This document shows, in pieces, positions 1-64,000 of a DNA stretch of 64,000 bases. The translations under genes were made by a program, and so were the position numbers. Source of the stretch: an uncultured Clostridia bacterium (lineage in GTDB: Bacteria > Bacillota > Clostridia > TANB77 > CAG-508); NCBI GenBank assembly GCA_944392945.1, contig CALXYJ010000001.1:186001-250000 (forward strand). The letters are read 5' to 3'. The notes below the pieces were generated by a model. That model was not told where the DNA came from and did not search any database. It saw nothing but the letters and a program-made list of their open reading frames with translations. Positions within the stretch are counted from its first letter, which is position 1; every line of letters starts with the position of its first letter.

Positions 1-1
1 T

Positions 2-3000
2 ATTTCAGTAAACGTTCCAGGAAATAATGGTAGTGCAACATTATCATTTAAAGTAACAGCAGATATATTACCAGAAGGAACAACAAGTCTTGAAGCTAAA
101 AATACAGCTATTATTGATGAAGAAGATAATACAACAGATACAACAGAAACAGTTGTAAATAAAGCATATGTTACTCTAACAATTAATAAAAATTGGGTAG
201 ATAATGATATTCAAGATGATCGTAGACCAGAGAAAATTACTTTCGTAGTTTTAGCAAATGGAGAAGAGACAAATAATAGAGCAGAAGTAGATACATCAGT
301 AACAGATGAACAAAGTTATACATTCGAGAATCTTCCAAAATATGATGAAAATGGAAATGTAATTAATTATTCTGCAAAAGAAGTTAATGCTGGAGAATTC
401 TATAAATCAGAAGTAGGAACACCAGTAGTAAATGACTTAGGAAATACAGAGGTAGAGATTACAAATACATTTAAATTGCCAGATGATAATTCAAAAAATG
501 TTATAGTAACAAAAGTATGGGAAGATAATAATGACGAAGCAGGAAAACGTCCAGAAAATGTAACATTAACAGTAACTGGAAATGGAAAATCACAAGATGC
601 AACATTAACAGAAGCAGACAAATTAGAAAATGATTCTAATACATGGCAAACAACAGTAACGATGGATAAATATAATAGTGATGGTCAAGAAATCACATAT
701 ACAGCAAGAGAAAATGTTGTACCAAATTTCTATACTCCAGAAGTAAATGGAACGACAGTAATAAATACATTTGCAGTACCAACAACAACTGTTGATGTAA
801 AAGTTAATAAACAATGGGTAGAAGATAATGAAATTCAAGCTTTACGTAGACCAGAACAAATTAAATTCACATTAACAGCTAATGGCAATACAGCAAAGGA
901 TGAAAACGGAAATGATATAACATATGTAATGAATGTTACTGGAAATAATCAAGAATACACATTTGAAGATTTACCAGAATATGATGAAAAAGCTGACATA
1001 ATTGATTATGATGTAATTGAAAGTGTAATTGATGGAGATGAACATAAGGATGATTTAAAATTCTATGAATCTACAAAAACAGAAAATGTGTTAAATAATA
1101 TTCAATTCACAAATACATTTAAATTACCAGAAAATAATTCAAAGAAAGTTACAGTAACAAAAAAATGGGTAGATAATAATGATGAAGCAGAAAAACGTCC
1201 AGAACAAGTTGTTGTTAATATAACAGGATATGATGTAGATGGTACAAATACAGGAATATCTGGTATTATAATTAATGAAACAAATAAAGTGGATGATAAT
1301 ACATGGGAAAAAGCAGAAATTAATCTACAACAATATAATCAAAATGGCCAAGAAATAGAGTATAATGTAACAGAAGAAAAAGTTGACTTCTATACAACAT
1401 CAATTAATGGAACTACTATAACAAATACATTTGGTGGATTTGAACAAGAAACAGTAAATATTCCTGTAACAAAAGTATGGGTAGACAATGATAATGTAAG
1501 AGGAAAACGTCCACAAAACATTGTATTCCAAGTTACTGGAAATAATGTAACAACAGAAACTACTCTTTCTGGAACAGGAAATACTTGGACTGGAAGTGTA
1601 GATGTTCCAAAATATGATGATTATGCAAACGAAATTGATTACTCTATAGATGAAGTTTTAACTTCTAAATTCTATACAAAATCAATAAATCAGGGAACTA
1701 GAACTATTACAAATACATTTACAGTTCCTGAAGAAGATGTAAATGTAACTGTTAACAAAACTTGGGAAGATAATGAGACTCAAGCTAAACGTAGACCAAA
1801 TTCAATAAGATTTGTATTAACAGAAAATGGAACAGAAACAGATACATATTATGATATGGAAATAAATGAAGAAACTAACGACTATACTTATACATTCAGT
1901 AACTTAGATAGATATGACTCAAATGGTAATGAAATAAAATATGGTGTTAATGAAAAAGAGATAAGTGATGGAGATTTAGATTTCTATACACATAATGAAA
2001 CTTCAAACACTGTAGACGAAGATGGAAATAGAACAATAGGAATTAAAAATACATTTACATTACCAAAAGATAATATTAAACCAATTACTATAACAAAAGA
2101 ATGGGTAGATGGTAATGATGTAGCAGGAAAACGTTCAGAAGGAAGCATTACAATACAATTAAATGGTGAAGATGTTGTAGTAAACGATAATGGAACAAAT
2201 ATATGGACAGCACAAGTAAATAAACCAACATATAATGAAAATGGTGAGAAAATAACATATTCAGTAGATGAAAAAGATGTACCAGAATTTTATGAAAAAA
2301 CAATTTCAGCAGATGGAATGAAGGTAACAAATACATTCAAATCACCAACGGATACAAAACCAATTACTATAGAAAAAGAATGGAATGATAATAATAATAT
2401 AAATCGTCCAACTGAGGTAGTATTTAATGTAATTGGAACAGCAAATAATAAAGAAGCATATAATGAATCATTTACAATAGAAAAGGATCAAAACTTAAAT
2501 AATTGGACTAAAACAATTACAGTACCTGTATATGATCAATTTGCTAATTTAATTACATATAGGGTAGAAGAAGCAAATGTTCCTACAGGATATATTGCAG
2601 AAGTAGATTCAACAGGTTTAAAAATAACAAATTCATTACCAAGTATAGATGTACAAAAAGACGTAATAGAAGTAAAACATAAAGATGGAAGCGTAACTAA
2701 TGTAAATGTTCCAAATTCTACAGAAATAGCAGTAGAAGAAGGAGATATTGTTAAATATCAAATAGTAGTTACAAATACTTCAGATATAACAATTCAAGAT
2801 TTAGTAGTTAGTGATAATACTCTAGCTGTAACTAAGAATCCAAATGGAGAGACAGATATTATATCTGAATTAGGAAGAATAGATAATTTAGTAGGTGGAG
2901 CATCACAAATATATATTGTATATCACAAAGTTACTCATGATGAAGCAAAAACAGCAGGAGTAAAAATTACTAATACAGTAACAGTAACAGGAAACTATAA

Positions 3001-4915
3001 TGATGATAAAGATACGATTACAAAAACAGATGATGCTACAGTTACAATAAAAGATGTAAATAATATTTCTGTTATAAAAGAGCAAAAAGTAAATGGAAAA
3101 GTAATACCAAACGGAACAGAGGTAAAACTTGGAACAACAATAAATTATACAATTACAGTTAAAAATGAAGGTAATACAACATTACATGATGTTGTAGTAA
3201 ATGATACTATATCTGGAATTGCTGGAGAATTAGTATTTAATAATCAATCAGGTATTACAGTTAGTGGTAATAAAAATGATGGTTATGTAATTACAATAGG
3301 AACATTAAATGCAGGAGAAACAAAGACAATAACAGCAAAATATACAGTTATAGAAGGAGATATTTCAGAAAGTGCAAAACAAATAGCAAATGTTGCAACT
3401 GTTAATGCAAAAACACCTGATGATAAACCTTTAACACCTCCATCAAGTTCAGTAGATGTAAATACTGAAGAAGGAGAACCTATAATAGATGTAACAAAAA
3501 CAAGTAAATTAATAGAGAAAAATGGAAAGACAACAGACGGTAAAGCAGAATATGGAGATATAATTGTATATACAATAACTGCAACTAACACAGGAATAAT
3601 ATCTGGAGATGTAACAATTACAGATAAAGTACCAACAGGCACAGAATTATATAGACAAGGAACAACAAACTTAAGTGCTGAAGAATTAGATTCTTTAGAA
3701 TCAGAAGAAGGTTTAACTAAAGTTCTAAATGTTCCAGGAAATAATGGAAAAGCAACAATTACATTTAGTGTAAAAGTAACAGCTAAACCAGGAGAAGATG
3801 TAAAAAATACAGCAACAGTAAATGATGGCGAAAATGAAACAGAAAAATCTGACAAAGGTTCTGATGTAGAAAAAACAGTAAAGGTAACGGCAAAATCACA
3901 AACTACAACTATTAAGAATAGCAATGTTGTAATTGTATTAGATACTTCAGGAAGTATGAATTATAAAATGACTGAAACTGTAACTATACCATGTCCAGGA
4001 CATAGGAGAGGAACACAACATGGTGACAGAGGTACAAAATGTTATCAAAATGAAGATGGAGAATGGGTTGTAGATGAAGTACAAGAAAAAGATGAAACTA
4101 GACTAGATGTTGCAAAAGATGTTATTCAAGGATTTATTGATTCTATGCAGTTTGCAGAAGATGGAAATGGATCTGCAGTATCAATAGTTACATTTAATGG
4201 ATCTGATAGAAACAATCACCCAGTATCTGGAACAGGATATTCAGAAACATTAAAAGTAAAATACAATAATTGGTGGGAAGAAGAAGACACTATAGCAAAT
4301 ACTGCGAGCGAAGCAAAATATTTGGCAGATACATCACTAGAAAATGTTACTGCTCATGATGGAACATGTATTTCAGGATCATTATTAAGAGCAAAACAAC
4401 AAATGGAATTATTAAAAGCAAATAATCCAAATAATAAAAATATAGTTATATTCGTAGGTGATGGAGAACCAGACGAAGATAAAGAAGAAAATAAAATAAC
4501 AGAATATGCAAACAATTTAAAAGCTATTGCTGATACTGTATATGCTATAGGATTTGAATCTGATATTTCAATTTTAAGAAATATAGCTTCACCAGGAAAA
4601 TATTATACAACAGATGATAATCTAGATTTATCAGATGTATTTACAGAAGTTGGATCAGACTTAGGAGATACAGAACCAGATTATATAACATCAAATAATG
4701 GAGAAATAACTTTAACAAATATAGATACAACAAAGGAAGTTACATTAAAAGTTAAAACTTCAACAGAGACAGACTTTACAACAACAGAGGCACTTGTAAG
4801 TCAAATATCTCAAATAAAACAAAGAACAGATGGAACTTATTATTTAGACGTATCAGAATTTGCAGCAGATGCAGAAATAGAAATTACTTATGTAACAGTT
4901 GCAACGTCTAACTAA
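2..4915 (+). CDS. Giant Cna_B-repeat / DUF11 / VWA surface protein, 5' end outside window
   Basis: The frame is open from base 2, so the gene is cut by the window edge; the ATG at 476 is internal. In order it shows the end of a DUF11-like domain, eight Cna_B-type repeats each opening with a K-x-W-x-(D/E)-(D/G)-N-like motif and mostly closing with ITNTF, three DUF11-like domains (near bases 2640, 3060 and 3480), and a C-terminal von Willebrand A domain. Lys, Glu and Asn of each Cna_B unit fit self-forming isopeptide bonds. The VWA domain has the metal-site residues DTSGSM (3941-3958), the DGT motif near 4361 and GDGEPD, plus a Cys-bounded insert (Cys codons at 3992 and 4040). The family is known for surface adhesins and pilus-tip proteins. 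No LPXTG motif or membrane anchor is present at the C-terminus, so attachment must lie upstream or be by other means. The adhesion role is inferred. Confidence 0.9.
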   Translation: MSVNVPGNNGSATLSFKVTADILPEGTTSLEAKNTAIIDEEDNTTDTTETVVNKAYVTLTINKNWVDNDIQDDRRPEKITFVVLANGEETNNRAEVDTSVTDEQSYTFENLPKYDENGNVINYSAKEVNAGEFYKSEVGTPVVNDLGNTEVEITNTFKLPDDNSKNVIVTKVWEDNNDEAGKRPENVTLTVTGNGKSQDATLTEADKLENDSNTWQTTVTMDKYNSDGQEITYTARENVVPNFYTPEVNGTTVINTFAVPTTTVDVKVNKQWVEDNEIQALRRPEQIKFTLTANGNTAKDENGNDITYVMNVTGNNQEYTFEDLPEYDEKADIIDYDVIESVIDGDEHKDDLKFYESTKTENVLNNIQFTNTFKLPENNSKKVTVTKKWVDNNDEAEKRPEQVVVNITGYDVDGTNTGISGIIINETNKVDDNTWEKAEINLQQYNQNGQEIEYNVTEEKVDFYTTSINGTTITNTFGGFEQETVNIPVTKVWVDNDNVRGKRPQNIVFQVTGNNVTTETTLSGTGNTWTGSVDVPKYDDYANEIDYSIDEVLTSKFYTKSINQGTRTITNTFTVPEEDVNVTVNKTWEDNETQAKRRPNSIRFVLTENGTETDTYYDMEINEETNDYTYTFSNLDRYDSNGNEIKYGVNEKEISDGDLDFYTHNETSNTVDEDGNRTIGIKNTFTLPKDNIKPITITKEWVDGNDVAGKRSEGSITIQLNGEDVVVNDNGTNIWTAQVNKPTYNENGEKITYSVDEKDVPEFYEKTISADGMKVTNTFKSPTDTKPITIEKEWNDNNNINRPTEVVFNVIGTANNKEAYNESFTIEKDQNLNNWTKTITVPVYDQFANLITYRVEEANVPTGYIAEVDSTGLKITNSLPSIDVQKDVIEVKHKDGSVTNVNVPNSTEIAVEEGDIVKYQIVVTNTSDITIQDLVVSDNTLAVTKNPNGETDIISELGRIDNLVGGASQIYIVYHKVTHDEAKTAGVKITNTVTVTGNYNDDKDTITKTDDATVTIKDVNNISVIKEQKVNGKVIPNGTEVKLGTTINYTITVKNEGNTTLHDVVVNDTISGIAGELVFNNQSGITVSGNKNDGYVITIGTLNAGETKTITAKYTVIEGDISESAKQIANVATVNAKTPDDKPLTPPSSSVDVNTEEGEPIIDVTKTSKLIEKNGKTTDGKAEYGDIIVYTITATNTGIISGDVTITDKVPTGTELYRQGTTNLSAEELDSLESEEGLTKVLNVPGNNGKATITFSVKVTAKPGEDVKNTATVNDGENETEKSDKGSDVEKTVKVTAKSQTTTIKNSNVVIVLDTSGSMNYKMTETVTIPCPGHRRGTQHGDRGTKCYQNEDGEWVVDEVQEKDETRLDVAKDVIQGFIDSMQFAEDGNGSAVSIVTFNGSDRNNHPVSGTGYSETLKVKYNNWWEEEDTIANTASEAKYLADTSLENVTAHDGTCISGSLLRAKQQMELLKANNPNNKNIVIFVGDGEPDEDKEENKITEYANNLKAIADTVYAIGFESDISILRNIASPGKYYTTDDNLDLSDVFTEVGSDLGDTEPDYITSNNGEITLTNIDTTKEVTLKVKTSTETDFTTTEALVSQISQIKQRTDGTYYLDVSEFAADAEIEITYVTVATSN

Positions 4916-4927
4916 GTTAGAATGAAA

Positions 4928-4963
4928 AACAAAGAAGTCTTTCAAAAGGACTTCTTTGTTTTT
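4928..4963 (+). terminator. Intrinsic terminator after the adhesin
   Basis: A 12-base-pair stem (AACAAAGAAGTC pairing with GACTTCTTTGTT, loop 4940-4948) is followed by a T run and lies 12 bases after the adhesin stop codon. Confidence 0.9.
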
Positions 4964-4974
4964 AAAAGCAGTAA

Positions 4975-5006
4975 AAAATACCTACCATATTGGTAGGTAT
5001 TTTTAC
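4975..5006. terminator. Bidirectional terminator between convergent genes
   Basis: A perfect 13-base-pair stem (AAAATACCTACCA with TGGTAGGTATTTT, loop of three) has A and T runs on both sides. It lies between the adhesin and the oppositely oriented gene at 5016-5522 and could stop transcription in both directions. Confidence 0.85.
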
Positions 5007-5015
5007 ATATAAATA

Positions 5016-5522
5016 TTAATTCTTTATTACTAAGTCATAACTATTGGCATTATTTAAATCATCATTAGTAGTTATATTATAAGAAATTTCTGAATTTGAT
5101 GAAATTTCTGGAATAGAACATCTAAGCCCAAACAAAATATATCCATTAGTATCTAAAAGAGAAAGATGGGCTGTAAAAGCAGGTTGTGTATTTTCAGAAT
5201 TATTTTTTAATTTTATTTCTATATTTGTAGAAGAATTTTTCTTACTTATATTTATTCCAGTTACTTCTACATGTTCTAAATCCTTAATTTTTTGGTGTGT
5301 AGAAATTTGCTTTATTATATCAGAAGATTGCTCCGTAGATAAATTAGCTTCCTTAGCATCATTATTACTTATTTTATTTATAATAAAATATATAGCTAAA
5401 ATTATGATCAAAACAATTAAGATAAATCTAATAATTTTTTTAGGATCTAACTTCCTTTTATTCGTAGTTTTAGCATGACGAGAACCCTCTACTTTCATAT
5501 GTTTGTTATTTTTCTTTTTCAT
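5016..5522 (-). CDS. Single-pass membrane protein of unknown function
   Basis: This 168-residue protein has a very basic N-terminus (KKKNNKH start, many Lys/Arg up to residue 30), one hydrophobic segment at about residues 32-48 (FILIVLIIILAIYF) and an outside domain of about 115 residues. That domain resembles small beta-rich extracellular modules of the FxLYD type (N-I-S..., LLDTNGYIL), but the match is not secure. The start at 5522 is chosen because AAGGGGAT lies just upstream; a longer frame from 5594 would add a second hydrophobic stretch without a ribosome site. It is monocistronic and faces the adhesin gene across a shared terminator. Confidence 0.7.
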   Translation of the reverse strand: MKKKNNKHMKVEGSRHAKTTNKRKLDPKKIIRFILIVLIIILAIYFIINKISNNDAKEANLSTEQSSDIIKQISTHQKIKDLEHVEVTGINISKKNSSTNIEIKLKNNSENTQPAFTAHLSLLDTNGYILFGLRCSIPEISSNSEISYNITTNDDLNNANSYDLVIKN

Positions 5523-5693
5523 AATATCCCCTTTTAAAAATAAACTCAAAATAAACGCTTCTATAATTATATATAAAAAGCCTAGTAATGTCAACGAACC
5601 AGAGACTTTTAATAACTTAAAAAAACTCTAAAATATGACAACTTTTACCTAAACATAATAAAAATCGACCTTAAATTAATGTATAAAAAATAG

Positions 5694-5722
5694 TTGACGT
5701 AAATTACAAATAATGTTAAAAT
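5694..5722 (+). promoter_or_regulatory. Sigma-A promoter of the structured leader
   Basis: TTGACG (5694-5699) and TAAAAT (5717-5722) are separated by 17 bases. This is a strong match to the housekeeping promoter. Confidence 0.8.
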
Positions 5723-5728
5723 AATAAC

Positions 5729-5869
5729 ATATTTTAAGAGTTTACCTAAAGATTGTAAGTCTTGAGCGGTAAAGAGTAATTAAGAAATATAAAAATTACT
5801 TACACTTAAGTAAGATACATTAAAGTCTTACAAAAGGAGTCTTAAAGATTTCTTTGTAAGGCTTTTTTA
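5729..5869 (+). ncRNA. Structured leader RNA or small RNA ending in a terminator
   Basis: Downstream of the 5694 promoter lie several short hairpins, including an AAGAT/GTCTT stem near 5751, a GTAATT/AATTAC stem near 5778 and a CTTAC/GTAAG stem near 5800. A strong terminator follows at 5824-5869. The next start codon is 90 bases further on. The layout fits an attenuator for the acetyltransferase operon or a free small RNA. I do not recognise a known riboswitch or T-box consensus in it. Confidence 0.45.
5824..5869 (+). terminator. Intrinsic terminator in the leader
   Basis: AGTCTTACAAA (5824-5834) pairs with TTTGTAAGGCT (5853-5863), followed by a run of T. It lies between the promoter at 5694 and the gene at 5961. 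Confidence 0.8.
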
Positions 5870-5960
5870 TTATTCAGGAAGAATCGATAAGTTTTACGAG
5901 CATAAACAGTTAAGTGTACATGTTATAAGCTAATTTTCTTATAAAAGGAAGGAAAATATT

Positions 5961-6425
5961 ATGATATATAAAATAGAAGAGATGAAATTAAAGGACCTAG
6001 AGGAAACTTTGGAGTTAGTAAAGATAGTTTTTGACGAATTTGATGCTTCATATTATACAGAAGAAGGAATACAAAATTTTTATAAATTTATCAATTACAA
6101 TTGTATATCAAAAGGAATAGCAAATAATCTAAAAATATTTATCGCAAAAGATGACCAAAAAATTATCGGGATGATTTGTATAAGAGATTATTCCCATATT
6201 GCTATGTTATTTGTAGATAAAAAATTTCATAAACAAGGAATTGGAACTAAATTAATAGACAAAGCTAAAGATTATTGTAAAAAATACGTTGAAGAGATTA
6301 CAGTAAATTCATCTCCATATGCAATAGGTTTCTATCAAAAAATAGGATTTAAAGCAAATGGCTTAGAAAAAACTATTGATGGAATAACATTTTTACCAAT
6401 GAAAGCTTTAATTAACAATATATAA
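5961..6425 (+). CDS. GNAT-family N-acetyltransferase
   Basis: The 154-residue protein has the length of a single GNAT domain. Motif A is visible as LFVDKKFHKQGIGTKLI, where Q-x-x-G-x-G/A binds the acetyl-CoA pyrophosphate, followed by FYQKIGFKA typical of motif B. The family transfers acetyl groups to amines of small molecules, antibiotics or proteins; the substrate here cannot be read. AAGGAAGG precedes the start. It heads a run of four genes (5961-8664) with gaps of only 12 to 24 bases, probably one operon, which contains two more GNAT domains. Confidence 0.85.
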   Translation: MIYKIEEMKLKDLEETLELVKIVFDEFDASYYTEEGIQNFYKFINYNCISKGIANNLKIFIAKDDQKIIGMICIRDYSHIAMLFVDKKFHKQGIGTKLIDKAKDYCKKYVEEITVNSSPYAIGFYQKIGFKANGLEKTIDGITFLPMKALINNI

Positions 6426-6444
6426 GAATAGGGGGAAAATGATT

Positions 6445-7008
6445 ATGGCAAAATTTGTATTAATATGTGGGCCACAAGCAGTAGGAAAAATGACAGTGGG
6501 GCAGGAATTAGCTAAAATTACAAATTTAAAATTCATGCATAATCATGAAACAATAGATTTGCCACTAAGATTTTTTGAATATAAATCAGAACAAAGAATA
6601 AAGTTAACAGACTTATTTAGATTTTCGATATTTGAAGAAGTAGCTAAAAGCAACTTAGAAGGAATGATATTTACATTAGTTTGGTATTTTGACAATAAAG
6701 AGGACTGGGATTGGGTAAAAAGAATAAAAGATTTATATGATGAAAACAATGGAGAATTTTATATAGTAGAACTAGAAACAACATTAGAGCAAAGAATAAA
6801 AAGAAATAAAACAGAAAATAGATTAAAAAACAAACCAACAAAAAGAAATTTAGAATTTAGTGAAAAAGAATTAATAGATTCAACTAAAAAGCATAGAGTA
6901 AATACATATAATGGAGAAATAAAAAATAAAAATTATATAAAAATAAACAATACTAATATTTCAGCAATAGATACTGCAAAAATAATAAAAGAAAAATTTA
7001 AATTATAA
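6445..7008 (+). CDS. P-loop nucleoside/shikimate kinase-like protein
   Basis: A Walker A motif opens the protein (LICGPQAVGKMTVGQEL), with the unusual GKM in place of GK(S/T). This variant is shared by a family often labelled shikimate kinase-like or AAA family ATPase in Firmicutes. The FMHNHETIDL segment just after it is also typical of that family. An ATG lies at 6439 too, but the AGGGGG site ends at 6435, which suits the ATG at 6445 (nine bases) better than 6439 (three bases). The substrate is unknown. It sits between two acetyltransferase genes in the same operon. Confidence 0.7.
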   Translation: MAKFVLICGPQAVGKMTVGQELAKITNLKFMHNHETIDLPLRFFEYKSEQRIKLTDLFRFSIFEEVAKSNLEGMIFTLVWYFDNKEDWDWVKRIKDLYDENNGEFYIVELETTLEQRIKRNKTENRLKNKPTKRNLEFSEKELIDSTKKHRVNTYNGEIKNKNYIKINNTNISAIDTAKIIKEKFKL

Positions 7009-7020
7009 TAGGAGGAAAAA

Positions 7021-8082
7021 ATGAAAGATGAACTAGAATTAGTATTTCCAACAGAAGAATATATAGAAAAGATAATAGAATTTAAAGATGAGTTTATACA
7101 AAATGGAGAGAACATAATTTATGGAAGTGGTGGTTTAGATAAAGAAGAAAATGTAAAAGAGTGGCTAAAAAATGTTAAAGATGATTTAACAAGAAAGTCA
7201 TATAACAAAGAAATTGGAAGATTTCCAGCAGCATTATATTTGGCTATAAGAAAAAATGATAAAAAATTAATAGGAATAATACAAATACGACTTAAACTTA
7301 ATGAATACTTATTAAATTATGGAGGACATATTGGTGATTCTGTAAGACCATCAGAAAGAAATAAAGGCTATAGCACTAAGATGATAAGTTTAGCTCTAAA
7401 TGAAGCTAGAAAATTAGGAATTGGGAATGTACTTATAGTTTGTTATAAAGAAAATACAGCATCAGCTAAGACTATTATAAAAAATGGAGGAATATTAGAA
7501 AATGAAATAAATGATGAGAGTAATATATACCAAAGATATTGGATAACATTAAAAAAGAAATATGCAGATGCAAGAAATAAGGATGATATTTTAAAAAGAA
7601 GATTTAAAAATATTAGAATAGATAAAGATAATTTTCATGGAAATATTTCTTTATTAACTATAAAAGAAGTAAAAAAAGAGTGGAGAATTGATGTAGAACA
7701 AAGATGTATATTAGCTAATAATTATAATTGGCTTGGATTTTATCCAGATGGAAAGAATTATTGTATCACAGCAATGCTAGATGATAAAGATAATATTGTA
7801 GAGTGGTATTTTGACATGGCAAGACAATTAGGAGAGGAAAATGGAGTACCATATGAAGATGATTTATACTTAGATGTTGTATTAGTACCAGATGGAAGAA
7901 TAAATGTGCTTGATGAAGATGAGTTAGAAGCTGCTTATAATAGAAAAGAAGTTAGTAAAAAAGATTATGATATGGCTTATGAAACAGCAAATAAAATTAT
8001 AAAAGAAGCAAAAGGCGAAGGATATTTAAAAAGATTAAATGACTTTACAAAAGAGTATTTAAAAATAATAAAAGATGTATAA
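7021..8082 (+). CDS. GNAT acetyltransferase fused to a DUF402 domain
   Basis: The protein has two parts. Residues 1-180 are a GNAT domain with GDSVRPSERNKGYSTKMI (motif A, R-x-x-G-x-(G/S)) and NTASAKTIIKNGG. Residues about 185-353 are a DUF402 domain with NWLGFYPDGKNYC, WYFDMARQLGEENG and DDLYLDVVLVPDGR. Known DUF402 proteins include nucleoside tri- and diphosphatases, in which acidic residues of this type bind metal. The combination suggests two linked steps on one nucleotide- or amino-derived substrate, but that is inference. GGAGG lies seven bases before the start. It is the third gene of the operon. Confidence 0.8.
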   Translation: MKDELELVFPTEEYIEKIIEFKDEFIQNGENIIYGSGGLDKEENVKEWLKNVKDDLTRKSYNKEIGRFPAALYLAIRKNDKKLIGIIQIRLKLNEYLLNYGGHIGDSVRPSERNKGYSTKMISLALNEARKLGIGNVLIVCYKENTASAKTIIKNGGILENEINDESNIYQRYWITLKKKYADARNKDDILKRRFKNIRIDKDNFHGNISLLTIKEVKKEWRIDVEQRCILANNYNWLGFYPDGKNYCITAMLDDKDNIVEWYFDMARQLGEENGVPYEDDLYLDVVLVPDGRINVLDEDELEAAYNRKEVSKKDYDMAYETANKIIKEAKGEGYLKRLNDFTKEYLKIIKDV

Positions 8083-8106
8083 ATTTAAATTAAGGAGATG
8101 TTTAAT

Positions 8107-8664
8107 ATGTATTATAAAAAGTTAGTAGGAAAGAATATATATTTGTCACCAAGAACAATAGAAGATGCTGAAAAATATACAGAGTGGTTAAATGATTTTA
8201 ATACTACAGATTATTTAGGTAAGAGTGGAAAAATAATGACATTAGAAGCGGAAAAAGAGTATCTTGTAAATCATATTAAAGCAGAAGCCTCTTTCAATAT
8301 TGTTACATTAAAGGATGATAAACTAATAGGGGCAGTAAGTTTAGAGAACATCGACCATTTAATAAGAAAAGCTACTCTTGGAATATTTATAGGAGATAAA
8401 GAAGAAAGAGAAAAAGGATATGGTACAGAAGCAATAAACTTAATTCTTGATTATGGCTTTAACTATTTAAATTTAAATAATATAAAATTAGATGTTATAG
8501 AATTTAATGAAAGAGCAATAGCTTGTTATAAAAAATGTGGATTTAAAGATGCTGGAAGAAGAAGAAAGAGTGAGTTTGTAGACGGAAAATATTATGATAG
8601 AATATCAATGGATATTTTAAAAGAAGAATTCACTAAAAAGTATATATTAAATAGAAATATCTAG
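8107..8664 (+). CDS. GNAT acetyltransferase, RimJ/RimL type
   Basis: The 185-residue protein begins LVGKNIYLSPRTIEDAEKY and has IGDKEEREKGYGTEAI (R-x-x-G-x-G-x-E, CoA-binding) and ERAIACYKKCGF. This pattern belongs to the ribosomal-protein and antibiotic acetyltransferase branch (Acetyltransf_3). The ATG at 8098 touches the AAGGAG site; the ATG at 8107 stands nine bases away and is chosen. It is the last gene of the acetyltransferase operon, and the next gene is the foreign-looking cassette A. Confidence 0.85.
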   Translation: MYYKKLVGKNIYLSPRTIEDAEKYTEWLNDFNTTDYLGKSGKIMTLEAEKEYLVNHIKAEASFNIVTLKDDKLIGAVSLENIDHLIRKATLGIFIGDKEEREKGYGTEAINLILDYGFNYLNLNNIKLDVIEFNERAIACYKKCGFKDAGRRRKSEFVDGKYYDRISMDILKEEFTKKYILNRNI

Positions 8665-8684
8665 AAAATTATGTCAAACTATGG

Positions 8685-8690
8685 TAAAAT
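8685..8690 (+). promoter_or_regulatory. Possible -10 box for cassette A
   Basis: TATGGTAAAAT resembles an extended -10 box 48 bases before the cassette A start. The matching -35 hexamer at 8662-8667 is poor, so this is tentative. Confidence 0.35.
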
Positions 8691-8737
8691 ATATGTGTAG
8701 TAACTGTTGGAGTTCACATAAACACAGGGAGGTTTCA

Positions 8738-9343
8738 ATGTGGAAGTACTTTAAAGAAATGGAACGGATATTATCTGTTCAGGAACTCAATGATTTAGCC
8801 ACAGAAGTAGCGGAGGCATATGCAGATCCAAGAGGAACTTATGAAACTACAAAAAAAATGTTGGCGGAAGAGTTTGAAATGACTCCGAATATTGTAGACA
8901 AACTTCTGGATTATGCTGTGGTACATTCGCTGGTGAGCAGTGCAGTTGTTTACCGGATGGAAAAGAGAGCGGAAAAGAATCAGAGTAGATATTCACCGGA
9001 TAAGAAAGCTCATTCAGTACATACTCATTATTCTGAACTCAGAAGGAAGCGTATTGAGTACCAAATCTGTATGCTAACTGAAGTAGAAATTAGAGAAGTC
9101 GCAGTAAGGTTTGCGGAAAACTCGCAAATTACCAAAGAAGATTTGGCGATTTCATATGGGCTGGATAAATCTTCAATCGATGTAATTCTTAAGAAAGCTA
9201 TTACAGAAAATATCTGTGATGATGAAACTTTTAAAAAGATCGAGAGAAGATCACTGGCTGTAAATGGAGATCCGCAGGTTAAAGAGTTTTTTAATCAGCT
9301 CCGTAAAAGAAGAGAAGCAACGAAAAAGAATTTCTTCGCGTAA
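8738..9343 (+). CDS. Orphan cassette A: duplicated helical/HTH-like protein of unknown function
   Basis: The 201-residue protein is not recognised. It contains two related units: one at about residues 12-75 (LNDLATEVAEAYADP ... VVYRMEKRAEKN) and one at about 118-173 (EIREVAVRFAENSQITKEDL ... TFKKIERRS). Each looks like a helix-turn-helix type helical unit with the order (A/V)-x-x-(V/F)-AE, ...L-(A/I)..., ...ID or VDK. Codon use differs from the neighbours: CGG, CGT, CTG, CTC, CCG and GCG are frequent, whereas nearby genes use almost only AGA and TTA. AGGGAGG precedes the ATG at 8738; an earlier ATG at 8681 overlaps the likely -10 box. A strong terminator follows at 9361. It looks like a transferred single-gene unit. 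Confidence 0.7.
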   Translation: MWKYFKEMERILSVQELNDLATEVAEAYADPRGTYETTKKMLAEEFEMTPNIVDKLLDYAVVHSLVSSAVVYRMEKRAEKNQSRYSPDKKAHSVHTHYSELRRKRIEYQICMLTEVEIREVAVRFAENSQITKEDLAISYGLDKSSIDVILKKAITENICDDETFKKIERRSLAVNGDPQVKEFFNQLRKRREATKKNFFA

Positions 9344-9360
9344 ACAAAAAATCATTGAGG

Positions 9361-9399
9361 CTTAAGGCACGGAAGTAAAATTTCGTGCCTTAAGTTTTT
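9361..9399 (+). terminator. Intrinsic terminator of cassette A
   Basis: CTTAAGGCACG (9361-9371) pairs perfectly with CGTGCCTTAAG (9384-9394), followed by TTTTTG. Confidence 0.9.
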
Positions 9400-9446
9400 G
9401 TATAAAAATGAAAAAAATAGAAATAATAAACAAAGGAGGTAAAAAT

Positions 9447-9881
9447 ATGGATGAGAAAAATTTAAAAATATTAAAGGAAATTCATAAAGCTACAAAGATG
9501 GGAATGGATTCTATATCCTTTGTTTCAGAAAAATTAGATGATAATAAATTAAAAGACAACTTAAGCTTTCAATATACTCAATATGGACAAGTTATGGATC
9601 GAGTTAATAAATTATATGAAAATTATGGAGAAATACCAGAAGATAAAAATGTTATGAATACAATAATGGGCTGGACAGGTGTTCAGATGAATACATTAAA
9701 AGATAAAACACCTTCACATATAGCAGAAATAATGATAGAGGGTACAACAATGGGAATAATAGAAGGAAGAAAATTATTAAATAATGAAGCTGAACAAGTA
9801 TCAAAAGATGTAAGAGATTTATTAAATAATTTTGTTACTTTTCAGGAAAACAATGTAGAACAATTGAAAAAATTTTTATAA
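9447..9881 (+). CDS. Small all-helical protein of unknown function
   Basis: The 144-residue protein is predicted to be nearly all helix (MDEKNLKILKEIHKATKMG ... FQENNVEQLKKFL), with no membrane segment and no Cys. The spacing of helices resembles a four-helix ferritin-like or DUF2383-like bundle, but the metal-binding Glu/His pattern is not clear. The start at 9447 follows an AAAGGAGGT site; an in-frame ATG at 9408 lies directly after the cassette A terminator and has no ribosome site. AT-rich codon use matches the resident genome. It stands alone, upstream of the tyrS leader. Confidence 0.65.
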   Translation: MDEKNLKILKEIHKATKMGMDSISFVSEKLDDNKLKDNLSFQYTQYGQVMDRVNKLYENYGEIPEDKNVMNTIMGWTGVQMNTLKDKTPSHIAEIMIEGTTMGIIEGRKLLNNEAEQVSKDVRDLLNNFVTFQENNVEQLKKFL

Positions 9882-9937
9882 AGATAAAGATAGTTAAATT
9901 TTTGCAAAATCTATATATATTAAATGTTAACTAATAC

Positions 9938-9966
9938 TTGCAAGTATTGGCAAAAGAAAGTATAAT
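9938..9966 (+). promoter_or_regulatory. Sigma-A promoter of tyrS
   Basis: TTGCAA (9938-9943) and TATAAT (9961-9966) are separated by 17 bases, directly upstream of the T-box leader. Confidence 0.85.
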
Positions 9967-9971
9967 AATAT

Positions 9972-10226
9972 AAATTGAATTTAGTTATGTTTTAAAAAGA
10001 AAACAAGTAGGAATTTATAGTAACTAATAGAGAGGCAATGGTTTAGGTGGAAATTGCTGGTATATAAATTTACGAATTACATTTCTTATAGTAATTAACG
10101 TGTAGCTACGATAAGTTTTAATAAGGCAATTTATAAATTATAGAATTTTTTAATCTATGATTTAATTGTAAATAAAGGTGGTACCACGATACACATCGTC
10201 CTTTAAGGATGGTGTGCTTTTTTATT
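9972..10226 (+). promoter_or_regulatory. Tyrosine T-box leader
   Basis: The leader carries AGAGAGGCAATGG and GGTGGAAATTGCT of stem I, a probable UAC (Tyr) specifier at 10078-10080 after GAAT, the T-box core AAAGGTGGTACCACG (10174-10188) and a terminator (10192-10226). Uncharged tRNA-Tyr would pair with the specifier and the T-box bulge and favour the antiterminator. The gene downstream is tyrS, which agrees with the specifier. Confidence 0.92.
10192..10226 (+). terminator. T-box regulated terminator
   Basis: CACATCGTCC pairs with GGATGGTGTG (two G-U pairs) around a TTTAA loop, followed by a run of T. The 5' arm lies directly after the T-box core. Confidence 0.9.
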
Positions 10227-10241
10227 TTAGGGGGTGATGCT

Positions 10242-10319
10242 ATGACCCAATGGTTTATGTTAAAAACGATAATCGATGGGTTCTTCTACGAAAATTCATA
10301 TAATATAATCAAAAATTAA
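10242..10319 (+). CDS. Possible 25-residue small protein between T-box and tyrS
   Basis: An ATG at 10242 with a GGGGGTGAT ribosome site about five bases upstream opens a 25-codon frame (start MTQWFMLKTIIDGF, end SYNIIKN) that ends 23 bases before tyrS. Codons such as ACC, GAT GGG TTC TTC TAC stand out from the AT-rich surroundings. It would be translated only when the T-box allows read-through. It could be a leader peptide coupled to tyrS or a chance frame; no family is recognised. Confidence 0.35.
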   Translation: MTQWFMLKTIIDGFFYENSYNIIKN

Positions 10320-10342
10320 ATAGAAATGGAGAGAATATTAAT

Positions 10343-11527
10343 ATGAATAATGAGTTAGAAAAAATAAAAAGAAAAGCGGTAGAAATATTTTCAGAAGAAG
10401 AATTAGAGCAAAAATTAGAGAGTGGAAAAAAACTTACAATAAAACTTGGTGCAGATCCATCAAGGCCAGATTTACATTTAGGCCATACGGTTGTTTTAAG
10501 AGCTTTAAAGACATTTCAAGAGATGGGACATGAAGTTGTATTTGTTATAGGTGATTTTACTGGAATGATTGGAGATCCATCAGGTAAAAGCAAAACAAGA
10601 CCAGCTTTAACATTTGAACAAACTAGAAAAGCTGGAGAGACCTATTTAAAGCAAGTTACAAAAATATTGGATAAAGATAAAACAAGAATTGCATATAATT
10701 CAGAGTGGCTTTCTAAAATGAATTTTAAAGATATAATAGAATTAACAAGTAAATATACAGTTGCAAGAATTTTAGAAAGAGATGATTTTAAGAATAGATA
10801 TGAAAATAACTTGCCACTTTCAATGCATGAGCTTATGTATCCACTAATGCAAGGATATGATTCTGTTGCATTAAATGCTGACATAGAGATTGGTGGAACA
10901 GATCAAACTTTTAATCTATTAGTAGGAAGAGAATTGCAGAAGGATTATGGACAAGAAAGACAGGTTGTATTAACATTTCCATTGTTAGTTGGATTGGATG
11001 GAAAAGAGAAAATGAGCAAATCTTTAGATAATTATATTGGAATAGACGAAAGTCCAGAAGTTATGTACGAAAAAGCTATGAAAATCCCAGATGAAGTTTT
11101 GATGGAATATTTTAGATTAACAACAGATATAGATATAAAAGAGGCAGAGGAATTAATTAGAGAAAATATAGTAAAAGCACATAAAAAATATGCAGAAGAA
11201 ATAATAAAGATGTATCATGGAGAAGATAAGATAGCTATTGCAGAAGAAAGATATAATCAAGTAGCAAATGGATGTATTCCAGAAGATATAAAAAAATTTA
11301 AAATAAAAAATGATGAAGAAGATGGGCAGAATGGTAAAGAAATAAATATTTGCGATTTACTTGTAAAAGTAGGATTTGCGACTTCTAAAAGTGCAGCTAA
11401 AAGAATGGTAATAGGAAGAGGAGTAAAATTAGATGGAGAAACTATAGAAAATATAAATCATACTATTGCAAAACCAGAAGGAAAGGTGTTACAATTTGGA
11501 AAAAATAAATTTATAAAACTTGTTTAA
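10343..11527 (+). CDS. tyrS: Tyrosyl-tRNA synthetase
   Basis: This class I synthetase charges tRNA-Tyr. The 394-residue protein shows the HIGH-type motif as HLGHT (residues about 46-50), the KMSKS motif exactly (KMSKSLDNY) and a C-terminal S4-type RNA-binding domain (KVGFATSKSAAKRMV ... GRGVKLDG). The length and the HLGH and S4 layout match the TyrZ-like branch. GGAGAG precedes the ATG. Expression is governed by the tyrosine T-box just upstream. The gene is followed after one base by a 27-base palindromic repeat and then murL. Confidence 0.96.
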   Translation: MNNELEKIKRKAVEIFSEEELEQKLESGKKLTIKLGADPSRPDLHLGHTVVLRALKTFQEMGHEVVFVIGDFTGMIGDPSGKSKTRPALTFEQTRKAGETYLKQVTKILDKDKTRIAYNSEWLSKMNFKDIIELTSKYTVARILERDDFKNRYENNLPLSMHELMYPLMQGYDSVALNADIEIGGTDQTFNLLVGRELQKDYGQERQVVLTFPLLVGLDGKEKMSKSLDNYIGIDESPEVMYEKAMKIPDEVLMEYFRLTTDIDIKEAEELIRENIVKAHKKYAEEIIKMYHGEDKIAIAEERYNQVANGCIPEDIKKFKIKNDEEDGQNGKEINICDLLVKVGFATSKSAAKRMVIGRGVKLDGETIENINHTIAKPEGKVLQFGKNKFIKLV

Positions 11528-11528
11528 T

Positions 11529-11555
11529 GAACTTTAGGGACGTTCCTTAAAGTTC
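11529..11555. repeat. 27-base palindromic repeat, copy 1
   Basis: An imperfect palindrome with arms GAACTTTA and TAAAGTTC around GGGACGTTCCT. An identical copy lies at 14280-14306, and an inverted near-copy (25 of 27 identical) at 15137-15163. No T run follows, so it is not a standard terminator. It resembles REP-type extragenic palindromes. Confidence 0.85.
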
Positions 11556-11594
11556 AAAGGCTGAAAATTGGCAAGTTCCGGAAGGAGAAAAAAG

Positions 11595-12968
11595 ATGAAT
11601 TTTATTAATCTAAGAGAAGAATATCCAAATTTCTCTTATAACTGGTATAAAATAGATGAATATGAAAATGAATATAAAATAAGCTATGAATTTGAAATTA
11701 CAGGACTTTCAAAATTTAATCCGACTTGGATAATTCCTAAAATTAACTTGGCACAAGGGAGCATTAAAAAACAGCCAAATAAAGAATTATTGGAAAATAT
11801 GGTGTTTAATTTAGGAATGGTAGAGCTTGTGAGCTATTGGAAAATAACTTGTTCACCAAATGTAAATATAAAAAATATATATTTAAGTTCTAAACAAATT
11901 GATTGGTGGAAAAAATTGTATTTTTATGGACTTGGAGAGTTTTTCTATAAAAATGGAATAAAAACAAATATAGAAAAATTTATGAATATAACTACTGGAT
12001 CTACAAAATTACAAAAAATAAATGTAAATGAAGAATTCACAGGAGCATTAGTTCCAATTGGTGGAGGGAAGGATTCAATAGTTACATTAGATATAATTAA
12101 AGATGATTTTAAAGACAATATGTGCTATGTAATAAATCCAAGAGGAGCGACAGAAGAAACAGTAGAAATGGCTGGATATAAAGATAATCAAAAATGTTAT
12201 GTAAAAAGAACTTTAGATAAAAATATGTTAGAGCTTAATAAAAAAGGTTTTTTAAATGGGCATACACCATTTTCATCTATTGTAGCTTTTTCTGCAATTA
12301 TAGTTGCATATTTAAATAATAAAAAATACATAGTATTATCTAATGAAGCAAGTGCAAATGAATCTACAATATATGAAGAAGAAGTTAACCATCAATATTC
12401 AAAAAGTTATGAGTTTGAAAAAGATTTTAATGAATATGTACAAGAATATATATTAGATAATATACATTATTTTAGTTTATTAAGACCAATAAGTGAATAT
12501 CAAATAGCAAAGCATTTTGCAAAATTACCTAAATTTTATAATATTTTTAAAAGTTGTAATGTAGGAAGTAAAGAAAATAAATGGTGTGCAAATTGCCCCA
12601 AATGCTTATTTGTATACATAGTTTTGTCTCCATTTATATCAAAAAAGGATTTAATAAATATTTTTGGAGAAGATTTATTAAATAAACAAAACTTAAAAGG
12701 AACAATGGAAATGCTTTCTGGATTGCAGAAGAACAAACCTTTTGAATGTGTTGGTTCAAGAGATGAGGTAAATACAGCAATTTGTGAAACTATTAAAAAA
12801 TATGAAAATTCAAAAGAAGAACTTCCAGCTTTACTCAAATATTATAAAACAACTAAAAAATATGAAGAATATAAGAATAAAGAGAATGCTTATAATGTTT
12901 TTTATAATAAAGATAATAATGTTCCAAAACACTATATGGATATGTTAAAGAAGAGTGAAATATTATGA
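11595..12968 (+). CDS. murL: UDP-N-acetylmuramoyl-L-alanyl-L-glutamate epimerase (MurL)
   Basis: MurL inverts the terminal L-Glu of UDP-MurNAc-L-Ala-L-Glu to D-Glu, with ATP, replacing the glutamate racemase route. The 457-residue protein shows the PP-loop motif VPIGGGKDSIVTLD near residue 160, EASANESTIYEEEVNHQYS, and a Cys pair in WCANCPKCLF, all typical of MurL. It overlaps murD2 by four bases, and this pairing is the strongest support, because MurD2 supplies its substrate. The start at 11595 follows GAAGGAG; an earlier ATG at 11568 would add nine residues without a ribosome site. The pair has been characterised in Xanthomonas; activity here is inferred. Confidence 0.9.
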   Translation: MNFINLREEYPNFSYNWYKIDEYENEYKISYEFEITGLSKFNPTWIIPKINLAQGSIKKQPNKELLENMVFNLGMVELVSYWKITCSPNVNIKNIYLSSKQIDWWKKLYFYGLGEFFYKNGIKTNIEKFMNITTGSTKLQKINVNEEFTGALVPIGGGKDSIVTLDIIKDDFKDNMCYVINPRGATEETVEMAGYKDNQKCYVKRTLDKNMLELNKKGFLNGHTPFSSIVAFSAIIVAYLNNKKYIVLSNEASANESTIYEEEVNHQYSKSYEFEKDFNEYVQEYILDNIHYFSLLRPISEYQIAKHFAKLPKFYNIFKSCNVGSKENKWCANCPKCLFVYIVLSPFISKKDLINIFGEDLLNKQNLKGTMEMLSGLQKNKPFECVGSRDEVNTAICETIKKYENSKEELPALLKYYKTTKKYEEYKNKENAYNVFYNKDNNVPKHYMDMLKKSEIL

Positions 12969-14281
12969 AAGAAAAAATATTAAATGAGTTTAAGAAGGAT
13001 TTAGAAAATAAGAAAATAGCGATTTGGGGAATGGGATCAGAAGGAATCTCTACAGTTCAATTTATTCAAAATAATAATATAAAATGCAAAGAACTAGCTA
13101 TATTAGAGCAACGAGAAATCAAAGTTAATGGAATAAAGAGATTAAATAAACCAGAGGAATTAAATGAATATGATTTAATATTTAAAAGTCCTGGAATTGT
13201 AACTAATGAAGAGATAATAGATAAAGATAAACTAACATCACAAACAGAAGAATTTTTAAAAATTTTGTCAAAACAAATAATAGGAATCACTGGAACTAAG
13301 GGAAAAAGCACAACTTCCAGTCTTATTTATACTATATTAAAAAAATATTATCCTAACACAGTATTAGTAGGAAATATTGGTATTCCATGTTTTAATGCAA
13401 TTAATGAAATTGACGAAAATACAAATATTGTTTTTGAACTTAGTTGTCATCAATTAGAATTTGTAAAATATTCACCACATATTGCAGTGATTCTAAATTT
13501 ATATCCAGATCATCTAGATCATTATAAGAATTTTGATAATTATATAAAAGCAAAATTTAATATTAATAAATATCAAAATGATAATGATATATTTATTTAT
13601 GGGGAAAATTGTAGGCCATATAAAGCATATATAAATACCAATGTTAAAAATAATATATGTATTAATGATTATATAAAAGAAAGAACTATAACAATAAATA
13701 ATAATAGTACGCAAATTTTAGAAAATGAAACTAATTTAGTCGGTGATCATAATTTTTTTGATATTGCTGTATCATTCTATATTTGTAATAAAATATATAA
13801 AATATCAAATGATGATTTTAAAAGAGTATTAAAAGAATTTAAAGGATTAGCTCATAGATTGGAATATGTTACAACGAAGAATGATGTATCATATTATGAT
13901 GACTCAATTTCTACAATTGGAGAGACAACAATAGCAGGAATAAAAGCTCTAAAAAAAGTAAACACTTTAATTTTGGGTGGTATGGATAGAAAGATAGATT
14001 ATTCTAATTTAGAAGATTTTATATTAAGCAATAAAGAATTGGAAAATATTATTTTAATGCCAGATACTGGAACAAGAATTTACAATGAAATGAAAATAAA
14101 AAATATTAATAAAAAGTGTTATATAGTAAAAGATATGGAAGAGGCAGTGAAAACAGCTAAAAAGGTAACCAAACCACATACAATTTGTTTACTCTCTCCA
14201 GCTGCTGCAAGCTATGGATTCTTCAAGAACTTTGAAGAAAGAGGCAAAAAATTTAAAGAATTAGTAAATTCCGAACTTTGA
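12965..14281 (+). CDS. murD2: UDP-N-acetylmuramoyl-L-alanine--L-glutamate ligase (MurD2)
   Basis: This Mur ligase adds glutamate to UDP-MurNAc-L-Ala; the MurD2 branch uses L-Glu and works with MurL. The 438-residue protein shows the N-terminal nucleotide fold (IAIWGMGSEGISTVQ), the ATP loop GITGTKGKSTT, the HLDHYKNFDNYIKAK motif with the carbamylated-Lys region, YYDDSISTIGETTIAG (instead of the NDSKATN pattern of standard MurD), LGGMDRKIDY and LLSPAAASYGFFKNFEERG. The DDSIST variant favours MurD2 over MurD. The stop codon (14279-14281) overlaps the second 27-base palindrome. No standard murD or murI is seen in this window. Confidence 0.88.
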   Translation: MKEKILNEFKKDLENKKIAIWGMGSEGISTVQFIQNNNIKCKELAILEQREIKVNGIKRLNKPEELNEYDLIFKSPGIVTNEEIIDKDKLTSQTEEFLKILSKQIIGITGTKGKSTTSSLIYTILKKYYPNTVLVGNIGIPCFNAINEIDENTNIVFELSCHQLEFVKYSPHIAVILNLYPDHLDHYKNFDNYIKAKFNINKYQNDNDIFIYGENCRPYKAYINTNVKNNICINDYIKERTITINNNSTQILENETNLVGDHNFFDIAVSFYICNKIYKISNDDFKRVLKEFKGLAHRLEYVTTKNDVSYYDDSISTIGETTIAGIKALKKVNTLILGGMDRKIDYSNLEDFILSNKELENIILMPDTGTRIYNEMKIKNINKKCYIVKDMEEAVKTAKKVTKPHTICLLSPAAASYGFFKNFEERGKKFKELVNSEL

Positions 14282-14306
14282 ACTTTAGGGACGTTCCTTA
14301 AAGTTC
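14280..14306. repeat. 27-base palindromic repeat, copy 2
   Basis: Identical in sequence and orientation to copy 1 at 11529-11555. It begins inside the murD2 stop codon, so copies 1 and 2 frame the murL-murD2 pair closely. Confidence 0.85.
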
Positions 14307-14358
14307 AAAATTGTTTCTGAAGTTTTAGAAAATTCACATAGAATTTACAAAACACATA

Positions 14359-14403
14359 TTGACATGTGACACTGTGTCATATATAATATATGATACAGTG
14401 TCA
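14359..14403 (+). promoter_or_regulatory. Promoter and palindromic operator of the TetR-exporter operon
   Basis: TTGACA (14359-14364) and TATAAT (14382-14387) are 17 bases apart, a near-perfect promoter. A 37-base palindrome (14367-14403, arms TGACACTGTGTCATAT and its complement with one mismatch) covers the spacer and the -10 box. A TetR dimer bound there would block RNA polymerase. The palindrome itself contains smaller TGACAC/GTGTCA dyads. Confidence 0.85.
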
Positions 14404-14508
14404 TTTTGCGTATGGAGAAAAAAGTGCTTAAAACAAACTAAAAAGGACACAAAAAAATTGCAAATTTTTTTATTAAATTAAATATAATATTAAAGAAAGG
14501 AGGATAAA

Positions 14509-15123
14509 ATGCCAACAAGCACATTTTTTAATCTACCAGAAGAAAAGAAACAAAAAATATTGAAAGCTGCTAATAAAGAATTTGCAAGAGTTCCTATAGA
14601 ACAAGTATCTATAAAAAATATAGTAGAAGATGCTGAAATTGCAAGAGGCAGTTTTTACCAATATTTTGAGGATAAGCAAGATTTGTTTGAATATATTATG
14701 ACTTCAAAAGTGGGAGATATGCAAAAAAACTTATTAGATATGATAAAAAAAGAAAATGGTAATATTATTAATATCTTTATAAATATATATGACCATTTGA
14801 TTCAAGTTGGAAAGTTAAGGAAAAACAATAAATTCTTCAGACAAATTTTCAAAAATATAAAAACCAGTGATAATTTAATGTTAATAAAAAAGGAAGAATT
14901 GAATAATAATTTGGATCAAGCGCTGTATGATTTATATGATTGCAATAAAGAATTTCTAAATGTAAAAGATGAAAAAGAATTCAGATTAATAATAGAAATT
15001 TTATTTTCTGTTACAAGAAGAAGGATTGTAGCTTCGTTAAAATATAAAGATGCAGATGAAGCAAGGCAAGACTTTCTAAAAGAAATCGAATTTATTAAAA
15101 ACGGAGTTTTAAAACAGCATTAA
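14509..15123 (+). CDS. TetR-family transcriptional regulator
   Basis: The 204-residue protein has an N-terminal helix-turn-helix (residues about 13-58: KQKILKAANKEFA ... IKNIVEDAEIARGSFYQYFEDKQDLFEYI), the hallmark of TetR. The rest is the helical ligand-binding and dimer domain, which cannot be assigned to a ligand. AAGGAGG precedes the start. It lies between its likely operator (14367-14403) and an ABC exporter operon 71 bases downstream, so it probably represses itself and the exporter until a toxic compound binds. Confidence 0.93.
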   Translation: MPTSTFFNLPEEKKQKILKAANKEFARVPIEQVSIKNIVEDAEIARGSFYQYFEDKQDLFEYIMTSKVGDMQKNLLDMIKKENGNIINIFINIYDHLIQVGKLRKNNKFFRQIFKNIKTSDNLMLIKKEELNNNLDQALYDLYDCNKEFLNVKDEKEFRLIIEILFSVTRRRIVASLKYKDADEARQDFLKEIEFIKNGVLKQH

Positions 15124-15136
15124 AATAATAAAAAAT

Positions 15137-15163
15137 GAACTTTAAGTAACGTTCCTAAAGTTC
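15137..15163. repeat. 27-base palindromic repeat, copy 3 (inverted)
   Basis: Arms GAACTTTA and TAAAGTTC as in copies 1 and 2, but the core matches their reverse complement with two differences. It lies between the TetR gene and the exporter genes. Confidence 0.8.
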
Positions 15164-15194
15164 AAGTTCATATGGAAGAAGGAGAGAATAGACA

Positions 15195-17601
15195 ATGTTA
15201 AAAGTATTAAAAAACTTGAAGGAATCAGCTATTTCTGTAATAGTCATTGTTATACTTTTATGTGTTCAAGCAGCGACAGATTTAGCCTTACCAACATATA
15301 CTTCTAGAATTGTAAATGTAGGTATTCAGGCACGGAGGAATAGAGAATGCTGCACCAGAGGCTATAAGCAAAAGCCAAATGGATGACCTTTTAAAATTTA
15401 CAAATGATGATGAAAAAATTCTAAATAATTATGAATTGATTTCTAAAGATAGTAAAGATTATGAAAAATATGTAAAAGACTATCCAGAAGTAGCAAATCA
15501 AGAAGTATATAAAATAAAAGATCTAAAACAAGAAGATTTAGATAGCTTAAATCAAGCAATATCAAAACCTTTACTTGCACTTTCTTCATTAGAAATACCT
15601 GAGGAAGTAAGCAAAGAAGATATGGATTTATTATTAAGTTTTGCAGAAGATAAAGACGAAGTATTAAATTCATATACATTATCAGAAGATGGGAATACAT
15701 ATAAATTAAATGATATTAGTAACATAAAAAAAGGAAAATTAAATCATAATTTGTTTAAATCTTTATTAGTTAAACTAGTAACATCAAATGAAGAATCAGC
15801 AAATCAAATGAAAAGCTCTATGTTAGAAAATATGCCAGAAGAGCAAAAGACAGAATTTGCAAATAGTTTAGAAACAGAATTGCCAGATATGTTAGATAAA
15901 ATGGTATCAAATTTATCTGAATCTATGCTAGAGCAAGCAGCGATACAAGAAGTAAAAGTACAATATCAATATTTAGGAGCAGATACGGATAAAATTCAAA
16001 ATACATTTATTTTAATTTCTGGATTACAAATGTTAGGAATAGCAGCTATAACAATGATAAGTGCAATTTCAATAATGTTATTGTCTGCAAGAGTTGCTGC
16101 TAGATTAGGTAAAACTTTAAGAGAAAAAGTATTCAAGAAAGTTTTGAGTTTTTCTACAGAAGAATTTAATGGCTTTTCAACAGCGTCATTAATCACACGT
16201 ACAACAAATGATATACAACAAATCCAAATGTTGCTTACAATTTTATTTAGAGTTGTTGTATATGCTCCAATCATAGCGATAGGTGGATTTATAAGAGTAT
16301 TATTTAACAGTGATGCATCTATGGCTTGGATAATTGGTTTAGCAGTAATTTGTATTGTTATAATCGTTCTTACATTGATGATTATAGCAATGCCAAGATT
16401 CAAAATATTACAAAAATTGGTTGATAAATTAAACTTAGTATCTCGAGAAATTTTAACAGGAAGCCAAGTAATTCGTGCTTTTAATACAGAAGAAAGAGAA
16501 GAGAAAAGGTTTGACGGAGCAAATCAAGATTTAATGAAAACTCAGGTTTTTGTTAACAGAGCAATGAGTATAATGATGCCAGCATTAATGCTTGTTATGA
16601 ATTGTATAACAATTCTTATTGTTTGGGTTGGAGGACATAATGTAAATGATGGCTTAATGCAAGTTGGAGATGTAATGGCATTTATTCAATACACAATGCA
16701 AATAGTAATGGCATTCTTAATGATATCTATGGTTTCTATAATGTTACCACGTGCTAGTGTTTCTGCAGAGCGTATTAATGAAGTACTAGAAACAGAACCT
16801 AAGATTAAGGACAAAAAAGAGACAAAATCATTTAAAGAAGAGAAAAAAGGATATGTTGAATTTAAGGATGTTTCATTCCATTATCCTGATGCAGATACAG
16901 AAGTTGTAACAGATATATCATTTACAGCAAAACCTGGAGAAACTACAGCAATAATTGGAAGTACTGGTAGTGGTAAATCTACAATAGTAAATTTAATACC
17001 AAGATTTTATGATGTAACTGGTGGTGAATTACTAGTAGATGGTGTTAATGTAAAAGATGTAAGTCAAAATGAATTAAGAAAAAGAATTGGTTTCGTACCA
17101 CAAAAAGGTATCTTATTCTCTGGAACCATAGAATCTAATATAAAATATGGTAATGAAAATATAACAGATGAGCAAATGGTAGAAGCTGCACAAATTGCTC
17201 AGGCAGAAGAATTTATCGAAACAAAGCCACAAAAATATCAAGAGCCAATATCACAAGGTGGAGGTAATGTATCTGGAGGACAAAAACAACGTTTATCAAT
17301 AGCTAGAGCAATTGCAATAAATCCAGAAATATTTGTATTTGATGATAGTTTTTCTGCATTAGACATGAAGACAGATAAAATTTTAAGAGAAGAGCTTTCA
17401 AAACGTACTAAAGATAAAACTGTAATAATAGTTGCACAAAGAATTAGCACAATTATGAATGCAGATCAAATAATAGTATTAGATGAAGGTAAAATTGTAG
17501 GAAAAGGAACACATGATGAATTAATGCAATCATGTGAGACCTATAGACAAATAGCTTTATCACAACTTTCAAAGGAGGAATTGGAAAATGGCAGAGAATA
17601 A
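15195..17601 (+). pseudogene. ABC exporter half with degenerate ATPase site, frameshifted near 15330
   Basis: The first 45 residues (MLKVLKNLKESAIS ... IVNVGIQ) are in one frame. The rest (GGIENAAPEAISKSQMDDL onward) continues in another, with the join at 15327-15331. Removing one G of the GG at 15329-15330 restores a single protein of about 800 residues. It would have six membrane segments, an unusually long outside loop of about 170 residues between segments 1 and 2, and an ATPase domain with Walker A GSTGSGKST, signature VSGGQ and Walker B FVFDDSFSALD, where Asp replaces the catalytic Glu. Such a degenerate site is normal in one half of heterodimeric multidrug exporters (BmrC/BmrD type). 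The downstream frame starts at ATG 15379 without a clear ribosome site. The shift could be a real mutation, an assembly error or recoding. Confidence 0.85.
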
Positions 17602-19444
17602 AAATGTAAGACCTCCAATGGGAGGTATGAGACGTGGAGCTGGTAGAGTAGTAGAAAAACCAAAAGATTTTAAAGGGACTACAAAAAAGCTATTAAAAAA
17701 TTATTTATCAAAATATAAAATACCAATTATAGTAGTTATTTTATTTGCAGTTGGAAGTACAATATTTTCAATCGTGGGACCAAAGATTTTAGGTAATGCT
17801 ACAACAGAAATTTTTAATGGTGTAATGAATAAGTTATCTGGAGGATCTGGTATAGATTTTGGAAAAATTGGAACAATACTACTTACACTATTAGGATTAT
17901 ATGCTTTAAGTGCTTTATTTTCTTTAATACAAGGTTTTACAATGACTACAGTAACACAAAAAATAACATATAAAATGCGTAATGATTTGGTACACAAAAT
18001 TAATAAATTACCAATGAAATACTTTGATAAGAAAACTCATGGAGAAGTTTTATCTATAATTACAAATGATATAGATACATTATCACAAAACTTAAACCAA
18101 AGTATAACGCAAATTATTACTTCAATTTGTACAATTATTGGTATATTAATAATGATGTTCTCTATCAACTGGTTGATGACAATAGTTTCATTAATTATAT
18201 TACCTGTAACAGCATTTTTAAGTTTTACAATAGTAAAACATTCACAAAAATACTTCAAAGCACAACAAGATTACTTAGGACATGTAAATGGTCAAGTAGA
18301 AGAAGTTTATGGTGGTCACACAATAGTAAAAGTATTTAATGGTGAAGAAAAAGTAACTAAAACATTTGAAGAAGCAAATGATGTATTATATAGATCTGCT
18401 TGGAGATCACAATTTTTATCTGGTTTAATACATCCGGTAACAAACTTTATAGGAAATGTTGGTTATGTTGCAGTTGCAATTTTGGGTGGTTATTTAACAG
18501 TACAAGGCAAAATAGCTGTTGGTGATATACAAAGCTTTATACAATACAATAGACAATTTGTTCAACCAATTACTCAAATTGCACAAATTTCTGGTACATT
18601 GCAATCTATGATTGCTGCTGCAGAAAGAGTATTTGAATTTTTAGAGGAGCCAGAAGAAAAAGAAACTGCAAAAGGAAACATAGACTCATCTAAATTAAAG
18701 GGTAATGTTGTATTTGATCATGTTAACTTTGGATATAATCCAGATAAAACGATTATTAATGATTTTTGTGCAAATGTTAAAGATGGTCAAAAGATTGCTA
18801 TTGTTGGACCTACTGGTGCTGGAAAGACAACTATGGTTAAATTACTAATGAGATTCTATGATGTTAATTCTGGTTCAATCTCTGTTGATGGGCATAACAT
18901 TAAAGATTTTAAGAGATCAGAATTAAGAAAAATGTTTGGTATGGTTTTACAAGATACATGGTTATTCAGTGGAAGTGTTGAAGATAATATTAAATATGGA
19001 AAGCCAGATGCAACAGATAGTGAGGTTATAGAAGCTGCAAAAGCTGCTCATGTGCATCATTTTATAAAAACATTGCCAAAAGGTTATAAATCAGATTTAA
19101 ATGAAGAAACAAGCAATGTATCTGCTGGACAAAAACAATTGTTAACTATAGCAAGAGTTATTTTGGCAAATCCTAAAATACTAATTTTGGATGAAGCTAC
19201 AAGCTCAATAGATACAAGGACAGAGCAACAAATTCAATCTGCAATGGATAACTTAATGAAAGGTAGAACAAGTTTTATTATTGCACATAGATTGTCTACT
19301 ATAAAAAATGCAGATTTAATCTTAGTTATGAACCATGGTGATATTGTAGAACAAGGAACTCATGAAGAGTTATTAGCTAAAAACGGATTTTATGCTGGTT
19401 TATATAACTCACAATTCGAGGAATGTAATGATGAAATAGAATAA
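17588..19444 (+). CDS. ABC exporter half with catalytic ATPase site
   Basis: The 618-residue protein has an N-terminal six-segment membrane domain (residues about 45-330) and an ATPase domain with Walker A GPTGAGKTT, signature VSAGQ, Walker B ILILDEATSSID with the catalytic Glu, and switch His in IIAHRLST. It overlaps the previous gene by 14 bases with AAAGGAGG inside that gene. Together the two genes make a heterodimeric drug or lipid exporter in which this subunit keeps the catalytic Glu. The family pumps drugs, lipids or peptides outward; the substrate is unknown. It is probably controlled by the TetR protein at 14509. Confidence 0.94.
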   Translation: MAENKNVRPPMGGMRRGAGRVVEKPKDFKGTTKKLLKNYLSKYKIPIIVVILFAVGSTIFSIVGPKILGNATTEIFNGVMNKLSGGSGIDFGKIGTILLTLLGLYALSALFSLIQGFTMTTVTQKITYKMRNDLVHKINKLPMKYFDKKTHGEVLSIITNDIDTLSQNLNQSITQIITSICTIIGILIMMFSINWLMTIVSLIILPVTAFLSFTIVKHSQKYFKAQQDYLGHVNGQVEEVYGGHTIVKVFNGEEKVTKTFEEANDVLYRSAWRSQFLSGLIHPVTNFIGNVGYVAVAILGGYLTVQGKIAVGDIQSFIQYNRQFVQPITQIAQISGTLQSMIAAAERVFEFLEEPEEKETAKGNIDSSKLKGNVVFDHVNFGYNPDKTIINDFCANVKDGQKIAIVGPTGAGKTTMVKLLMRFYDVNSGSISVDGHNIKDFKRSELRKMFGMVLQDTWLFSGSVEDNIKYGKPDATDSEVIEAAKAAHVHHFIKTLPKGYKSDLNEETSNVSAGQKQLLTIARVILANPKILILDEATSSIDTRTEQQIQSAMDNLMKGRTSFIIAHRLSTIKNADLILVMNHGDIVEQGTHEELLAKNGFYAGLYNSQFEECNDEIE

Positions 19445-19486
19445 ATTATTATTTATAAAATCACATAGTATAAGACAAAATTTATT

Positions 19487-19515
19487 AAGAGGCTACATTA
19501 ATTGTAGTCTCTTTT
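19487..19515 (+). terminator. Intrinsic terminator of the exporter operon
   Basis: AAGAGGCTACA (19487-19497) pairs with TGTAGTCTCTT (19503-19513), one G-U pair, followed by a T run. Confidence 0.9.
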
Positions 19516-19616
19516 TTTATATAGTAAGAAGTTTTTTCTGGTAGGAAAAATCTATACATATATAATTCTGTACATGCGGTGGAATCACTTCTCTTATAGA
19601 AACTACATCTTAAATC

Positions 19617-19645
19617 TTGTATCTTAAATTTTATAATGATATAAT
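19617..19645 (+). promoter_or_regulatory. Sigma-A promoter of cassette B
   Basis: TTGTAT (19617-19622) and TATAAT (19640-19645) are 17 bases apart. A small hairpin (AGAGC/GCTCT, 19684-19697) lies in the untranslated leader. Confidence 0.7.
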
Positions 19646-19714
19646 CATAAAAATAAAAACTGTTGCAAAACAAGAAAGGGAGAAGAGCACATGCTCTCTC
19701 AAAAGGGAAAAACT

Positions 19715-20158
19715 ATGAAAGTAGTAATTAACACCAAGAAACTCGATAGTTTTAAGTTTAAGCCAACAGAATTTAAAAATCTTGGAAATCCATTGGAGCT
19801 TAATCCTAATCGGGAATTTCAGGTAAAAAAAGTTTTAACTATGCCGTGCGGAGTATGCTATAAGCTGGCGTTATACAGTCGGCCATTTGATGAAGACTTC
19901 TTCTTCGTTACAGATGTGGAAGATAAGAAGGTCTATGTTGTACCAAATATCTATACAATTGTGGAAGATGCAATAACATCTGACACAATAATGAAAGCTG
20001 ATACGCTAAATCCGGTAAGAGATATGGTAAACTTACAGAAATCATCTCGAGTCGAAAAAGCATTTAAGTGTGATTATCTCAATGAATGGATGTTTTATCT
20101 TGAGGGATATGAGCGACCGATTATGCAGCGGTATGTCGCAGTAAGCAGTGCTATGTAA
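19715..20158 (+). CDS. Orphan cassette B: protein of unknown function
   Basis: The 147-residue protein is not recognised. It has no signal peptide or membrane segment and appears mixed alpha/beta, with a Cys pair in MPCGVCYKLALYSRPF and a C-terminal part KAFKCDYLNEWMFYLEGYERP. Codons such as CGG, CTC, CTG, CCG and GCG are used freely, unlike the AT-biased neighbours. Two starts compete: ATG 19691 (AAGGGAG upstream) and ATG 19715 (AAAAGGGA six bases upstream). The second is chosen because the first sits in the loop of a hairpin. It has its own promoter and a strong terminator and lies alone between two operons. Confidence 0.65.
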   Translation: MKVVINTKKLDSFKFKPTEFKNLGNPLELNPNREFQVKKVLTMPCGVCYKLALYSRPFDEDFFFVTDVEDKKVYVVPNIYTIVEDAITSDTIMKADTLNPVRDMVNLQKSSRVEKAFKCDYLNEWMFYLEGYERPIMQRYVAVSSAM

Positions 20159-20180
20159 CAATGTACCAATTATTTAAAAC

Positions 20181-20217
20181 AAACGGGAGGATGGTCTTGG
20201 ACCATCCTTCCGTTTTC
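20181..20217 (+). terminator. Intrinsic terminator of cassette B
   Basis: AAACGGGAGGATGGTC pairs with GACCATCCTTCCGTTT around a TTG loop, followed by T residues. It is unusually GC-rich for this region. Confidence 0.9.
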
Positions 20218-20294
20218 TAAAATATATAATTATTCTAAAATTGTTGAAATATAAAATAATTATTAGTAAAATTATAACATAAAGGGGGAATATT

Positions 20295-21443
20295 ATGAAA
20301 AAGAAAATCTTAATTATAATAGGAGTTATTATATTAATTGCATTAATAGCTTTGGGAGTTATGTTATTTTTAGATTTTAAAGAAGAAGATAAATTAAAAG
20401 AAGAATTACAAGAAATATCTAATTTATCAAATGAAACTAATATAAATACAGAAGAAATTAAAGCAAGATTAAGCAGAAGGATTTCAAGAGGAGATTATTT
20501 AAAGGTAGAAGACGCATATAAAGAATATCTTACAGATGCATTAAATAATATTACCAATATTTATTCTATATTAAATGATTCAAAAATAGAAAATTTATTA
20601 TCAATAGAAAATTATAAAAACGACGGTCCAGAATTTACAGAAACAAAAGAATATATTAATAATACTAAGGAGGAACTTCAAAATCTAAAGAATGAATATA
20701 CAAGTCTTTTTACAGAAGAAAAAATTATGTCATATATAAATAATAAAAATGTAGATGAGTATTATATAGATTTTTATAAGGATGAATTAATGGGAATTCC
20801 AGAAAAAGAAGATCAGACAGTAGAAAGGGAGATAGATGGTGTTATAAAAATTTTAGATAGCTCTAATACAATTATAGATTTTTTAATTAATAATAAGGAT
20901 AACTGGAAAATAGAAAATGAAAATATAGTATTTGCAAATCAAGAATTAACAAATGAATTTTTAGAAAATATAGATAATATGCTTAATAATATTCCAGGTA
21001 CTTATTTGGAAAAAGATTTCGGAACATATGAAATACCAGTAGATTGGATGGAAAGTAAAACACATTCTACAGAAAATAAATTTTTCTATGTAAAAGAAGG
21101 AGAAGATGATGAAGAAAAACCCAATAATATTTCTATAAATGTAGGAAGCAACAACTATTCAGAAGATGAACACGAAAGCTTTAGGAATGCCATAATAAAT
21201 CAATTATCTATGCAAGTTGGAAATGACGAAAATGTAGAGGTAACTGCAAATGGTTCAAATACAACAAATGGGTATATTGTTTATACATTTAATATAATAG
21301 AGAAAGATGAAAACATAACTACAACACAATATTATATTATAGGGGATCATAAATATGTTTTAGTTCAAGAAACTAAATTTATGGATTCAGAGGAAACAGA
21401 TGATGCAGCGCAAAAGATTATAGATACTTTTAAATGGAAATAA
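20295..21443 (+). CDS. Membrane-anchored extracellular protein of unknown function
   Basis: The 382-residue protein starts with KKK and one long hydrophobic segment (residues about 4-28, ILIIIGVIILIALIALGVML), so it is anchored with most of its mass outside. Residues 30-220 are rich in Glu, Lys and Asn and predicted mainly helical, with coiled-coil character. Residues about 235-382 look beta-rich (YEIPVDWMESKTHSTENKFF ... YYIIGDHKYVLVQETK), somewhat like PsbP or lipoprotein-type modules. No known family is assigned. AAAGGGGGA precedes the start. It begins a three-gene group (20295-22962) of envelope proteins. Confidence 0.7.
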   Translation: MKKKILIIIGVIILIALIALGVMLFLDFKEEDKLKEELQEISNLSNETNINTEEIKARLSRRISRGDYLKVEDAYKEYLTDALNNITNIYSILNDSKIENLLSIENYKNDGPEFTETKEYINNTKEELQNLKNEYTSLFTEEKIMSYINNKNVDEYYIDFYKDELMGIPEKEDQTVEREIDGVIKILDSSNTIIDFLINNKDNWKIENENIVFANQELTNEFLENIDNMLNNIPGTYLEKDFGTYEIPVDWMESKTHSTENKFFYVKEGEDDEEKPNNISINVGSNNYSEDEHESFRNAIINQLSMQVGNDENVEVTANGSNTTNGYIVYTFNIIEKDENITTTQYYIIGDHKYVLVQETKFMDSEETDDAAQKIIDTFKWK

Positions 21444-21467
21444 AATAGAAAATAAGTAGGGTATAAA

Positions 21468-22241
21468 ATGAAAAATAAAAGAATAATTATTCAAGAATAC
21501 GAACCAAAGAAAATATATAAAAAGTATAAATCTTTTATATATAGAAATACTGAATTTATATATAATGGAGACAATGCAGAAATAAAAGAAATTGTAAAAA
21601 TATTAAACATTAAGTCAAAGATGAAAAGATTAGAATATATTTTTGATGAATCTTGTAAAGAGATAGATCAAAAGTTTGCAGGAAAAAATATATGTGATTT
21701 TAAGTGTAATCAGTGTATTGTACAAAGAAAAAACAATTCTAAAGAAGTAAATGGTTGTTGTAGAGTATGCAGATTTCAAGGAGAAAATGGATGTAAATCT
21801 AGCAATTTGCCATGTAAACTTTTTTTCTGCCCTGAAATACAAAAAAATTATGAAATAATAAAATTAAAAGATTTAAGATTAACAAAATTACTTACAAAAA
21901 GGCAAAGATTAATTTTAAAATTTGACTTATTTTCTTCTAGAGAAGAAATTTTAATGGATTTATATATAGGTATTGCGACGATAGCTGCTTTTAGAGAATT
22001 ATATTCATTAATAAAGAATTCGTTATTTTTAATTTTTAAAAATAAATATAATAAAAAATATAATTTTAAAATTAAGTATTTAGTTATAATATTAACTTTA
22101 GCTTTATTGGCTATGTTTGCTGTTTATCACCCAATAATGCCAATCATTATCATTGGTGTGGGGATATTAGAAGATTTTTTTATAAAAATAATTAAAATAA
22201 AAAATAGGGGGATTTATAATGAAAAATTCAAAGAATATTAA
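21468..22241 (+). CDS. Cys-rich membrane protein of unknown function
   Basis: The 257-residue protein has a cluster of Cys in its middle (CDFKCNQC, CCRVCRFQGENGC, LPCKLFFC, residues about 78-123), enough for two or more zinc or iron-sulfur sites. A weak hydrophobic stretch near residue 165 and a clear C-terminal one (residues about 200-238, YLVIILTLALLAMF and PIIIIGVGILEDF) follow. The soluble N-terminus is basic. I do not recognise the family. Its last 23 bases overlap the next gene, which suggests coupled translation with the SpaA-like protein. Confidence 0.65.
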   Translation: MKNKRIIIQEYEPKKIYKKYKSFIYRNTEFIYNGDNAEIKEIVKILNIKSKMKRLEYIFDESCKEIDQKFAGKNICDFKCNQCIVQRKNNSKEVNGCCRVCRFQGENGCKSSNLPCKLFFCPEIQKNYEIIKLKDLRLTKLLTKRQRLILKFDLFSSREEILMDLYIGIATIAAFRELYSLIKNSLFLIFKNKYNKKYNFKIKYLVIILTLALLAMFAVYHPIMPIIIIGVGILEDFFIKIIKIKNRGIYNEKFKEY

Positions 22242-22962
22242 AATAATAATAAGTATAATAATTTTGATAATAATTGCAATTGCAGTAGTTTTTATATTAA
22301 AAAATATTTCAAATAATAATAGTACAAATGAAACCAATTCCGTAAATGAAAACGCAATAAATGAAAACATTATTAACGAAGAAGTTATAAATATAGAAAG
22401 TACAACGGCAGATTATGGAGCTGCTAATGTATATGCTAAGGATGAAAATGGAGATATAATAGCAGGGGCAAAATTTAGTTTAGTAAAAAAAGAAACAGGA
22501 GAGGTAATTACAAAAGAAGATGTGGAATCTGGTTTAGATGGTAAGGTTAGATTTGTAAATGTTCCTGTTGGTGAATACGAAATTATAGCTAAAGAAGCTC
22601 CTAAGGGATACGAAATACAAGATGAAAAAATAGATTTAGTTATAAATAAAGCTCAAGATACAAATGCAGACTTAATATTTAATAGAGTTAGAGCAACAAT
22701 AGTTGTAGAAACAAAAGATGAGGAAGAAAACTTTATTCAAGGTGCTAAGTTCGTTTTATATAATGATGAAGGAGAAGATATTCAACATATAACATCTGAT
22801 TCAGAAGGATATTGTGGTGTAAGAGATCTACCACTTGGAAAATATTATATAGAAGTAGAATCTCTACCAGAAGGTTATACAACTAACATGGATAGAACAG
22901 AAATAAATTTAGAAAATGAAGATCAGGTGCTTTTATTTAAAGTTACATTAAATAAGCAATAA
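22219..22962 (+). CDS. Membrane-anchored protein with two SpaA/Cna_B-like domains
   Basis: The 247-residue protein has an N-terminal membrane segment (residues about 8-28), an Asn/Glu-rich linker, and two prealbumin-like (SpaA, Cna_B type) domains. The first spans about residues 70-155 (GAKFSLVKKETGEV ... VPVGEYEIIAKEAPKGYE) and the second about 160-240 (QGAKFVLYNDEGEDI ... LPLGKYYIEVESLPEGY). The AP-x-GY endings and the GAKF Lys are typical of pilin modules that form isopeptide bonds. There is no LPXTG, so the N-terminal segment is the anchor. AGGGGG precedes the start. A role in the cell surface is inferred. Confidence 0.8.
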   Translation: MKNSKNIKIIISIIILIIIAIAVVFILKNISNNNSTNETNSVNENAINENIINEEVINIESTTADYGAANVYAKDENGDIIAGAKFSLVKKETGEVITKEDVESGLDGKVRFVNVPVGEYEIIAKEAPKGYEIQDEKIDLVINKAQDTNADLIFNRVRATIVVETKDEEENFIQGAKFVLYNDEGEDIQHITSDSEGYCGVRDLPLGKYYIEVESLPEGYTTNMDRTEINLENEDQVLLFKVTLNKQ

Positions 22963-23003
22963 ACTTTAGCAATTAAACAATTTTTAGATATGATAAAAAA
23001 CTA

Positions 23004-23034
23004 TTGACTTAAACTTAACTCTAAGTGATATATA
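23004..23034 (+). promoter_or_regulatory. MerR-type promoter with 19-base spacer
   Basis: TTGACT (23004-23009) and TATATA (23029-23034) are 19 bases apart. The spacer holds a dyad, CTTAAACTTAACTCTAAG (23008-23025), very close to the operators of NmlR/AdhR-type MerR regulators. Long spacers of this kind need a bound MerR activator to work. Confidence 0.65.
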
Positions 23035-23088
23035 ATAATAAAATTAAGAAAAAATAGTATAATAATATCATTAAAGGAGGAAGATAGA

Positions 23089-23973
23089 ATGTCTAAAGCT
23101 AAAGTATATTTTACAAAAGAGATTACACCAGAAAGTGTAGTAAAAATGTATGAAAAATTAGGAAAGGAACTAACAGGTAATGTAGCTGTAAAATTACATT
23201 CAGGGGAAGAAGGAAATCAAAATTACATTAGACCAGAATTTGTAAAAGCAATTGTAGAAAGAGTTAATGGTACTGTAATAGAATGTAATACAGCATATGA
23301 GGGAGCAAGAAATTATACAGATAAACATAAAAAATTATTAGCTGATCATGGTTGGACTAAATATTTCAATGTGGACCTTATGGATGCAGAAGGAGATGAT
23401 ATGGTTCTAGAAATACCAAACGGAAAAATTCTTAAAGAAAATTTTGTTGGTAAGAACATGAAAAATTATGATTCTATGTTAGTACTTTCACATTTTAAAG
23501 GACATCCAATGGGTGGATATGGAGGAGCATTAAAACAATTATCAATAGGATGTGCTTCATCAGAAGGAAAATCTTGGATTCATTCAGCAGGAAAATTAAA
23601 GGATCAAACAATCTTATGGGAGAATTTACCAGAACAAGATAAATTTTTAGAGTCAATGGCAGATGCAGCTTCATCAGTAGTAAATTATTTTAAAGGAAAT
23701 ATGGCATTTATAAATGTTATGTGTAATTTATCTGTTGATTGTGATTGTTGTGCTGTTGCAGAAGATCCTTGTATGAAAGATATAGGAATTTTAGCAAGTC
23801 TAGATCCTATTGCAGTTGATAAAGCTTGTATAGATTTAATATATAATTCAAAAGATCCAGGAAGAGATCATTTCGTAGAAAGAGTAGAAAGACAACATGG
23901 AACACATACAATAGAAGCAGCAGAAGAGCTTGGATTTGGAACAACAGATTATGAATTAATTTCAGTAGATTAA
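23089..23973 (+). CDS. DUF362 domain protein, probable metal or iron-sulfur protein
   Basis: The 294-residue protein shows the DUF362 pattern: VAVKLHSGEEGN, VIECNTAYEGAR, LSHFKGHPMGGYGGALKQL, GCASSEGK and LDPIAVDKACIDLI. A Cys cluster (NLSVDCDCCAVAEDPCMKD, residues about 216-234) could bind a metal. Many DUF362 proteins carry a ferredoxin-like 2[4Fe-4S] domain; none is present here. The biochemical role of the family is not established. AAGGAGGA precedes the start. A MerR-like promoter upstream suggests induction by thiol or electrophile stress. Confidence 0.88.
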   Translation: MSKAKVYFTKEITPESVVKMYEKLGKELTGNVAVKLHSGEEGNQNYIRPEFVKAIVERVNGTVIECNTAYEGARNYTDKHKKLLADHGWTKYFNVDLMDAEGDDMVLEIPNGKILKENFVGKNMKNYDSMLVLSHFKGHPMGGYGGALKQLSIGCASSEGKSWIHSAGKLKDQTILWENLPEQDKFLESMADAASSVVNYFKGNMAFINVMCNLSVDCDCCAVAEDPCMKDIGILASLDPIAVDKACIDLIYNSKDPGRDHFVERVERQHGTHTIEAAEELGFGTTDYELISVD

Positions 23974-23990
23974 TATTAATAAGGAGAATT

Positions 23991-24029
23991 TAAGGACATA
24001 TTCAAAAATATTGTTTGGGTATGTCCTTA
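23991..24029. repeat. Inverted repeat after the DUF362 gene
   Basis: TAAGGACATA (23991-24000) pairs with TATGTCCTTA (24020-24029). The hairpin is followed by A, not T, so it may terminate poorly; a further TATATCCTTAAAT lies near 24078. It may be the remnant of a mobile palindrome. Confidence 0.6.
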
Positions 24030-24187
24030 AAAAATTGCCATTAAGCTATTAATTTTTTTATTAATCGTAGTTATTAGTATATCCTTAAATTAACTTATAT
24101 CCGAATTTTTACTTAAGCTCTTGATTTTGGAGTTATTAATATAGTATAAATAAATTATATTTTTATGTAATTAGAAGGAATGATATT

Positions 24188-24859
24188 ATGTCAAAAATTT
24201 TGATTGTAGAAGATGATAAAAAGTTAAGAGAAGAACTAAAGATCTTTCTAGAAAAACATGGATATGAAATAAGTATATTAGAAAATTTTGAAAATGCGAT
24301 AAAAGATATTTTGGAATCAAATTCGGATTTAGTGTTATTAGATATAAATTTACCATATATGGATGGAGAATATATTTGCAAAGAAATTAGAAAAGTATCA
24401 AATGTGCCAATTATTATGGTAACTAGCAGGGATAATGAATTGGACGAACTTTTAAGTATAAATAATGGTGCAGATCAATATATTACTAAACCATATAATA
24501 TTCAAATATTACTTGTAAAAATAGAAAGATTATTAAAAAGAAGTATGGATAACCAAACAAATCAAAATAAAATCGATTGTGGAAAATTCATTTTAAATAT
24601 TTCTAAAAGTGTGATAGAAAAAGGTAATGAAACTATAGAATTAACAAAAAATGAGTTAAAAATCTTACATTTTCTTGTTTTGAATAAGGGAAAAATTGTA
24701 TCTAGAAATGATATTATGGATTATTTATGGGATAGTGAAAGTTTTGTAGATGATAACACTCTTACAGTTAATATTAAAAGGTTAAGAACCAAGTTAGAAG
24801 AAATTGGATTAAAAGATGAAATAGAAACAAAAAGAGGATTGGGGTATATTTTAAAATGA
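24188..24859 (+). CDS. OmpR-family response regulator, BceR-like
   Basis: The 223-residue regulator has a receiver domain (EDD at 8-10, phospho-acceptor Asp in LVLLDINLPYMDG, Thr in MVTSRD, Lys in ITKPYN) and a C-terminal winged helix (LTKNELKILHFLV ... DDNTLTVNIKRLRTKL ... IETKRGLGYIL). It overlaps the sensor kinase gene by four bases. With the adjacent kinase and the BceAB-like transporter further on, it most likely controls a peptide-antibiotic resistance pump. A promoter-like TTGATT/TATAAA pair lies at about 24121-24150. Confidence 0.92.
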   Translation: MSKILIVEDDKKLREELKIFLEKHGYEISILENFENAIKDILESNSDLVLLDINLPYMDGEYICKEIRKVSNVPIIMVTSRDNELDELLSINNGADQYITKPYNIQILLVKIERLLKRSMDNQTNQNKIDCGKFILNISKSVIEKGNETIELTKNELKILHFLVLNKGKIVSRNDIMDYLWDSESFVDDNTLTVNIKRLRTKLEEIGLKDEIETKRGLGYILK

Positions 24860-25872
24860 TTTTTAAAAATTTTCTAAAAGATAAAATATTATATATTATT
24901 TTATTAATTTTTGCTGTTATAACTATAGAAATATTTTTATTACCATATAATATTAAACTGTATATAAGATTATATATTGCAATATCAATTTTTCTTACAT
25001 TTGTAATAGCATTTTTGATGGAATATCATACAAAGAAGAAATATTATGATACTATAAAAAGTAGAATTAGAGAGTTAGAAGAACAATATTTAATTATGGA
25101 AGTACTTCCTCAGCCCACATTTTTAGAATCTAAAATTTTAGATGATATAATACATGATATTGCTAAGTCAATGCTAGAAAATGTGAATAAATACAAATAT
25201 CTTCAAGAAGATTATAAGGATTTTATAGAATTATGGATTCACGAAATAAAAATACCAATTGCAACGAGCAAAATGATTATTGAAAATAATAAGAATGATG
25301 TTACAGAGAGCATAAATGAAGAATTAGACAAAATAGATAATTACACAGAACAAGCTCTTTACTATGCACGAAGTAATACTGTGGAAAAAGATTATATAAT
25401 AAGAAGAATAAATTTAAAAGATATTGTAAATGCTAGTATTTTAAAAAATAAATTACAATTAATTCAAAATAGGATTGCTATTAATTTAAAAGATTTAGAT
25501 AAATATGTTTATACAGATAGTAAATGGTGCATTTTTATAATAAATCAAATTATTCAAAATTCTATAAAATATACTAAGTCAAATGATAAAAAAATTGATG
25601 TATGGGCAAAAGATGAAAAAGAAAGGCTTATTTTATACATAAAAGATAATGGAATAGGTATAGATAAATCAGATATTTCCAGAGTATTTGAAAAGGGATT
25701 TACCGGAAAGAATGGGCGATTGCAGGGGAAAAAATCTACTGGGATTGGTTTATATTTATGTAAAAAGTTATGTGATAAATTGGGAATAGGTTTAGAATTA
25801 AATTCTGAAAAAAATGTGGGAACAGAAGTAAAATTAGTATTTCCAGTTGGAAGTTTTAACAATTTTAAATAG
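24856..25872 (+). CDS. BceS-like sensor histidine kinase
   Basis: The 338-residue kinase has two membrane segments close together (residues about 11-28 and 36-55) with almost no outside loop, the intramembrane-sensing layout. The phospho-His lies in FIELWIHEIKIP, the N-box in NQIIQNSIKYT, and the ATP lid in DNGIGIDKSDISRVFEKGFTG and GKKSTGIGLYL. Such kinases sense bacitracin-like peptides through their partner transporter rather than directly. The expected transporter genes are not adjacent but start at 27232, after two foreign-looking genes. Confidence 0.92.
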   Translation: MIFKNFLKDKILYIILLIFAVITIEIFLLPYNIKLYIRLYIAISIFLTFVIAFLMEYHTKKKYYDTIKSRIRELEEQYLIMEVLPQPTFLESKILDDIIHDIAKSMLENVNKYKYLQEDYKDFIELWIHEIKIPIATSKMIIENNKNDVTESINEELDKIDNYTEQALYYARSNTVEKDYIIRRINLKDIVNASILKNKLQLIQNRIAINLKDLDKYVYTDSKWCIFIINQIIQNSIKYTKSNDKKIDVWAKDEKERLILYIKDNGIGIDKSDISRVFEKGFTGKNGRLQGKKSTGIGLYLCKKLCDKLGIGLELNSEKNVGTEVKLVFPVGSFNNFK

Positions 25873-25901
25873 TTGAATTTTAATCTAAAATATTATATAG
25901 T
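25873..25901 (+). promoter_or_regulatory. Sigma-A promoter of cassette C
   Basis: TTGAAT (25873-25878) and TATAGT (25896-25901) are 17 bases apart, starting right after the kinase stop codon. Confidence 0.6.
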
Positions 25902-25943
25902 ATCTCCAAAACATGTTGAAAAAAACACGAGAGGAGAATATTT

Positions 25944-26330
25944 ATGAAAGATTTTCAAGAATATCGGAATCGTAAACTCTTACAAAATGCGTATTATGCT
26001 GGTCAAATAATTATTACGTTATACTCTACCGAAGAAAAAAGAAGTTGGGAGTTGTTTCATGATTTGGATGAAGATGATGAAATAATACAGGGTATACTCG
26101 AGAATATATTTGTATCATTGATAAAGTCTGAATGGGAAAAACAGAGCGAAGAAAAAGAAGTAATAATTAGAGAAGAGAAGCTGGCGGATTTGGAAGATGG
26201 AGATTATGTGATTTATATCTATTTGCATGTAAAGGAAGATGACATATTTTTTGAGATTGATCCAATAGTAGATGTTGAATCAATTCTTCCGTTGTTACTT
26301 GTAATTATAAGTACTATGAAAAATACATAA
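25944..26330 (+). CDS. Orphan cassette C: acidic protein of unknown function
   Basis: The 128-residue protein is acidic (ELFHDLDEDDEIIQ, HVKEDDIFFEIDP) and predicted alpha/beta, with a hydrophobic C-terminal stretch (ILPLLLVIIST) that is short for a membrane segment. No family is recognised. Codons CGG, CGT, CTC, CTG, ACC, GCG and CCG mark it off from the neighbouring bce genes. GAGAGGAG precedes the ATG. It has its own promoter and a perfect 17-base-pair terminator and sits between the BceRS-like and BceAB-like halves of a module normally kept together. Confidence 0.65.
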   Translation: MKDFQEYRNRKLLQNAYYAGQIIITLYSTEEKRSWELFHDLDEDDEIIQGILENIFVSLIKSEWEKQSEEKEVIIREEKLADLEDGDYVIYIYLHVKEDDIFFEIDPIVDVESILPLLLVIISTMKNT

Positions 26331-26343
26331 TAGATCTATTAAA

Positions 26344-26392
26344 AAAGATAGCCAAAATGATTAGATTTCTATCATTTTGGCTATCTTTTTTT
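26344..26392 (+). terminator. Intrinsic terminator of cassette C
   Basis: A perfect 17-base-pair stem (26344-26360 with 26372-26388; arm AAAGATAGCCAAAATGA) is followed by a run of T. Confidence 0.93.
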
Positions 26393-26541
26393 TATTTATA
26401 AATACAATAATTTTAACCTAAATTAGTAAAGTAAAAAAAGCGAGATAAGAGAGGACAGAGATATAACTGTACTAATGCTTCAAATTCAAAAATGATAATG
26501 TAAAACATACATATTTTATATCATGAAATATAAAAGAAATC

Positions 26542-26607
26542 AATAAGATTTTTAAATGGTACAAGAACCTGACGGTTCATTGCACCATTTAAAGCTAAAA
26601 TCTTATT
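26542..26607 (-). terminator. Long multi-part hairpin after cassette D
   Basis: Three nested stems separated by internal loops: AATAAGATTTT with AAAATCTTATT (outer), TAAATGGT with ACCATTTA (middle), GAACC with GGTTC (inner, loop TGAC). On the minus strand it lies 29 bases after the D stop and ends in a T-rich stretch, so it may terminate D. The internal loops are unusual for a terminator. Confidence 0.6.
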
Positions 26608-26636
26608 AAAACTAGCATAGGAGAGAAAAATAAACA

Positions 26637-27050
26637 TTATTTAAAGTTTGTCTCCATCCAAAGTTGAAATTTCGGAATTTCAGATTTTAGAACTAATGTG
26701 TCTGCCTCAAATTCTTCTCCAATTGATGAACAATTATCAAGAATAATTAGTCTATTTTGCAAATCCAATATTTGCAAAATAGAATTACGTCTGATAAAAG
26801 CAACATCAGGGGTCAAAATTTTTCCGGCAACATGGGAGATGTCGTAATTAAAGCATAAGCCTTCAACAGAGTCTTTCCTTTCAACAAGATACAGAGTAAA
26901 GATTCCATCTTTTGTAAAAAAAGAAAAACATTCCCTGAGTCCTATCAGGAAGAGAATTCCATTGTTTCTTTTCTCAAGAAATGAAACATCCAACCCCCAA
27001 TCTTTAAAAAATAAAATTAGTTCTTTCCGTAAAATTTCAATTTCTTTCAT
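26637..27050 (-). CDS. Orphan cassette D: protein of unknown function
   Basis: The 137-residue protein is not recognised. It reads as a small alpha/beta protein (IEILRKELILFFKDWGLDVSF, GILFLIGLRECFSFF, LYLVERKDSVEGLCFNYDI, PKFQLWMETNFK) without signal or membrane segment. Codon use is richer in GC than in neighbouring genes. The start at 27050 is chosen for its AGGGAGG site; the frame continues upstream to 27128 through its own promoter. It is the only minus-strand gene after 5.5 kb and faces cassette C, and both interrupt the Bce-like module. Confidence 0.62.
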   Translation of the reverse strand: MKEIEILRKELILFFKDWGLDVSFLEKRNNGILFLIGLRECFSFFTKDGIFTLYLVERKDSVEGLCFNYDISHVAGKILTPDVAFIRRNSILQILDLQNRLIILDNCSSIGEEFEADTLVLKSEIPKFQLWMETNFK

Positions 27051-27089
27051 ATGGGTACCTCCCTTTCTACAACCGGTATTTATATTGTG

Positions 27090-27118
27090 ATTATATATCA
27101 CTATGTCGAATATTGCAA
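27090..27118 (-). promoter_or_regulatory. Sigma-A promoter of cassette D with small dyad
   Basis: On the minus strand TTGCAA (27113-27118) and TATAAT (27090-27095) are 17 bases apart. A GTGAT/ATCAC dyad overlaps the -10 box and could be an operator. Confidence 0.65.
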
Positions 27119-27135
27119 CAAAAAGCAATTTTTAA

Positions 27136-27151
27136 CTTACAAAATTGTAAG
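27136..27151 (+). promoter_or_regulatory. Possible BceR-like operator
   Basis: Arms CTTACAA and TTGTAAG are separated by two bases, upstream of the BceAB-like operon. Dyads of the ACAAA/TTTGT kind are bound by GraR/BceR-type regulators. The assignment is inference. Confidence 0.45.
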
Positions 27152-27171
27152 ATTAGTGTAAGGTAAAACAA

Positions 27172-27199
27172 TTGTATAAAAAATAAAAATAAGTATAAT
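27172..27199 (+). promoter_or_regulatory. Promoter of the BceAB-like operon
   Basis: TTGTAT (27172-27177) and TATAAT (27194-27199) are 16 bases apart, 21 bases after the dyad at 27136. Confidence 0.6.
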
Positions 27200-27231
27200 T
27201 AAAATATAAATAGATTAGAAAGGAGATTAAG

Positions 27232-27999
27232 ATGGATAAAATCCTAGAAGTTAAAAATATTGAAAAATATTATGGAAATAAATCAAATTTGACTAAGGCA
27301 ATAGATAATATTAGTTTTAGTATTAACAAGGGTGAATTTGTTGGAATAATGGGAGCATCTGGCTCTGGAAAAACAACACTATTAAATTGTATATCTACAA
27401 TAGATAGAGTAACAGCTGGAAAAATTATAATAAATAATCAAGATATAACGAGGTTAAAAGGAAATAATCTAAATAAGTTTAGAAGAGAAGAATTGGGCTT
27501 TATATTTCAAGATTTTAATTTATTAGATACATTAACAGCATACGAAAATATTGCATTAGCATTAACAATACAAAGGGTAAAGCCTAAAGAGATTGAAGAA
27601 AGAGTACAAGAGATAGCTAAAAAATTAGAAATTACAGATATTTTAAATAAATATCCATATCAAATATCTGGAGGTCAAAAACAGAGAGTCGCATCAGCAA
27701 GAGCAATTATAACAAATCCAAAAATAGTATTAGCAGATGAACCAACAGGAGCATTAGATAGTAAATCTGCAAGACAATTATTAGAAAGTTTTGAAAATTT
27801 AAATAAGAACTTAAATGCGACGATTTTAATGGTTACACATGATTCATTCACAGCAAGCTATGCTAGTAGAATTTTATTTATAAAAGATGGAAAAATCTTT
27901 AATGAACTTATAAAAGGAGAGGATACGAGAAAACAATTCTTTGAAAAAATAATAGAAGTTCAAACTCTATTAGGAGGTGAACTAGGAGATGTTATTTAA
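27232..27999 (+). CDS. BceA-like ABC transporter ATPase
   Basis: The 255-residue ATPase belongs to the MacB/BceA type: Walker A GASGSGKTT, signature ISGGQKQR, Walker B IVLADEPTGALDSKS and switch His in VTHDS. It energises the FtsX-fold permease encoded next, with which it overlaps by 11 bases. The type removes or shields cell-wall lipid intermediates from peptide antibiotics and signals to a BceS kinase. AAAGGAG precedes the start. Confidence 0.94.
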   Translation: MDKILEVKNIEKYYGNKSNLTKAIDNISFSINKGEFVGIMGASGSGKTTLLNCISTIDRVTAGKIIINNQDITRLKGNNLNKFRREELGFIFQDFNLLDTLTAYENIALALTIQRVKPKEIEERVQEIAKKLEITDILNKYPYQISGGQKQRVASARAIITNPKIVLADEPTGALDSKSARQLLESFENLNKNLNATILMVTHDSFTASYASRILFIKDGKIFNELIKGEDTRKQFFEKIIEVQTLLGGELGDVI

Positions 28000-30058
28000 A
28001 TTATCTATAAAAAACATGAGAAAAACTATAAAAGATTTTGCGATATATTTTTTAACATTGGTATTAGGTGTTGCGATATTTTATATGTTTAACTCACTAG
28101 ATAGTCAAGAAGCAATGTTACAGGTTTCTAGTTCAACAAGAGAGTTAATACAATTAATGATAACTATGCTTGGTTTTGTATCTGTTTTTGTAGCTATTAT
28201 TCTAGGCCTTTTAATTGTATATGCAAATAATTTTTTAATAAATAGAAGAAAAAAAGAATTTGGAACATATATGATACTCGGAATGGGCAAAGGTCAAATT
28301 TCTAAAATATTATTATTTGAAACAATCTTGGTTGGATTAATATCATTAGTAGTTGGTTTAATAATTGGAATTTTCGGCTCACAGTTCATGTCAATTTTAG
28401 TAGGAAAATTATTTGAAGCAGATATGAGTCAATTTGAATTTGTATTTTCAAAAGATGCTTGTATAAAAACTTGTATATATTTTGCAGTTATGTATATTGC
28501 TGTAATGATATTTAATACTTTTACTATATCAAGATACAAACTTATTAATTTATTAAATGCTTCTAAAAAGAATGAAAAAATAAAAATAAAAAATTTATGG
28601 GTATGTATATTAGTATTTATAGTAGGAGCTGTTATGCTAGGATATGCATATTATAAAGTTACAGGAGGAATAGAAGAACTTTCTACAGAAGAAAAAATGT
28701 TACCAATAATTTTAATTGGTATTGTAAGTACTATATTAATTTTTTGGTCAGTATCTGGATTTATATTGAAACTTATACAATTAAGAAAAAATATTTATCT
28801 TAAAGATGTAAATATGTTTGTGTTAAGACAATTGCACAATAAAATAAACACCACGGTTGTTAGTATGTCAGTAATTTGCTTAATGCTATTTATGACTATT
28901 ACAATTCTTTCATCATCATTATCTTTAAATAATACGATGAGAAAGGATTTAGAAGAAATGACTCCTGTGGATATAAATTTATATAAAACAGCTAATTTAC
29001 CAGATACCGAAAAATTTTCTAAAGCATGTATAGAAGATTCTAAAAAGACAATGGTAGAAACACTAGAAAATGCAGGATTTGACATGAATAATTTTAAAGA
29101 TGTTGTAGAAATACCAATTTATGCAACAAATGAATTAACTTTTGAAGATACATTAAAACCAGTATATGAGGATGTAAAAAAACAATTTCCGAACATTTTA
29201 TATCAAACTGCAGAGGAATTAGTTAAGATATCTGATTATAATAAAATCGCCAGATTATATGGTACTACTGAATATGAATTAAAGGATAATGAATATATAA
29301 TTTTATGTGATTTTGACAATATGAAGGAAATTAGGGATAAAGCTTTAAAAACAGATAGTACAATAACTATATGTGGAAAAGAATATAAATCAAAATATGA
29401 TGAATGTCAAAATGGATATATAGAAATGTCTTCTAGTCACATAAATACAGGAATAATTTTAGTACCGGATAGTTGTAATTTAACAGATGATATGAAAGAA
29501 GAAACTTTTTTAGCTGCTAATTACAATGCAGATACTGAAGAAGGAAAAGAAGAGATAGAGAAAATATTTACAGATGAAACTGATTCAGCTTTGTATAAGT
29601 ATTTAAATGAAAATGGTATATCATTTGATGGAATGACAAAATTAACTATAATTGCTTCTAGTCTAGGAATTTCTACAATGGTATTATTTATAGCTATTTA
29701 TTTAGGAATAATATTTTTAATTGCAAGTTCAGCGATTTTGGCATTAAAGCAATTAACCGAAAGTTCTGATAATAAACAAAGATATACTATTTTAAGAAAA
29801 ATAGGTGCTGACGAGAAAATGATAAATGGAGCTTTATTTAAGCAAATAGGAATTTTTTTCTTAATGCCATTAATACTTGCAATAATACATTCTATATTTG
29901 GAGTTCAATTTGTTATGTCTATGATGAGTGTTCTTGCAAGTAAGGATGAATTATTACCTTCTGTAATAGTAACAATTATTGTATTAGGCGTAGTTTATGG
30001 AGCATATTTTATGGCAACATATTTAGGAAGCAAAAATATTATAAAAGAGGAGGAGTAA
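27989..30058 (+). CDS. BceB-like FtsX-fold permease
   Basis: The 689-residue permease has the BceB layout: one N-terminal membrane segment (about 15-35), a group at about 58-250, and a last FtsX group (about 560-680). Between them lies a large outside domain (about residues 320-550; MTPVDINLYKTANLP ... ENGISFDGM) that recognises the peptide. RRKKEFGTYMILGMGKGQI is the typical FtsX coupling segment. GGAGGTGA lies eight bases before the ATG. With the BceA-like ATPase it forms the resistance pump that the split-off BceRS-like pair would sense. Confidence 0.93.
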   Translation: MLFKLSIKNMRKTIKDFAIYFLTLVLGVAIFYMFNSLDSQEAMLQVSSSTRELIQLMITMLGFVSVFVAIILGLLIVYANNFLINRRKKEFGTYMILGMGKGQISKILLFETILVGLISLVVGLIIGIFGSQFMSILVGKLFEADMSQFEFVFSKDACIKTCIYFAVMYIAVMIFNTFTISRYKLINLLNASKKNEKIKIKNLWVCILVFIVGAVMLGYAYYKVTGGIEELSTEEKMLPIILIGIVSTILIFWSVSGFILKLIQLRKNIYLKDVNMFVLRQLHNKINTTVVSMSVICLMLFMTITILSSSLSLNNTMRKDLEEMTPVDINLYKTANLPDTEKFSKACIEDSKKTMVETLENAGFDMNNFKDVVEIPIYATNELTFEDTLKPVYEDVKKQFPNILYQTAEELVKISDYNKIARLYGTTEYELKDNEYIILCDFDNMKEIRDKALKTDSTITICGKEYKSKYDECQNGYIEMSSSHINTGIILVPDSCNLTDDMKEETFLAANYNADTEEGKEEIEKIFTDETDSALYKYLNENGISFDGMTKLTIIASSLGISTMVLFIAIYLGIIFLIASSAILALKQLTESSDNKQRYTILRKIGADEKMINGALFKQIGIFFLMPLILAIIHSIFGVQFVMSMMSVLASKDELLPSVIVTIIVLGVVYGAYFMATYLGSKNIIKEEE

Positions 30059-30117
30059 GTTTACATTTAAATATGAAAATTAAAAAATAGTAGTAAATAT
30101 AGAAAGCGGGTGGCAAA

Positions 30118-30813
30118 ATGAAAACTTTTCTTAAAATAATAATTGTATGTATATTAGTTGGAATAAGTATAGGTGTGCTTATAATAGGCAAAGGATATAA
30201 TATGTATAAAGAAGCATTAGAAGATAACCCCTTAGAAGAGAAAGTAGGAGAGATAGAGTCAAAAGTAAATTATACAAAGCTTTCAGAATTGCCACAAATG
30301 TATTTAAATGCAGTAATTTCTGTAGAAGATCATAGATTTTATACACATAATGGAATAGATATAATTGCAATAGGAAGAGCAATTATTAATGATATTAAAG
30401 CGATGGAATTTGTAGAAGGTGGAAGTACAATAACACAGCAAATTGCTAAAAATGAATATTTTACTCAAGAAAAAAAGATTACAAGGAAAATTGCTGAAAT
30501 GTTTATGGCAAGAGAAATAGAGAAAAATTATTCAAAAAATGAAATTTTGGAATTATATATAAATACGATTTATTTTGGAAATGGTTATTATAATATAAAA
30601 GACACTTGCTTGGGATATTTTGGAAAGTTGCCTAAAGATATGACAGATGGAGAATGTATAATGCTTGCTGGAATTCCAAATGCACCTTCTGTATATAATC
30701 CAAAAGTGAATCTTGATCTTGCAAGGGAAAGACAAAAGCAAGTTGCTGATAAAATGGTTGAATATGGATATTTAACGAAAGAAGAGGAAGAAAATATCAT
30801 AAACAGTGATTAG
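30118..30813 (+). CDS. Monofunctional GT51 peptidoglycan transglycosylase
   Basis: The 231-residue protein has an N-terminal membrane segment (residues about 4-24) and a GT51 domain with the catalytic motif SVEDHRFYTHNGID, GGSTITQQIAKN and RKIAEMFMAREIE ... ELYINTIYFGNG. It polymerises lipid II into glycan chains outside the membrane. There is no penicillin-binding transpeptidase domain, so it is an MtgA-like stand-alone enzyme. It follows the BceB-like gene by 59 bases and may be co-expressed with it, which would fit a wall-stress response. Confidence 0.92.
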   Translation: MKTFLKIIIVCILVGISIGVLIIGKGYNMYKEALEDNPLEEKVGEIESKVNYTKLSELPQMYLNAVISVEDHRFYTHNGIDIIAIGRAIINDIKAMEFVEGGSTITQQIAKNEYFTQEKKITRKIAEMFMAREIEKNYSKNEILELYINTIYFGNGYYNIKDTCLGYFGKLPKDMTDGECIMLAGIPNAPSVYNPKVNLDLARERQKQVADKMVEYGYLTKEEEENIINSD

Positions 30814-30887
30814 TATAATTCGCATTGATTAATTTATTGTGGAAGATAAGATTTTGTTTATAAAGTTTAATTAGATAAAAAATTATG

Positions 30888-30927
30888 TACTGGAGCCAAA
30901 ACATTACTTTGGCTTCAGTATTTTTTT
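30888..30927 (+). terminator. Intrinsic terminator after the transglycosylase
   Basis: TACTGGAGCCAAA pairs with TTTGGCTTCAGTA (one G-U), followed by a run of T. Confidence 0.9.
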
Positions 30928-31054
30928 GTGAAGAAAGCAATGGTATGCGAAAGGCAAATTTGCATAAGTGAAAAAAATTTAAACTTTGAATTTGGCTTTT
31001 TTCTAACAATATAGATATTAAGATATAAAAAAATATAAAAAAACGTGTAAAAAC

Positions 31055-31083
31055 TTGTCAAATATTAATGAGAATGATAGAAT
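31055..31083 (+). promoter_or_regulatory. Promoter of the polysaccharide cluster
   Basis: TTGTCA (31055-31060) and TAGAAT (31078-31083) are 17 bases apart, 30 bases before the first gene of the cluster. Confidence 0.7.
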
Positions 31084-31113
31084 AGGAAAGAATCAATCAA
31101 AGGAGAAAGAAAA

Positions 31114-32172
31114 ATGAGTAGAGCGGAAAGAAGAAAAGAAGAAAAACAAAGGAAAAATAGAGCATTAAAAATATTTTTAAGAATTATTTTAGTAATCATT
31201 ATAATTATTGTTATTTTATTAGGAGTTGCATTTGCATTTGTAAATAGTAAATTTTCTAAAATGCAACAAGTAGACATTAATGAAGAAGATTTGGGTATAA
31301 GCGAAGAGACCCAAGAAAAATTATCGGGCTTTAGGAATATAGCTCTATTTGGCGTGGATAGTAGGGATAGTAATTTAGATAAAGGCAATAGAAGTGACTG
31401 TATAATTATAGCAAGTATAAATCAAGAAACAGGTGAAGTAAAATTAGTATCTGTATATAGAGATACATATGTTGAGATAGAAGGTCATGGCTTGGATAAA
31501 ATAACACATGCTTACTCTTATGGAGGACCAGAGCTTGCACTAAAAACTCTAAATAAAAATTTAGATTTAAATATAACAGAATTTGTTACAGTTAATTTTG
31601 ATGCAGTAGCAGATGCTGTAAATGCATTAGGTGGAGTTACAATAGATGTTGAACAAAATGAAATACAATATCTAAATAGTTATTTAGATGAAACTGCTAA
31701 AGTTACAGGATTAGATACTTCAAGAGTTACAAAAGCAGGAAAACAAACTTTGGATGGTGTACAAGCAGTTGCTTATTCTAGAATTAGATATACAGCAGGT
31801 GGAGACTATAAAAGAACCGAAAGAATGAGAACAGTAATAGAAGCAATGTTTGACAAAATAAAGACAAAAAGTATAGGCGAGATTAATGAGTTCGCAGATG
31901 AAATTTTACCAAAAATATATACAAATATAAATGTAGGAGAAATATTAGGATTAATTCCTACAGCACTTAACTTTAAAATATCAGATAGCATAGGTTGGCC
32001 ATATGAAACAAAAGGAATAACTTTAGATAGATGGTATGGAGTGCCTGTGACATTAGAGTCAAATGTAGTTGATTTGCATAAAGAAGTTTTCGGGGAAGAA
32101 GATTATACAGCATCTTCAGATGTAAAAAATATAAGTGATAAGATAATAAATAAGACTGGTTATAACAAATAG
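31114..32172 (+). CDS. LytR-CpsA-Psr family glycopolymer transferase
   Basis: LCP enzymes move a finished polysaccharide from its lipid carrier to peptidoglycan. The 352-residue protein has a basic N-terminus, a membrane segment (residues about 16-40) and the LCP domain with ALFGVDSRD, RSDCIIIASIN, LVSVYRDTYVEI, the DKITHAYSYGGP stretch, and YSRIRYTAGGDYKRTERMR. The Arg and Asp residues that bind the pyrophosphate are all present. It heads the cluster, so the polymer made by the genes after it is probably wall-linked rather than secreted freely. Confidence 0.93.
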   Translation: MSRAERRKEEKQRKNRALKIFLRIILVIIIIIVILLGVAFAFVNSKFSKMQQVDINEEDLGISEETQEKLSGFRNIALFGVDSRDSNLDKGNRSDCIIIASINQETGEVKLVSVYRDTYVEIEGHGLDKITHAYSYGGPELALKTLNKNLDLNITEFVTVNFDAVADAVNALGGVTIDVEQNEIQYLNSYLDETAKVTGLDTSRVTKAGKQTLDGVQAVAYSRIRYTAGGDYKRTERMRTVIEAMFDKIKTKSIGEINEFADEILPKIYTNINVGEILGLIPTALNFKISDSIGWPYETKGITLDRWYGVPVTLESNVVDLHKEVFGEEDYTASSDVKNISDKIINKTGYNK

Positions 32173-32200
32173 GAAAAATGTAAAAAAGGGGTTATATAAC

Positions 32201-32935
32201 ATGAGAGAAAATTTATATGCAGAAATATCAAATATAAATGTAGATGTAAAAGAGGAAATATCTAGGGGGATTTCTGATGTTACAATTTTTAATAAGCTAA
32301 AAGTAAAGAGATTGACAACATTGGAAAATATAGCAAAAAGAACTTTTGATATAATAGGCAGTATTTGTGGAATTGCATTACTAGTGCCAATTACTATAGG
32401 AATAAAAATTGCTAATATAATACATAAAGACAAAGGACCGGTTTTTTATACACAAACAAGAATAGGAAAGGATGGAAAAGAATTTAAGTTATATAAATAC
32501 CGCTCTATGATTGTAGGTGCTGACGAAAAATTAAAAGAATATTTAAAAGAAAATGAAGATGCAAGAAAGGAATACAAAAAATATAAAAAGCTAAAAAATG
32601 ATCCAAGGATTACAAAAGTTGGAGCTTTTATAAGAAAAACAAGTTTAGATGAGTTTCCACAATTTATAAATGTTTTAAAGGGAGATATGAGCTTAGTTGG
32701 ACCTAGACCATATCTTCTTAGAGAGCAAGACGATATTGGAGAAGCATATAATCATATAATAAAATGCAAACCAGGACTTACTGGCATTTGGCAAGTGTCT
32801 GGAAGGAATGATGTTACTTTTGAAGAAAGAGTGAATATGGATTTAGAATATTATTATAATCAGTCAGTAAAATTAGATATTAAATTGATTTTAAAAACTC
32901 TTAAAAAGGTACTTTTAAGAGAAGGAGCATTATAA
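32201..32935 (+). CDS. Priming sugar-phosphate transferase
   Basis: The enzyme starts the repeat unit by placing a sugar phosphate on undecaprenyl phosphate. The 244-residue protein is the short form, with one membrane-embedded helix (residues about 48-72) and the catalytic domain: FYTQTRIGKDGKEF, KYRSM, KNDPRITKVGAFIRKTSLDE, NVLKGDMSLVGPRPY and PGLTGIWQVSGRN. The sugar (galactose, glucose or N-acetyl form) cannot be told. GGGG precedes the ATG. It lies between the LCP gene and the glycosyltransferases. Confidence 0.93.
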   Translation: MRENLYAEISNINVDVKEEISRGISDVTIFNKLKVKRLTTLENIAKRTFDIIGSICGIALLVPITIGIKIANIIHKDKGPVFYTQTRIGKDGKEFKLYKYRSMIVGADEKLKEYLKENEDARKEYKKYKKLKNDPRITKVGAFIRKTSLDEFPQFINVLKGDMSLVGPRPYLLREQDDIGEAYNHIIKCKPGLTGIWQVSGRNDVTFEERVNMDLEYYYNQSVKLDIKLILKTLKKVLLREGAL

Positions 32936-32974
32936 AATACATATTATATTTAAGAATGTAGAAAGGAAAAAAAG

Positions 32975-33769
32975 ATGTTTAATGTAAAAATTCTTATTGC
33001 GGCACATAAAAAATGCAAGATACCACCAAAGGATGATTTATATATTCCAATACAAGTTGGTGCTAAAAATAAGGAGAATATAGATGGATTTATTAGAGAT
33101 GATGAAGGAGAAAATATATCTGCAAAAAATCCATATTTTTGTGAATTAACTGCTATATATTGGGCGTGGAAAAATTTGAATGCTGATTATATCGGACTAT
33201 GCCATTATAGGAGATTTTTTGCATGCAGAAAAATTCTTCCTTTGAATGAAGATAAAAGATTAAAATGTATTTTAAGTCAAGAGCAAATAGAAGAAAAATT
33301 AAAGAAAACAGACATATTATTACCAAAGAAAAGAAATTATCTAATAGAAACTTTATATTCACATTATAAACACACGATGTTTGTTGAACCATTAGATATT
33401 ACTGGTGAAATTATAAAGGAAAAGTATTCAGAATATTATGAGGAGTTTGAAAAGTTGAATAAACGTAGAACAGCTCATATGTTTAATATGTTTGTTATGA
33501 AAAAAGAATTTTTCGACGAATATTGTGCTTGGCTTTTTGATATTTTATTTGAATTAGAAAAAAGAGTGGATACATCTAAATATGATAGTTTTCATACTAG
33601 ATTTTTTGGAAGAGTTTCTGAACTTCTACTAGATGTATGGTTAAATACAAAACATTATAAATATGAAGAGATTAAAGTTATGGGATTAAAGCCTACTAAT
33701 TGGATAAAAAAAGGGACTAGCTTTATAATGGCTAAATTTACTGGTAAAAAATACGATAAAAGTTTTTAA
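32975..33769 (+). CDS. DUF4422 glycosyltransferase
   Basis: The 264-residue protein matches the DUF4422 type: ILIAAHKK, IPIQVGAKN, NPYFCELTAIYWAWKN, YIGLCHYRRFF, ILLPKKRNY and HMFNMFVMKKEFFDEY. The family is a set of capsule glycosyltransferases, and many of them are galactofuranosyl or galactosyl transferases. A UDP-galactopyranose mutase gene in the same cluster (41779) supports a galactofuranose role here, but the donor is not proven. AGAAAGGA precedes the start. Confidence 0.88.
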   Translation: MFNVKILIAAHKKCKIPPKDDLYIPIQVGAKNKENIDGFIRDDEGENISAKNPYFCELTAIYWAWKNLNADYIGLCHYRRFFACRKILPLNEDKRLKCILSQEQIEEKLKKTDILLPKKRNYLIETLYSHYKHTMFVEPLDITGEIIKEKYSEYYEEFEKLNKRRTAHMFNMFVMKKEFFDEYCAWLFDILFELEKRVDTSKYDSFHTRFFGRVSELLLDVWLNTKHYKYEEIKVMGLKPTNWIKKGTSFIMAKFTGKKYDKSF

Positions 33770-33803
33770 GGTGCGGAAATAAAATTATGAAAGGATACAA
33801 AAA

Positions 33804-35147
33804 ATGAATATATTAACTCTTATAATTAGTATATTGCTATTGATTAGTTTTATATTTTTTTATAGAAAACGAAATGCAATAAGTCCAATGGTAATATTCT
33901 TTTTGCTATGGACATTTATATTAATTTTATCAAATTTAAATCTTTATGGAATATATAAACCATCATTTCAAGCATACCTTTTAATAATGTTAATGTTATT
34001 ATTTTTTGCTATAGGAGCTATTGCATATATAGTAATGTCAAAACAGAAATTAAAAAAATCAGGCAATCAAAAAAGTCGAAAAAATGATAGAAAAATTGAG
34101 CTTAGGTATAAAATATACTATTTTTTATGTTTTTGTATAATAATTTTTAATATAATAGATATTATTATCATTATAAAAGAATTAGCAAATGATAATCCTT
34201 TATGGCAAATAAGAAATTGGACATTAGAACCATTTGGATCTAGTAATCCTATCCTAGATAGACGAAGTTTTTTAGAATCTGCATTTAGGAATATCATACT
34301 AGCTTCTTTTGAAACAATTATTCCTCCAATTACAGCATATTACTTTTTTTATGAAGAAAATAAAAAAAGAAAATATATGTTGTTGGTAGTTTCGATAGTT
34401 GTTTTAATAACTTCTAGCATTGCAGGCGGAGGAGGAAGATTAGGATTTATCTATTATATTGGATGCTTTATTTTGGTATTCTTTATAGTATACAGAAATA
34501 AAAATAGTTCTATTGAGACAATAAAAAAATATAAAAAAATTATATGTACTTTTTTGATATTAGGAATATTATTTGTCGCCATATATACTATATTTAGAAC
34601 AGGATTAGGAAACATTATAAAACAGACATATACATATTTTGCTTTACCTCCAACATTGTTGAGTATTTGGCTTCCTGATTTAGAAAATGTAAAGCATACT
34701 TTTGGACTAACAACTTTTTTTGGAATACATAGTTATTTCTTTAGAGTATTAGATACAATTGGATTAGATTTTCTTGTTCCACAAATATATAATGATACAT
34801 ATACACATATACTGAATGCTGAAATATTTAAACAAGTGGGATATGGAATTGGTAATGCTTTTGTAACCCCAATATATTATTTTTATATAGATGGTGGTTA
34901 TCCATTTGTTTGTATTGCATCGACATTCTTTGGATATCTTGTTTCAAGCTTATATGAGAACTTTGAAAAAAGAATAGACGCTAGAAGTTTTGTAATATAT
35001 GCTTTAGTTATGTATGGAGTATTTGTATCATTTATTAGAATACAAACGGCGATTCCATCATATATAATTTCATTTATATTAGCTATTTTTTTATTAAAAA
35101 GGCAAAAGACCAAAAATGGGAAGAAAGAGGAACTCAATAATGTATGA
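33804..35147 (+). CDS. Wzy-like repeat-unit polymerase
   Basis: The 447-residue protein is almost entirely membrane segments (about eleven), with a central outside loop around GSSNPILDRRSFLESAF and a second part with GGGGRLGFIYYIG. This matches O-antigen/capsule polymerases, which join lipid-linked repeat units outside the membrane. The family is too variable for a sugar assignment. GAAAGGA precedes the start. The 3' end overlaps the next glycosyltransferase gene by eight bases. Confidence 0.82.
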   Translation: MNILTLIISILLLISFIFFYRKRNAISPMVIFFLLWTFILILSNLNLYGIYKPSFQAYLLIMLMLLFFAIGAIAYIVMSKQKLKKSGNQKSRKNDRKIELRYKIYYFLCFCIIIFNIIDIIIIIKELANDNPLWQIRNWTLEPFGSSNPILDRRSFLESAFRNIILASFETIIPPITAYYFFYEENKKRKYMLLVVSIVVLITSSIAGGGGRLGFIYYIGCFILVFFIVYRNKNSSIETIKKYKKIICTFLILGILFVAIYTIFRTGLGNIIKQTYTYFALPPTLLSIWLPDLENVKHTFGLTTFFGIHSYFFRVLDTIGLDFLVPQIYNDTYTHILNAEIFKQVGYGIGNAFVTPIYYFYIDGGYPFVCIASTFFGYLVSSLYENFEKRIDARSFVIYALVMYGVFVSFIRIQTAIPSYIISFILAIFLLKRQKTKNGKKEELNNV

Positions 35148-36120
35148 AAAGAATGATCTTATAAGTATAGTTATACCTGTATATAATGTGGAACAATATT
35201 TGTCTAAATGTATTGATAGTATTCTGAATCAAACATATAAAAATTTAGAAATTATTCTTGTAAATGATGGATCACCAGATAGATGCCCAGAGATATGCGA
35301 AGAATATAGATTAAAAGATAATAGAATCAAAGTTATAAATAAAGAAAATGGAGGACTATCTGATGCTAGAAATGTAGGGATAGACAATTCTTCTGGTAAT
35401 TATGTAACTTTTATAGATTCAGATGACTATATTGATGATGATTATATTGACATTTTATATAAAACTCTTATTTTATATAATGCAGATTTGTCAATAGCAT
35501 CGCATAAAGTTATTTATCCAAAGAAAATTATAGACAAGGCAACTGGCGAAAAATTTTGTACAAATTCAAAAGAAGTTTTAGAAAGAATATTGTATGATGA
35601 AGGAATTGATTTATCAGCCTGGGGAAAGCTTTACAAAAAAAGTTTGTTTAATAATATAAAATTTCCGAAAGGAAGATTATTTGAAGATTCTGCAACGACA
35701 TATAGATTAATTGATGCAAGTAAAAAAATTGCGGTAAATTCAAAATCGGTATATAATTATGTAATTAGAAATAATTCAATTTCAAATGAGATGTTTTCAG
35801 AAAAAAAAATGGACTTAATAATTTCAACAAAAGAAATGACTGATTTTATAAAAAAAAGGTATCCAGAATTAGAAAAAGGATGCGAGAGAAGATTAATGTA
35901 TGCATATTTGAGTACATTGACACAATTGGCTAAGGCAAAAGAAAAAAATAAGTCTATTCAAGTCAAACTTATGAATTATATAAAACATAATAGAAGAAGA
36001 GTATTGAAGGATAAACGAATTCCCAAAAGAGATAGAATTGGAATTATTTCCACTATGTTTGGATTTGAATTTTATAAGCATATGTGGAATATTTATGCAA
36101 TCTTTAGTGGAAGAAGTTAA
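35140..36120 (+). CDS. Family 2 glycosyltransferase
   Basis: The 326-residue protein has a GT-A fold at its N-terminus: SIVIPVYNVEQYLSKCIDS, NLEIILVNDGSPDR, NGGLSDARNVGID and the metal-binding IDSDDYIDDDY. The C-terminal 120 residues are helical, as in capsule glycosyltransferases. The ATG at 35140 is preferred (GAGG nine bases upstream) over 35116. It overlaps the polymerase gene and precedes the flippase gene. The sugar is unknown. Confidence 0.92.
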   Translation: MYEKNDLISIVIPVYNVEQYLSKCIDSILNQTYKNLEIILVNDGSPDRCPEICEEYRLKDNRIKVINKENGGLSDARNVGIDNSSGNYVTFIDSDDYIDDDYIDILYKTLILYNADLSIASHKVIYPKKIIDKATGEKFCTNSKEVLERILYDEGIDLSAWGKLYKKSLFNNIKFPKGRLFEDSATTYRLIDASKKIAVNSKSVYNYVIRNNSISNEMFSEKKMDLIISTKEMTDFIKKRYPELEKGCERRLMYAYLSTLTQLAKAKEKNKSIQVKLMNYIKHNRRRVLKDKRIPKRDRIGIISTMFGFEFYKHMWNIYAIFSGRS

Positions 36121-36140
36121 TTAGCAAAGGTGGAAGAATT

Positions 36141-37373
36141 TTGAAGAACAAAAAAATTGCTACTAATACATTAATGTTAATGATTTTTAATATAGCAAAA
36201 ATATTATTTCCTTTTATTACATTACCATATTTAACACGTGTTTTAACAACAGATACATATGGAAGTGTAACATATGTAAAAACAATAATGACATATATGC
36301 AAATTTTAGTAGATTTTGGTTTCGTGTTATCTGCTACAAAAGATATTGTGAAAGTTAGAGAAAATAAACAGAAAATGGGATATGTAATTGGTGATACAAT
36401 GATAGCAAGGATAATATTAGGCTTAATAGGTCTAATAATTATTATAATATTATCATATACATTACCTATATTAAAAAATAATGTTTTATATACAATATTG
36501 TCTTATATAGTAGTTTTTGAATCTATTTTTTTAATGGATTTCTTATTCAGAGGAATAGAGCGAATGCATATTATAACTGTACGCTTTATATTAATGAAAA
36601 CAATTTCTACAATATTAACATTTGTATTAATAAAAAGTGATTCAGATATGTTATTAATACCTATATTAGATATTATATCTTCATTAATAGCAGTGATACT
36701 AGTTTTTTGGGAAATAAAAAAGATGCATATAAAAATGCATTTTTCAAAAATAAAAAATGCATTTAAGTCAATAAAAGATTCTTTTATATATTTTTTATCA
36801 AATGTAGCTTCAACCTCTTTTAATGCACTAAGTACTATAATTATAGGTATTTATGTAGGAACAACCGAAGTTGCATATTGGGGAGTTTGCATGCAAATAG
36901 TAGGCTCTATACAAGCTTGCTATACGCCTATTTCAGATGGAATATATCCAGAAATGATAAAATCCAAAAATATCAATTTAATAAATAAAATTGTGAGAAT
37001 ATTTATACCAATAGTTACTATAGGATGTGTTCTAGCATATTTTTTAGCAAAACCAGGATTTTGGATATTAGGTGGAAATGAGTATCTAAAGGCTGTTCCA
37101 ATATTTAGATTATTAATTCCAGCATTATTTTTTGGATTTTTCGCAATACTATATGGTTGGCCAACATTGGGAGCAATAGGTAAAACAAAGGAAACAACTT
37201 TTACAACTGTAATATCTATAATTGTATATATTATTTTACTAGTCATTTTAATACTTGCTAATGCATTTACATTATTTAATATAGCTATAGCAAGATCAAT
37301 AACAGAATTTACGCTTTTCGGAACAAGATATTTATTTTATAGAAAATACAAAAAATTATTTAATAAAGAATAA
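36141..37373 (+). CDS. Wzx-like oligosaccharide flippase
   Basis: The 410-residue protein has about twelve membrane segments and the MOP-type opening NTLMLMIFNIAKILFPFIT, LPYLTRVLTTDTYGSVTYV. It would carry lipid-linked repeat units across the membrane to the Wzy-like polymerase. The start is a TTG codon after AAAGGTGG; no ATG fits as well. It lies between the two GT2-like halves of the cluster. Confidence 0.92.
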   Translation: MKNKKIATNTLMLMIFNIAKILFPFITLPYLTRVLTTDTYGSVTYVKTIMTYMQILVDFGFVLSATKDIVKVRENKQKMGYVIGDTMIARIILGLIGLIIIIILSYTLPILKNNVLYTILSYIVVFESIFLMDFLFRGIERMHIITVRFILMKTISTILTFVLIKSDSDMLLIPILDIISSLIAVILVFWEIKKMHIKMHFSKIKNAFKSIKDSFIYFLSNVASTSFNALSTIIIGIYVGTTEVAYWGVCMQIVGSIQACYTPISDGIYPEMIKSKNINLINKIVRIFIPIVTIGCVLAYFLAKPGFWILGGNEYLKAVPIFRLLIPALFFGFFAILYGWPTLGAIGKTKETTFTTVISIIVYIILLVILILANAFTLFNIAIARSITEFTLFGTRYLFYRKYKKLFNKE

Positions 37374-37387
37374 GAGAGGATGATTAT

Positions 37388-38491
37388 ATGAAAGCAGCGG
37401 TGATTACTTTACATTCAGTTTGTAATTATGGAACTCAACTTCAAGCATATGCTACACAGGAAAAACTAAAACAATATTTTGATGATGTAGTATTTATTGA
37501 TTATAAAAGACCGGATACATATGGTGTTAAACTACTAAAAACTTTTACTAAGGGAAATATTTTAAAAGCGCCAGTTATTTTACCTACAATATTATATTGG
37601 AAACGTAATTTTGGAGGATTTCAGAAGAGATACCTAAATTTAACACATAAAAAATACTTATCTTTAGAAGATTTTGATAATTTTGAAGATGTAGCAGACA
37701 TATATTTTTCAGGTAGTGACCAAGTTTGGAATACAGGGTGGAATAATGGGATAATTCCGCCAATGTATTTAAGTTTCTTAGATGATAGTAAACCAAGATA
37801 TTCTTATTCATCAAGTTTTGGGACCTCAGTTTTAGAAGATAAATATATAGAGGAAACTAAAAAATATTTAAAAAAGTATAAAATGATTTCTGTAAGAGAA
37901 GAAAGTGGAGTAAAAATAGTAAAGGATCAATTAAAAATTCAAAATTGTATTAGAATAGTAGATCCAACATTAGCACTAGAGCCAGAGTTTTGGAGGAAAA
38001 TTGCTCCAAAGCAAAAGATTAAAGGTGATTATATATTAATATACAATTTAAATAGGAGTAAAGAATTTGATGATTATGCAGAAAAATTATCTAAAAAGAC
38101 TGGAATGAAATTATATCGTTTTTGCACAAGGTTGGATCAAATATTTAGAAATGGTAAGAGTTTAGTAATGCCAGAGATTCTCGAATTTATTACGCTAGTA
38201 GATAATGCAAAATTTGTCTTAACAGATTCTTTCCACGCAACTGCGTTTTCTATTAATCTTAATACAGAACCTATTTGTATTTATCCAAATAATTATTCAG
38301 GAAGATTATCAAGCTTTTTAGAATTAGTAGAGTCAACACAAAGACATGTAAGAGATTATGATGATTTTGATATAATTAATAGAAATACTGATTTTGCAAA
38401 GGTAAATAAAATCTTGAATAAAGAAAGAGAAAAGGTTGATGATTTCTTAAGTAAGATAGTAAAAGAAAATGGGGGTAACAATGGAAAGTAA
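37388..38491 (+). CDS. Polysaccharide pyruvyl transferase
   Basis: The 367-residue protein shows the pattern of the family: LHSVCNYGTQLQAYATQE, FSGSDQVWNTGWN, SYSSSFGTS, VREESGVKIV, DPTLALEP and LTDSFHATAFSI. It adds pyruvate from phosphoenolpyruvate as a ketal on a sugar, giving the polymer negative charge. The HATAFS motif near the C-terminus is characteristic. AGAGGATG precedes the start. The acceptor sugar cannot be read. Confidence 0.92.
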   Translation: MKAAVITLHSVCNYGTQLQAYATQEKLKQYFDDVVFIDYKRPDTYGVKLLKTFTKGNILKAPVILPTILYWKRNFGGFQKRYLNLTHKKYLSLEDFDNFEDVADIYFSGSDQVWNTGWNNGIIPPMYLSFLDDSKPRYSYSSSFGTSVLEDKYIEETKKYLKKYKMISVREESGVKIVKDQLKIQNCIRIVDPTLALEPEFWRKIAPKQKIKGDYILIYNLNRSKEFDDYAEKLSKKTGMKLYRFCTRLDQIFRNGKSLVMPEILEFITLVDNAKFVLTDSFHATAFSINLNTEPICIYPNNYSGRLSSFLELVESTQRHVRDYDDFDIINRNTDFAKVNKILNKEREKVDDFLSKIVKENGGNNGK

Positions 38492-39521
38492 AGAAAAAAT
38501 AAATAAAGAGCCTCTTATTAGCTTAATAATTCCAGTATATAATGAAGAGAATTATCTAAAAGATACAATTAATGCTGCCATAAATCAAACATATAAGAAT
38601 TTAGAGATAATAATTGTAAATGATGGATCGAAAGATAATTCTAGAGAAATTATTGATTATTATGCAAATATTGATAATAGAATTAAACCCATTCATAAAG
38701 AAAATTCAGGTGTCAGTAATTCGAGAAATTTTGCATTAGATAATGCAATGGGTAAATATGTTTGTTTTATGGATGCTGATGATTATATTGCAAAAGATTA
38801 TGTGTCTTATTTATATAAAATATTAAAAGAAACTAATGCAGAAATTTCATTAGTTCCAACTCCTCAAAAGTTTACAAGTCAAAGTAATATTGATTTTAAT
38901 ATAAGTAGTGAAAACAAAGATGATAAAATAGAAATTTGGACAGGAAAGAAAGCTACAGAAGAGATGTTATATTATAGAATTAAAGAATCTTCTTGGTGTA
39001 AACTTATTAGTATGGATTTGATAAATAAATATAAAATAAGATTTAATCCTGAATTAAAATGTGGAGAAGGATTTAATTTTTGCACTACTTGCTTACAAAG
39101 AGCAAAACGAGTGGCAGTAGGACATAAAATTATTTATTTTTATCGTGTAGATAATCCGCATAGTGCAATGACTAAGTTTAATATAGATATGATAAGAAAT
39201 GGTATAAAAGCAATAAAACTCATAGATAATAATTTGATAGAAAGAGATAATGATTTAGTAAAAGCTAGCCATTATGCTTTTTGGCATACGCATTGTGATT
39301 TCTTTAATACAATGGTTGGATGTAAAGCCAAAGATAAGTATCCAGAGGATTATAAAGAAATAAAAAAGATTTGTAGAAAATATGCTAATTGTAGCTTCTC
39401 TTCACATATATCTACAAAAGAAAAAGTAAAAGGAAGTTTATATTTGATAAGTCCGTATATAACGGCGAAAATAATAAATTCTTTTAGATTACGTAAGTTT
39501 ACTTTGGATACAGATAAATAA
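38481..39521 (+). CDS. Family 2 glycosyltransferase
   Basis: The 346-residue protein opens with a GT-A domain: SLIIPVYNEENYLKDTINAA, NLEIIIVNDGSKDNS, NSGVSNSRNFALD and MDADDYIAKDYV. The C-terminal half is helical with WCKLISMDLINKYKI, as in other cluster transferases. GGGGG precedes ATG 38481, which is preferred over 38469. It overlaps the pyruvyl transferase gene by 11 bases. The sugar is unknown. Confidence 0.92.
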   Translation: MESKEKINKEPLISLIIPVYNEENYLKDTINAAINQTYKNLEIIIVNDGSKDNSREIIDYYANIDNRIKPIHKENSGVSNSRNFALDNAMGKYVCFMDADDYIAKDYVSYLYKILKETNAEISLVPTPQKFTSQSNIDFNISSENKDDKIEIWTGKKATEEMLYYRIKESSWCKLISMDLINKYKIRFNPELKCGEGFNFCTTCLQRAKRVAVGHKIIYFYRVDNPHSAMTKFNIDMIRNGIKAIKLIDNNLIERDNDLVKASHYAFWHTHCDFFNTMVGCKAKDKYPEDYKEIKKICRKYANCSFSSHISTKEKVKGSLYLISPYITAKIINSFRLRKFTLDTDK

Positions 39522-39539
39522 TATATGGGGAGAAATATT

Positions 39540-40652
39540 ATGGAGACATCAGAGATACTGTCTTCAACGGAAAACGTTAAGACTATATCGAATTATAATG
39601 TAAAAAGAATTAAATATATCGATATAATGAAGGGGGTTGCTATAATTTGTGTCGTTTTATGCCATGCTGTTGAATCTGCTTACTCAGGTGCTGAGTGGAT
39701 AGCGTTGAGTAACATGTCTAAAATTTTTAAAATTACTATTTTTACAATTGGAAGAATTGGAGTGCCACTATTTGTTTTGGCTTCAGGGGTATTACTGTTA
39801 AATAAAAAATTTGAAAATGAAAATGATATTATAAAATTTTATAAAAGAAATTTAGTACCTCTATTAATTGTAACTGAAATATGGAATACAATATATTATA
39901 TATTTATGAAAGTATGGTATTCTCAGGAGTTTGAAATTAAAGAATTTGTAGAAATATTACTTTTTTTAAAAAACTCTAATTCTCCTAATATGTGGTATAT
40001 GCCAATGATTTTAGGAATGTATATAGTAGTTCCTTTTTTATCTATAATAGTACATAAATTTTCGCTTAAAGAAATAAAAATTCCACTTATAGTTGGAATA
40101 ATTTGTTCTACATTAATACCTAGTCTTTCAGTTATTCTTAGCTATAGAATACCAACATCTACTGTAATCAATACTGCATTTTTAGGAGGGGTGTATGGTA
40201 TATATTTAGTGCTAGGATATTATATGGATAAAATTAATATTTTAGATAAAATATCAACTTTAAAAATGATTTTTATCCTAATAATTGAATTGTGTATTAC
40301 AGTTGCTAGCCAAATAATATTATTAAATAAAGGAGTAAACTATAATTTATGGTATAATTTTTTGCCATTAGTTATTTTAGCATTTACAGTATTCATATTA
40401 TTGAAAAGATTAAAAAATATAAACGAAAAAATTTATGCTATATTTTATAAATTATCAACACAAACTTTAGCAATATTTTTTATCCATATGTTAATTAAAT
40501 ATATAGTACAATCATATATCAATTCATTTAACATTATAAATCCATTAAAAACAATAATACTTTTTGTAGTAATATTTGTATTTACTTTAATTGTTATTGA
40601 AATAACAAGAAAAAACAACTTAATTAGGAAATTTTTATTATTTATAAAATAA
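39540..40652 (+). CDS. Acyltransferase family 3 membrane protein
   Basis: The 370-residue protein has about ten membrane segments. After a short tail it opens with KYIDIMKGVAIICVVLCHAVE (the first part holds the catalytic-type His) and RIGVPLFVLASGVLLL, the hallmark of acyltransferase 3 (O-acetyltransferase) proteins. It would acetylate the polysaccharide. ATG 39540 is chosen because GGGGAG lies just upstream; ATG 39525 overlaps that site. A related gene follows. Confidence 0.9.
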   Translation: METSEILSSTENVKTISNYNVKRIKYIDIMKGVAIICVVLCHAVESAYSGAEWIALSNMSKIFKITIFTIGRIGVPLFVLASGVLLLNKKFENENDIIKFYKRNLVPLLIVTEIWNTIYYIFMKVWYSQEFEIKEFVEILLFLKNSNSPNMWYMPMILGMYIVVPFLSIIVHKFSLKEIKIPLIVGIICSTLIPSLSVILSYRIPTSTVINTAFLGGVYGIYLVLGYYMDKINILDKISTLKMIFILIIELCITVASQIILLNKGVNYNLWYNFLPLVILAFTVFILLKRLKNINEKIYAIFYKLSTQTLAIFFIHMLIKYIVQSYINSFNIINPLKTIILFVVIFVFTLIVIEITRKNNLIRKFLLFIK

Positions 40653-40675
40653 TTGATAAATAAAGGGGTAATAAA

Positions 40676-41749
40676 TTGATTGAAAAGGGAAGAATACAAT
40701 ATTTTGACATTTTAAAAGCAATCTCTATATTTTTAGTTGTATTTTGTCACATTGTAATACTAAAATATGACGGATATTTAGATAATATAAGCATGCTAGT
40801 ATGTTGGATGGCAGTACCATGTTTTTTATTAGTAAATGGAGCAATTTTATTAAATAAAAAATTGGACTTAAAAAAACACTATAAAAAAGTGCTCTTAATA
40901 TATATTGTTAATATTATATGGAAAATTATATATTTATTATTTTATGTGTGTATTAATAAATTTGATCTCGTGAATGTGAGTAAATTTGATTTATTAAAAT
41001 ATATATTTCTATTTGGCAATTTAAAAAATATAAATACAGATCATTTTTATTTTATAAAAGCACTATTAGCTATATATATTATATTTCCTATAATTCATTG
41101 TTCTTTTAATGACGAAAAAAATGGAAAAAAGAATTTAGGAATAATATTGATTTTTATCATTATATTTACGTATGGTATAAATATAATAGAATTTATTGGA
41201 AAATATATCATAAAAGATAATAGAATGACTTTTACGGAAATAAAAGATGTATTTTTATTTGGCAAATATGCAATATTCTTATTATTTTTTGTCTTAGGTG
41301 GTTATATCCACTTTTATAGGGAAAAGATAGAAAAAATAAAACACAGAAAATTAATATGTATTTTAGCTATTTGTATATCATTAATTTTATTAGCAGTATC
41401 TAAATATATTATAAATGGAACTTTTCAATGGAAGGGGATATACTTACAAAATGGATATGACAATATAGCAACTTGTATCTTATCAATTGCTTTTTTTATA
41501 TTAGTACAAAATTTATCAATAAAAAATAAATATTTATCCAAAGTTTTTACAGAGATTGGTTCATCTACATTAGGTATTTATTATATTCATATACCAATAC
41601 TTACACTATTTAGTATATATTTATATAGGTACATTTACTTCAAGGGAGTATTTATTAATACAATAAAAAGTATACTTGTAATATTAATTAGTTATGTTAT
41701 AATTAGAATCATTAGAAAAATACCAATATTGAAAAAAATAGTAATATAA
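40676..41749 (+). CDS. Acyltransferase family 3 membrane protein, second copy
   Basis: The 357-residue protein has about ten membrane segments and opens with QYFDILKAISIFLVVFCHIV (His in the typical place) and MAVPCFLLVNGAILLNKK. It belongs to the same family as the gene before it, but the two differ throughout, so they probably modify different sugars or positions. The start is a TTG after GGGG at 40663-40666, with no better ATG. Confidence 0.88.
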   Translation: MIEKGRIQYFDILKAISIFLVVFCHIVILKYDGYLDNISMLVCWMAVPCFLLVNGAILLNKKLDLKKHYKKVLLIYIVNIIWKIIYLLFYVCINKFDLVNVSKFDLLKYIFLFGNLKNINTDHFYFIKALLAIYIIFPIIHCSFNDEKNGKKNLGIILIFIIIFTYGINIIEFIGKYIIKDNRMTFTEIKDVFLFGKYAIFLLFFVLGGYIHFYREKIEKIKHRKLICILAICISLILLAVSKYIINGTFQWKGIYLQNGYDNIATCILSIAFFILVQNLSIKNKYLSKVFTEIGSSTLGIYYIHIPILTLFSIYLYRYIYFKGVFINTIKSILVILISYVIIRIIRKIPILKKIVI

Positions 41750-41778
41750 TCTATATATAATGCTAAGGGGGATTTATT

Positions 41779-42876
41779 ATGAAATACGATTATCTAATAG
41801 TAGGAAGTGGACTATTTGGTTCAATATTTGCATACGAAGCAAATAAAAAAGGTAAAAAATGTTTAGTAATAGAAAAGCGTCCACATGTAGGTGGAAATAT
41901 CTACACAGAAAATATAGAAGGAATACAAGTACATAAATATGGTGCACATATATTCCATACAAGTAATAAAGAAGTATGGGAATATATAAATCAATTTGCA
42001 GAATTTAATCGTTATACAAATTCACCAGTAGCAAGATATAAAAACGAACTATATAATATGCCATTTAATATGAATACATTTCATGCTTTATGGGGAGTAA
42101 TAACTCCTGAAGAAGCAAAGCAAAAAATAGATGAAGAAAAGAAAGAAGCTGGAATTACAGAGCCTAAGAATTTAGAAGAACAGGCAATTAGTCTGGTAGG
42201 AAAAACAATTTATGAAAAATTAGTAAAAGGTTATACAGAAAAACAATGGGGTAGAAAGGCAACAGATTTACCAAGCTTCATAATAAAAAGACTACCAGTT
42301 AGATTTATATATGATAATAATTATTTTAATGATAGCTATCAAGGTATTCCTATAGGTGGATATACACAAATTATAGAAAAAATGTTAGATGGTATAGAAG
42401 TAAGATTAAATTATGATTATTTTGATCACAAGGAAGAAATGAATCAAATAGCGGGTAAGATAATATTTACAGGGCCAATAGATAAATTTTATGATTACAA
42501 ATTTGGAGAACTAGAATATAGAAGTTTAAGATTTGAAACCGAAACATTAAATATAAGCAATTATCAAGGTAATGCAGTAGTAAATTATACAGAATATGAA
42601 ATTCCATATACAAGAATTATAGAGCATAAACATTTTGACTTTGTAGATACAAATAAAACAATTATAACTAGAGAATATCCAGCAAAGTGGGATAAAGATA
42701 AAGAACCATATTATACAATTAATGATGAAAAAAATACATCATTGTATAATAAATATAAAGAACTATCAGCAAACGATGAAAAAATAATCTTTGGAGGAAG
42801 ATTAGGACAATATAAATATTTTGACATGGATAAAGTAATTGCAGAAGCATTAAAGTGTGCAAAACAAGAGCTATAA
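41779..42876 (+). CDS. glf: UDP-galactopyranose mutase
   Basis: The enzyme converts UDP-galactopyranose to UDP-galactofuranose with reduced FAD. The 365-residue protein shows the FAD fold YLIVGSGLFGSIFA, EKRPHVGGNIY, KYGAHIFHTS, GYTEKQWGRKA, RLPVRFIYDNNYFND, IGGYTQIIE and FGGRLGQYKYFDMD. All key residues for flavin and UDP binding are present. GGGGG precedes the start. It shows that the polymer contains galactofuranose, with the DUF4422 protein as a possible user. Confidence 0.97.
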   Translation: MKYDYLIVGSGLFGSIFAYEANKKGKKCLVIEKRPHVGGNIYTENIEGIQVHKYGAHIFHTSNKEVWEYINQFAEFNRYTNSPVARYKNELYNMPFNMNTFHALWGVITPEEAKQKIDEEKKEAGITEPKNLEEQAISLVGKTIYEKLVKGYTEKQWGRKATDLPSFIIKRLPVRFIYDNNYFNDSYQGIPIGGYTQIIEKMLDGIEVRLNYDYFDHKEEMNQIAGKIIFTGPIDKFYDYKFGELEYRSLRFETETLNISNYQGNAVVNYTEYEIPYTRIIEHKHFDFVDTNKTIITREYPAKWDKDKEPYYTINDEKNTSLYNKYKELSANDEKIIFGGRLGQYKYFDMDKVIAEALKCAKQEL

Positions 42877-42943
42877 ATTTATGCCATGAATTTCCATACA
42901 AATAAGTTTAAACATATGTTAATATAATTTTAAGGGTGATATT

Positions 42944-44173
42944 ATGAGATTCTTAAAATTATATGGAAAAAATTTATTATTAAAAGAATTAAAATATAGT
43001 GCAGATTTTTTTATTAAAGAATCTAATAAAAATGGTTTAATAAGAGATAAAACAATATATGCAAAAGATGTTGCAAGTATTGCGTCTGTGGGATATGGGC
43101 TAGCAGTACTAGCTATTCTAGCTAAAAGAAAATGGATAAATTATGAAAAAGCGTATAAAAAAGCCAATAGAACATTGGATACATTTTTAAATAATGTAGA
43201 AAATGTTAATGGCTTTTTTTATCATTTTGTTAATATGGAAACAGGGAAAAGAGAATGGAATTGTGAAGTTTCTATAATAGATACAGCAATATTTATATGT
43301 GGAGCCTTACTTGCAGGGGAATATTTTAGTGGAACAATAAAATCTAAAGCTATCAAACTATATAATAGAATTCAATGGAACTGGTATGTAGATAAAGAAA
43401 AAAATTATTTTTACATGGGATATAAACCAGAAACAGGATTTTGGGGAAGTTGGGATATGTATGCTGAACAATTAATTATGTATATACTTGGAGTAGCTTC
43501 AGAAAATTATCCTATATCAAAAGAAATCTATTATGAATTTAAAAGACCGTTAGGTTCTTACAAAGATATAAAAGATATTATATTTTCTTATGGCGGAAGC
43601 CTTTTTACGTACCAATATTCCCATGCTTGGATAGACTTTAAAGGAAAAAAAGATCTAGAAGGTGTAGATTGGTTTGAAAATTCTAAAAAAGCTACATTAG
43701 CTAATAGATTATATTGTATAGAAAACCAAGATAAATTTAAAACATATAGTGAAAAATCATGGGGACTTACTGCATGTGTTGGTCCAAATGGTTATTCTGG
43801 AGGATATGGAGCAGAACCTAGTTTTTCTAACTTGAACGTAGAGAATGATGGAACAGTAGCTCCTTGTGGCTCAATTGGCTCAATTATATTTACTCCTGAA
43901 GAAAGTATAGAAGCATTAGAGTATTTTTATAATGAATGTCCATATTTGTGGGGAAAATATGGACTTAAGGATGCATATAATTTAGCACAAAAGAAAAGGT
44001 GGGTATCTAAAGAGTATATAGGTATAGATAAAGGTATAGAGGTATTAATGATAGAAAATTATTTAACAGGTTTTGTGTGGGAACATATGATGAAAAATAT
44101 GTACATAAAAAGAGGTTTACATATACTTAATATTAAACAATGCTCTAACTATATAAATACTTTTAAAAATTAA
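42944..44173 (+). CDS. Glycoamylase-fold (PF10091-like) glycan hydrolase
   Basis: The 409-residue protein matches the glycoamylase-like family: GFFYHFVNMETGKR, EVSIIDTAIFICGALLAGEYF, WNWYVDKEKNYFYMGYKPE, YQYSHAWIDFKGKKD, NSKKATLANRLYCIE, WGLTACVGPNGYSGGY and IGIDKGIEVLMIENY. Characterised members of this fold (GH144 type) are endo-beta-1,2-glucanases, built on an (alpha/alpha)6 barrel. No signal peptide is obvious. It lies at the end of the polysaccharide cluster and is followed by a terminator, so it may trim or degrade the polymer. The substrate is inferred only. Confidence 0.85.
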   Translation: MRFLKLYGKNLLLKELKYSADFFIKESNKNGLIRDKTIYAKDVASIASVGYGLAVLAILAKRKWINYEKAYKKANRTLDTFLNNVENVNGFFYHFVNMETGKREWNCEVSIIDTAIFICGALLAGEYFSGTIKSKAIKLYNRIQWNWYVDKEKNYFYMGYKPETGFWGSWDMYAEQLIMYILGVASENYPISKEIYYEFKRPLGSYKDIKDIIFSYGGSLFTYQYSHAWIDFKGKKDLEGVDWFENSKKATLANRLYCIENQDKFKTYSEKSWGLTACVGPNGYSGGYGAEPSFSNLNVENDGTVAPCGSIGSIIFTPEESIEALEYFYNECPYLWGKYGLKDAYNLAQKKRWVSKEYIGIDKGIEVLMIENYLTGFVWEHMMKNMYIKRGLHILNIKQCSNYINTFKN

Positions 44174-44184
44174 TTTTAACGAAA

Positions 44185-44221
44185 AAATAAATCCTAGAAA
44201 AATCTAGGGTTTATTTTTTTT
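44185..44221 (+). terminator. Intrinsic terminator of the polysaccharide cluster
   Basis: AAATAAATCCTAGA (44185-44198) pairs with TCTAGGGTTTATTT (44203-44216), one G-U pair, followed by a run of T. Confidence 0.92.
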
Positions 44222-44268
44222 GCATTTTTAAACAATTATTCAAGTCCTAAATATTAGATAAAAAATCT

Positions 44269-44455
44269 AAGGATTAGAAGGGTATAGATATAATTTAAAG
44301 TTTCAAACTTAAATAAGTAATATAAAATCGAAGGGTTAGAAGGGTTCGAATATACTTTAAAGTTTCAAACTTAAATAAGTAATATAAAATTGAAGGGTTA
44401 GACGGTATAGAATATACTTTATGGTTTCAACTCTAAATAGATAAATAAAAAAATC
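44269..44455. repeat. Three tandem repeats of 62 bases
   Basis: Units start at 44269, 44331 and 44393. Each opens with AAGGRTTAGAMGG and continues with a TTTAAAGTTTCAAACTTAAA-like part (decayed in unit 3) and an AT-rich end. Units 1 and 2 are nearly identical; unit 3 has diverged. No reading frame runs through them. Confidence 0.85.
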
Positions 44456-44541
44456 TTTAATAAAAATTAAGTTATTCTTAAACCCTATATATATAGATAT
44501 AACATTAAATTACAAATAAAGCAATAAAAAAGTAAAATTAA

Positions 44542-44570
44542 TTGATAATTATCTTTTTTAGTGTTATCAT
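44542..44570 (+). promoter_or_regulatory. Promoter of the pentapeptide gene group
   Basis: TTGATA (44542-44547) and TATCAT (44565-44570) are 17 bases apart. Confidence 0.55.
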
Positions 44571-44602
44571 AATCATAAATTTAATAAGGAGATATGTTAA
44601 AA

Positions 44603-45199
44603 ATGGAAGACACATTATTAAAAGAATTAGAAAAAAAAGAAGGAATAAAAAATAAATTTATAGAAGAAGTTACGTTAACTAATTTAAACTTATATAAAAA
44701 AGATATTGATAATTGTAAATTTGTTCATGTAGACATATTAGATAGTTCATTAGAGAAAGTATATTTTAAAGATATTACTTTTAATAATTGTAATTTTTCA
44801 AATACTACATTTGAAAGTTGTAGTTTTATAAACTGTAAATTTATAAATTGTAAAATGATAGGTTGTAATTACATAGAAAATACTTTTATATCAATACAAA
44901 TACAAGATTCAAATTTAAATTATGCAAATTTTTCTAATTCTAGTTTTAATAATTTCAATATAAAAAATTCAACATTTGTAAATTCATATCTGCAAGAATC
45001 CATATTAAAAAATACTAAGTTCGATAAAGTAGATTTTTCAAAGGCACAAATTTTCAAAACATCTTTAAAAGGTGTAGATTTATCCAAATCAATAATAACC
45101 GGAATATCTACTACTTTGGCTGATATAAAAGGAGCAATTATAGATGAATTTCAGATTATGGATTTAGCATATTTATTAAATATAAAAATAAAGGAGTAG
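44603..45199 (+). CDS. Pentapeptide-repeat protein
   Basis: The 198-residue protein carries repeated A(N/D)LxX-like units from about residue 45 to 170 (CNFSNTTFESCSFINCKF, NYANFSNSSFNNFNIKNSTF, KVDFSKAQIFKTSLKGVDLS). These fold as a square beta-helix. It ends with a Qnr/McbG-like tail (DEFQIMDLAYLLNIKIK). Members of this branch mimic DNA and can protect gyrase from quinolones or toxins; whether this one does is unknown. ATG 44594 lies only two bases from AAGGAG; ATG 44603 (11 bases) is preferred but not certain. Confidence 0.85.
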   Translation: MEDTLLKELEKKEGIKNKFIEEVTLTNLNLYKKDIDNCKFVHVDILDSSLEKVYFKDITFNNCNFSNTTFESCSFINCKFINCKMIGCNYIENTFISIQIQDSNLNYANFSNSSFNNFNIKNSTFVNSYLQESILKNTKFDKVDFSKAQIFKTSLKGVDLSKSIITGISTTLADIKGAIIDEFQIMDLAYLLNIKIKE

Positions 45200-45205
45200 A
45201 TGAAA

Positions 45206-45487
45206 ATGATTAAACATGTTGTTATGTGGAAATTTAAAGAAAATACAGAAAAAGAGATGGATGAATTTTTACAAGGACTAAAAGGTTTAGAGAATCAAAT
45301 TGATGTAATCAAAAGTATGCAAGTCGGAAAAAATATAGATAATAATGAATATGATGCTATACTAATTTCTGAATTTGAAAATTTAGAAGATTTAAAAAAA
45401 TACAAAAATGATCCAAGACATATAAAAATATCAAATATGTGCAAAGAAATAAGAATTAAGAGAACTGCATTTGATTTTGAAGAATAG
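45206..45487 (+). CDS. Dabb-family stress-responsive A/B barrel protein
   Basis: The 93-residue protein fits a single Dabb domain: MIKHVVMWKFKENTEKEMD, GLENQIDVIKSMQVGKN, YDAILISEFENLEDLKKY, DPRHIKI. The family forms dimeric alpha/beta barrels, and its role is mostly unknown. ATG 45206 stands nine bases after AAGGAG and is preferred over ATG 45200. It follows the pentapeptide gene directly. Confidence 0.85.
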   Translation: MIKHVVMWKFKENTEKEMDEFLQGLKGLENQIDVIKSMQVGKNIDNNEYDAILISEFENLEDLKKYKNDPRHIKISNMCKEIRIKRTAFDFEE

Positions 45488-45511
45488 TTTTTTGTATGTT
45501 GGGAGACAAAA

Positions 45512-45880
45512 ATGACAGAAACAGAATTTATAAATATCCAATTAGAAGCATTAAATAAATCCAAATTTAGAAGTGGATTTAAACTTAAAGAAAAGGAAAA
45601 AGAATATATAAAGCAAAAAGGACTAGAAAAAATAGAAGAGCATGCATATGATTTTATAACCAAAAGGCTTGCACCAAAATACATTAAAAATGATGGTAAA
45701 CAAACCCCAATGAAAGGACATCCGGTATTTATTGCTCAACATGCAACTGCTTGTTGTTGTAGAGGATGTTTGTTTAAATGGCACAAAATAAGAGAAAATA
45801 AAGATTTAAATCAAAAGGAAATAAAATATATAGTTGATTTAATAATGGAATGGATAAAAAGACAAATGAAGGAGGAGTAG
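45512..45880 (+). CDS. DUF4186 domain protein
   Basis: The 122-residue protein is a clear DUF4186 member: SKFRSGFKLKEKEKEYIKQK, ITKRLAPKYIKNDGKQTPMK, GHPVFIAQHATACCCRGCLF and KWHKIRENKDL. The three consecutive Cys plus a fourth and nearby His (HATACCCRGC) look like a metal site. The role of the family is not established. GGGAG precedes the start. It lies one base before the ABC-F gene, so they are probably co-translated. Confidence 0.88.
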   Translation: MTETEFINIQLEALNKSKFRSGFKLKEKEKEYIKQKGLEKIEEHAYDFITKRLAPKYIKNDGKQTPMKGHPVFIAQHATACCCRGCLFKWHKIRENKDLNQKEIKYIVDLIMEWIKRQMKEE

Positions 45881-47362
45881 ATGTCATTAATTCAAATTAA
45901 AAATCTAAATTTTAGATATGATGGCGGATATGAAAATATATTCGAGAATGTATCTTTAAACTTGGATACAAATTGGAGATTAGGACTAATTGGAAGAAAT
46001 GGAAAAGGAAAAACTACCTTATTAAATATTTTATGTGGAAAGTTAAAATATAGTGGACAAATTATAAAAAATGTAAATGTTGATTATTTTCCATTTAAGG
46101 TAGATGAAAACAAATTAACATTAGATGTTATTCAAGAATTTTCTTCTGCAGAAGATTGGGAGATAATAAAAGAATTAAATATTTTAAATTTTAAAATAGA
46201 AGCCTTATATAGAGAGTTTTATACATTAAGTGGTGGCGAAAAGGTAAAAGCCATGCTTACTGCTCTTTTCTTAAAAGAAAATGAGTTCTTATTATTAGAT
46301 GAGCCAACTAACCATTTAGATGTAAACTCAAAAATAGATGTAGAAAATTATTTAAAGACCAAAAAGGGATTTATTTTAGTTTCTCATGATAGAAACCTAT
46401 TAAACAATGTAACTGATCATATTATTTCTTTAAATAATTCTAATATCGAAATTGTAAATGGAAATTACGATATTTGGAAAGAAAACTTTGACAGGCAAAA
46501 TAACTTTGAATTAAAGCAAAATGAAAAGTTAAGAAAAGAAATTACAAAATTAGAAGAGGCTAGTAAATCTAATAAAGATTGGTCTGATTTAGCAGAAAAA
46601 GAAAAGCAAAATAAATCGGGAAATAAAGTAACTTTAGATAAGGGGTTTTTAGGACATAAGTCAGCAAAGATTATGAAGAAATCTAAAGTATTAGAAAATA
46701 GAAAAAATAAAAATATTGAGGATGCAAAAAGTCTTTTAAAAAATGTAGAGAAAATTGAAAAATTAAAAATAATACCATTAATTTATGATAAAAAAGAACT
46801 AATAACTGCTAACAATTTTCAGATTGTATATAATAAACCATTATTTAAACCGGTTAATTTTTCTATAAAAAATGGTGATAGAATTAATATTAAGGGAAAA
46901 AATGGAATAGGAAAAACTAGTATAATAAAAGCTATAATTAATAATGAAAAGAATTACAATGGAATATTGAATATTTCCAATGATTTAAAAATTTCGTATG
47001 TACCACAGGATACAAATGGATTAAGAGGAACACTAAAAGAATTTATACAAGAAAATAATATAAATGAGAGTGTTTTTAGGGCTATGTTGGTAAAAATGGG
47101 GATATCACAATCTGAGATGGAAAACAAATTAGATGAATTAAGTGAGGGGCAGAAAAAGAAAATATTATTAGGAAAAAGCATTTCTGAAAATGCACATATA
47201 TATATTTGGGATGAACCATTAAATTATATAGATATAATAACACGTGAACAAATAGAAAATATGATTTTGGAATATATGCCAACACTTCTTTTTATAGAAC
47301 ATGATGAAGTATTTTGTAATAAAGTAAGTACCAAAACTATAATGATTACTGAGCCTTTATAA
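45881..47362 (+). CDS. ABC-F ribosomal protection protein, Lsa type
   Basis: The 493-residue protein has two ATPase domains without membrane segments. The first has Walker A GRNGKGKTT, signature LSGGEK and LLDEPTNHLD; the second has GKNGIGKTS, LSEGQKK and IWDEPLNYID. The opening (LGLIGRNGKGKTTLLNIL, VDYFPF) and IWDEPLNYIDIITREQIE resemble Lsa proteins, which displace lincosamides, streptogramins A and pleuromutilins from the ribosome. The degenerate second Walker B is typical of that group. GGAGGAG precedes the start. Resistance is inferred, not shown. Confidence 0.9.
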   Translation: MSLIQIKNLNFRYDGGYENIFENVSLNLDTNWRLGLIGRNGKGKTTLLNILCGKLKYSGQIIKNVNVDYFPFKVDENKLTLDVIQEFSSAEDWEIIKELNILNFKIEALYREFYTLSGGEKVKAMLTALFLKENEFLLLDEPTNHLDVNSKIDVENYLKTKKGFILVSHDRNLLNNVTDHIISLNNSNIEIVNGNYDIWKENFDRQNNFELKQNEKLRKEITKLEEASKSNKDWSDLAEKEKQNKSGNKVTLDKGFLGHKSAKIMKKSKVLENRKNKNIEDAKSLLKNVEKIEKLKIIPLIYDKKELITANNFQIVYNKPLFKPVNFSIKNGDRINIKGKNGIGKTSIIKAIINNEKNYNGILNISNDLKISYVPQDTNGLRGTLKEFIQENNINESVFRAMLVKMGISQSEMENKLDELSEGQKKKILLGKSISENAHIYIWDEPLNYIDIITREQIENMILEYMPTLLFIEHDEVFCNKVSTKTIMITEPL

Positions 47363-47389
47363 ATTGTTTTGGCAAAATTTAATATTTCC

Positions 47390-47418
47390 TTGAATTAAAA
47401 GGGCAAAAAGAGTATAAT
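47390..47418 (+). promoter_or_regulatory. Promoter of the rsmE operon
   Basis: TTGAAT (47390-47395) and TATAAT (47413-47418) are 17 bases apart, 33 bases before rsmE. Confidence 0.75.
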
Positions 47419-47450
47419 AAATACGAAAAAACCAAGATAGGAGCAGAAAA

Positions 47451-48206
47451 ATGCCTAAATTTTTTGTAAAAGCAGAAAATATAAAAGAAAATGCAGAAAT
47501 ATGGCTTACGGATGATAATAAAAACCATGTAAAAAATGTATTAAGAAAAAATATAGGTGATAAAATTATTATTTGTAATTCTGACGATAGTAAAAATTAT
47601 GAATGTTTTATAGAAAAAATTGAAGAAAACAAAATTGTCTGTAAAATATTAAACACGATAGAAGGCAAATCAGAATCAAAATTGAATATAACAATTTTTC
47701 AAGGATTACCTAAAGCAGATAAAATGGAGCTTATAATACAAAAAGCTACAGAGCTTGGAGTAAAGTCAATTGTACCTATAATAACTAAAAGAACAGTGAT
47801 AAAATTAAAAGAAAAGGATAAGACAAATAAGTTAATTAGGTGGCAAAAGATTGCTGAAGTAGCAGCAAAACAATCTGGACGAGATATAATTCCTAAAATA
47901 GAAAATATAATCAATTTAGATGATATAGATTTTAAAAATTATAAAAAAATAATTGTATTATACGAAAATGAAAATAAAACAAGTATAAAAGATGAAATAA
48001 ATAAACTTAAAGAACTGAATATGGAGGATTTAAACATAGGTATTGTTATTGGTCCAGAAGGTGGATTTGAACAACAAGAAATAGATAAATTAGAACAATT
48101 AGATAATGTAGCTATAGTAACACTGGGAAAAAGAATATTAAGAACTGAAACAGTAGCATTGGTAGTAAGTGGAATATTAATGTATGAATTAGGAGATTTA
48201 AATTAA
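47451..48206 (+). CDS. rsmE: 16S rRNA m3U1498 methyltransferase
   Basis: The 251-residue protein has an N-terminal PUA-like part (HVKNVLRKNIGDKIIICN) and a C-terminal SPOUT methyltransferase domain with GLPKADKMELIIQKATELGV, AAKQSGRDIIPKI, VIGPEGGFEQQEID and LGKRILRTETVAL. It methylates the small-subunit rRNA with S-adenosylmethionine. AGGAG precedes the start. It begins an operon that runs to fmt. Confidence 0.95.
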   Translation: MPKFFVKAENIKENAEIWLTDDNKNHVKNVLRKNIGDKIIICNSDDSKNYECFIEKIEENKIVCKILNTIEGKSESKLNITIFQGLPKADKMELIIQKATELGVKSIVPIITKRTVIKLKEKDKTNKLIRWQKIAEVAAKQSGRDIIPKIENIINLDDIDFKNYKKIIVLYENENKTSIKDEINKLKELNMEDLNIGIVIGPEGGFEQQEIDKLEQLDNVAIVTLGKRILRTETVALVVSGILMYELGDLN

Positions 48207-48218
48207 GGAGTGTTAATT

Positions 48219-49115
48219 ATGAAAAAGCTTAACAAAAAAGAAAAGGTTCAAAAAAAAGAAGAAAATCAGGATAAAAAAACTGAAGATTTAGTAGAAGCAA
48301 TAGAAAAAGAAAAACAAAAAGAGAAAAAAATGTCTAAAGAATATGAGCAAAAAGCTAATAAAAGTATATTTAAAAACATAATGATTGCTATAGTAATATT
48401 AGCATTTTGTATTTTAAAGATTTTAGGATATATGAATATAAAAGAAGATGTTTTTATTGTTGATTTAAAAGTTTTTAGTATATCAATTTTAGTATTTTCC
48501 ATAATTTTATTCGAGAGAAGTTATAAAAGAATAGATTTAGTGTTATTTACACATGGACTAGAAGCACTGTTTGTAGCAATAGTAACTTTGTGCGAAGTAT
48601 ATATTTATCAATTGTTTATAGACAAATTTGTTATGGTTATTGCAATAGAATCATTATTAATATCTGTATATTATATAGTAAAATGCATTAGAATATATAG
48701 TAAAACCAAAAAAGAGTATCAAAAATCATTAAATGATATTAGTGAAATAGTTAAAGAAGAAAAGATTATAAAGATAGAAACACATAAAAAGAAAAACAAA
48801 AAAGAAGACAAAAAAGAAAATAAAAATGAAAATCAAAATAAGAAAAAAGATAATTCAAATAAAAAAGCAAATAATGTAAAAAATGAAGATACAAAAGCAA
48901 AGGAAAAAGAAGTAAAAAAAGAAAAAAATATCAGTAAGCCAGAGAAGAATACAAGTTCAGACTCTTCTAAAGAAAACGAAAAAACAGAAAGTAAAAAAGA
49001 AAACAATAAAGATAAGCAAAAAATAGAATCAGATAAAGAAAATAAGAAAGTAAATAATAATAAACCTAAGAAAACTACTAATAATAAGAAAAATAATAAA
49101 ACTAAGAAAAAATAG
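48219..49115 (+). CDS. Membrane protein with long Lys/Glu/Asn-rich tail
   Basis: The 298-residue protein starts with a charged helix (KKLNKKEKVQKKEENQDKK), has about four membrane segments (residues about 48-160, IMIAIVILAFCILKIL ... IAIESLLISVYYIVK) and ends with about 110 residues made mostly of Lys, Glu, Asn and Asp. The tail is disordered and low in complexity. The family is not recognised. The ATG at 48219 after AAGGAG is the start; a GTG at 48210 overlaps that site. It lies between rsmE and yicC in the operon. Confidence 0.7.
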   Translation: MKKLNKKEKVQKKEENQDKKTEDLVEAIEKEKQKEKKMSKEYEQKANKSIFKNIMIAIVILAFCILKILGYMNIKEDVFIVDLKVFSISILVFSIILFERSYKRIDLVLFTHGLEALFVAIVTLCEVYIYQLFIDKFVMVIAIESLLISVYYIVKCIRIYSKTKKEYQKSLNDISEIVKEEKIIKIETHKKKNKKEDKKENKNENQNKKKDNSNKKANNVKNEDTKAKEKEVKKEKNISKPEKNTSSDSSKENEKTESKKENNKDKQKIESDKENKKVNNNKPKKTTNNKKNNKTKKK

Positions 49116-49127
49116 GAGAGAAAAATA

Positions 49128-50009
49128 ATGATTAGAAGTATGACTGGTTTTGGAAGAGGACATTATGCAAATTCAGAAAGAGAATACACAGTAGAAATAA
49201 AATCTGTAAATCATAAGTATACAGATGTAAATATACGTATTCCATATATATTAAGCTTTTTAGAAGAAAAAATAAAAAAGAAAGTTTTAGAAAAAATAGA
49301 AAGAGGCAAAATAGATATTGTTATAACTTTTGTAAATAATAGTGATTTGGGTAAAAAGATTACTATAAACCAGAGTCTAGCTAAAATGTATATTGAGGAA
49401 TTACGAAAATTAAAAGAATATAACAATATAATGGATGATATATCAATCATGAAAATAGCAAGATTGCCAGATGTTTTAAACATAAGTCAAGATGATAATT
49501 CAGACATTTTTTGGGACGAACTAAATATAGCTTTAGAAGAAGCTTTATCAAATTTATTAGAATCTAAAGAGCTTGAAGGAAGAAAATTATCAGAAGATAT
49601 GTTAAACAGATTGGATGTAATACATAACAATATTTTAAATATTTCAAATTATTCTACTGGACTTATTGAACAATATGTAGTAAAATTAAAGGACAGAATA
49701 AAAGAAATGTTACAAACAGATATAGTAGATGAAGCAAGGATTTCACAAGAAGTAGTTCTATATGCAGACAAAACATCAATAGAAGAAGAAATCACAAGAT
49801 TAAACAGTCATATTTTACAATTTAAAGAACTATTACAATCTGAAAGTATTAAAAAAGTTGGTAAAAAATTAGATTTTATAATACAAGAGATGAATAGAGA
49901 AGTAAATACGATTGGTTCTAAGTCAAATTGTTTAGAAATAACTAATTTAGTAATAGAACTAAAAACTGAACTTGAAGATGTTAGAGAACAAGTTCAAAAT
50001 ATAGAATAG
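49128..50009 (+). CDS. YicC/YloC-family endoribonuclease
   Basis: The 293-residue protein opens with the conserved SMTGFGRGHYANSEREYTVEI and SVNHKYTDVNIRIP and ends with KLDFIIQEMNREVNTIGSKS, both typical of the family. YicC-type proteins cut RNA as hexamers. The place before remA and gmk is conserved in Clostridia. AGGAGAG precedes the start. Confidence 0.93.
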   Translation: MIRSMTGFGRGHYANSEREYTVEIKSVNHKYTDVNIRIPYILSFLEEKIKKKVLEKIERGKIDIVITFVNNSDLGKKITINQSLAKMYIEELRKLKEYNNIMDDISIMKIARLPDVLNISQDDNSDIFWDELNIALEEALSNLLESKELEGRKLSEDMLNRLDVIHNNILNISNYSTGLIEQYVVKLKDRIKEMLQTDIVDEARISQEVVLYADKTSIEEEITRLNSHILQFKELLQSESIKKVGKKLDFIIQEMNREVNTIGSKSNCLEITNLVIELKTELEDVREQVQNIE

Positions 50010-50021
50010 GAAGTGATTTTA

Positions 50022-50270
50022 ATGCAATTAGTAAATATTGGTTTTGGAAATATTGTATCTGCAAATAGAATTATAGCTATAGTAAGTCCAGAATCTGCAC
50101 CAATAAAAAGAATGGTGCAAGAAGCTAAGGATAAAGGAACTGCAATAGATGCTACTTATGGAAGAAGAACAAGAGCAGTAGTAATTACAGATTCTGATCA
50201 TTTAATACTTTCAGCACTACAGCCAGAAACTGTAGCATCAAGATTAGATAAAAATTTAGAAAACAATTAA
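50022..50270 (+). CDS. remA: RemA-type matrix regulator (DUF370)
   Basis: The 82-residue protein is a close RemA match: [51 protein letters not shown] and [14 protein letters not shown]. RemA binds DNA and in Bacillus activates matrix and osmoprotection genes. ATG 50022 is preferred over GTG 50013, which touches the ribosome site. It lies between yicC and rpoZ. Confidence 0.93.
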
Positions 50271-50282
50271 GGGGGAATTTTT

Positions 50283-50471
50283 ATGTTAGTTAAACCATCT
50301 GTAACAGATTTATTAACAAAGGTAGACAATAGATATACATTAGTAATAATGGTATCAAAAAGAGCAAGACAAATAGCAGCAGGAAGTCCAACTTTAACAA
50401 AAGTAAAATCTAATTCAGCAGTAACACTAGCAACTAATGAAGTAGCTGAAGGAAAGGTGGTAGTATGCTAG
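50283..50471 (+). CDS. rpoZ: RNA polymerase omega subunit
   Basis: The 62-residue protein shows the omega pattern KPSVTDLLTKVDNRYTLVIM, VSKRARQIAAG and LATNEVAEGKVV. It helps assemble RNA polymerase. GGGGG precedes the start. The 3' end overlaps gmk by seven bases. Its usual place is after gmk; here it comes before. Confidence 0.93.
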   Translation: MLVKPSVTDLLTKVDNRYTLVIMVSKRARQIAAGSPTLTKVKSNSAVTLATNEVAEGKVVVC

Positions 50472-51040
50472 TTATCTTATCTGGAGTTGCTGGAGCTGGA
50501 AAAAATACAATTCAAAAAGAATTAATAAAAAGAATGGAAAATGTAATTGCAATACCTTCTTATACAGATAGGGAAATAAGAAACGGAGATGTACCAGGCG
50601 AAACATATAATTTTGTTTCTACAGAAGAGTTTGAAAGAATGATAAAAGATAATGAATTATATGAATATGATATACATCATAATCATTATTATGGAACATC
50701 AAGAAAAATTTTGAACGAAAAAATTAAAGAAGGTAAAGTAATTGTTAAAGATATTGATGTAAATGGAACTCAACATTTAATAGAATTATTAAAACAAGAT
50801 ACAAAAGTTATTACGATTTTTTTAAGGGTTCCAAAAGAAGAATTAAAGAAAAGATTAGAAAGTAGAATAGATAAACCAAGCCCAAAAGAGATTCAATTAA
50901 GATTAAATAGATTTGATTTTGAAGAATCAAAAATTGGGATGTACGATTATGTAATAAAAAATAACGATTTAGAAAAAACGGTGTCTATTATACAAAAAAT
51001 AATCGAAGAAGAATTAAAAGTAACAAATACAGAATTTTAA
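50465..51040 (+). CDS. gmk: Guanylate kinase
   Basis: The 191-residue protein has the P-loop GVAGAGKNT, the GMP-binding IPSYTDREIRNGDVPGETYN and FLRVPKEELKKRLESR in the lid region. It phosphorylates GMP to GDP. The P-loop has Asn where most guanylate kinases have Gly or Ser before Thr, and the usual TTR-x-PR pattern of the GMP site is changed to SYTDREIR, so it is a divergent member. It overlaps rpoZ by seven bases. Confidence 0.85.
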   Translation: MLVILSGVAGAGKNTIQKELIKRMENVIAIPSYTDREIRNGDVPGETYNFVSTEEFERMIKDNELYEYDIHHNHYYGTSRKILNEKIKEGKVIVKDIDVNGTQHLIELLKQDTKVITIFLRVPKEELKKRLESRIDKPSPKEIQLRLNRFDFEESKIGMYDYVIKNNDLEKTVSIIQKIIEEELKVTNTEF

Positions 51041-51122
51041 AATATACAAGTTTAAGATATTGTTGTTCTATTTCAAAATAAAGTAGAAAAGAATAATAAT
51101 ATCTTTTTTTATGAGGAGAAAA

Positions 51123-53363
51123 ATGATTGCAGAAATTATAATAGAGTCTAATGTAAAAAATTTAAACAGAGTGTTTGATTATAATATACCTAAAGAAATG
51201 GAAAATAATATATCAATTGGAAGTAGAGTATTAGTTCCATTTGGTAGAAGCAAAAAATTAGAAGAAGGATTTGTAACAAATATAAAAGACAGTACAGAAT
51301 ATGAAGTTAAAGATGTAGCAAAAATAGAGGAACAATTACTTACAACAGATAAAATAAAACTGTCAAAATGGATGGCAAAAAGATATTTTTCAAATGTTTC
51401 CGAATGTATGAGATTAATGCTAAAACCAGGAACAACTTCAAAAAATTTTGCTAATAGAGCTAAGGATAAAACTGCTATTTTTGTAAGTTTAGCCTTACCT
51501 AATGAACAAATATTAAATTATATTAAAACAAATAAAATTAAATCGGAAAAGCAAAAAAGTATTTTATCATATTTAATAAATAATAATATAGAAAGACAAG
51601 CTGTTTTAATAGAAGAAACAGGAACATCAAGAGCTATAATAAAGACACTAGAAAAAAATGGACTTGTAAAATTGCAAGAACAAAAGGTTGTAAGAGATCC
51701 TTTAATGAGCAAAAATATAAAACGTACAAAGAATTTAGATTTTACAGAAGAGCAACAAACAGCTTATAGAAAAATACTTAATTCTATAGAAAATAATGAA
51801 TTCAAAGAGTTTTTGTTATATGGAGTTACAGGCTCTGGGAAAACAGAAATTTATTTACAGTTAATAGAAAAAATTGTAGAAAAAGGAAAAAGTGCTATAA
51901 TGCTAGTACCAGAAATTTCGCTAACTCCACAAATGATAAATAGATTTATAGAAAGATTTGGAAAAGAGATTATATCTGTTTTACATAGTAAATTGTCTGT
52001 TGGTGAAAGGCATGATAGTTGGGAAAAAATAGAAAGTGGAGAAGCAAGAATTGTTATAGGCGCAAGATCTGCAATATTTGCTCCAGTAAATGACTTAGGA
52101 ATTATTATAATTGATGAAGAACATGATTCTTCATATAAATCAGAAATGCCTCCTAGATATAATGCAAAAGAGGTAGCAAGAGAGATTGCTAAAAATAATA
52201 ATATTCCTTTATTATTAGGAAGTGCTACACCTGATATAACAACATTTTACAATGCTAAATGTGGAAATATAGAACTTTTAAAATTAACCAAAAGAGCTAA
52301 TAATTCTAATATGCCAAATATCCAAATAGTAGATTTAAGACAAGAGCTTGCTAATGGTAATAAGACAATGATTAGCATTAAGCTATATAAATTAATAGAA
52401 GAAAATTTAAAAAATAAAAAACAGACAATTTTATTTTTAAATAGAAGAGGTTTTTCTACATTTATAATGTGTAGAGACTGCGGTTATGTTGCAAAATGTA
52501 AAAATTGTAATATAAGTCTTACATATCATAAAAAAGAAGAAAAATTAAAATGTCATTATTGTGGATATGAGGAGCCAGTAGTAAAGATATGCCCAAATTG
52601 TGGAAGTATTAAGATTAAGCATTTTGGAACAGGTACACAAAAATTAGAATTAGAGATAAATAAAATATTTCCTAATGCCTCAACAATTAGAATGGATATA
52701 GATACAGTTACGAAAAAAAATTCTCATGAAGAAATCTTGCGAAAATTTAACCAAGATAAAATAGATATATTAATTGGAACACAAATGATTGTTAAGGGCC
52801 ATCATTTTCCAGATGTTACACTAGTTGGAGTCGTATCTGCAGATGGAAGCTTAAATATAGATGATTATAGGGCAAGCGAAAGAACTTTTGATTTATTAGT
52901 GCAAGTTGCAGGACGAGCTGGTAGAGAAAATTTGCAAGGAAATGTAATTATCCAAACATATAATCCTGATAATTATAGTATACAATATTCTAAAAAACAG
53001 AATTATGAACAATTCTATGATGTAGAAATAAAGTTAAGAAAGCAATTGAGATATCCACCTTTTTGTGATATAATAATGTTTGGAATAAGCGGAGAACAAG
53101 AAAATATTGTTTCTAAAACCGCAAATGAATTATATATAAATTTAGATAAACATATAAAGGAGAAAAATATATTTGCAAATATTTTAAAACCTTTACCTGC
53201 ACCAATAGATAAAATAAAAAACAGGTACAGATGGAGAATAATAATGAAAACAAATTTAAATGACAATATTATCGAAATTATAAATAATTGCTTATATGAT
53301 AAGGAATTATTAAAAAATAATGCAAGGGTTATTGCAGATATAAATCCTACAAACATGATGTAA
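51123..53363 (+). CDS. priA: Primosomal helicase PriA
   Basis: PriA restarts stalled replication forks. The 746-residue protein has the N-terminal 3'-DNA-binding domain (NRVFDYNIP ... GSRVLVPFGRS), the helicase motifs GVTGSGKTEIYLQ, IVIGARSAIFAP and IIDEEHDSSYK, and eight Cys of two zinc sites (CRDCGYVAKCKNC, CHYCGYEEPVVKICPNCG). QVAGRAGR follows near the C-terminus. ATG 51123 with GAGGA upstream is chosen over ATG 51111, which overlaps that site. Place before def and fmt is conserved. Confidence 0.96.
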   Translation: MIAEIIIESNVKNLNRVFDYNIPKEMENNISIGSRVLVPFGRSKKLEEGFVTNIKDSTEYEVKDVAKIEEQLLTTDKIKLSKWMAKRYFSNVSECMRLMLKPGTTSKNFANRAKDKTAIFVSLALPNEQILNYIKTNKIKSEKQKSILSYLINNNIERQAVLIEETGTSRAIIKTLEKNGLVKLQEQKVVRDPLMSKNIKRTKNLDFTEEQQTAYRKILNSIENNEFKEFLLYGVTGSGKTEIYLQLIEKIVEKGKSAIMLVPEISLTPQMINRFIERFGKEIISVLHSKLSVGERHDSWEKIESGEARIVIGARSAIFAPVNDLGIIIIDEEHDSSYKSEMPPRYNAKEVAREIAKNNNIPLLLGSATPDITTFYNAKCGNIELLKLTKRANNSNMPNIQIVDLRQELANGNKTMISIKLYKLIEENLKNKKQTILFLNRRGFSTFIMCRDCGYVAKCKNCNISLTYHKKEEKLKCHYCGYEEPVVKICPNCGSIKIKHFGTGTQKLELEINKIFPNASTIRMDIDTVTKKNSHEEILRKFNQDKIDILIGTQMIVKGHHFPDVTLVGVVSADGSLNIDDYRASERTFDLLVQVAGRAGRENLQGNVIIQTYNPDNYSIQYSKKQNYEQFYDVEIKLRKQLRYPPFCDIIMFGISGEQENIVSKTANELYINLDKHIKEKNIFANILKPLPAPIDKIKNRYRWRIIMKTNLNDNIIEIINNCLYDKELLKNNARVIADINPTNMM

Positions 53364-53376
53364 AAGGAGGAAGAAA

Positions 53377-53850
53377 ATGGCAATTAGATTAATAAGACAA
53401 AATGGAGATGAAATTTTAAGAAAAAGAGCAAGAGAGGTAGAAAATTTTGATAAAAAATTAAGAGAACTTGCAGAAGATATGATAGAAACAATGCATAAAA
53501 ATAATGGTGTTGGTTTAGCTGCACAACAAGTTGGAATTTTAAAAAGACTAATAGTAATTGATATATATGATGGAAAAGGACCAATAGTTTTAGTAAATCC
53601 AGTTATTACTAAAACAAAAGGAGAACATGAAGTAGAAGAAGGATGCTTAAGTTTTCCAAATCAGTTTGCAGTTTTAATAAGACCAAAAGAAGTTGAAGCA
53701 GAGTATTATGATTTAGACGGCAAAAAACAAAAAATTAAAGCAAAAGATTTATTAGCTCAAGCAATATGTCATGAAATAGAGCATTTAGATGGAATTTTGT
53801 TTATTGATAATATGTTACCTGGAACATTAGAAATTGTAAAACCAGAATAA
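53377..53850 (+). CDS. def: Peptide deformylase
   Basis: The enzyme removes the formyl group from new proteins. The 157-residue protein has all three motifs: GVGLAAQQVG, EEGCLSFP (metal Cys) and ICHEIEHLDG (metal His pair and catalytic Glu). AAAGGAGG precedes the start. It is followed 13 bases later by fmt, which adds the formyl group to initiator tRNA. Confidence 0.97.
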   Translation: MAIRLIRQNGDEILRKRAREVENFDKKLRELAEDMIETMHKNNGVGLAAQQVGILKRLIVIDIYDGKGPIVLVNPVITKTKGEHEVEEGCLSFPNQFAVLIRPKEVEAEYYDLDGKKQKIKAKDLLAQAICHEIEHLDGILFIDNMLPGTLEIVKPE

Positions 53851-53863
53851 AAGGAGAGAAAAT

Positions 53864-54859
53864 ATGCTTAATATAGTATTTATGGGAACACCGGATTTTG
53901 CACAAGAATCGTTAAAAAGTATTTATGAAGAAGGTTTTAATGTAGTAGGCGTTGTAACAAATCCAGATAAACCAAAAGGAAGAGGAATGAAACTAACTTT
54001 TTCACCTGTTAAAGAATACGCGATAGAGAAAGATTTAAAAGTTTATCAACCATTAAAGATAAAAAATAATGAAGAATTTATAGAAGAAATTAAAAGATTA
54101 AATCCAGATGTAATTTGCGTTGTTGCATATGGTAAGATTCTTCCAAAAGAAATTTTAGAGATTCCAAAATTTGGTTGTGTAAATGTTCATGCTTCATTAC
54201 TTCCTAAATATAGAGGAGCTGCACCAATCCAATGGGCTGTATTAAATGGAGACAAAAAAACAGGAATTACTACAATGTATATGGATGTAGGCATGGATAC
54301 AGGAGATATGATTTTAAAGCAGGAAACAGAAATTGGAGAAGAGGAAACAACTGGAGAATTATGGAATAGACTTTCTTGTTTAGGAGGTAAACTTTTAGTA
54401 GAAACTTTAAAATTAATAGAAGAAGGAAAAGCTCCAAGAGAGAAACAAGAGGGAGAGTTTTCTTTGGCACCAATGCTTAGTAAAGAAATGGCATTAATAG
54501 ATTGGGAAAACTTTGATATAAATAAAATTCATAATCTAATTAGGGGACTTAATCCAATAATGGGTGCCTATTCTTATATAAATAATAAAAAAATTAAATT
54601 CTGGAAATCAAAAATATTATCAAAACAAGAATTCTTTTCTTATAAAACAGAATTTGAAGAATACGAAAATAAATATGATAATTTAGTGGCTGGTACAATT
54701 TTAATTTCTGATGAAAAAGATGGATTATATATAAAAGCTAATGGAGGAGTATTAAAAATACTAGAGATACAAGGTGAAAATGCAAAAAGAATGAGTACGT
54801 CCGATTTCTTAAGAGGAAATCATTTACCAGCAGGGATGGTTTTTTCTAAAGAGATATAA
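53864..54859 (+). CDS. fmt: Methionyl-tRNA formyltransferase
   Basis: The 331-residue protein shows MGTPDFAQESLK, VTNPDKPKGRGMKLTFSPVK, the catalytic NVHASLLPKYRGAAPIQWAV and GITTMYMDVGMDTGDM. It formylates Met-tRNA with 10-formyl-tetrahydrofolate, which the fhs product (58505) makes. The C-terminal tRNA-binding domain is complete. AAGGAGAG precedes the start. It closes the rsmE-fmt operon, with a terminator at 54891. Confidence 0.97.
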   Translation: MLNIVFMGTPDFAQESLKSIYEEGFNVVGVVTNPDKPKGRGMKLTFSPVKEYAIEKDLKVYQPLKIKNNEEFIEEIKRLNPDVICVVAYGKILPKEILEIPKFGCVNVHASLLPKYRGAAPIQWAVLNGDKKTGITTMYMDVGMDTGDMILKQETEIGEEETTGELWNRLSCLGGKLLVETLKLIEEGKAPREKQEGEFSLAPMLSKEMALIDWENFDINKIHNLIRGLNPIMGAYSYINNKKIKFWKSKILSKQEFFSYKTEFEEYENKYDNLVAGTILISDEKDGLYIKANGGVLKILEIQGENAKRMSTSDFLRGNHLPAGMVFSKEI

Positions 54860-54874
54860 AATTTTGGAAAATAG

Positions 54875-54903
54875 TTGTAAAAAAACATAGAAATTGATAT
54901 ACT
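54875..54903 (+). promoter_or_regulatory. Promoter of the asp23-amaP operon
   Basis: TTGTAA (54875-54880) and TATACT (54898-54903) are 17 bases apart. The -10 box lies inside the fmt terminator stem. Confidence 0.55.
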
Positions 54904-54933
54904 TTATACAGATTTAAAGTATATCAATTTTTA
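54891..54933 (+). terminator. Intrinsic terminator of the fmt operon
   Basis: A perfect 16-base-pair stem (54891-54906 with 54915-54930) is followed by T residues. Confidence 0.88.
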
Positions 54934-54965
54934 ATGTGCATATTAAGTATATAGGAGGGTTAAAT

Positions 54966-55364
54966 ATGGACGAAAATAACGAAGAATTAAACTTAGTAGA
55001 AAATATTTTAAACGAAGAGGAAGATAATATAAATATTGCAGAAGAAGTTATAACAACAATTGCCGGAATTGCTGTTTCAGATATTCCCGGAGTAGCAGAA
55101 ATGGCAGGTGGAATAGCAGGAGGAATTTCCGAAGTATTAAGTGGAAAGAAAAATCTAAGTAAAGGTATTAAAGCGGAAATAGATGGAAATAATGTAAAGG
55201 TAGATGTAAATATAATTGTAAATTATGGTATTCGTATACCTGATGTAGCTTTTGATATTCAAAACAAAGTAAAAAATGCTATAGAAACTATGACAGGACT
55301 AAAAGTAGGAGAAGTTAATGTACATGTTCAAGGTGTAAATATAGAAAAAACAGAAGAAAACTAA
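54966..55364 (+). CDS. Asp23/Gls24-family envelope stress protein
   Basis: The 132-residue protein has the family core IAEEVITTIAGIAVSDIPGV, a Gly-rich stretch, and VKVDVNIIVNYGIRIPDVAF, VKNAIETMTGL, VNVHVQGV. Asp23 proteins sit under the membrane, held by AmaP, and help with envelope stress. AGGAGG precedes the ATG at 54966; an earlier ATG at 54936 has no ribosome site. It heads an operon with amaP. Confidence 0.93.
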   Translation: MDENNEELNLVENILNEEEDNINIAEEVITTIAGIAVSDIPGVAEMAGGIAGGISEVLSGKKNLSKGIKAEIDGNNVKVDVNIIVNYGIRIPDVAFDIQNKVKNAIETMTGLKVGEVNVHVQGVNIEKTEEN

Positions 55365-55375
55365 GGAGGAAAACG

Positions 55376-55933
55376 ATGAAGATAGTAGATAAATTTATAT
55401 TAGTAATATTTTCAATTATAATTCTTATTTTATCATTAATTACAGCAAGTATAATATTTGGATGGGTAGAGTTAGAAAGCTTAACACCATATATAGGAAA
55501 TTGGTTATCAACAGAGCCAACATCAAGTGTAATCTTAGGAGTTTCAATTATATTTATATTGTTTGCTATAAAGGCAATCTTTTTTAGTGGTAGCAAAGAC
55601 GAAAGAGCTACAAGAGACGGAATTTTAATGGAAAATGATAATGGTAGATTATTAATTTCTAAAGATACTTTAGAAAATTTGGTTGTAAATATTGTTAAAG
55701 GCTTTGATGGTACAGAAAATGTTGTTGCAAAAGTTGGTTTAGATAAAGAAAATAATCTAAGAGTATATGTTACATTATATGTACATCCAAATGTAGTAAT
55801 AAAAGACTTAACAACAAGTATACAAAATCGTGTAAAAGAAGCAATAAAATCAACGTCAGATTTGGAAACAGCTTCTGTAAATGTAAGAGTTAGAAATATT
55901 ACTCCAACAGTAGAAAACAAAGTAGAGGTTTAA
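55376..55933 (+). CDS. amaP: Alkaline shock membrane anchor protein
   Basis: The 185-residue protein has two membrane segments (residues about 9-31 and 48-70) and then an Asp23-like domain (ISKDTLENLVVNIVKG, LRVYVTLYVHPNVVIKDL, VKEAIKSTSDLETASVNVRV). This is the AmaP layout, which holds Asp23 to the membrane. AAGGAGG precedes the start. Confidence 0.9.
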   Translation: MKIVDKFILVIFSIIILILSLITASIIFGWVELESLTPYIGNWLSTEPTSSVILGVSIIFILFAIKAIFFSGSKDERATRDGILMENDNGRLLISKDTLENLVVNIVKGFDGTENVVAKVGLDKENNLRVYVTLYVHPNVVIKDLTTSIQNRVKEAIKSTSDLETASVNVRVRNITPTVENKVEV

Positions 55934-55950
55934 GAAAGGGAGATAAATAT

Positions 55951-56154
55951 ATGAATGGTTTTAAAGATTTTGTTTCTGAATATAGTGGAGCAATAATTGG
56001 CGGTATAATAGCTATATTAATTTTATTAACTGGTCTATATAGATTAATAATAGGTATTATTTTAATAGGAATGGGACTTTTTATAGGAAATTATATTCAG
56101 AGAAATAAATATGAAGTAAAGGAAAAATTAAAAAATTTTATAGACAGAATGTAA
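55951..56154 (+). CDS. DUF2273 small membrane protein
   Basis: The 67-residue protein has two short membrane segments (GAIIGGIIAILILLTG and LIIGIILIGMGLFIG) separated by a short turn, followed by a basic tail. This is the DUF2273 pattern regularly found after amaP, where it is thought to work with the Asp23 anchor. AAAGGGAG precedes the start. Confidence 0.88.
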   Translation: MNGFKDFVSEYSGAIIGGIIAILILLTGLYRLIIGIILIGMGLFIGNYIQRNKYEVKEKLKNFIDRM

Positions 56155-56166
56155 GAGGGGAAATAG

Positions 56167-56574
56167 ATGGATAAATCAGCAAAAAGAGAATTAACTTTTA
56201 AAATTTTATATAGTAATCAAATAAATAAAGAAATGAATAATGAGGAAATAGATATTTTTTTAGAAGAAAATAATATTAAAGATAAAGACAGAGAGAACAT
56301 TAATGCTGATATTGCTAAAATTAAAGAAAATATTAAAGATATCGAAGAAAAGATTTCTAAAAACCTAAAAGATAATTGGTCAATAGATAGAATATCTAAA
56401 ATAGATAAAGCATTATTAATATTGGCTATATACGAGATACAATATAAAGAAATACCATTTAAAGTAGTTATAAATGAAGTAGTAGAACTTGCTAAAAAAT
56501 ATGGTGAAGATACATCTGCTTCATTTATTAATGGAGTTTTAGCAAATATTGTTAAGGAGTTAAATTTAGAATAA
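56167..56574 (+). CDS. nusB: Transcription antitermination factor NusB
   Basis: The 135-residue helical protein shows [15 protein letters not shown] near the start, [20 protein letters not shown] in the middle and [20 protein letters not shown] and [11 protein letters not shown] at the end, all typical of NusB. It binds boxA RNA with NusE during rRNA transcription. GAGGGG precedes the start. Its stop codon overlaps the xseA start by one base. Confidence 0.94.
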
Positions 56575-57761
56575 TGGAATATAAAGCAATTTCTGTAACA
56601 GAGTTAAATAGTTACATAAAAAACAAAATAGCAGATGATGAGTATTTAAATAATATACTAATTAAAGGTGAAATATCAAATTTTAAACATCATTATACTG
56701 GTCATATGTATTTTACATTAAAAGATGATAATTCTTTAATAAAATGTATAATGTTTAAGTCTTATACATCTAATTTAAAATTCGTACCAAAAGATGGAAT
56801 GAGTGTCTTGGCTTTTGGTACTGTTTCCGTTTTTGAAAGAGATGGTGTTTACCAATTATATTGTAAAGCAATGCAAGAAGATGGAGTAGGAAATCTTTAT
56901 AAGGAATACGAAGAACTAAAAAACAAACTAGAAAAAGAAGGGCTATTTGATAATAGTCATAAAAAGAAATTACCAGTAATGCCAAAAATTATAGGAGTTT
57001 TAACATCTAATACTGGATCAGTAATAAAAGATATTATAAATGTTTCTACAAGAAGAAATCCTAATGTATATATTAGGTTATATCCTGTTCCAGTACAAGG
57101 AGAAGGTGCTGGAGCTAAGATTGCAGAGGCTATCAAGTTTATGAATAGCAAAAATTTGGCAGACGTGTTAATTTTAGCTAGAGGTGGAGGTTCATTAGAA
57201 GATTTATGGCCTTTTAATGAGGAAGTAGTTGCAAGAGCAATTTATGAATCTAAAATTCCAATTGTATCAGCAGTAGGACACGAAACTGATTTTTCGATAT
57301 CAGATTTTGTAGCAGACTTACGTGCACCTACTCCATCTGCAGCAGCAGAAATTGTAGTCCCTAATATTGTTGATATAAAACAAAATTTAAATACATATAA
57401 TATTAGATTAAAAAATGCATTAAAGAAAAAAGTGGAAATAATGCAAATGAGATACGAAAAATGCATGAAGAGCAGAGTTTATACAGATCCTTTAAAAATT
57501 GTTAATGATAACTATATAAAATTGGATATGCTAATAAAATCTATGACAAATGGAGTGATGAATAAATTCCAAAAAAGTAAAACACAAGCAATAAAAAATT
57601 TTGCTAAACTAGATGCACTAAGTCCTTTAAAAACATTAAGTAGGGGCTATTCTATTATAGAAAAAGATAATAAAATAATAAAAAATATAGAAGATTTAAA
57701 GAAAGACGAATTAATAAAAATTCGTATGCAAAATGGAGAAAAAGAAGCTAAGATTCTTTAA
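56574..57761 (+). CDS. xseA: Exonuclease VII large subunit
   Basis: The 395-residue protein has an N-terminal OB fold (VTELNSYIKNKI ... ILIKGEISNFKHHYTGHMYF), the catalytic domain with IGVLTSNTGSVIKDI, YPVPVQGEGAG, ILARGGGSLEDLWPFNEE, VSAVGHETDFSISDFVADLR and APTPSAAAE, and a C-terminal helical part. It degrades single-stranded DNA with XseB, encoded next. All known motifs are present. Confidence 0.97.
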   Translation: MEYKAISVTELNSYIKNKIADDEYLNNILIKGEISNFKHHYTGHMYFTLKDDNSLIKCIMFKSYTSNLKFVPKDGMSVLAFGTVSVFERDGVYQLYCKAMQEDGVGNLYKEYEELKNKLEKEGLFDNSHKKKLPVMPKIIGVLTSNTGSVIKDIINVSTRRNPNVYIRLYPVPVQGEGAGAKIAEAIKFMNSKNLADVLILARGGGSLEDLWPFNEEVVARAIYESKIPIVSAVGHETDFSISDFVADLRAPTPSAAAEIVVPNIVDIKQNLNTYNIRLKNALKKKVEIMQMRYEKCMKSRVYTDPLKIVNDNYIKLDMLIKSMTNGVMNKFQKSKTQAIKNFAKLDALSPLKTLSRGYSIIEKDNKIIKNIEDLKKDELIKIRMQNGEKEAKIL

Positions 57762-57776
57762 ATTTGGAGGAATAAT

Positions 57777-58004
57777 ATGAAAGGAATTAATTTTGAAGAT
57801 GCAATGAAAAAATTAGAAGAGATTACGGCACAATTAGAGAAGGGAGATTTATCTTTAGATGAATCTGTAAAAAAATTTGAGGAAGGAATAAATCTTTCTA
57901 AAGAATGTAATAAAATTTTAGAAGATTCAGAAAGAAGAATAAATATCTTAATAAATAATGATGGTGATGTAACAGAAGAGAATTTTTTACCAAAGGAAGG
58001 ATAG
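57777..58004 (+). CDS. xseB: Exonuclease VII small subunit
   Basis: The 75-residue protein has the XseB pattern FEDAMKKLEEITAQLEKGDL, SLDESVKKFEEGINLSKEC and L-x-x-SERRI. Several copies bind one XseA. GGAGG precedes the start, 15 bases after xseA. Confidence 0.94.
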   Translation: MKGINFEDAMKKLEEITAQLEKGDLSLDESVKKFEEGINLSKECNKILEDSERRINILINNDGDVTEENFLPKEG

Positions 58005-58015
58005 GATAAGGGGAG

Positions 58016-58456
58016 ATGAACTTTTTTACAGAATTTATAACAAACAAATTTATTTATGTACCATTATTAACATGGTTTGGAATACAATTATTTAAAGTTA
58101 TTTGGGATTTAGTAACTACAAAAAAATTCAACTTTAAAAGAATATTAGGAGCAGGAGGAATGCCAAGCTCACATTCAGCAGTTGTTGTATCTCTTGCAAC
58201 TTTAATTGGTAGAGATAGCGGATTTGGAAGTTCAATATTTGCATTATCTGTAATATTTGCATTTGTTGTAATGTATGATGCAGCTGGAGTAAGAAGAGCT
58301 GCTGGAAAACAAGCTAAACTTCTAAATAAATTAATAGAAACGCCTGGTCTATCTGGAATTCAGGTTTCAGAAAAATTAGTGGAAGTCCTAGGACATACGC
58401 CATTTCAAGTATTTGTAGGAGCTATAATTGGTATTATTGTTGGTTGTATTTTTTAG
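58016..58456 (+). CDS. Divergent PAP2-family (DUF212) membrane protein
   Basis: The 146-residue protein has about four membrane segments and the DUF212 pattern GAGGMPSSHSAVVVSLATLI, GRDSGFGSSIFALS and YDAAGVRRAAGKQAKLLN. The motif SSH-x-A resembles the phosphatase motif of PAP2 enzymes. The substrate is unknown. The site AAGGGGAG lies close before the only suitable ATG. Confidence 0.9.
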   Translation: MNFFTEFITNKFIYVPLLTWFGIQLFKVIWDLVTTKKFNFKRILGAGGMPSSHSAVVVSLATLIGRDSGFGSSIFALSVIFAFVVMYDAAGVRRAAGKQAKLLNKLIETPGLSGIQVSEKLVEVLGHTPFQVFVGAIIGIIVGCIF

Positions 58457-58504
58457 TTATTAAAAAACTATAAACTAAAAAAATAAATAAAGGTGGAGGA
58501 TTTT

Positions 58505-60151
58505 ATGCAGGATATAGAAATTGCTAGAAATACAAAATTAAAAAATATAAATGAAATTGCAGACAATTTAGGTATAGAAGATAAATATTTAGAGCAATAT
58601 GGTAAATATAAGGCAAAGATATCTTTAAACTATTATAATAATATAAAAAATAATAAAGATGGAAAACTTATATTAGTTACTGCAATAAATCCAACACCTT
58701 TAGGGGAAGGAAAAACAACTACTTCTATAGGTTTAGTAGATGCATTAAGAAAGATAAATAAAAATGCAATTTTAACATTAAGAGAACCTTCTTTAGGACC
58801 AGTGTTTGGAATTAAAGGAGGAGCTACAGGCGGTGGACATTCGCAAGTAGCACCTATGGAGGATATTAATTTACATTTTACAGGTGATATACATGCAATT
58901 ACTACTGCTAATAATCTTTTAAGTGCAATTATAGATAATCATATTTGGCAAGGGAATGAACTTGGAATAGAAAAAGTAACATGGAAAAGATGTCTAGACT
59001 TAAATGATAGAGCTTTAAGAAAAGTAGAAGTATCACTTTCTGGAGAAAAGAATATGAAACCAAGAGAAGATGGATTTGATATCACAGTGGCTTCAGAAAT
59101 TATGGCAATTTTATGCTTAGCAAAGGATATACAAGATTTAAAAAGAAGATTAGGAAATATAGTTATTGGATATAATAAAGAAAATCAGCCAATAACATGT
59201 AGAGATTTAAAGGCTGAAGGAAGTTTAGCAGTAATACTTAAGGATGCAATTAATCCGAATTTAGTACAAACATTAGAAAATAACCCAGTCTTAATACATG
59301 GTGGTCCATTTGCTAATATTGCTCATGGTTGTAATAGTATTATTGCAACAAATATGGCTTTAAAAATGGGAGACTATGTAGTTACAGAAGCTGGTTTTGG
59401 TGCAGATCTAGGAGCAGAGAAGTTTTTAGATATTAAATGCAGACTTATAAATAATTCTCCAGATGCAGTTATTATAGTGGCAACTTTAAGAGCTTTAAAA
59501 TATCATGGGGGAATAAGCAAAGAAGAATGTTCAAAAGAAAATATAGAGGCATTAAAAATAGGAATTCATAATTTATTAAGACATATAGATAATATAAAAA
59601 AATATGGTTTAAATCCAATTGTTGCAATTAATAAATTTACTACAGATACAGATAAAGAAATAGAGTTATTAAAGGAAAAATTAAATGGTATAGTGAATTA
59701 TAGTTTACTAGAAAATTGGGAAAAAGGTGGAGAAGGAGCAGTAGATTTAGCTAAAAAGGTTGTAGAAACTTGTGACAAACAAAAGGATTTTAAATATATG
59801 TATAATTTAGAAGATACCGTGGAAGAGAAAATAGAAGCTGTTGCTAAAAGAATATATGGAGCAAAAGATGTAGAATATTCAGAACTTGCAAAAGAACAAT
59901 TAAAAGAGTTAAATAATTCAAATTTACCAATATGTATTGCAAAAACACAATATTCATTTTCTGATGATCCAAAAAATTTGTTATGTGATAGCCCATTTAC
60001 TCTACATGTTTCAGAATTAAAATTAAAAAATGGTGCAGAATTTATAGTTGTTTTAACAGAAAAAATTATGACAATGCCAGGTCTTCCTAAAAATCCTGCT
60101 GCCGAGAAAATAAATATAGATGAAAATGGAAACATAGAAGGAATATTTTAA
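58505..60151 (+). CDS. fhs: Formate--tetrahydrofolate ligase
   Basis: The enzyme joins formate to tetrahydrofolate with ATP, giving the 10-formyl form used by fmt, purine synthesis and acetogenesis. The 548-residue protein has TAINPTPLGEGKTTTSIGL (P-loop), REPSLGPVFGIKGGATGGG, HAITTANNLLSA, HGGPFANIAHGCNSI and EAGFGADLGAEKFLDIKCR. GGTGGAGG precedes ATG 58505; the frame also opens from a GTG at 58493, which overlaps that site. It is complete. Confidence 0.97.
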   Translation: MQDIEIARNTKLKNINEIADNLGIEDKYLEQYGKYKAKISLNYYNNIKNNKDGKLILVTAINPTPLGEGKTTTSIGLVDALRKINKNAILTLREPSLGPVFGIKGGATGGGHSQVAPMEDINLHFTGDIHAITTANNLLSAIIDNHIWQGNELGIEKVTWKRCLDLNDRALRKVEVSLSGEKNMKPREDGFDITVASEIMAILCLAKDIQDLKRRLGNIVIGYNKENQPITCRDLKAEGSLAVILKDAINPNLVQTLENNPVLIHGGPFANIAHGCNSIIATNMALKMGDYVVTEAGFGADLGAEKFLDIKCRLINNSPDAVIIVATLRALKYHGGISKEECSKENIEALKIGIHNLLRHIDNIKKYGLNPIVAINKFTTDTDKEIELLKEKLNGIVNYSLLENWEKGGEGAVDLAKKVVETCDKQKDFKYMYNLEDTVEEKIEAVAKRIYGAKDVEYSELAKEQLKELNNSNLPICIAKTQYSFSDDPKNLLCDSPFTLHVSELKLKNGAEFIVVLTEKIMTMPGLPKNPAAEKINIDENGNIEGIF

Positions 60152-60152
60152 T

Positions 60153-60219
60153 AAATTGTATAAAAACACCATATATGGATAAAATAATTTAAAATTATTT
60201 TATAAGAGTGGTGTTTTTT
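60153..60219 (+). terminator. Terminator of fhs overlapping the hydrolase leader
   Basis: AAAACACCA pairs with TGGTGTTTT, and inside lies a palindrome (ATAAAATAATTT with its complement, about 60178-60203). The final T run (60213-60218) runs straight into the ATG of the next gene at 60220. Confidence 0.8.
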
Positions 60220-60924
60220 ATGTTTAAAAAAATAAAAAATAAATCATTAAAATTTTTGTCAATTTTGTTAATTTTAGTATTATTAACTACAACGTTTTTT
60301 ATAGTATTAACAAATGTTCCTAATGAAAATGAAGTAGAAGCTCTTTCAAAATATGGATCAAGAGGTAGTGAAGTTACACAGATACAAACAAAATTAAAAA
60401 GATGGGGATATTATAATGGAAATATAGATGGAATATATGGTACACAAACTGTAGAAGCAGTAAAGTATTTTCAAAGAAAAAATAATTTAGTAGTTGATGG
60501 AATAGCAGGTAAAAATACATTGGAAGCTATGGGAATATTTAATTCATCATCTTCTAGCTCTTCAAGTTCAAACTCTTCAGATTTAAATCTATTAGCTAGA
60601 GTTATATATGGAGAAGCAAGAGGAGAACCATATACAGGACAAGTAGCAGTAGGAGCAGTCGTTTTAAACAGAGTAAAAAGTAGTTCATTCCCAAATACAA
60701 TATCAGGTGTTGTATACCAAAGTGGAGCATTTGATGCAGTTAGAGATGGACAAATTAATTTAACACCAAATTCAACAGCTAAAAAAGCTGCACAAGATGC
60801 TTTAAATGGATGGGATCCTTCTTATGGAGCAGTATATTACTTTAATCCTGCAACTGCTACAAATAAATGGATCTGGTCAAGACCTATGACAGTAACTATT
60901 GGAAACCATAGATTTTGTAAGTAA
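60220..60924 (+). CDS. SleB-type cell wall hydrolase with peptidoglycan-binding domain
   Basis: The 234-residue protein has an N-terminal membrane or signal segment (residues about 12-32), a peptidoglycan-binding domain (RGSEVTQIQTKLKRWGYYNG, TVEAVKYFQRKNNLVVDG), a Ser-rich linker and a Hydrolase_2 (SleB) domain with LLARVIYGEARGEPYTGQVA, AVVLNRVKSSSFPNTISGVV and GAVYYFNPATA. The catalytic-type Glu is in GEARGE. The family cuts cortex or wall peptidoglycan, and many members act in spore germination. The start lies right after the T run of the fhs terminator. Confidence 0.92.
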   Translation: MFKKIKNKSLKFLSILLILVLLTTTFFIVLTNVPNENEVEALSKYGSRGSEVTQIQTKLKRWGYYNGNIDGIYGTQTVEAVKYFQRKNNLVVDGIAGKNTLEAMGIFNSSSSSSSSSNSSDLNLLARVIYGEARGEPYTGQVAVGAVVLNRVKSSSFPNTISGVVYQSGAFDAVRDGQINLTPNSTAKKAAQDALNGWDPSYGAVYYFNPATATNKWIWSRPMTVTIGNHRFCK

Positions 60925-60983
60925 TAAATTTTTAATAAATATTGATGCAATTTTATAATATTGCAGATTTTAATTAAAAAATT

Positions 60984-61036
60984 AAGTATAACTGTGGAAA
61001 CGAAATTGTAGATTTCTACCACAGTTAACTTATTTT
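60984..61036 (+). terminator. Intrinsic terminator after the hydrolase
   Basis: TAACTGTGG (60989-60997) pairs with CCACAGTTA (61019-61027); AAGT and ACTT extend the stem, and a T-rich stretch follows. Confidence 0.75.
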
Positions 61037-61131
61037 GTATTCAAAGTATGTAGAAAAATGAAAAACTAATATTCTTGACAAATATAGGACATATTGATAA
61101 GATATGAACAGAAAAGTAGGAGGATAGATGG

Positions 61132-61638
61132 ATGTTATTATATCCTAAATTTTATTGTAAAAATATTAAAGAAGTAGATATAGAAAAATTAAATGAAAAT
61201 AATATAAAAGGAATACTTTTAGATGTGGATAATACATTAATAGATTTAGATCATAAACTATTAGATGGTGCAGTAGAATGGTGTAAAGATCTAAAAGAAA
61301 AGAATATAAAATTTTGTATATTATCTAATTCTAATAATAAAGAAAAAATAAAAAAAGTTTCTGAAGCTTTAGGTATTCCGTACATATCTTTTGGAACTAA
61401 ACCATTAAAGAGAGGTTTTAAAAAAGCAAGTAAAATATTAGGTTTAGATTTTAAAAATTTAGCAATTATTGGTGATCAAATTTTTACAGATGTAATAGGA
61501 GGAAATAGATGTGGGATATACACAATATTAGTAGATCCTATAAGTAGTAGAGAAATGTTTATTACTTCTATAAAGAGAGGATTAGAAAATAAAATTATCA
61601 ATAGATACAAAAAAAAGCTTAATGAAAAGAAGGAATGA
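61132..61638 (+). CDS. YqeG-family HAD IIIA phosphatase
   Basis: The 168-residue protein has HAD motif I as GILLDVDNTLIDLDHK, motif II as FCILSNSNNKEK, the Lys of motif III in SFGTKPLKRGFKKA and motif IV as AIIGDQIFTDVIGGNR. This is the YqeG set, with DVDNT in place of DxDxT/V. The substrate is not established. GGAGGAT precedes the start. Confidence 0.93.
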   Translation: MLLYPKFYCKNIKEVDIEKLNENNIKGILLDVDNTLIDLDHKLLDGAVEWCKDLKEKNIKFCILSNSNNKEKIKKVSEALGIPYISFGTKPLKRGFKKASKILGLDFKNLAIIGDQIFTDVIGGNRCGIYTILVDPISSREMFITSIKRGLENKIINRYKKKLNEKKE

Positions 61639-61644
61639 TAGAGA

Positions 61645-62397
61645 ATGTTTTTTAATGATGTACATGTAATGTTTTATGTGGCATTTGGAATTTTAGGCTT
61701 AATCGTCGGAAATGTTTTGCCAAGTATTAATAAAAGATTAATAGAACACAAACGTGTATTTGATAAATCTTTTTTTAAAGAGTATCCAAAAGAATTTCAA
61801 CCACATTATATACATATGTTATTAATAGCAGTTATATATGTTTTATTATTATACAAATTTGGATTACATACTAATTTTATACAAAATTTAGATTTAATTA
61901 AATATATGATTTTAACACCTATGTTATTTTCTGTTGCAGTTATTGATTTTAAAGAAAATATTATTCCTAATAGATTACTACTAACAATGGCAGAAGTTGG
62001 ATTACTTTTAACATTTATATATGGAATATCAGATATAAATTTAGCAATGGACATGCTATTAGGAATGCTTGTAGGAACTGTTATATTTGGAATATTAACA
62101 TTACTTGGAAAACTTATTTCTGGAAAAGATGCAATGGGAATGGGTGATGTTAAGTTAATGGCAGCATTAGGTCTTTTCTTTGGCTCTGCTAATATTTTAG
62201 CAATATCTATAATATCATTTTTATTAGGTGCTATTATTAGTATAATATTAATAATTAGTAAAAAGAGAAAGATTGATGATTATATACCTTTTGGACCTTT
62301 TACAGTAATTGCATCATATATAAGTATTTTTGTACCCTTTAGTGCAATATTATTTGTATTACTTAAAATCTTTACTCTAGGCTTATACGAAGTATAA
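61645..62397 (+). CDS. A24-family prepilin peptidase
   Basis: The 250-residue protein has about six to seven membrane segments. The two catalytic Asp are seen in AVIDFKENIIPNRLL and GMGDVKLMAALGLFFG. The enzyme cuts class III leader peptides of type IV pilins. The Cys-rich N-terminal methylase part of full PilD proteins is missing; the N-terminus (NVLPSINKRLIEHK) keeps only the frame. No pilin gene is in this window. GATAGAG precedes the start. Confidence 0.9.
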   Translation: MFFNDVHVMFYVAFGILGLIVGNVLPSINKRLIEHKRVFDKSFFKEYPKEFQPHYIHMLLIAVIYVLLLYKFGLHTNFIQNLDLIKYMILTPMLFSVAVIDFKENIIPNRLLLTMAEVGLLLTFIYGISDINLAMDMLLGMLVGTVIFGILTLLGKLISGKDAMGMGDVKLMAALGLFFGSANILAISIISFLLGAIISIILIISKKRKIDDYIPFGPFTVIASYISIFVPFSAILFVLLKIFTLGLYEV

Positions 62398-62417
62398 AAT
62401 AATGGAGGCTAAACCAA

Positions 62418-63482
62418 ATGAATGAGAAAATTAAATGGTTACGAGAAAAATTAAATAGTTTAGATTTAGATGGAATGATAGTATCAAATCCTGTAAATAT
62501 AGAATATCTAACAGGGATTACTGCAGAGGGTGTTTTATTAATTACAAGAAAAGAAAATATTTATATAACAGATGCAAGATATATTGAACATATTAATAGT
62601 ATTCTTACAATAGATGATGAGATTATTCCATATGATTGTAAAGATATAGATCCTATAGATTATGAAAATATGTTTCTATTTTGTACTAATGTAGGGTTTG
62701 AAGAAAATTATGTAACATATGCTAAATATAAAGAATATAAACAAATGTATAAAATAAATAATTTAGTAGAAACAGATAATTTTATAGAAGTACAAAGAAT
62801 GATAAAATTGCCAGATGAGATTAATAATATTCAGAAAGCTTGTAAGATTACAGATGCATGTTTTTATCATATTTGTAATTTTATAAAAGTGGGAATGACG
62901 GAAAAAGAAATTGCATTCGAGATTGAACGTTATTTTAAAACACATGGTGCTGATGACTTGGCATTTGATACAATTGTTGCTTCTGGTAAGAATTCCTCAA
63001 TGCCACATGCAATACCTACAGATAAGAAAATAGAATCAGGAGATCTAATTACAATTGATTTTGGATGTAAATATAAAGGATACTGCTCAGATATGACAAG
63101 GACTATATTTGTAGAATATGTTCCAGAAGGAATAAAACCAATATATGATTTAGTATTAAAAAATCAAGAATTAACATTGGATGCTATCCAGGAAAATGCA
63201 AATGCAAGAATTTTAACTATGATGGTAGAAAGTGATTTTAAAGTGAATGGATATACTTTGGATCATAGTTTAGGACATGGGGTTGGTTTAGATATTCATG
63301 AGAGACCTTTTTTAGGTAGAAAAGATTTCTTATTAAAAGAAAACATGGTTGTAACAGATGAACCAGGAATTTATATTCCAGGAAGTTTTGGTGTAAGAAT
63401 AGAAGATACAGTTTTAGTTACAAAAAATGGTTGTATAAGATTAACTGAATCTGACAAAAATTATATTATAATTAATAACTAA
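62418..63482 (+). CDS. Xaa-Pro aminopeptidase (M24)
   Basis: The 354-residue protein has an N-terminal creatinase-like domain (SNPVNIEYLTGITAEGVLL) and a C-terminal M24 domain. Metal ligands are visible in ITIDFGCKYKGYCSDMTRT (two Asp), HSLGHGVGLDIHERP (His), TDEPGIY (Glu) and RIEDTVLV (Glu). It removes residues before proline. In many Firmicutes efp follows; here an insertion sequence follows. AATGGAGG precedes the start. Confidence 0.94.
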   Translation: MNEKIKWLREKLNSLDLDGMIVSNPVNIEYLTGITAEGVLLITRKENIYITDARYIEHINSILTIDDEIIPYDCKDIDPIDYENMFLFCTNVGFEENYVTYAKYKEYKQMYKINNLVETDNFIEVQRMIKLPDEINNIQKACKITDACFYHICNFIKVGMTEKEIAFEIERYFKTHGADDLAFDTIVASGKNSSMPHAIPTDKKIESGDLITIDFGCKYKGYCSDMTRTIFVEYVPEGIKPIYDLVLKNQELTLDAIQENANARILTMMVESDFKVNGYTLDHSLGHGVGLDIHERPFLGRKDFLLKENMVVTDEPGIYIPGSFGVRIEDTVLVTKNGCIRLTESDKNYIIINN

Positions 63483-63561
63483 TTAGTTAAGAATTAACAA
63501 TGAACTATATAAAAAACAGAAAAAAGAAGCTAAAGTGAGTATTATAGGTTTACAATAGATA

Positions 63562-64000
63562 TGTCACACCCAAAGTAAAAAAATAAAAATAGGAAATACC
63601 AAAAGTATGATAAAATATTTTTAACCACAAAAATCTTTTTATCGAAAGAAGGTATTTCCTATGAATAGTATAACACAAGATATACTGTATAAGCAATCAG
63701 TTGTAAAATATTCTTTTAAACATGGAGTAACAAAAGCAGCAATAAAATTCAAAATGCATAGAAAAACAATATATAGATGGCGTGAGAAATACGACGGAAC
63801 AGCACAATCATTAAAGAATAAATCGAGGAGACCATATAGTCATCCAAACCAACATACAAAAGAAGAAATAAAGTTAATAAAGAATTACAAAAATAGAAAT
63901 AAAGATACAGGATTGGTAGTATTATGGATAAAACTAAGAAAAGTAGGATATACAAGAAGTATAACAAGTTTGTATAGAGTAATGCAAAGAATAGGAATAT
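63562..64000 (+). mobile_element. Left part of an insertion sequence, cut by the window edge
   Basis: A transposase gene begins at 63661. The stretch before it, from about TGTCACACCC (63564), is a candidate left terminal repeat. The right end lies outside, so boundaries and target duplication cannot be fixed. Confidence 0.55.
63661..64000 (+). CDS. IS481/IS3-like transposase, 3' end outside window
   Basis: The frame opens at ATG 63661 (AGAAAGGT upstream) and runs to the edge, giving 113 residues. It shows a helix-turn-helix (SVVKYSFKHGVTKAAIKFKM, HRKTIYRWREKYD) followed by SLKNKSRRPYSHPNQHTKEE and a second DNA-binding part (VLWIKLRKVGYTRSITSLYR, VMQRIGI). This is the N-terminal part of DDE integrase-type transposases of the IS481/IS3 kind. 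The catalytic DDE domain would follow outside the window. Confidence 0.88.
   Translation, partial: MNSITQDILYKQSVVKYSFKHGVTKAAIKFKMHRKTIYRWREKYDGTAQSLKNKSRRPYSHPNQHTKEEIKLIKNYKNRNKDTGLVVLWIKLRKVGYTRSITSLYRVMQRIGI

Follow-up and report, generated by a model that had tools for sequence, protein, structure and literature searches.

We consider it very probable that a gene pair in the window (the whole stretch of 64,000 nucleotides that was analyzed, from an uncultured Clostridia bacterium) encodes the MurD2-MurL route to D-Glu in peptidoglycan and that, in this genus, the cassette has replaced glutamate racemase. Almost all bacterial stem peptides contain D-Glu, and MurI, which in the canonical MurI-MurD pathway sets the chirality before ligation, is regarded as an essential drug target. 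In the route proposed here, ordinary L-Glu would be attached first and then flipped. For the Xanthomonas enzymes, both reactions, the need for ATP, the formation of AMP, and the one-way conversion from L to D have been described (PMC8788868, PMC5808125). The evidence presented below supports the pathway reading, and we infer from it the activity of both window proteins as well as a strict use of L-Glu by window MurD2.

A murL-murD2 pair related to that of Xanthomonas

Both open reading frames start and end exactly where the initial annotation had placed them, including the four-base overlap, through which translation of murL and murD2 may be coupled (Table 1). A ribosome-binding site is located directly 5' of the murL ATG (GGAAGGAGAAAAAAG / GGAAGGAG). 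The upstream neighbor of the pair is tyrS, while a TetR regulator and an ABC exporter are encoded downstream, and no riboswitch or RNA element was found near the pair.

Table 1. Features of the murL-murD2 locus, in window coordinates
Feature	Position	Strand	Details
murL (MurL homolog)	11595-12968	+	457 aa; ATG start
murD2 (MurD-like ligase)	12965-14281	+	438 aa
murL/murD2 start/stop overlap ATGA	12965-12968	+	four bases
Terminator-like palindrome 3' of murD2	14277-14309	+	15 pairs; contains copy of 27-nt dispersed repeat
27-nt dispersed palindrome, between tyrS and murL	11529-11555	+	identical to copy 3' of murD2

Besides the copy between tyrS and murL, the 27-nt palindrome (GAACTTTAGGGACGTTCCTTAAAGTTC) occurs in the window at positions 14280-14306 and 15137-15163. 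Genome-wide, 56 copies were counted (19-nt core, up to three mismatches) against 0 for the reversed control, and congeners carry versions with an altered core (GGGACGGTCC). We consider these palindromes a REP-like intergenic family. Mobilization of the cassette by flanking repeats was rejected, given that the palindromes are dispersed over the entire genome and that congeners retain the order tyrS-murL-murD2-TetR. Elsewhere in the window, a large ORF resembling surface proteins, in which seven Cna_B stretches occur (476-4915), and a SpaA-type prealbumin-fold protein (22219-22962) are encoded.

The only profile matched by window MurL was NCBIfam NF041275 (260.8 bits; E value, 1.7e-77; profile positions 36-408 of 447), and Pfam gave no match at an E value of 0.001. 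NF041275 is the equivalog for MurL of Xanthomonadales, and its cutoff of 700 bits was reached neither by window MurL nor by any genome among 57 relatives and 293 genomes of the class. A score below this cutoff bars the narrow, order-level NCBI name but not homology to MurL. The ligase scored above the cutoff of the MurD equivalog TIGR01087 (299.5 versus 211.95 bits), a profile that names it as a generic MurD only.

The initial annotation had recognized in the pair the marks of the Xanthomonas route, a view that is supported by shared MurL motifs and by a MurD2 clade that includes Xanthomonas. On these grounds, the window pair and the Xanthomonas pair are probably orthologous. Window MurL is about 27% identical to MurL of Xanthomonas sacchari (NZ_CP010410), with the motifs GGGKDS, NHQxSK, SCN, and CxxCxxC in common, and 54 of the 69 columns that are invariant in 39 Firmicute and Bacteroidota MurLs are identical in the X. 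sacchari protein. As in Xanthomonas oryzae (XOO_1320/XOO_1319) and its relatives, murL precedes murD2 with an overlap and MurI is absent. All 89 MurL-linked MurDs form one clade, separate from MurD1, the canonical type; in a tree of 47 rows, the linked MurDs and Xanthomonas MurD2 fall into one clade (support, 100/98), with the Xanthomonas and Escherichia coli MurDs on long branches. In contrast to Xanthomonas, the window genome has kept a second MurD.

Mutual exclusion of MurL and MurI

The window genome (1.75 Mb; 99.6% complete with 5.1% contamination, both computed estimates) encodes MurC, MurF, Ddl, MraY, and two MurE-type ligases, so that a D-Glu-containing wall is expected. MurI (TIGR00067, E values up to 10), Asp/Glu racemases (PF01177), and D-amino-acid aminotransferase (Dat, TIGR01121) were all absent from this genome in searches that were positive in control genomes. 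A complete murI-murD pair elsewhere in the genome, which the initial annotation had counted among the evidence against its proposal, was found only by half: there is no murI, but a second MurD exists, the clostridial-type MurD1 (G000:C5:19831-21168, where G000 is the window genome; 399 bits). This MurD1 clusters with the MurD1s of congeners in the tree and is therefore not foreign contamination. The two MurE-type ligases, both above an NCBIfam cutoff, are encoded on other contigs (L006:937-2493 and L007:1375-2934); the one adjoining mraY carries DNPR, the motif of meso-DAP ligases, and the one adjoining folC carries DQVR instead.

MurI above the cutoff was found in none of the 21 relatives with full-length MurL versus 26 of the 36 others (57 relatives; Fisher, 2.4e-8) and, in a sample of 293 genomes drawn across the class, in 0/11 MurL-positive versus 259/282 MurL-negative genomes (1e-11), values that are descriptive since the species are related and independence is overstated. 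The 11 MurL-positive genomes of the class cover ten genera and seven families. Within the genus the split is clean, with 11 species carrying MurL and not MurI and 3 carrying MurI and not MurL. A weak MurI match in G023 was rejected as an aspartate-racemase-like protein (IGIIGGMSYESS). In one of these three MurI-carrying congeners (G007), a stop divides murI (L230:3837-4650) into two ORFs, reflecting either gene decay or a sequencing error. Neither MurL nor MurI was found in 10 of the 57 relatives; other sources of D-Glu or assembly gaps must therefore exist, and for the same reason the absence of MurI alone is little proof.

In the MurI-positive congener G005, murI and a deacetylase gene are located between an SSB-like and an ECN-like gene (names assigned by inspection). 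In each of the eight MurL-positive congeners that were inspected, the window genome (G000:C15, L222) among them, the gap between the latter two genes is only 448-472 bp and tblastn of the locus detected no MurI; deacetylase-matching fragments persist there in three of them. That murI is missing from a conserved locus is direct evidence of replacement and not the result of a failed search. Together with the lack of any MurI or Asp/Glu racemase homolog, it bears out the suggestion of the initial annotation that the cassette stands in place of glutamate racemase. At the murL locus, the tyrS neighborhood differs in MurI-positive congeners, and no empty site could be demonstrated.

A canonical MurD beside the cassette

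In the window genome and several MurL-positive relatives, dN/dS of MurD1 (0.05 to 0.19) is similar to that of MurD2 and to that in MurI-positive congeners. MurD1 is intact and under purifying selection beside the cassette, in a genome in which no source of D-Glu was found. It is possible, though on the unlikely side, that MurD2-MurL makes the bulk of the precursor while MurD1 ligates D-Glu obtained by uptake or from a side activity, e.g., that of a glutamate-racemizing DapF. Such a mixed supply, which is compatible with our main reading, would make the cassette essential only under D-Glu scarcity. It would agree with the selection on MurD1 and with the relatives that lack both MurL and MurI, and in Chlamydia a bifunctional DapF/glutamate racemase has been described (PMC5885031). 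Against it, MurD1 was not found in several other MurL-positive genomes and hence would be dispensable in the presence of the cassette, unless assembly gaps are to blame. No MurD other than the linked one was found in G001, G002, G008, G009, G023, G040, G048, and G052, which are congeners or order-mates.

Specificity residues of MurD2

The MurD2-MurL route demands a ligase that accepts L-Glu. In E. coli numbering, window MurD2 carries Asp182, Ile319, Arg348, Ala414, and Tyr416, whereas X. sacchari MurD2 has Glu/Arg/Pro/Phe at positions 182/348/414/416. The latter residues agree with those published for X. oryzae MurD2, which validates the alignment numbering. Ile319 and Arg348 are thus shared with Xanthomonas, but of the two published L-Glu residues (182 and 348), only Arg348 is kept, Glu182 being replaced by Asp. 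Position 348 is Arg in 89/89 linked MurDs (Firmicutes and Bacteroidota) versus Lys in 35/35 unlinked MurDs, and position 182 is Glu in 70 of the 89 linked MurDs and never in unlinked ones. Arg348 alone is not proof, because Arg also occupies this position in the MurD of Streptococcus mutans and in three family f2 MurDs. Residue 319 was discarded as a chirality marker, as it is not diagnostic alone; Ile or Ala also occurs in unlinked clostridial MurD1.

A Glu-to-Asp substitution at site 182 (E197D) altered the specificity of X. oryzae MurD2 (PMC8788868), so that window MurD2 may be less strict. This point is the weakest link of the pathway reading. In a more extreme form, window MurD2 would take either enantiomer, or chiefly D-Glu, leaving MurL only to repair the L-form. 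We judge this improbable: Asp is indeed the E. coli residue at 182 and is found in 8 of 10 congeners of the cassette clade of the window, but G009 and G013 of the same clade retain Glu182, Arg348 and Ile319 agree with Xanthomonas MurD2, and no D-Glu source was found in the window genome. That the pair serves another nucleotide peptide or polymer than the main wall, with D-Glu from an unrecognized racemase, is highly implausible, since the two MurD and two MurE paralogs make a second ligase set conceivable but the exclusion of MurI, the disappearance of murI from its usual position, and the genomes with no MurD found besides the linked one all speak against it.

We retain the MurD2-MurL route as the main reading for the window. 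MurL might also operate with another ligase. In family f3 of the same order (G038, G042, and G046; L108, L105, and L104), MurL occurs without an adjacent MurD, MurI is absent, and the single MurD detected belongs to the unlinked type, having Lys348 as well as Asn at 317. These genomes, and the retention of MurD1 in the window genome, raise the rather doubtful possibility that MurL can pair with a canonical-type MurD. The MurD1 of G038, G042, and G046 may then have gained the use of L-Glu itself, and the origin of the two-step route would involve two different ligases. In a variant of this reading, MurD1 and the second MurE might build a separate nucleotide peptide.

Predicted fold and mechanism of MurL

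Reviews describe MurL as lacking known domains, and a search by sequence found no solved MurL structure. An AF2 model of window MurL based on a 39-sequence alignment (pLDDT, 92; pTM, 0.91) resembles QatC of the qatABCD anti-phage defense system (Z, 18.0 over 317-324 residues) and the 7-cyano-7-deazaguanine synthase QueC (Z, 13.2 and 12.5), with the next PP-loop enzymes near a Z of 8. Foldseek of the model gave no match at an E value of <0.001 and a probability of 0.98-0.99 for QatC; its weak matches to dehydrogenases were set aside in view of the Z ranking. The P-loop GGGKDS (residues 156-161; SGGxDS in QueC) is found at the PP-loop position, and four cysteines, C321-x9-C331-x2-C334-x2-C337, form a zinc-type motif, C(x)9CxxCxxC versus C(x)8CxxCxxC in QueC. 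Both the P-loop and the four cysteines are invariant in 39 MurL homologs and also present in Xanthomonas, and the four cysteines of QatC bind zinc. The confident model thus predicts a QueC/QatC-like PP-loop fold with a Cys4 zinc-type site.

In contrast to this structural likeness, identity of MurL to QatC and QueC is only ~9-17%, gene context and substrate are different, and the N-terminal region of MurL is missing in QueC. No match of window MurL to the QueC family PF06508 was listed at the Pfam gathering threshold, and weak matches were obtained for 5 of the 39 MurL homologs (best E value, 0.01). MurL, therefore, probably works like the QueC family without being filed as a member. In the open literature, two 2026 papers on the QueC family make no mention of epimerases or peptidoglycan.

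QueC activates a carboxylate. By analogy, MurL probably uses ATP to activate the alpha-carboxylate of the attached L-Glu in its PP-loop site, forming an acyl-adenylate with release of PPi, and adenylation would be followed by proton exchange and then hydrolysis. The P-loop and the four invariant cysteines on the predicted PP-loop fold fit such an ATP-to-AMP activation of the alpha-carboxylate.

Distribution and implications

Reviews name proteobacteria and rare actinobacteria as carriers of the route, with distant orthologs elsewhere. In a scan of GTDB genomes, at least 571 stretches that encode relatives were found, and the best 80 of these at least 571 stretches belong mostly to Clostridia, in addition to Erysipelotrichia-type Bacilli and some Bacteroidota. 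The MurD2-MurL route is not rare in Firmicutes and is widespread in Clostridia. MurD is encoded directly downstream on the same strand at 90 of 101 MurL loci, an arrangement that is not due to chance; the genes overlap in 69 of these 90 pairs, by exactly four bases in 36. Pairwise identities of MurL and of MurD2 are correlated (r, 0.91), as for a co-inherited pair, to which shared organismal ancestry also contributes.

The congener G002 has a MurL and a MurD2 each ~45% identical to those of the window, at another genomic place and in another part of the tree, beside other Clostridia. The simplest reading is a second, independent acquisition in the genus. A scan of viral_contigs found no relative, and a virus-borne cassette is unsupported, the only candidate being one unannotated "phage" record from fecal samples. 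A murL-murD pair of X. sacchari was found on a plasmid record. The Pseudonocardia alni plasmid pPaSha1, typed as mobilizable, carries a MurL-like gene annotated as hypothetical (L238:3339-4739) without an adjacent murD.

The pathway itself was already known, and the main value of the present analysis is in its breadth, the replacement within a genus, the fold of MurL, and the retained MurD1. Beyond the carriers named in reviews, the cassette occurs widely among Clostridia, Erysipelotrichia-type Bacilli, and Bacteroidota, many of them from the gut. The predicted fold of MurL offers a concrete candidate mechanism. Within one genus, a cassette has taken over the whole D-Glu step, apparently at least twice, and sister species on either route constitute a natural experiment. 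The cassette-bearing species would be expected to escape racemase inhibitors and to be hit by inhibitors of MurL or MurD2.
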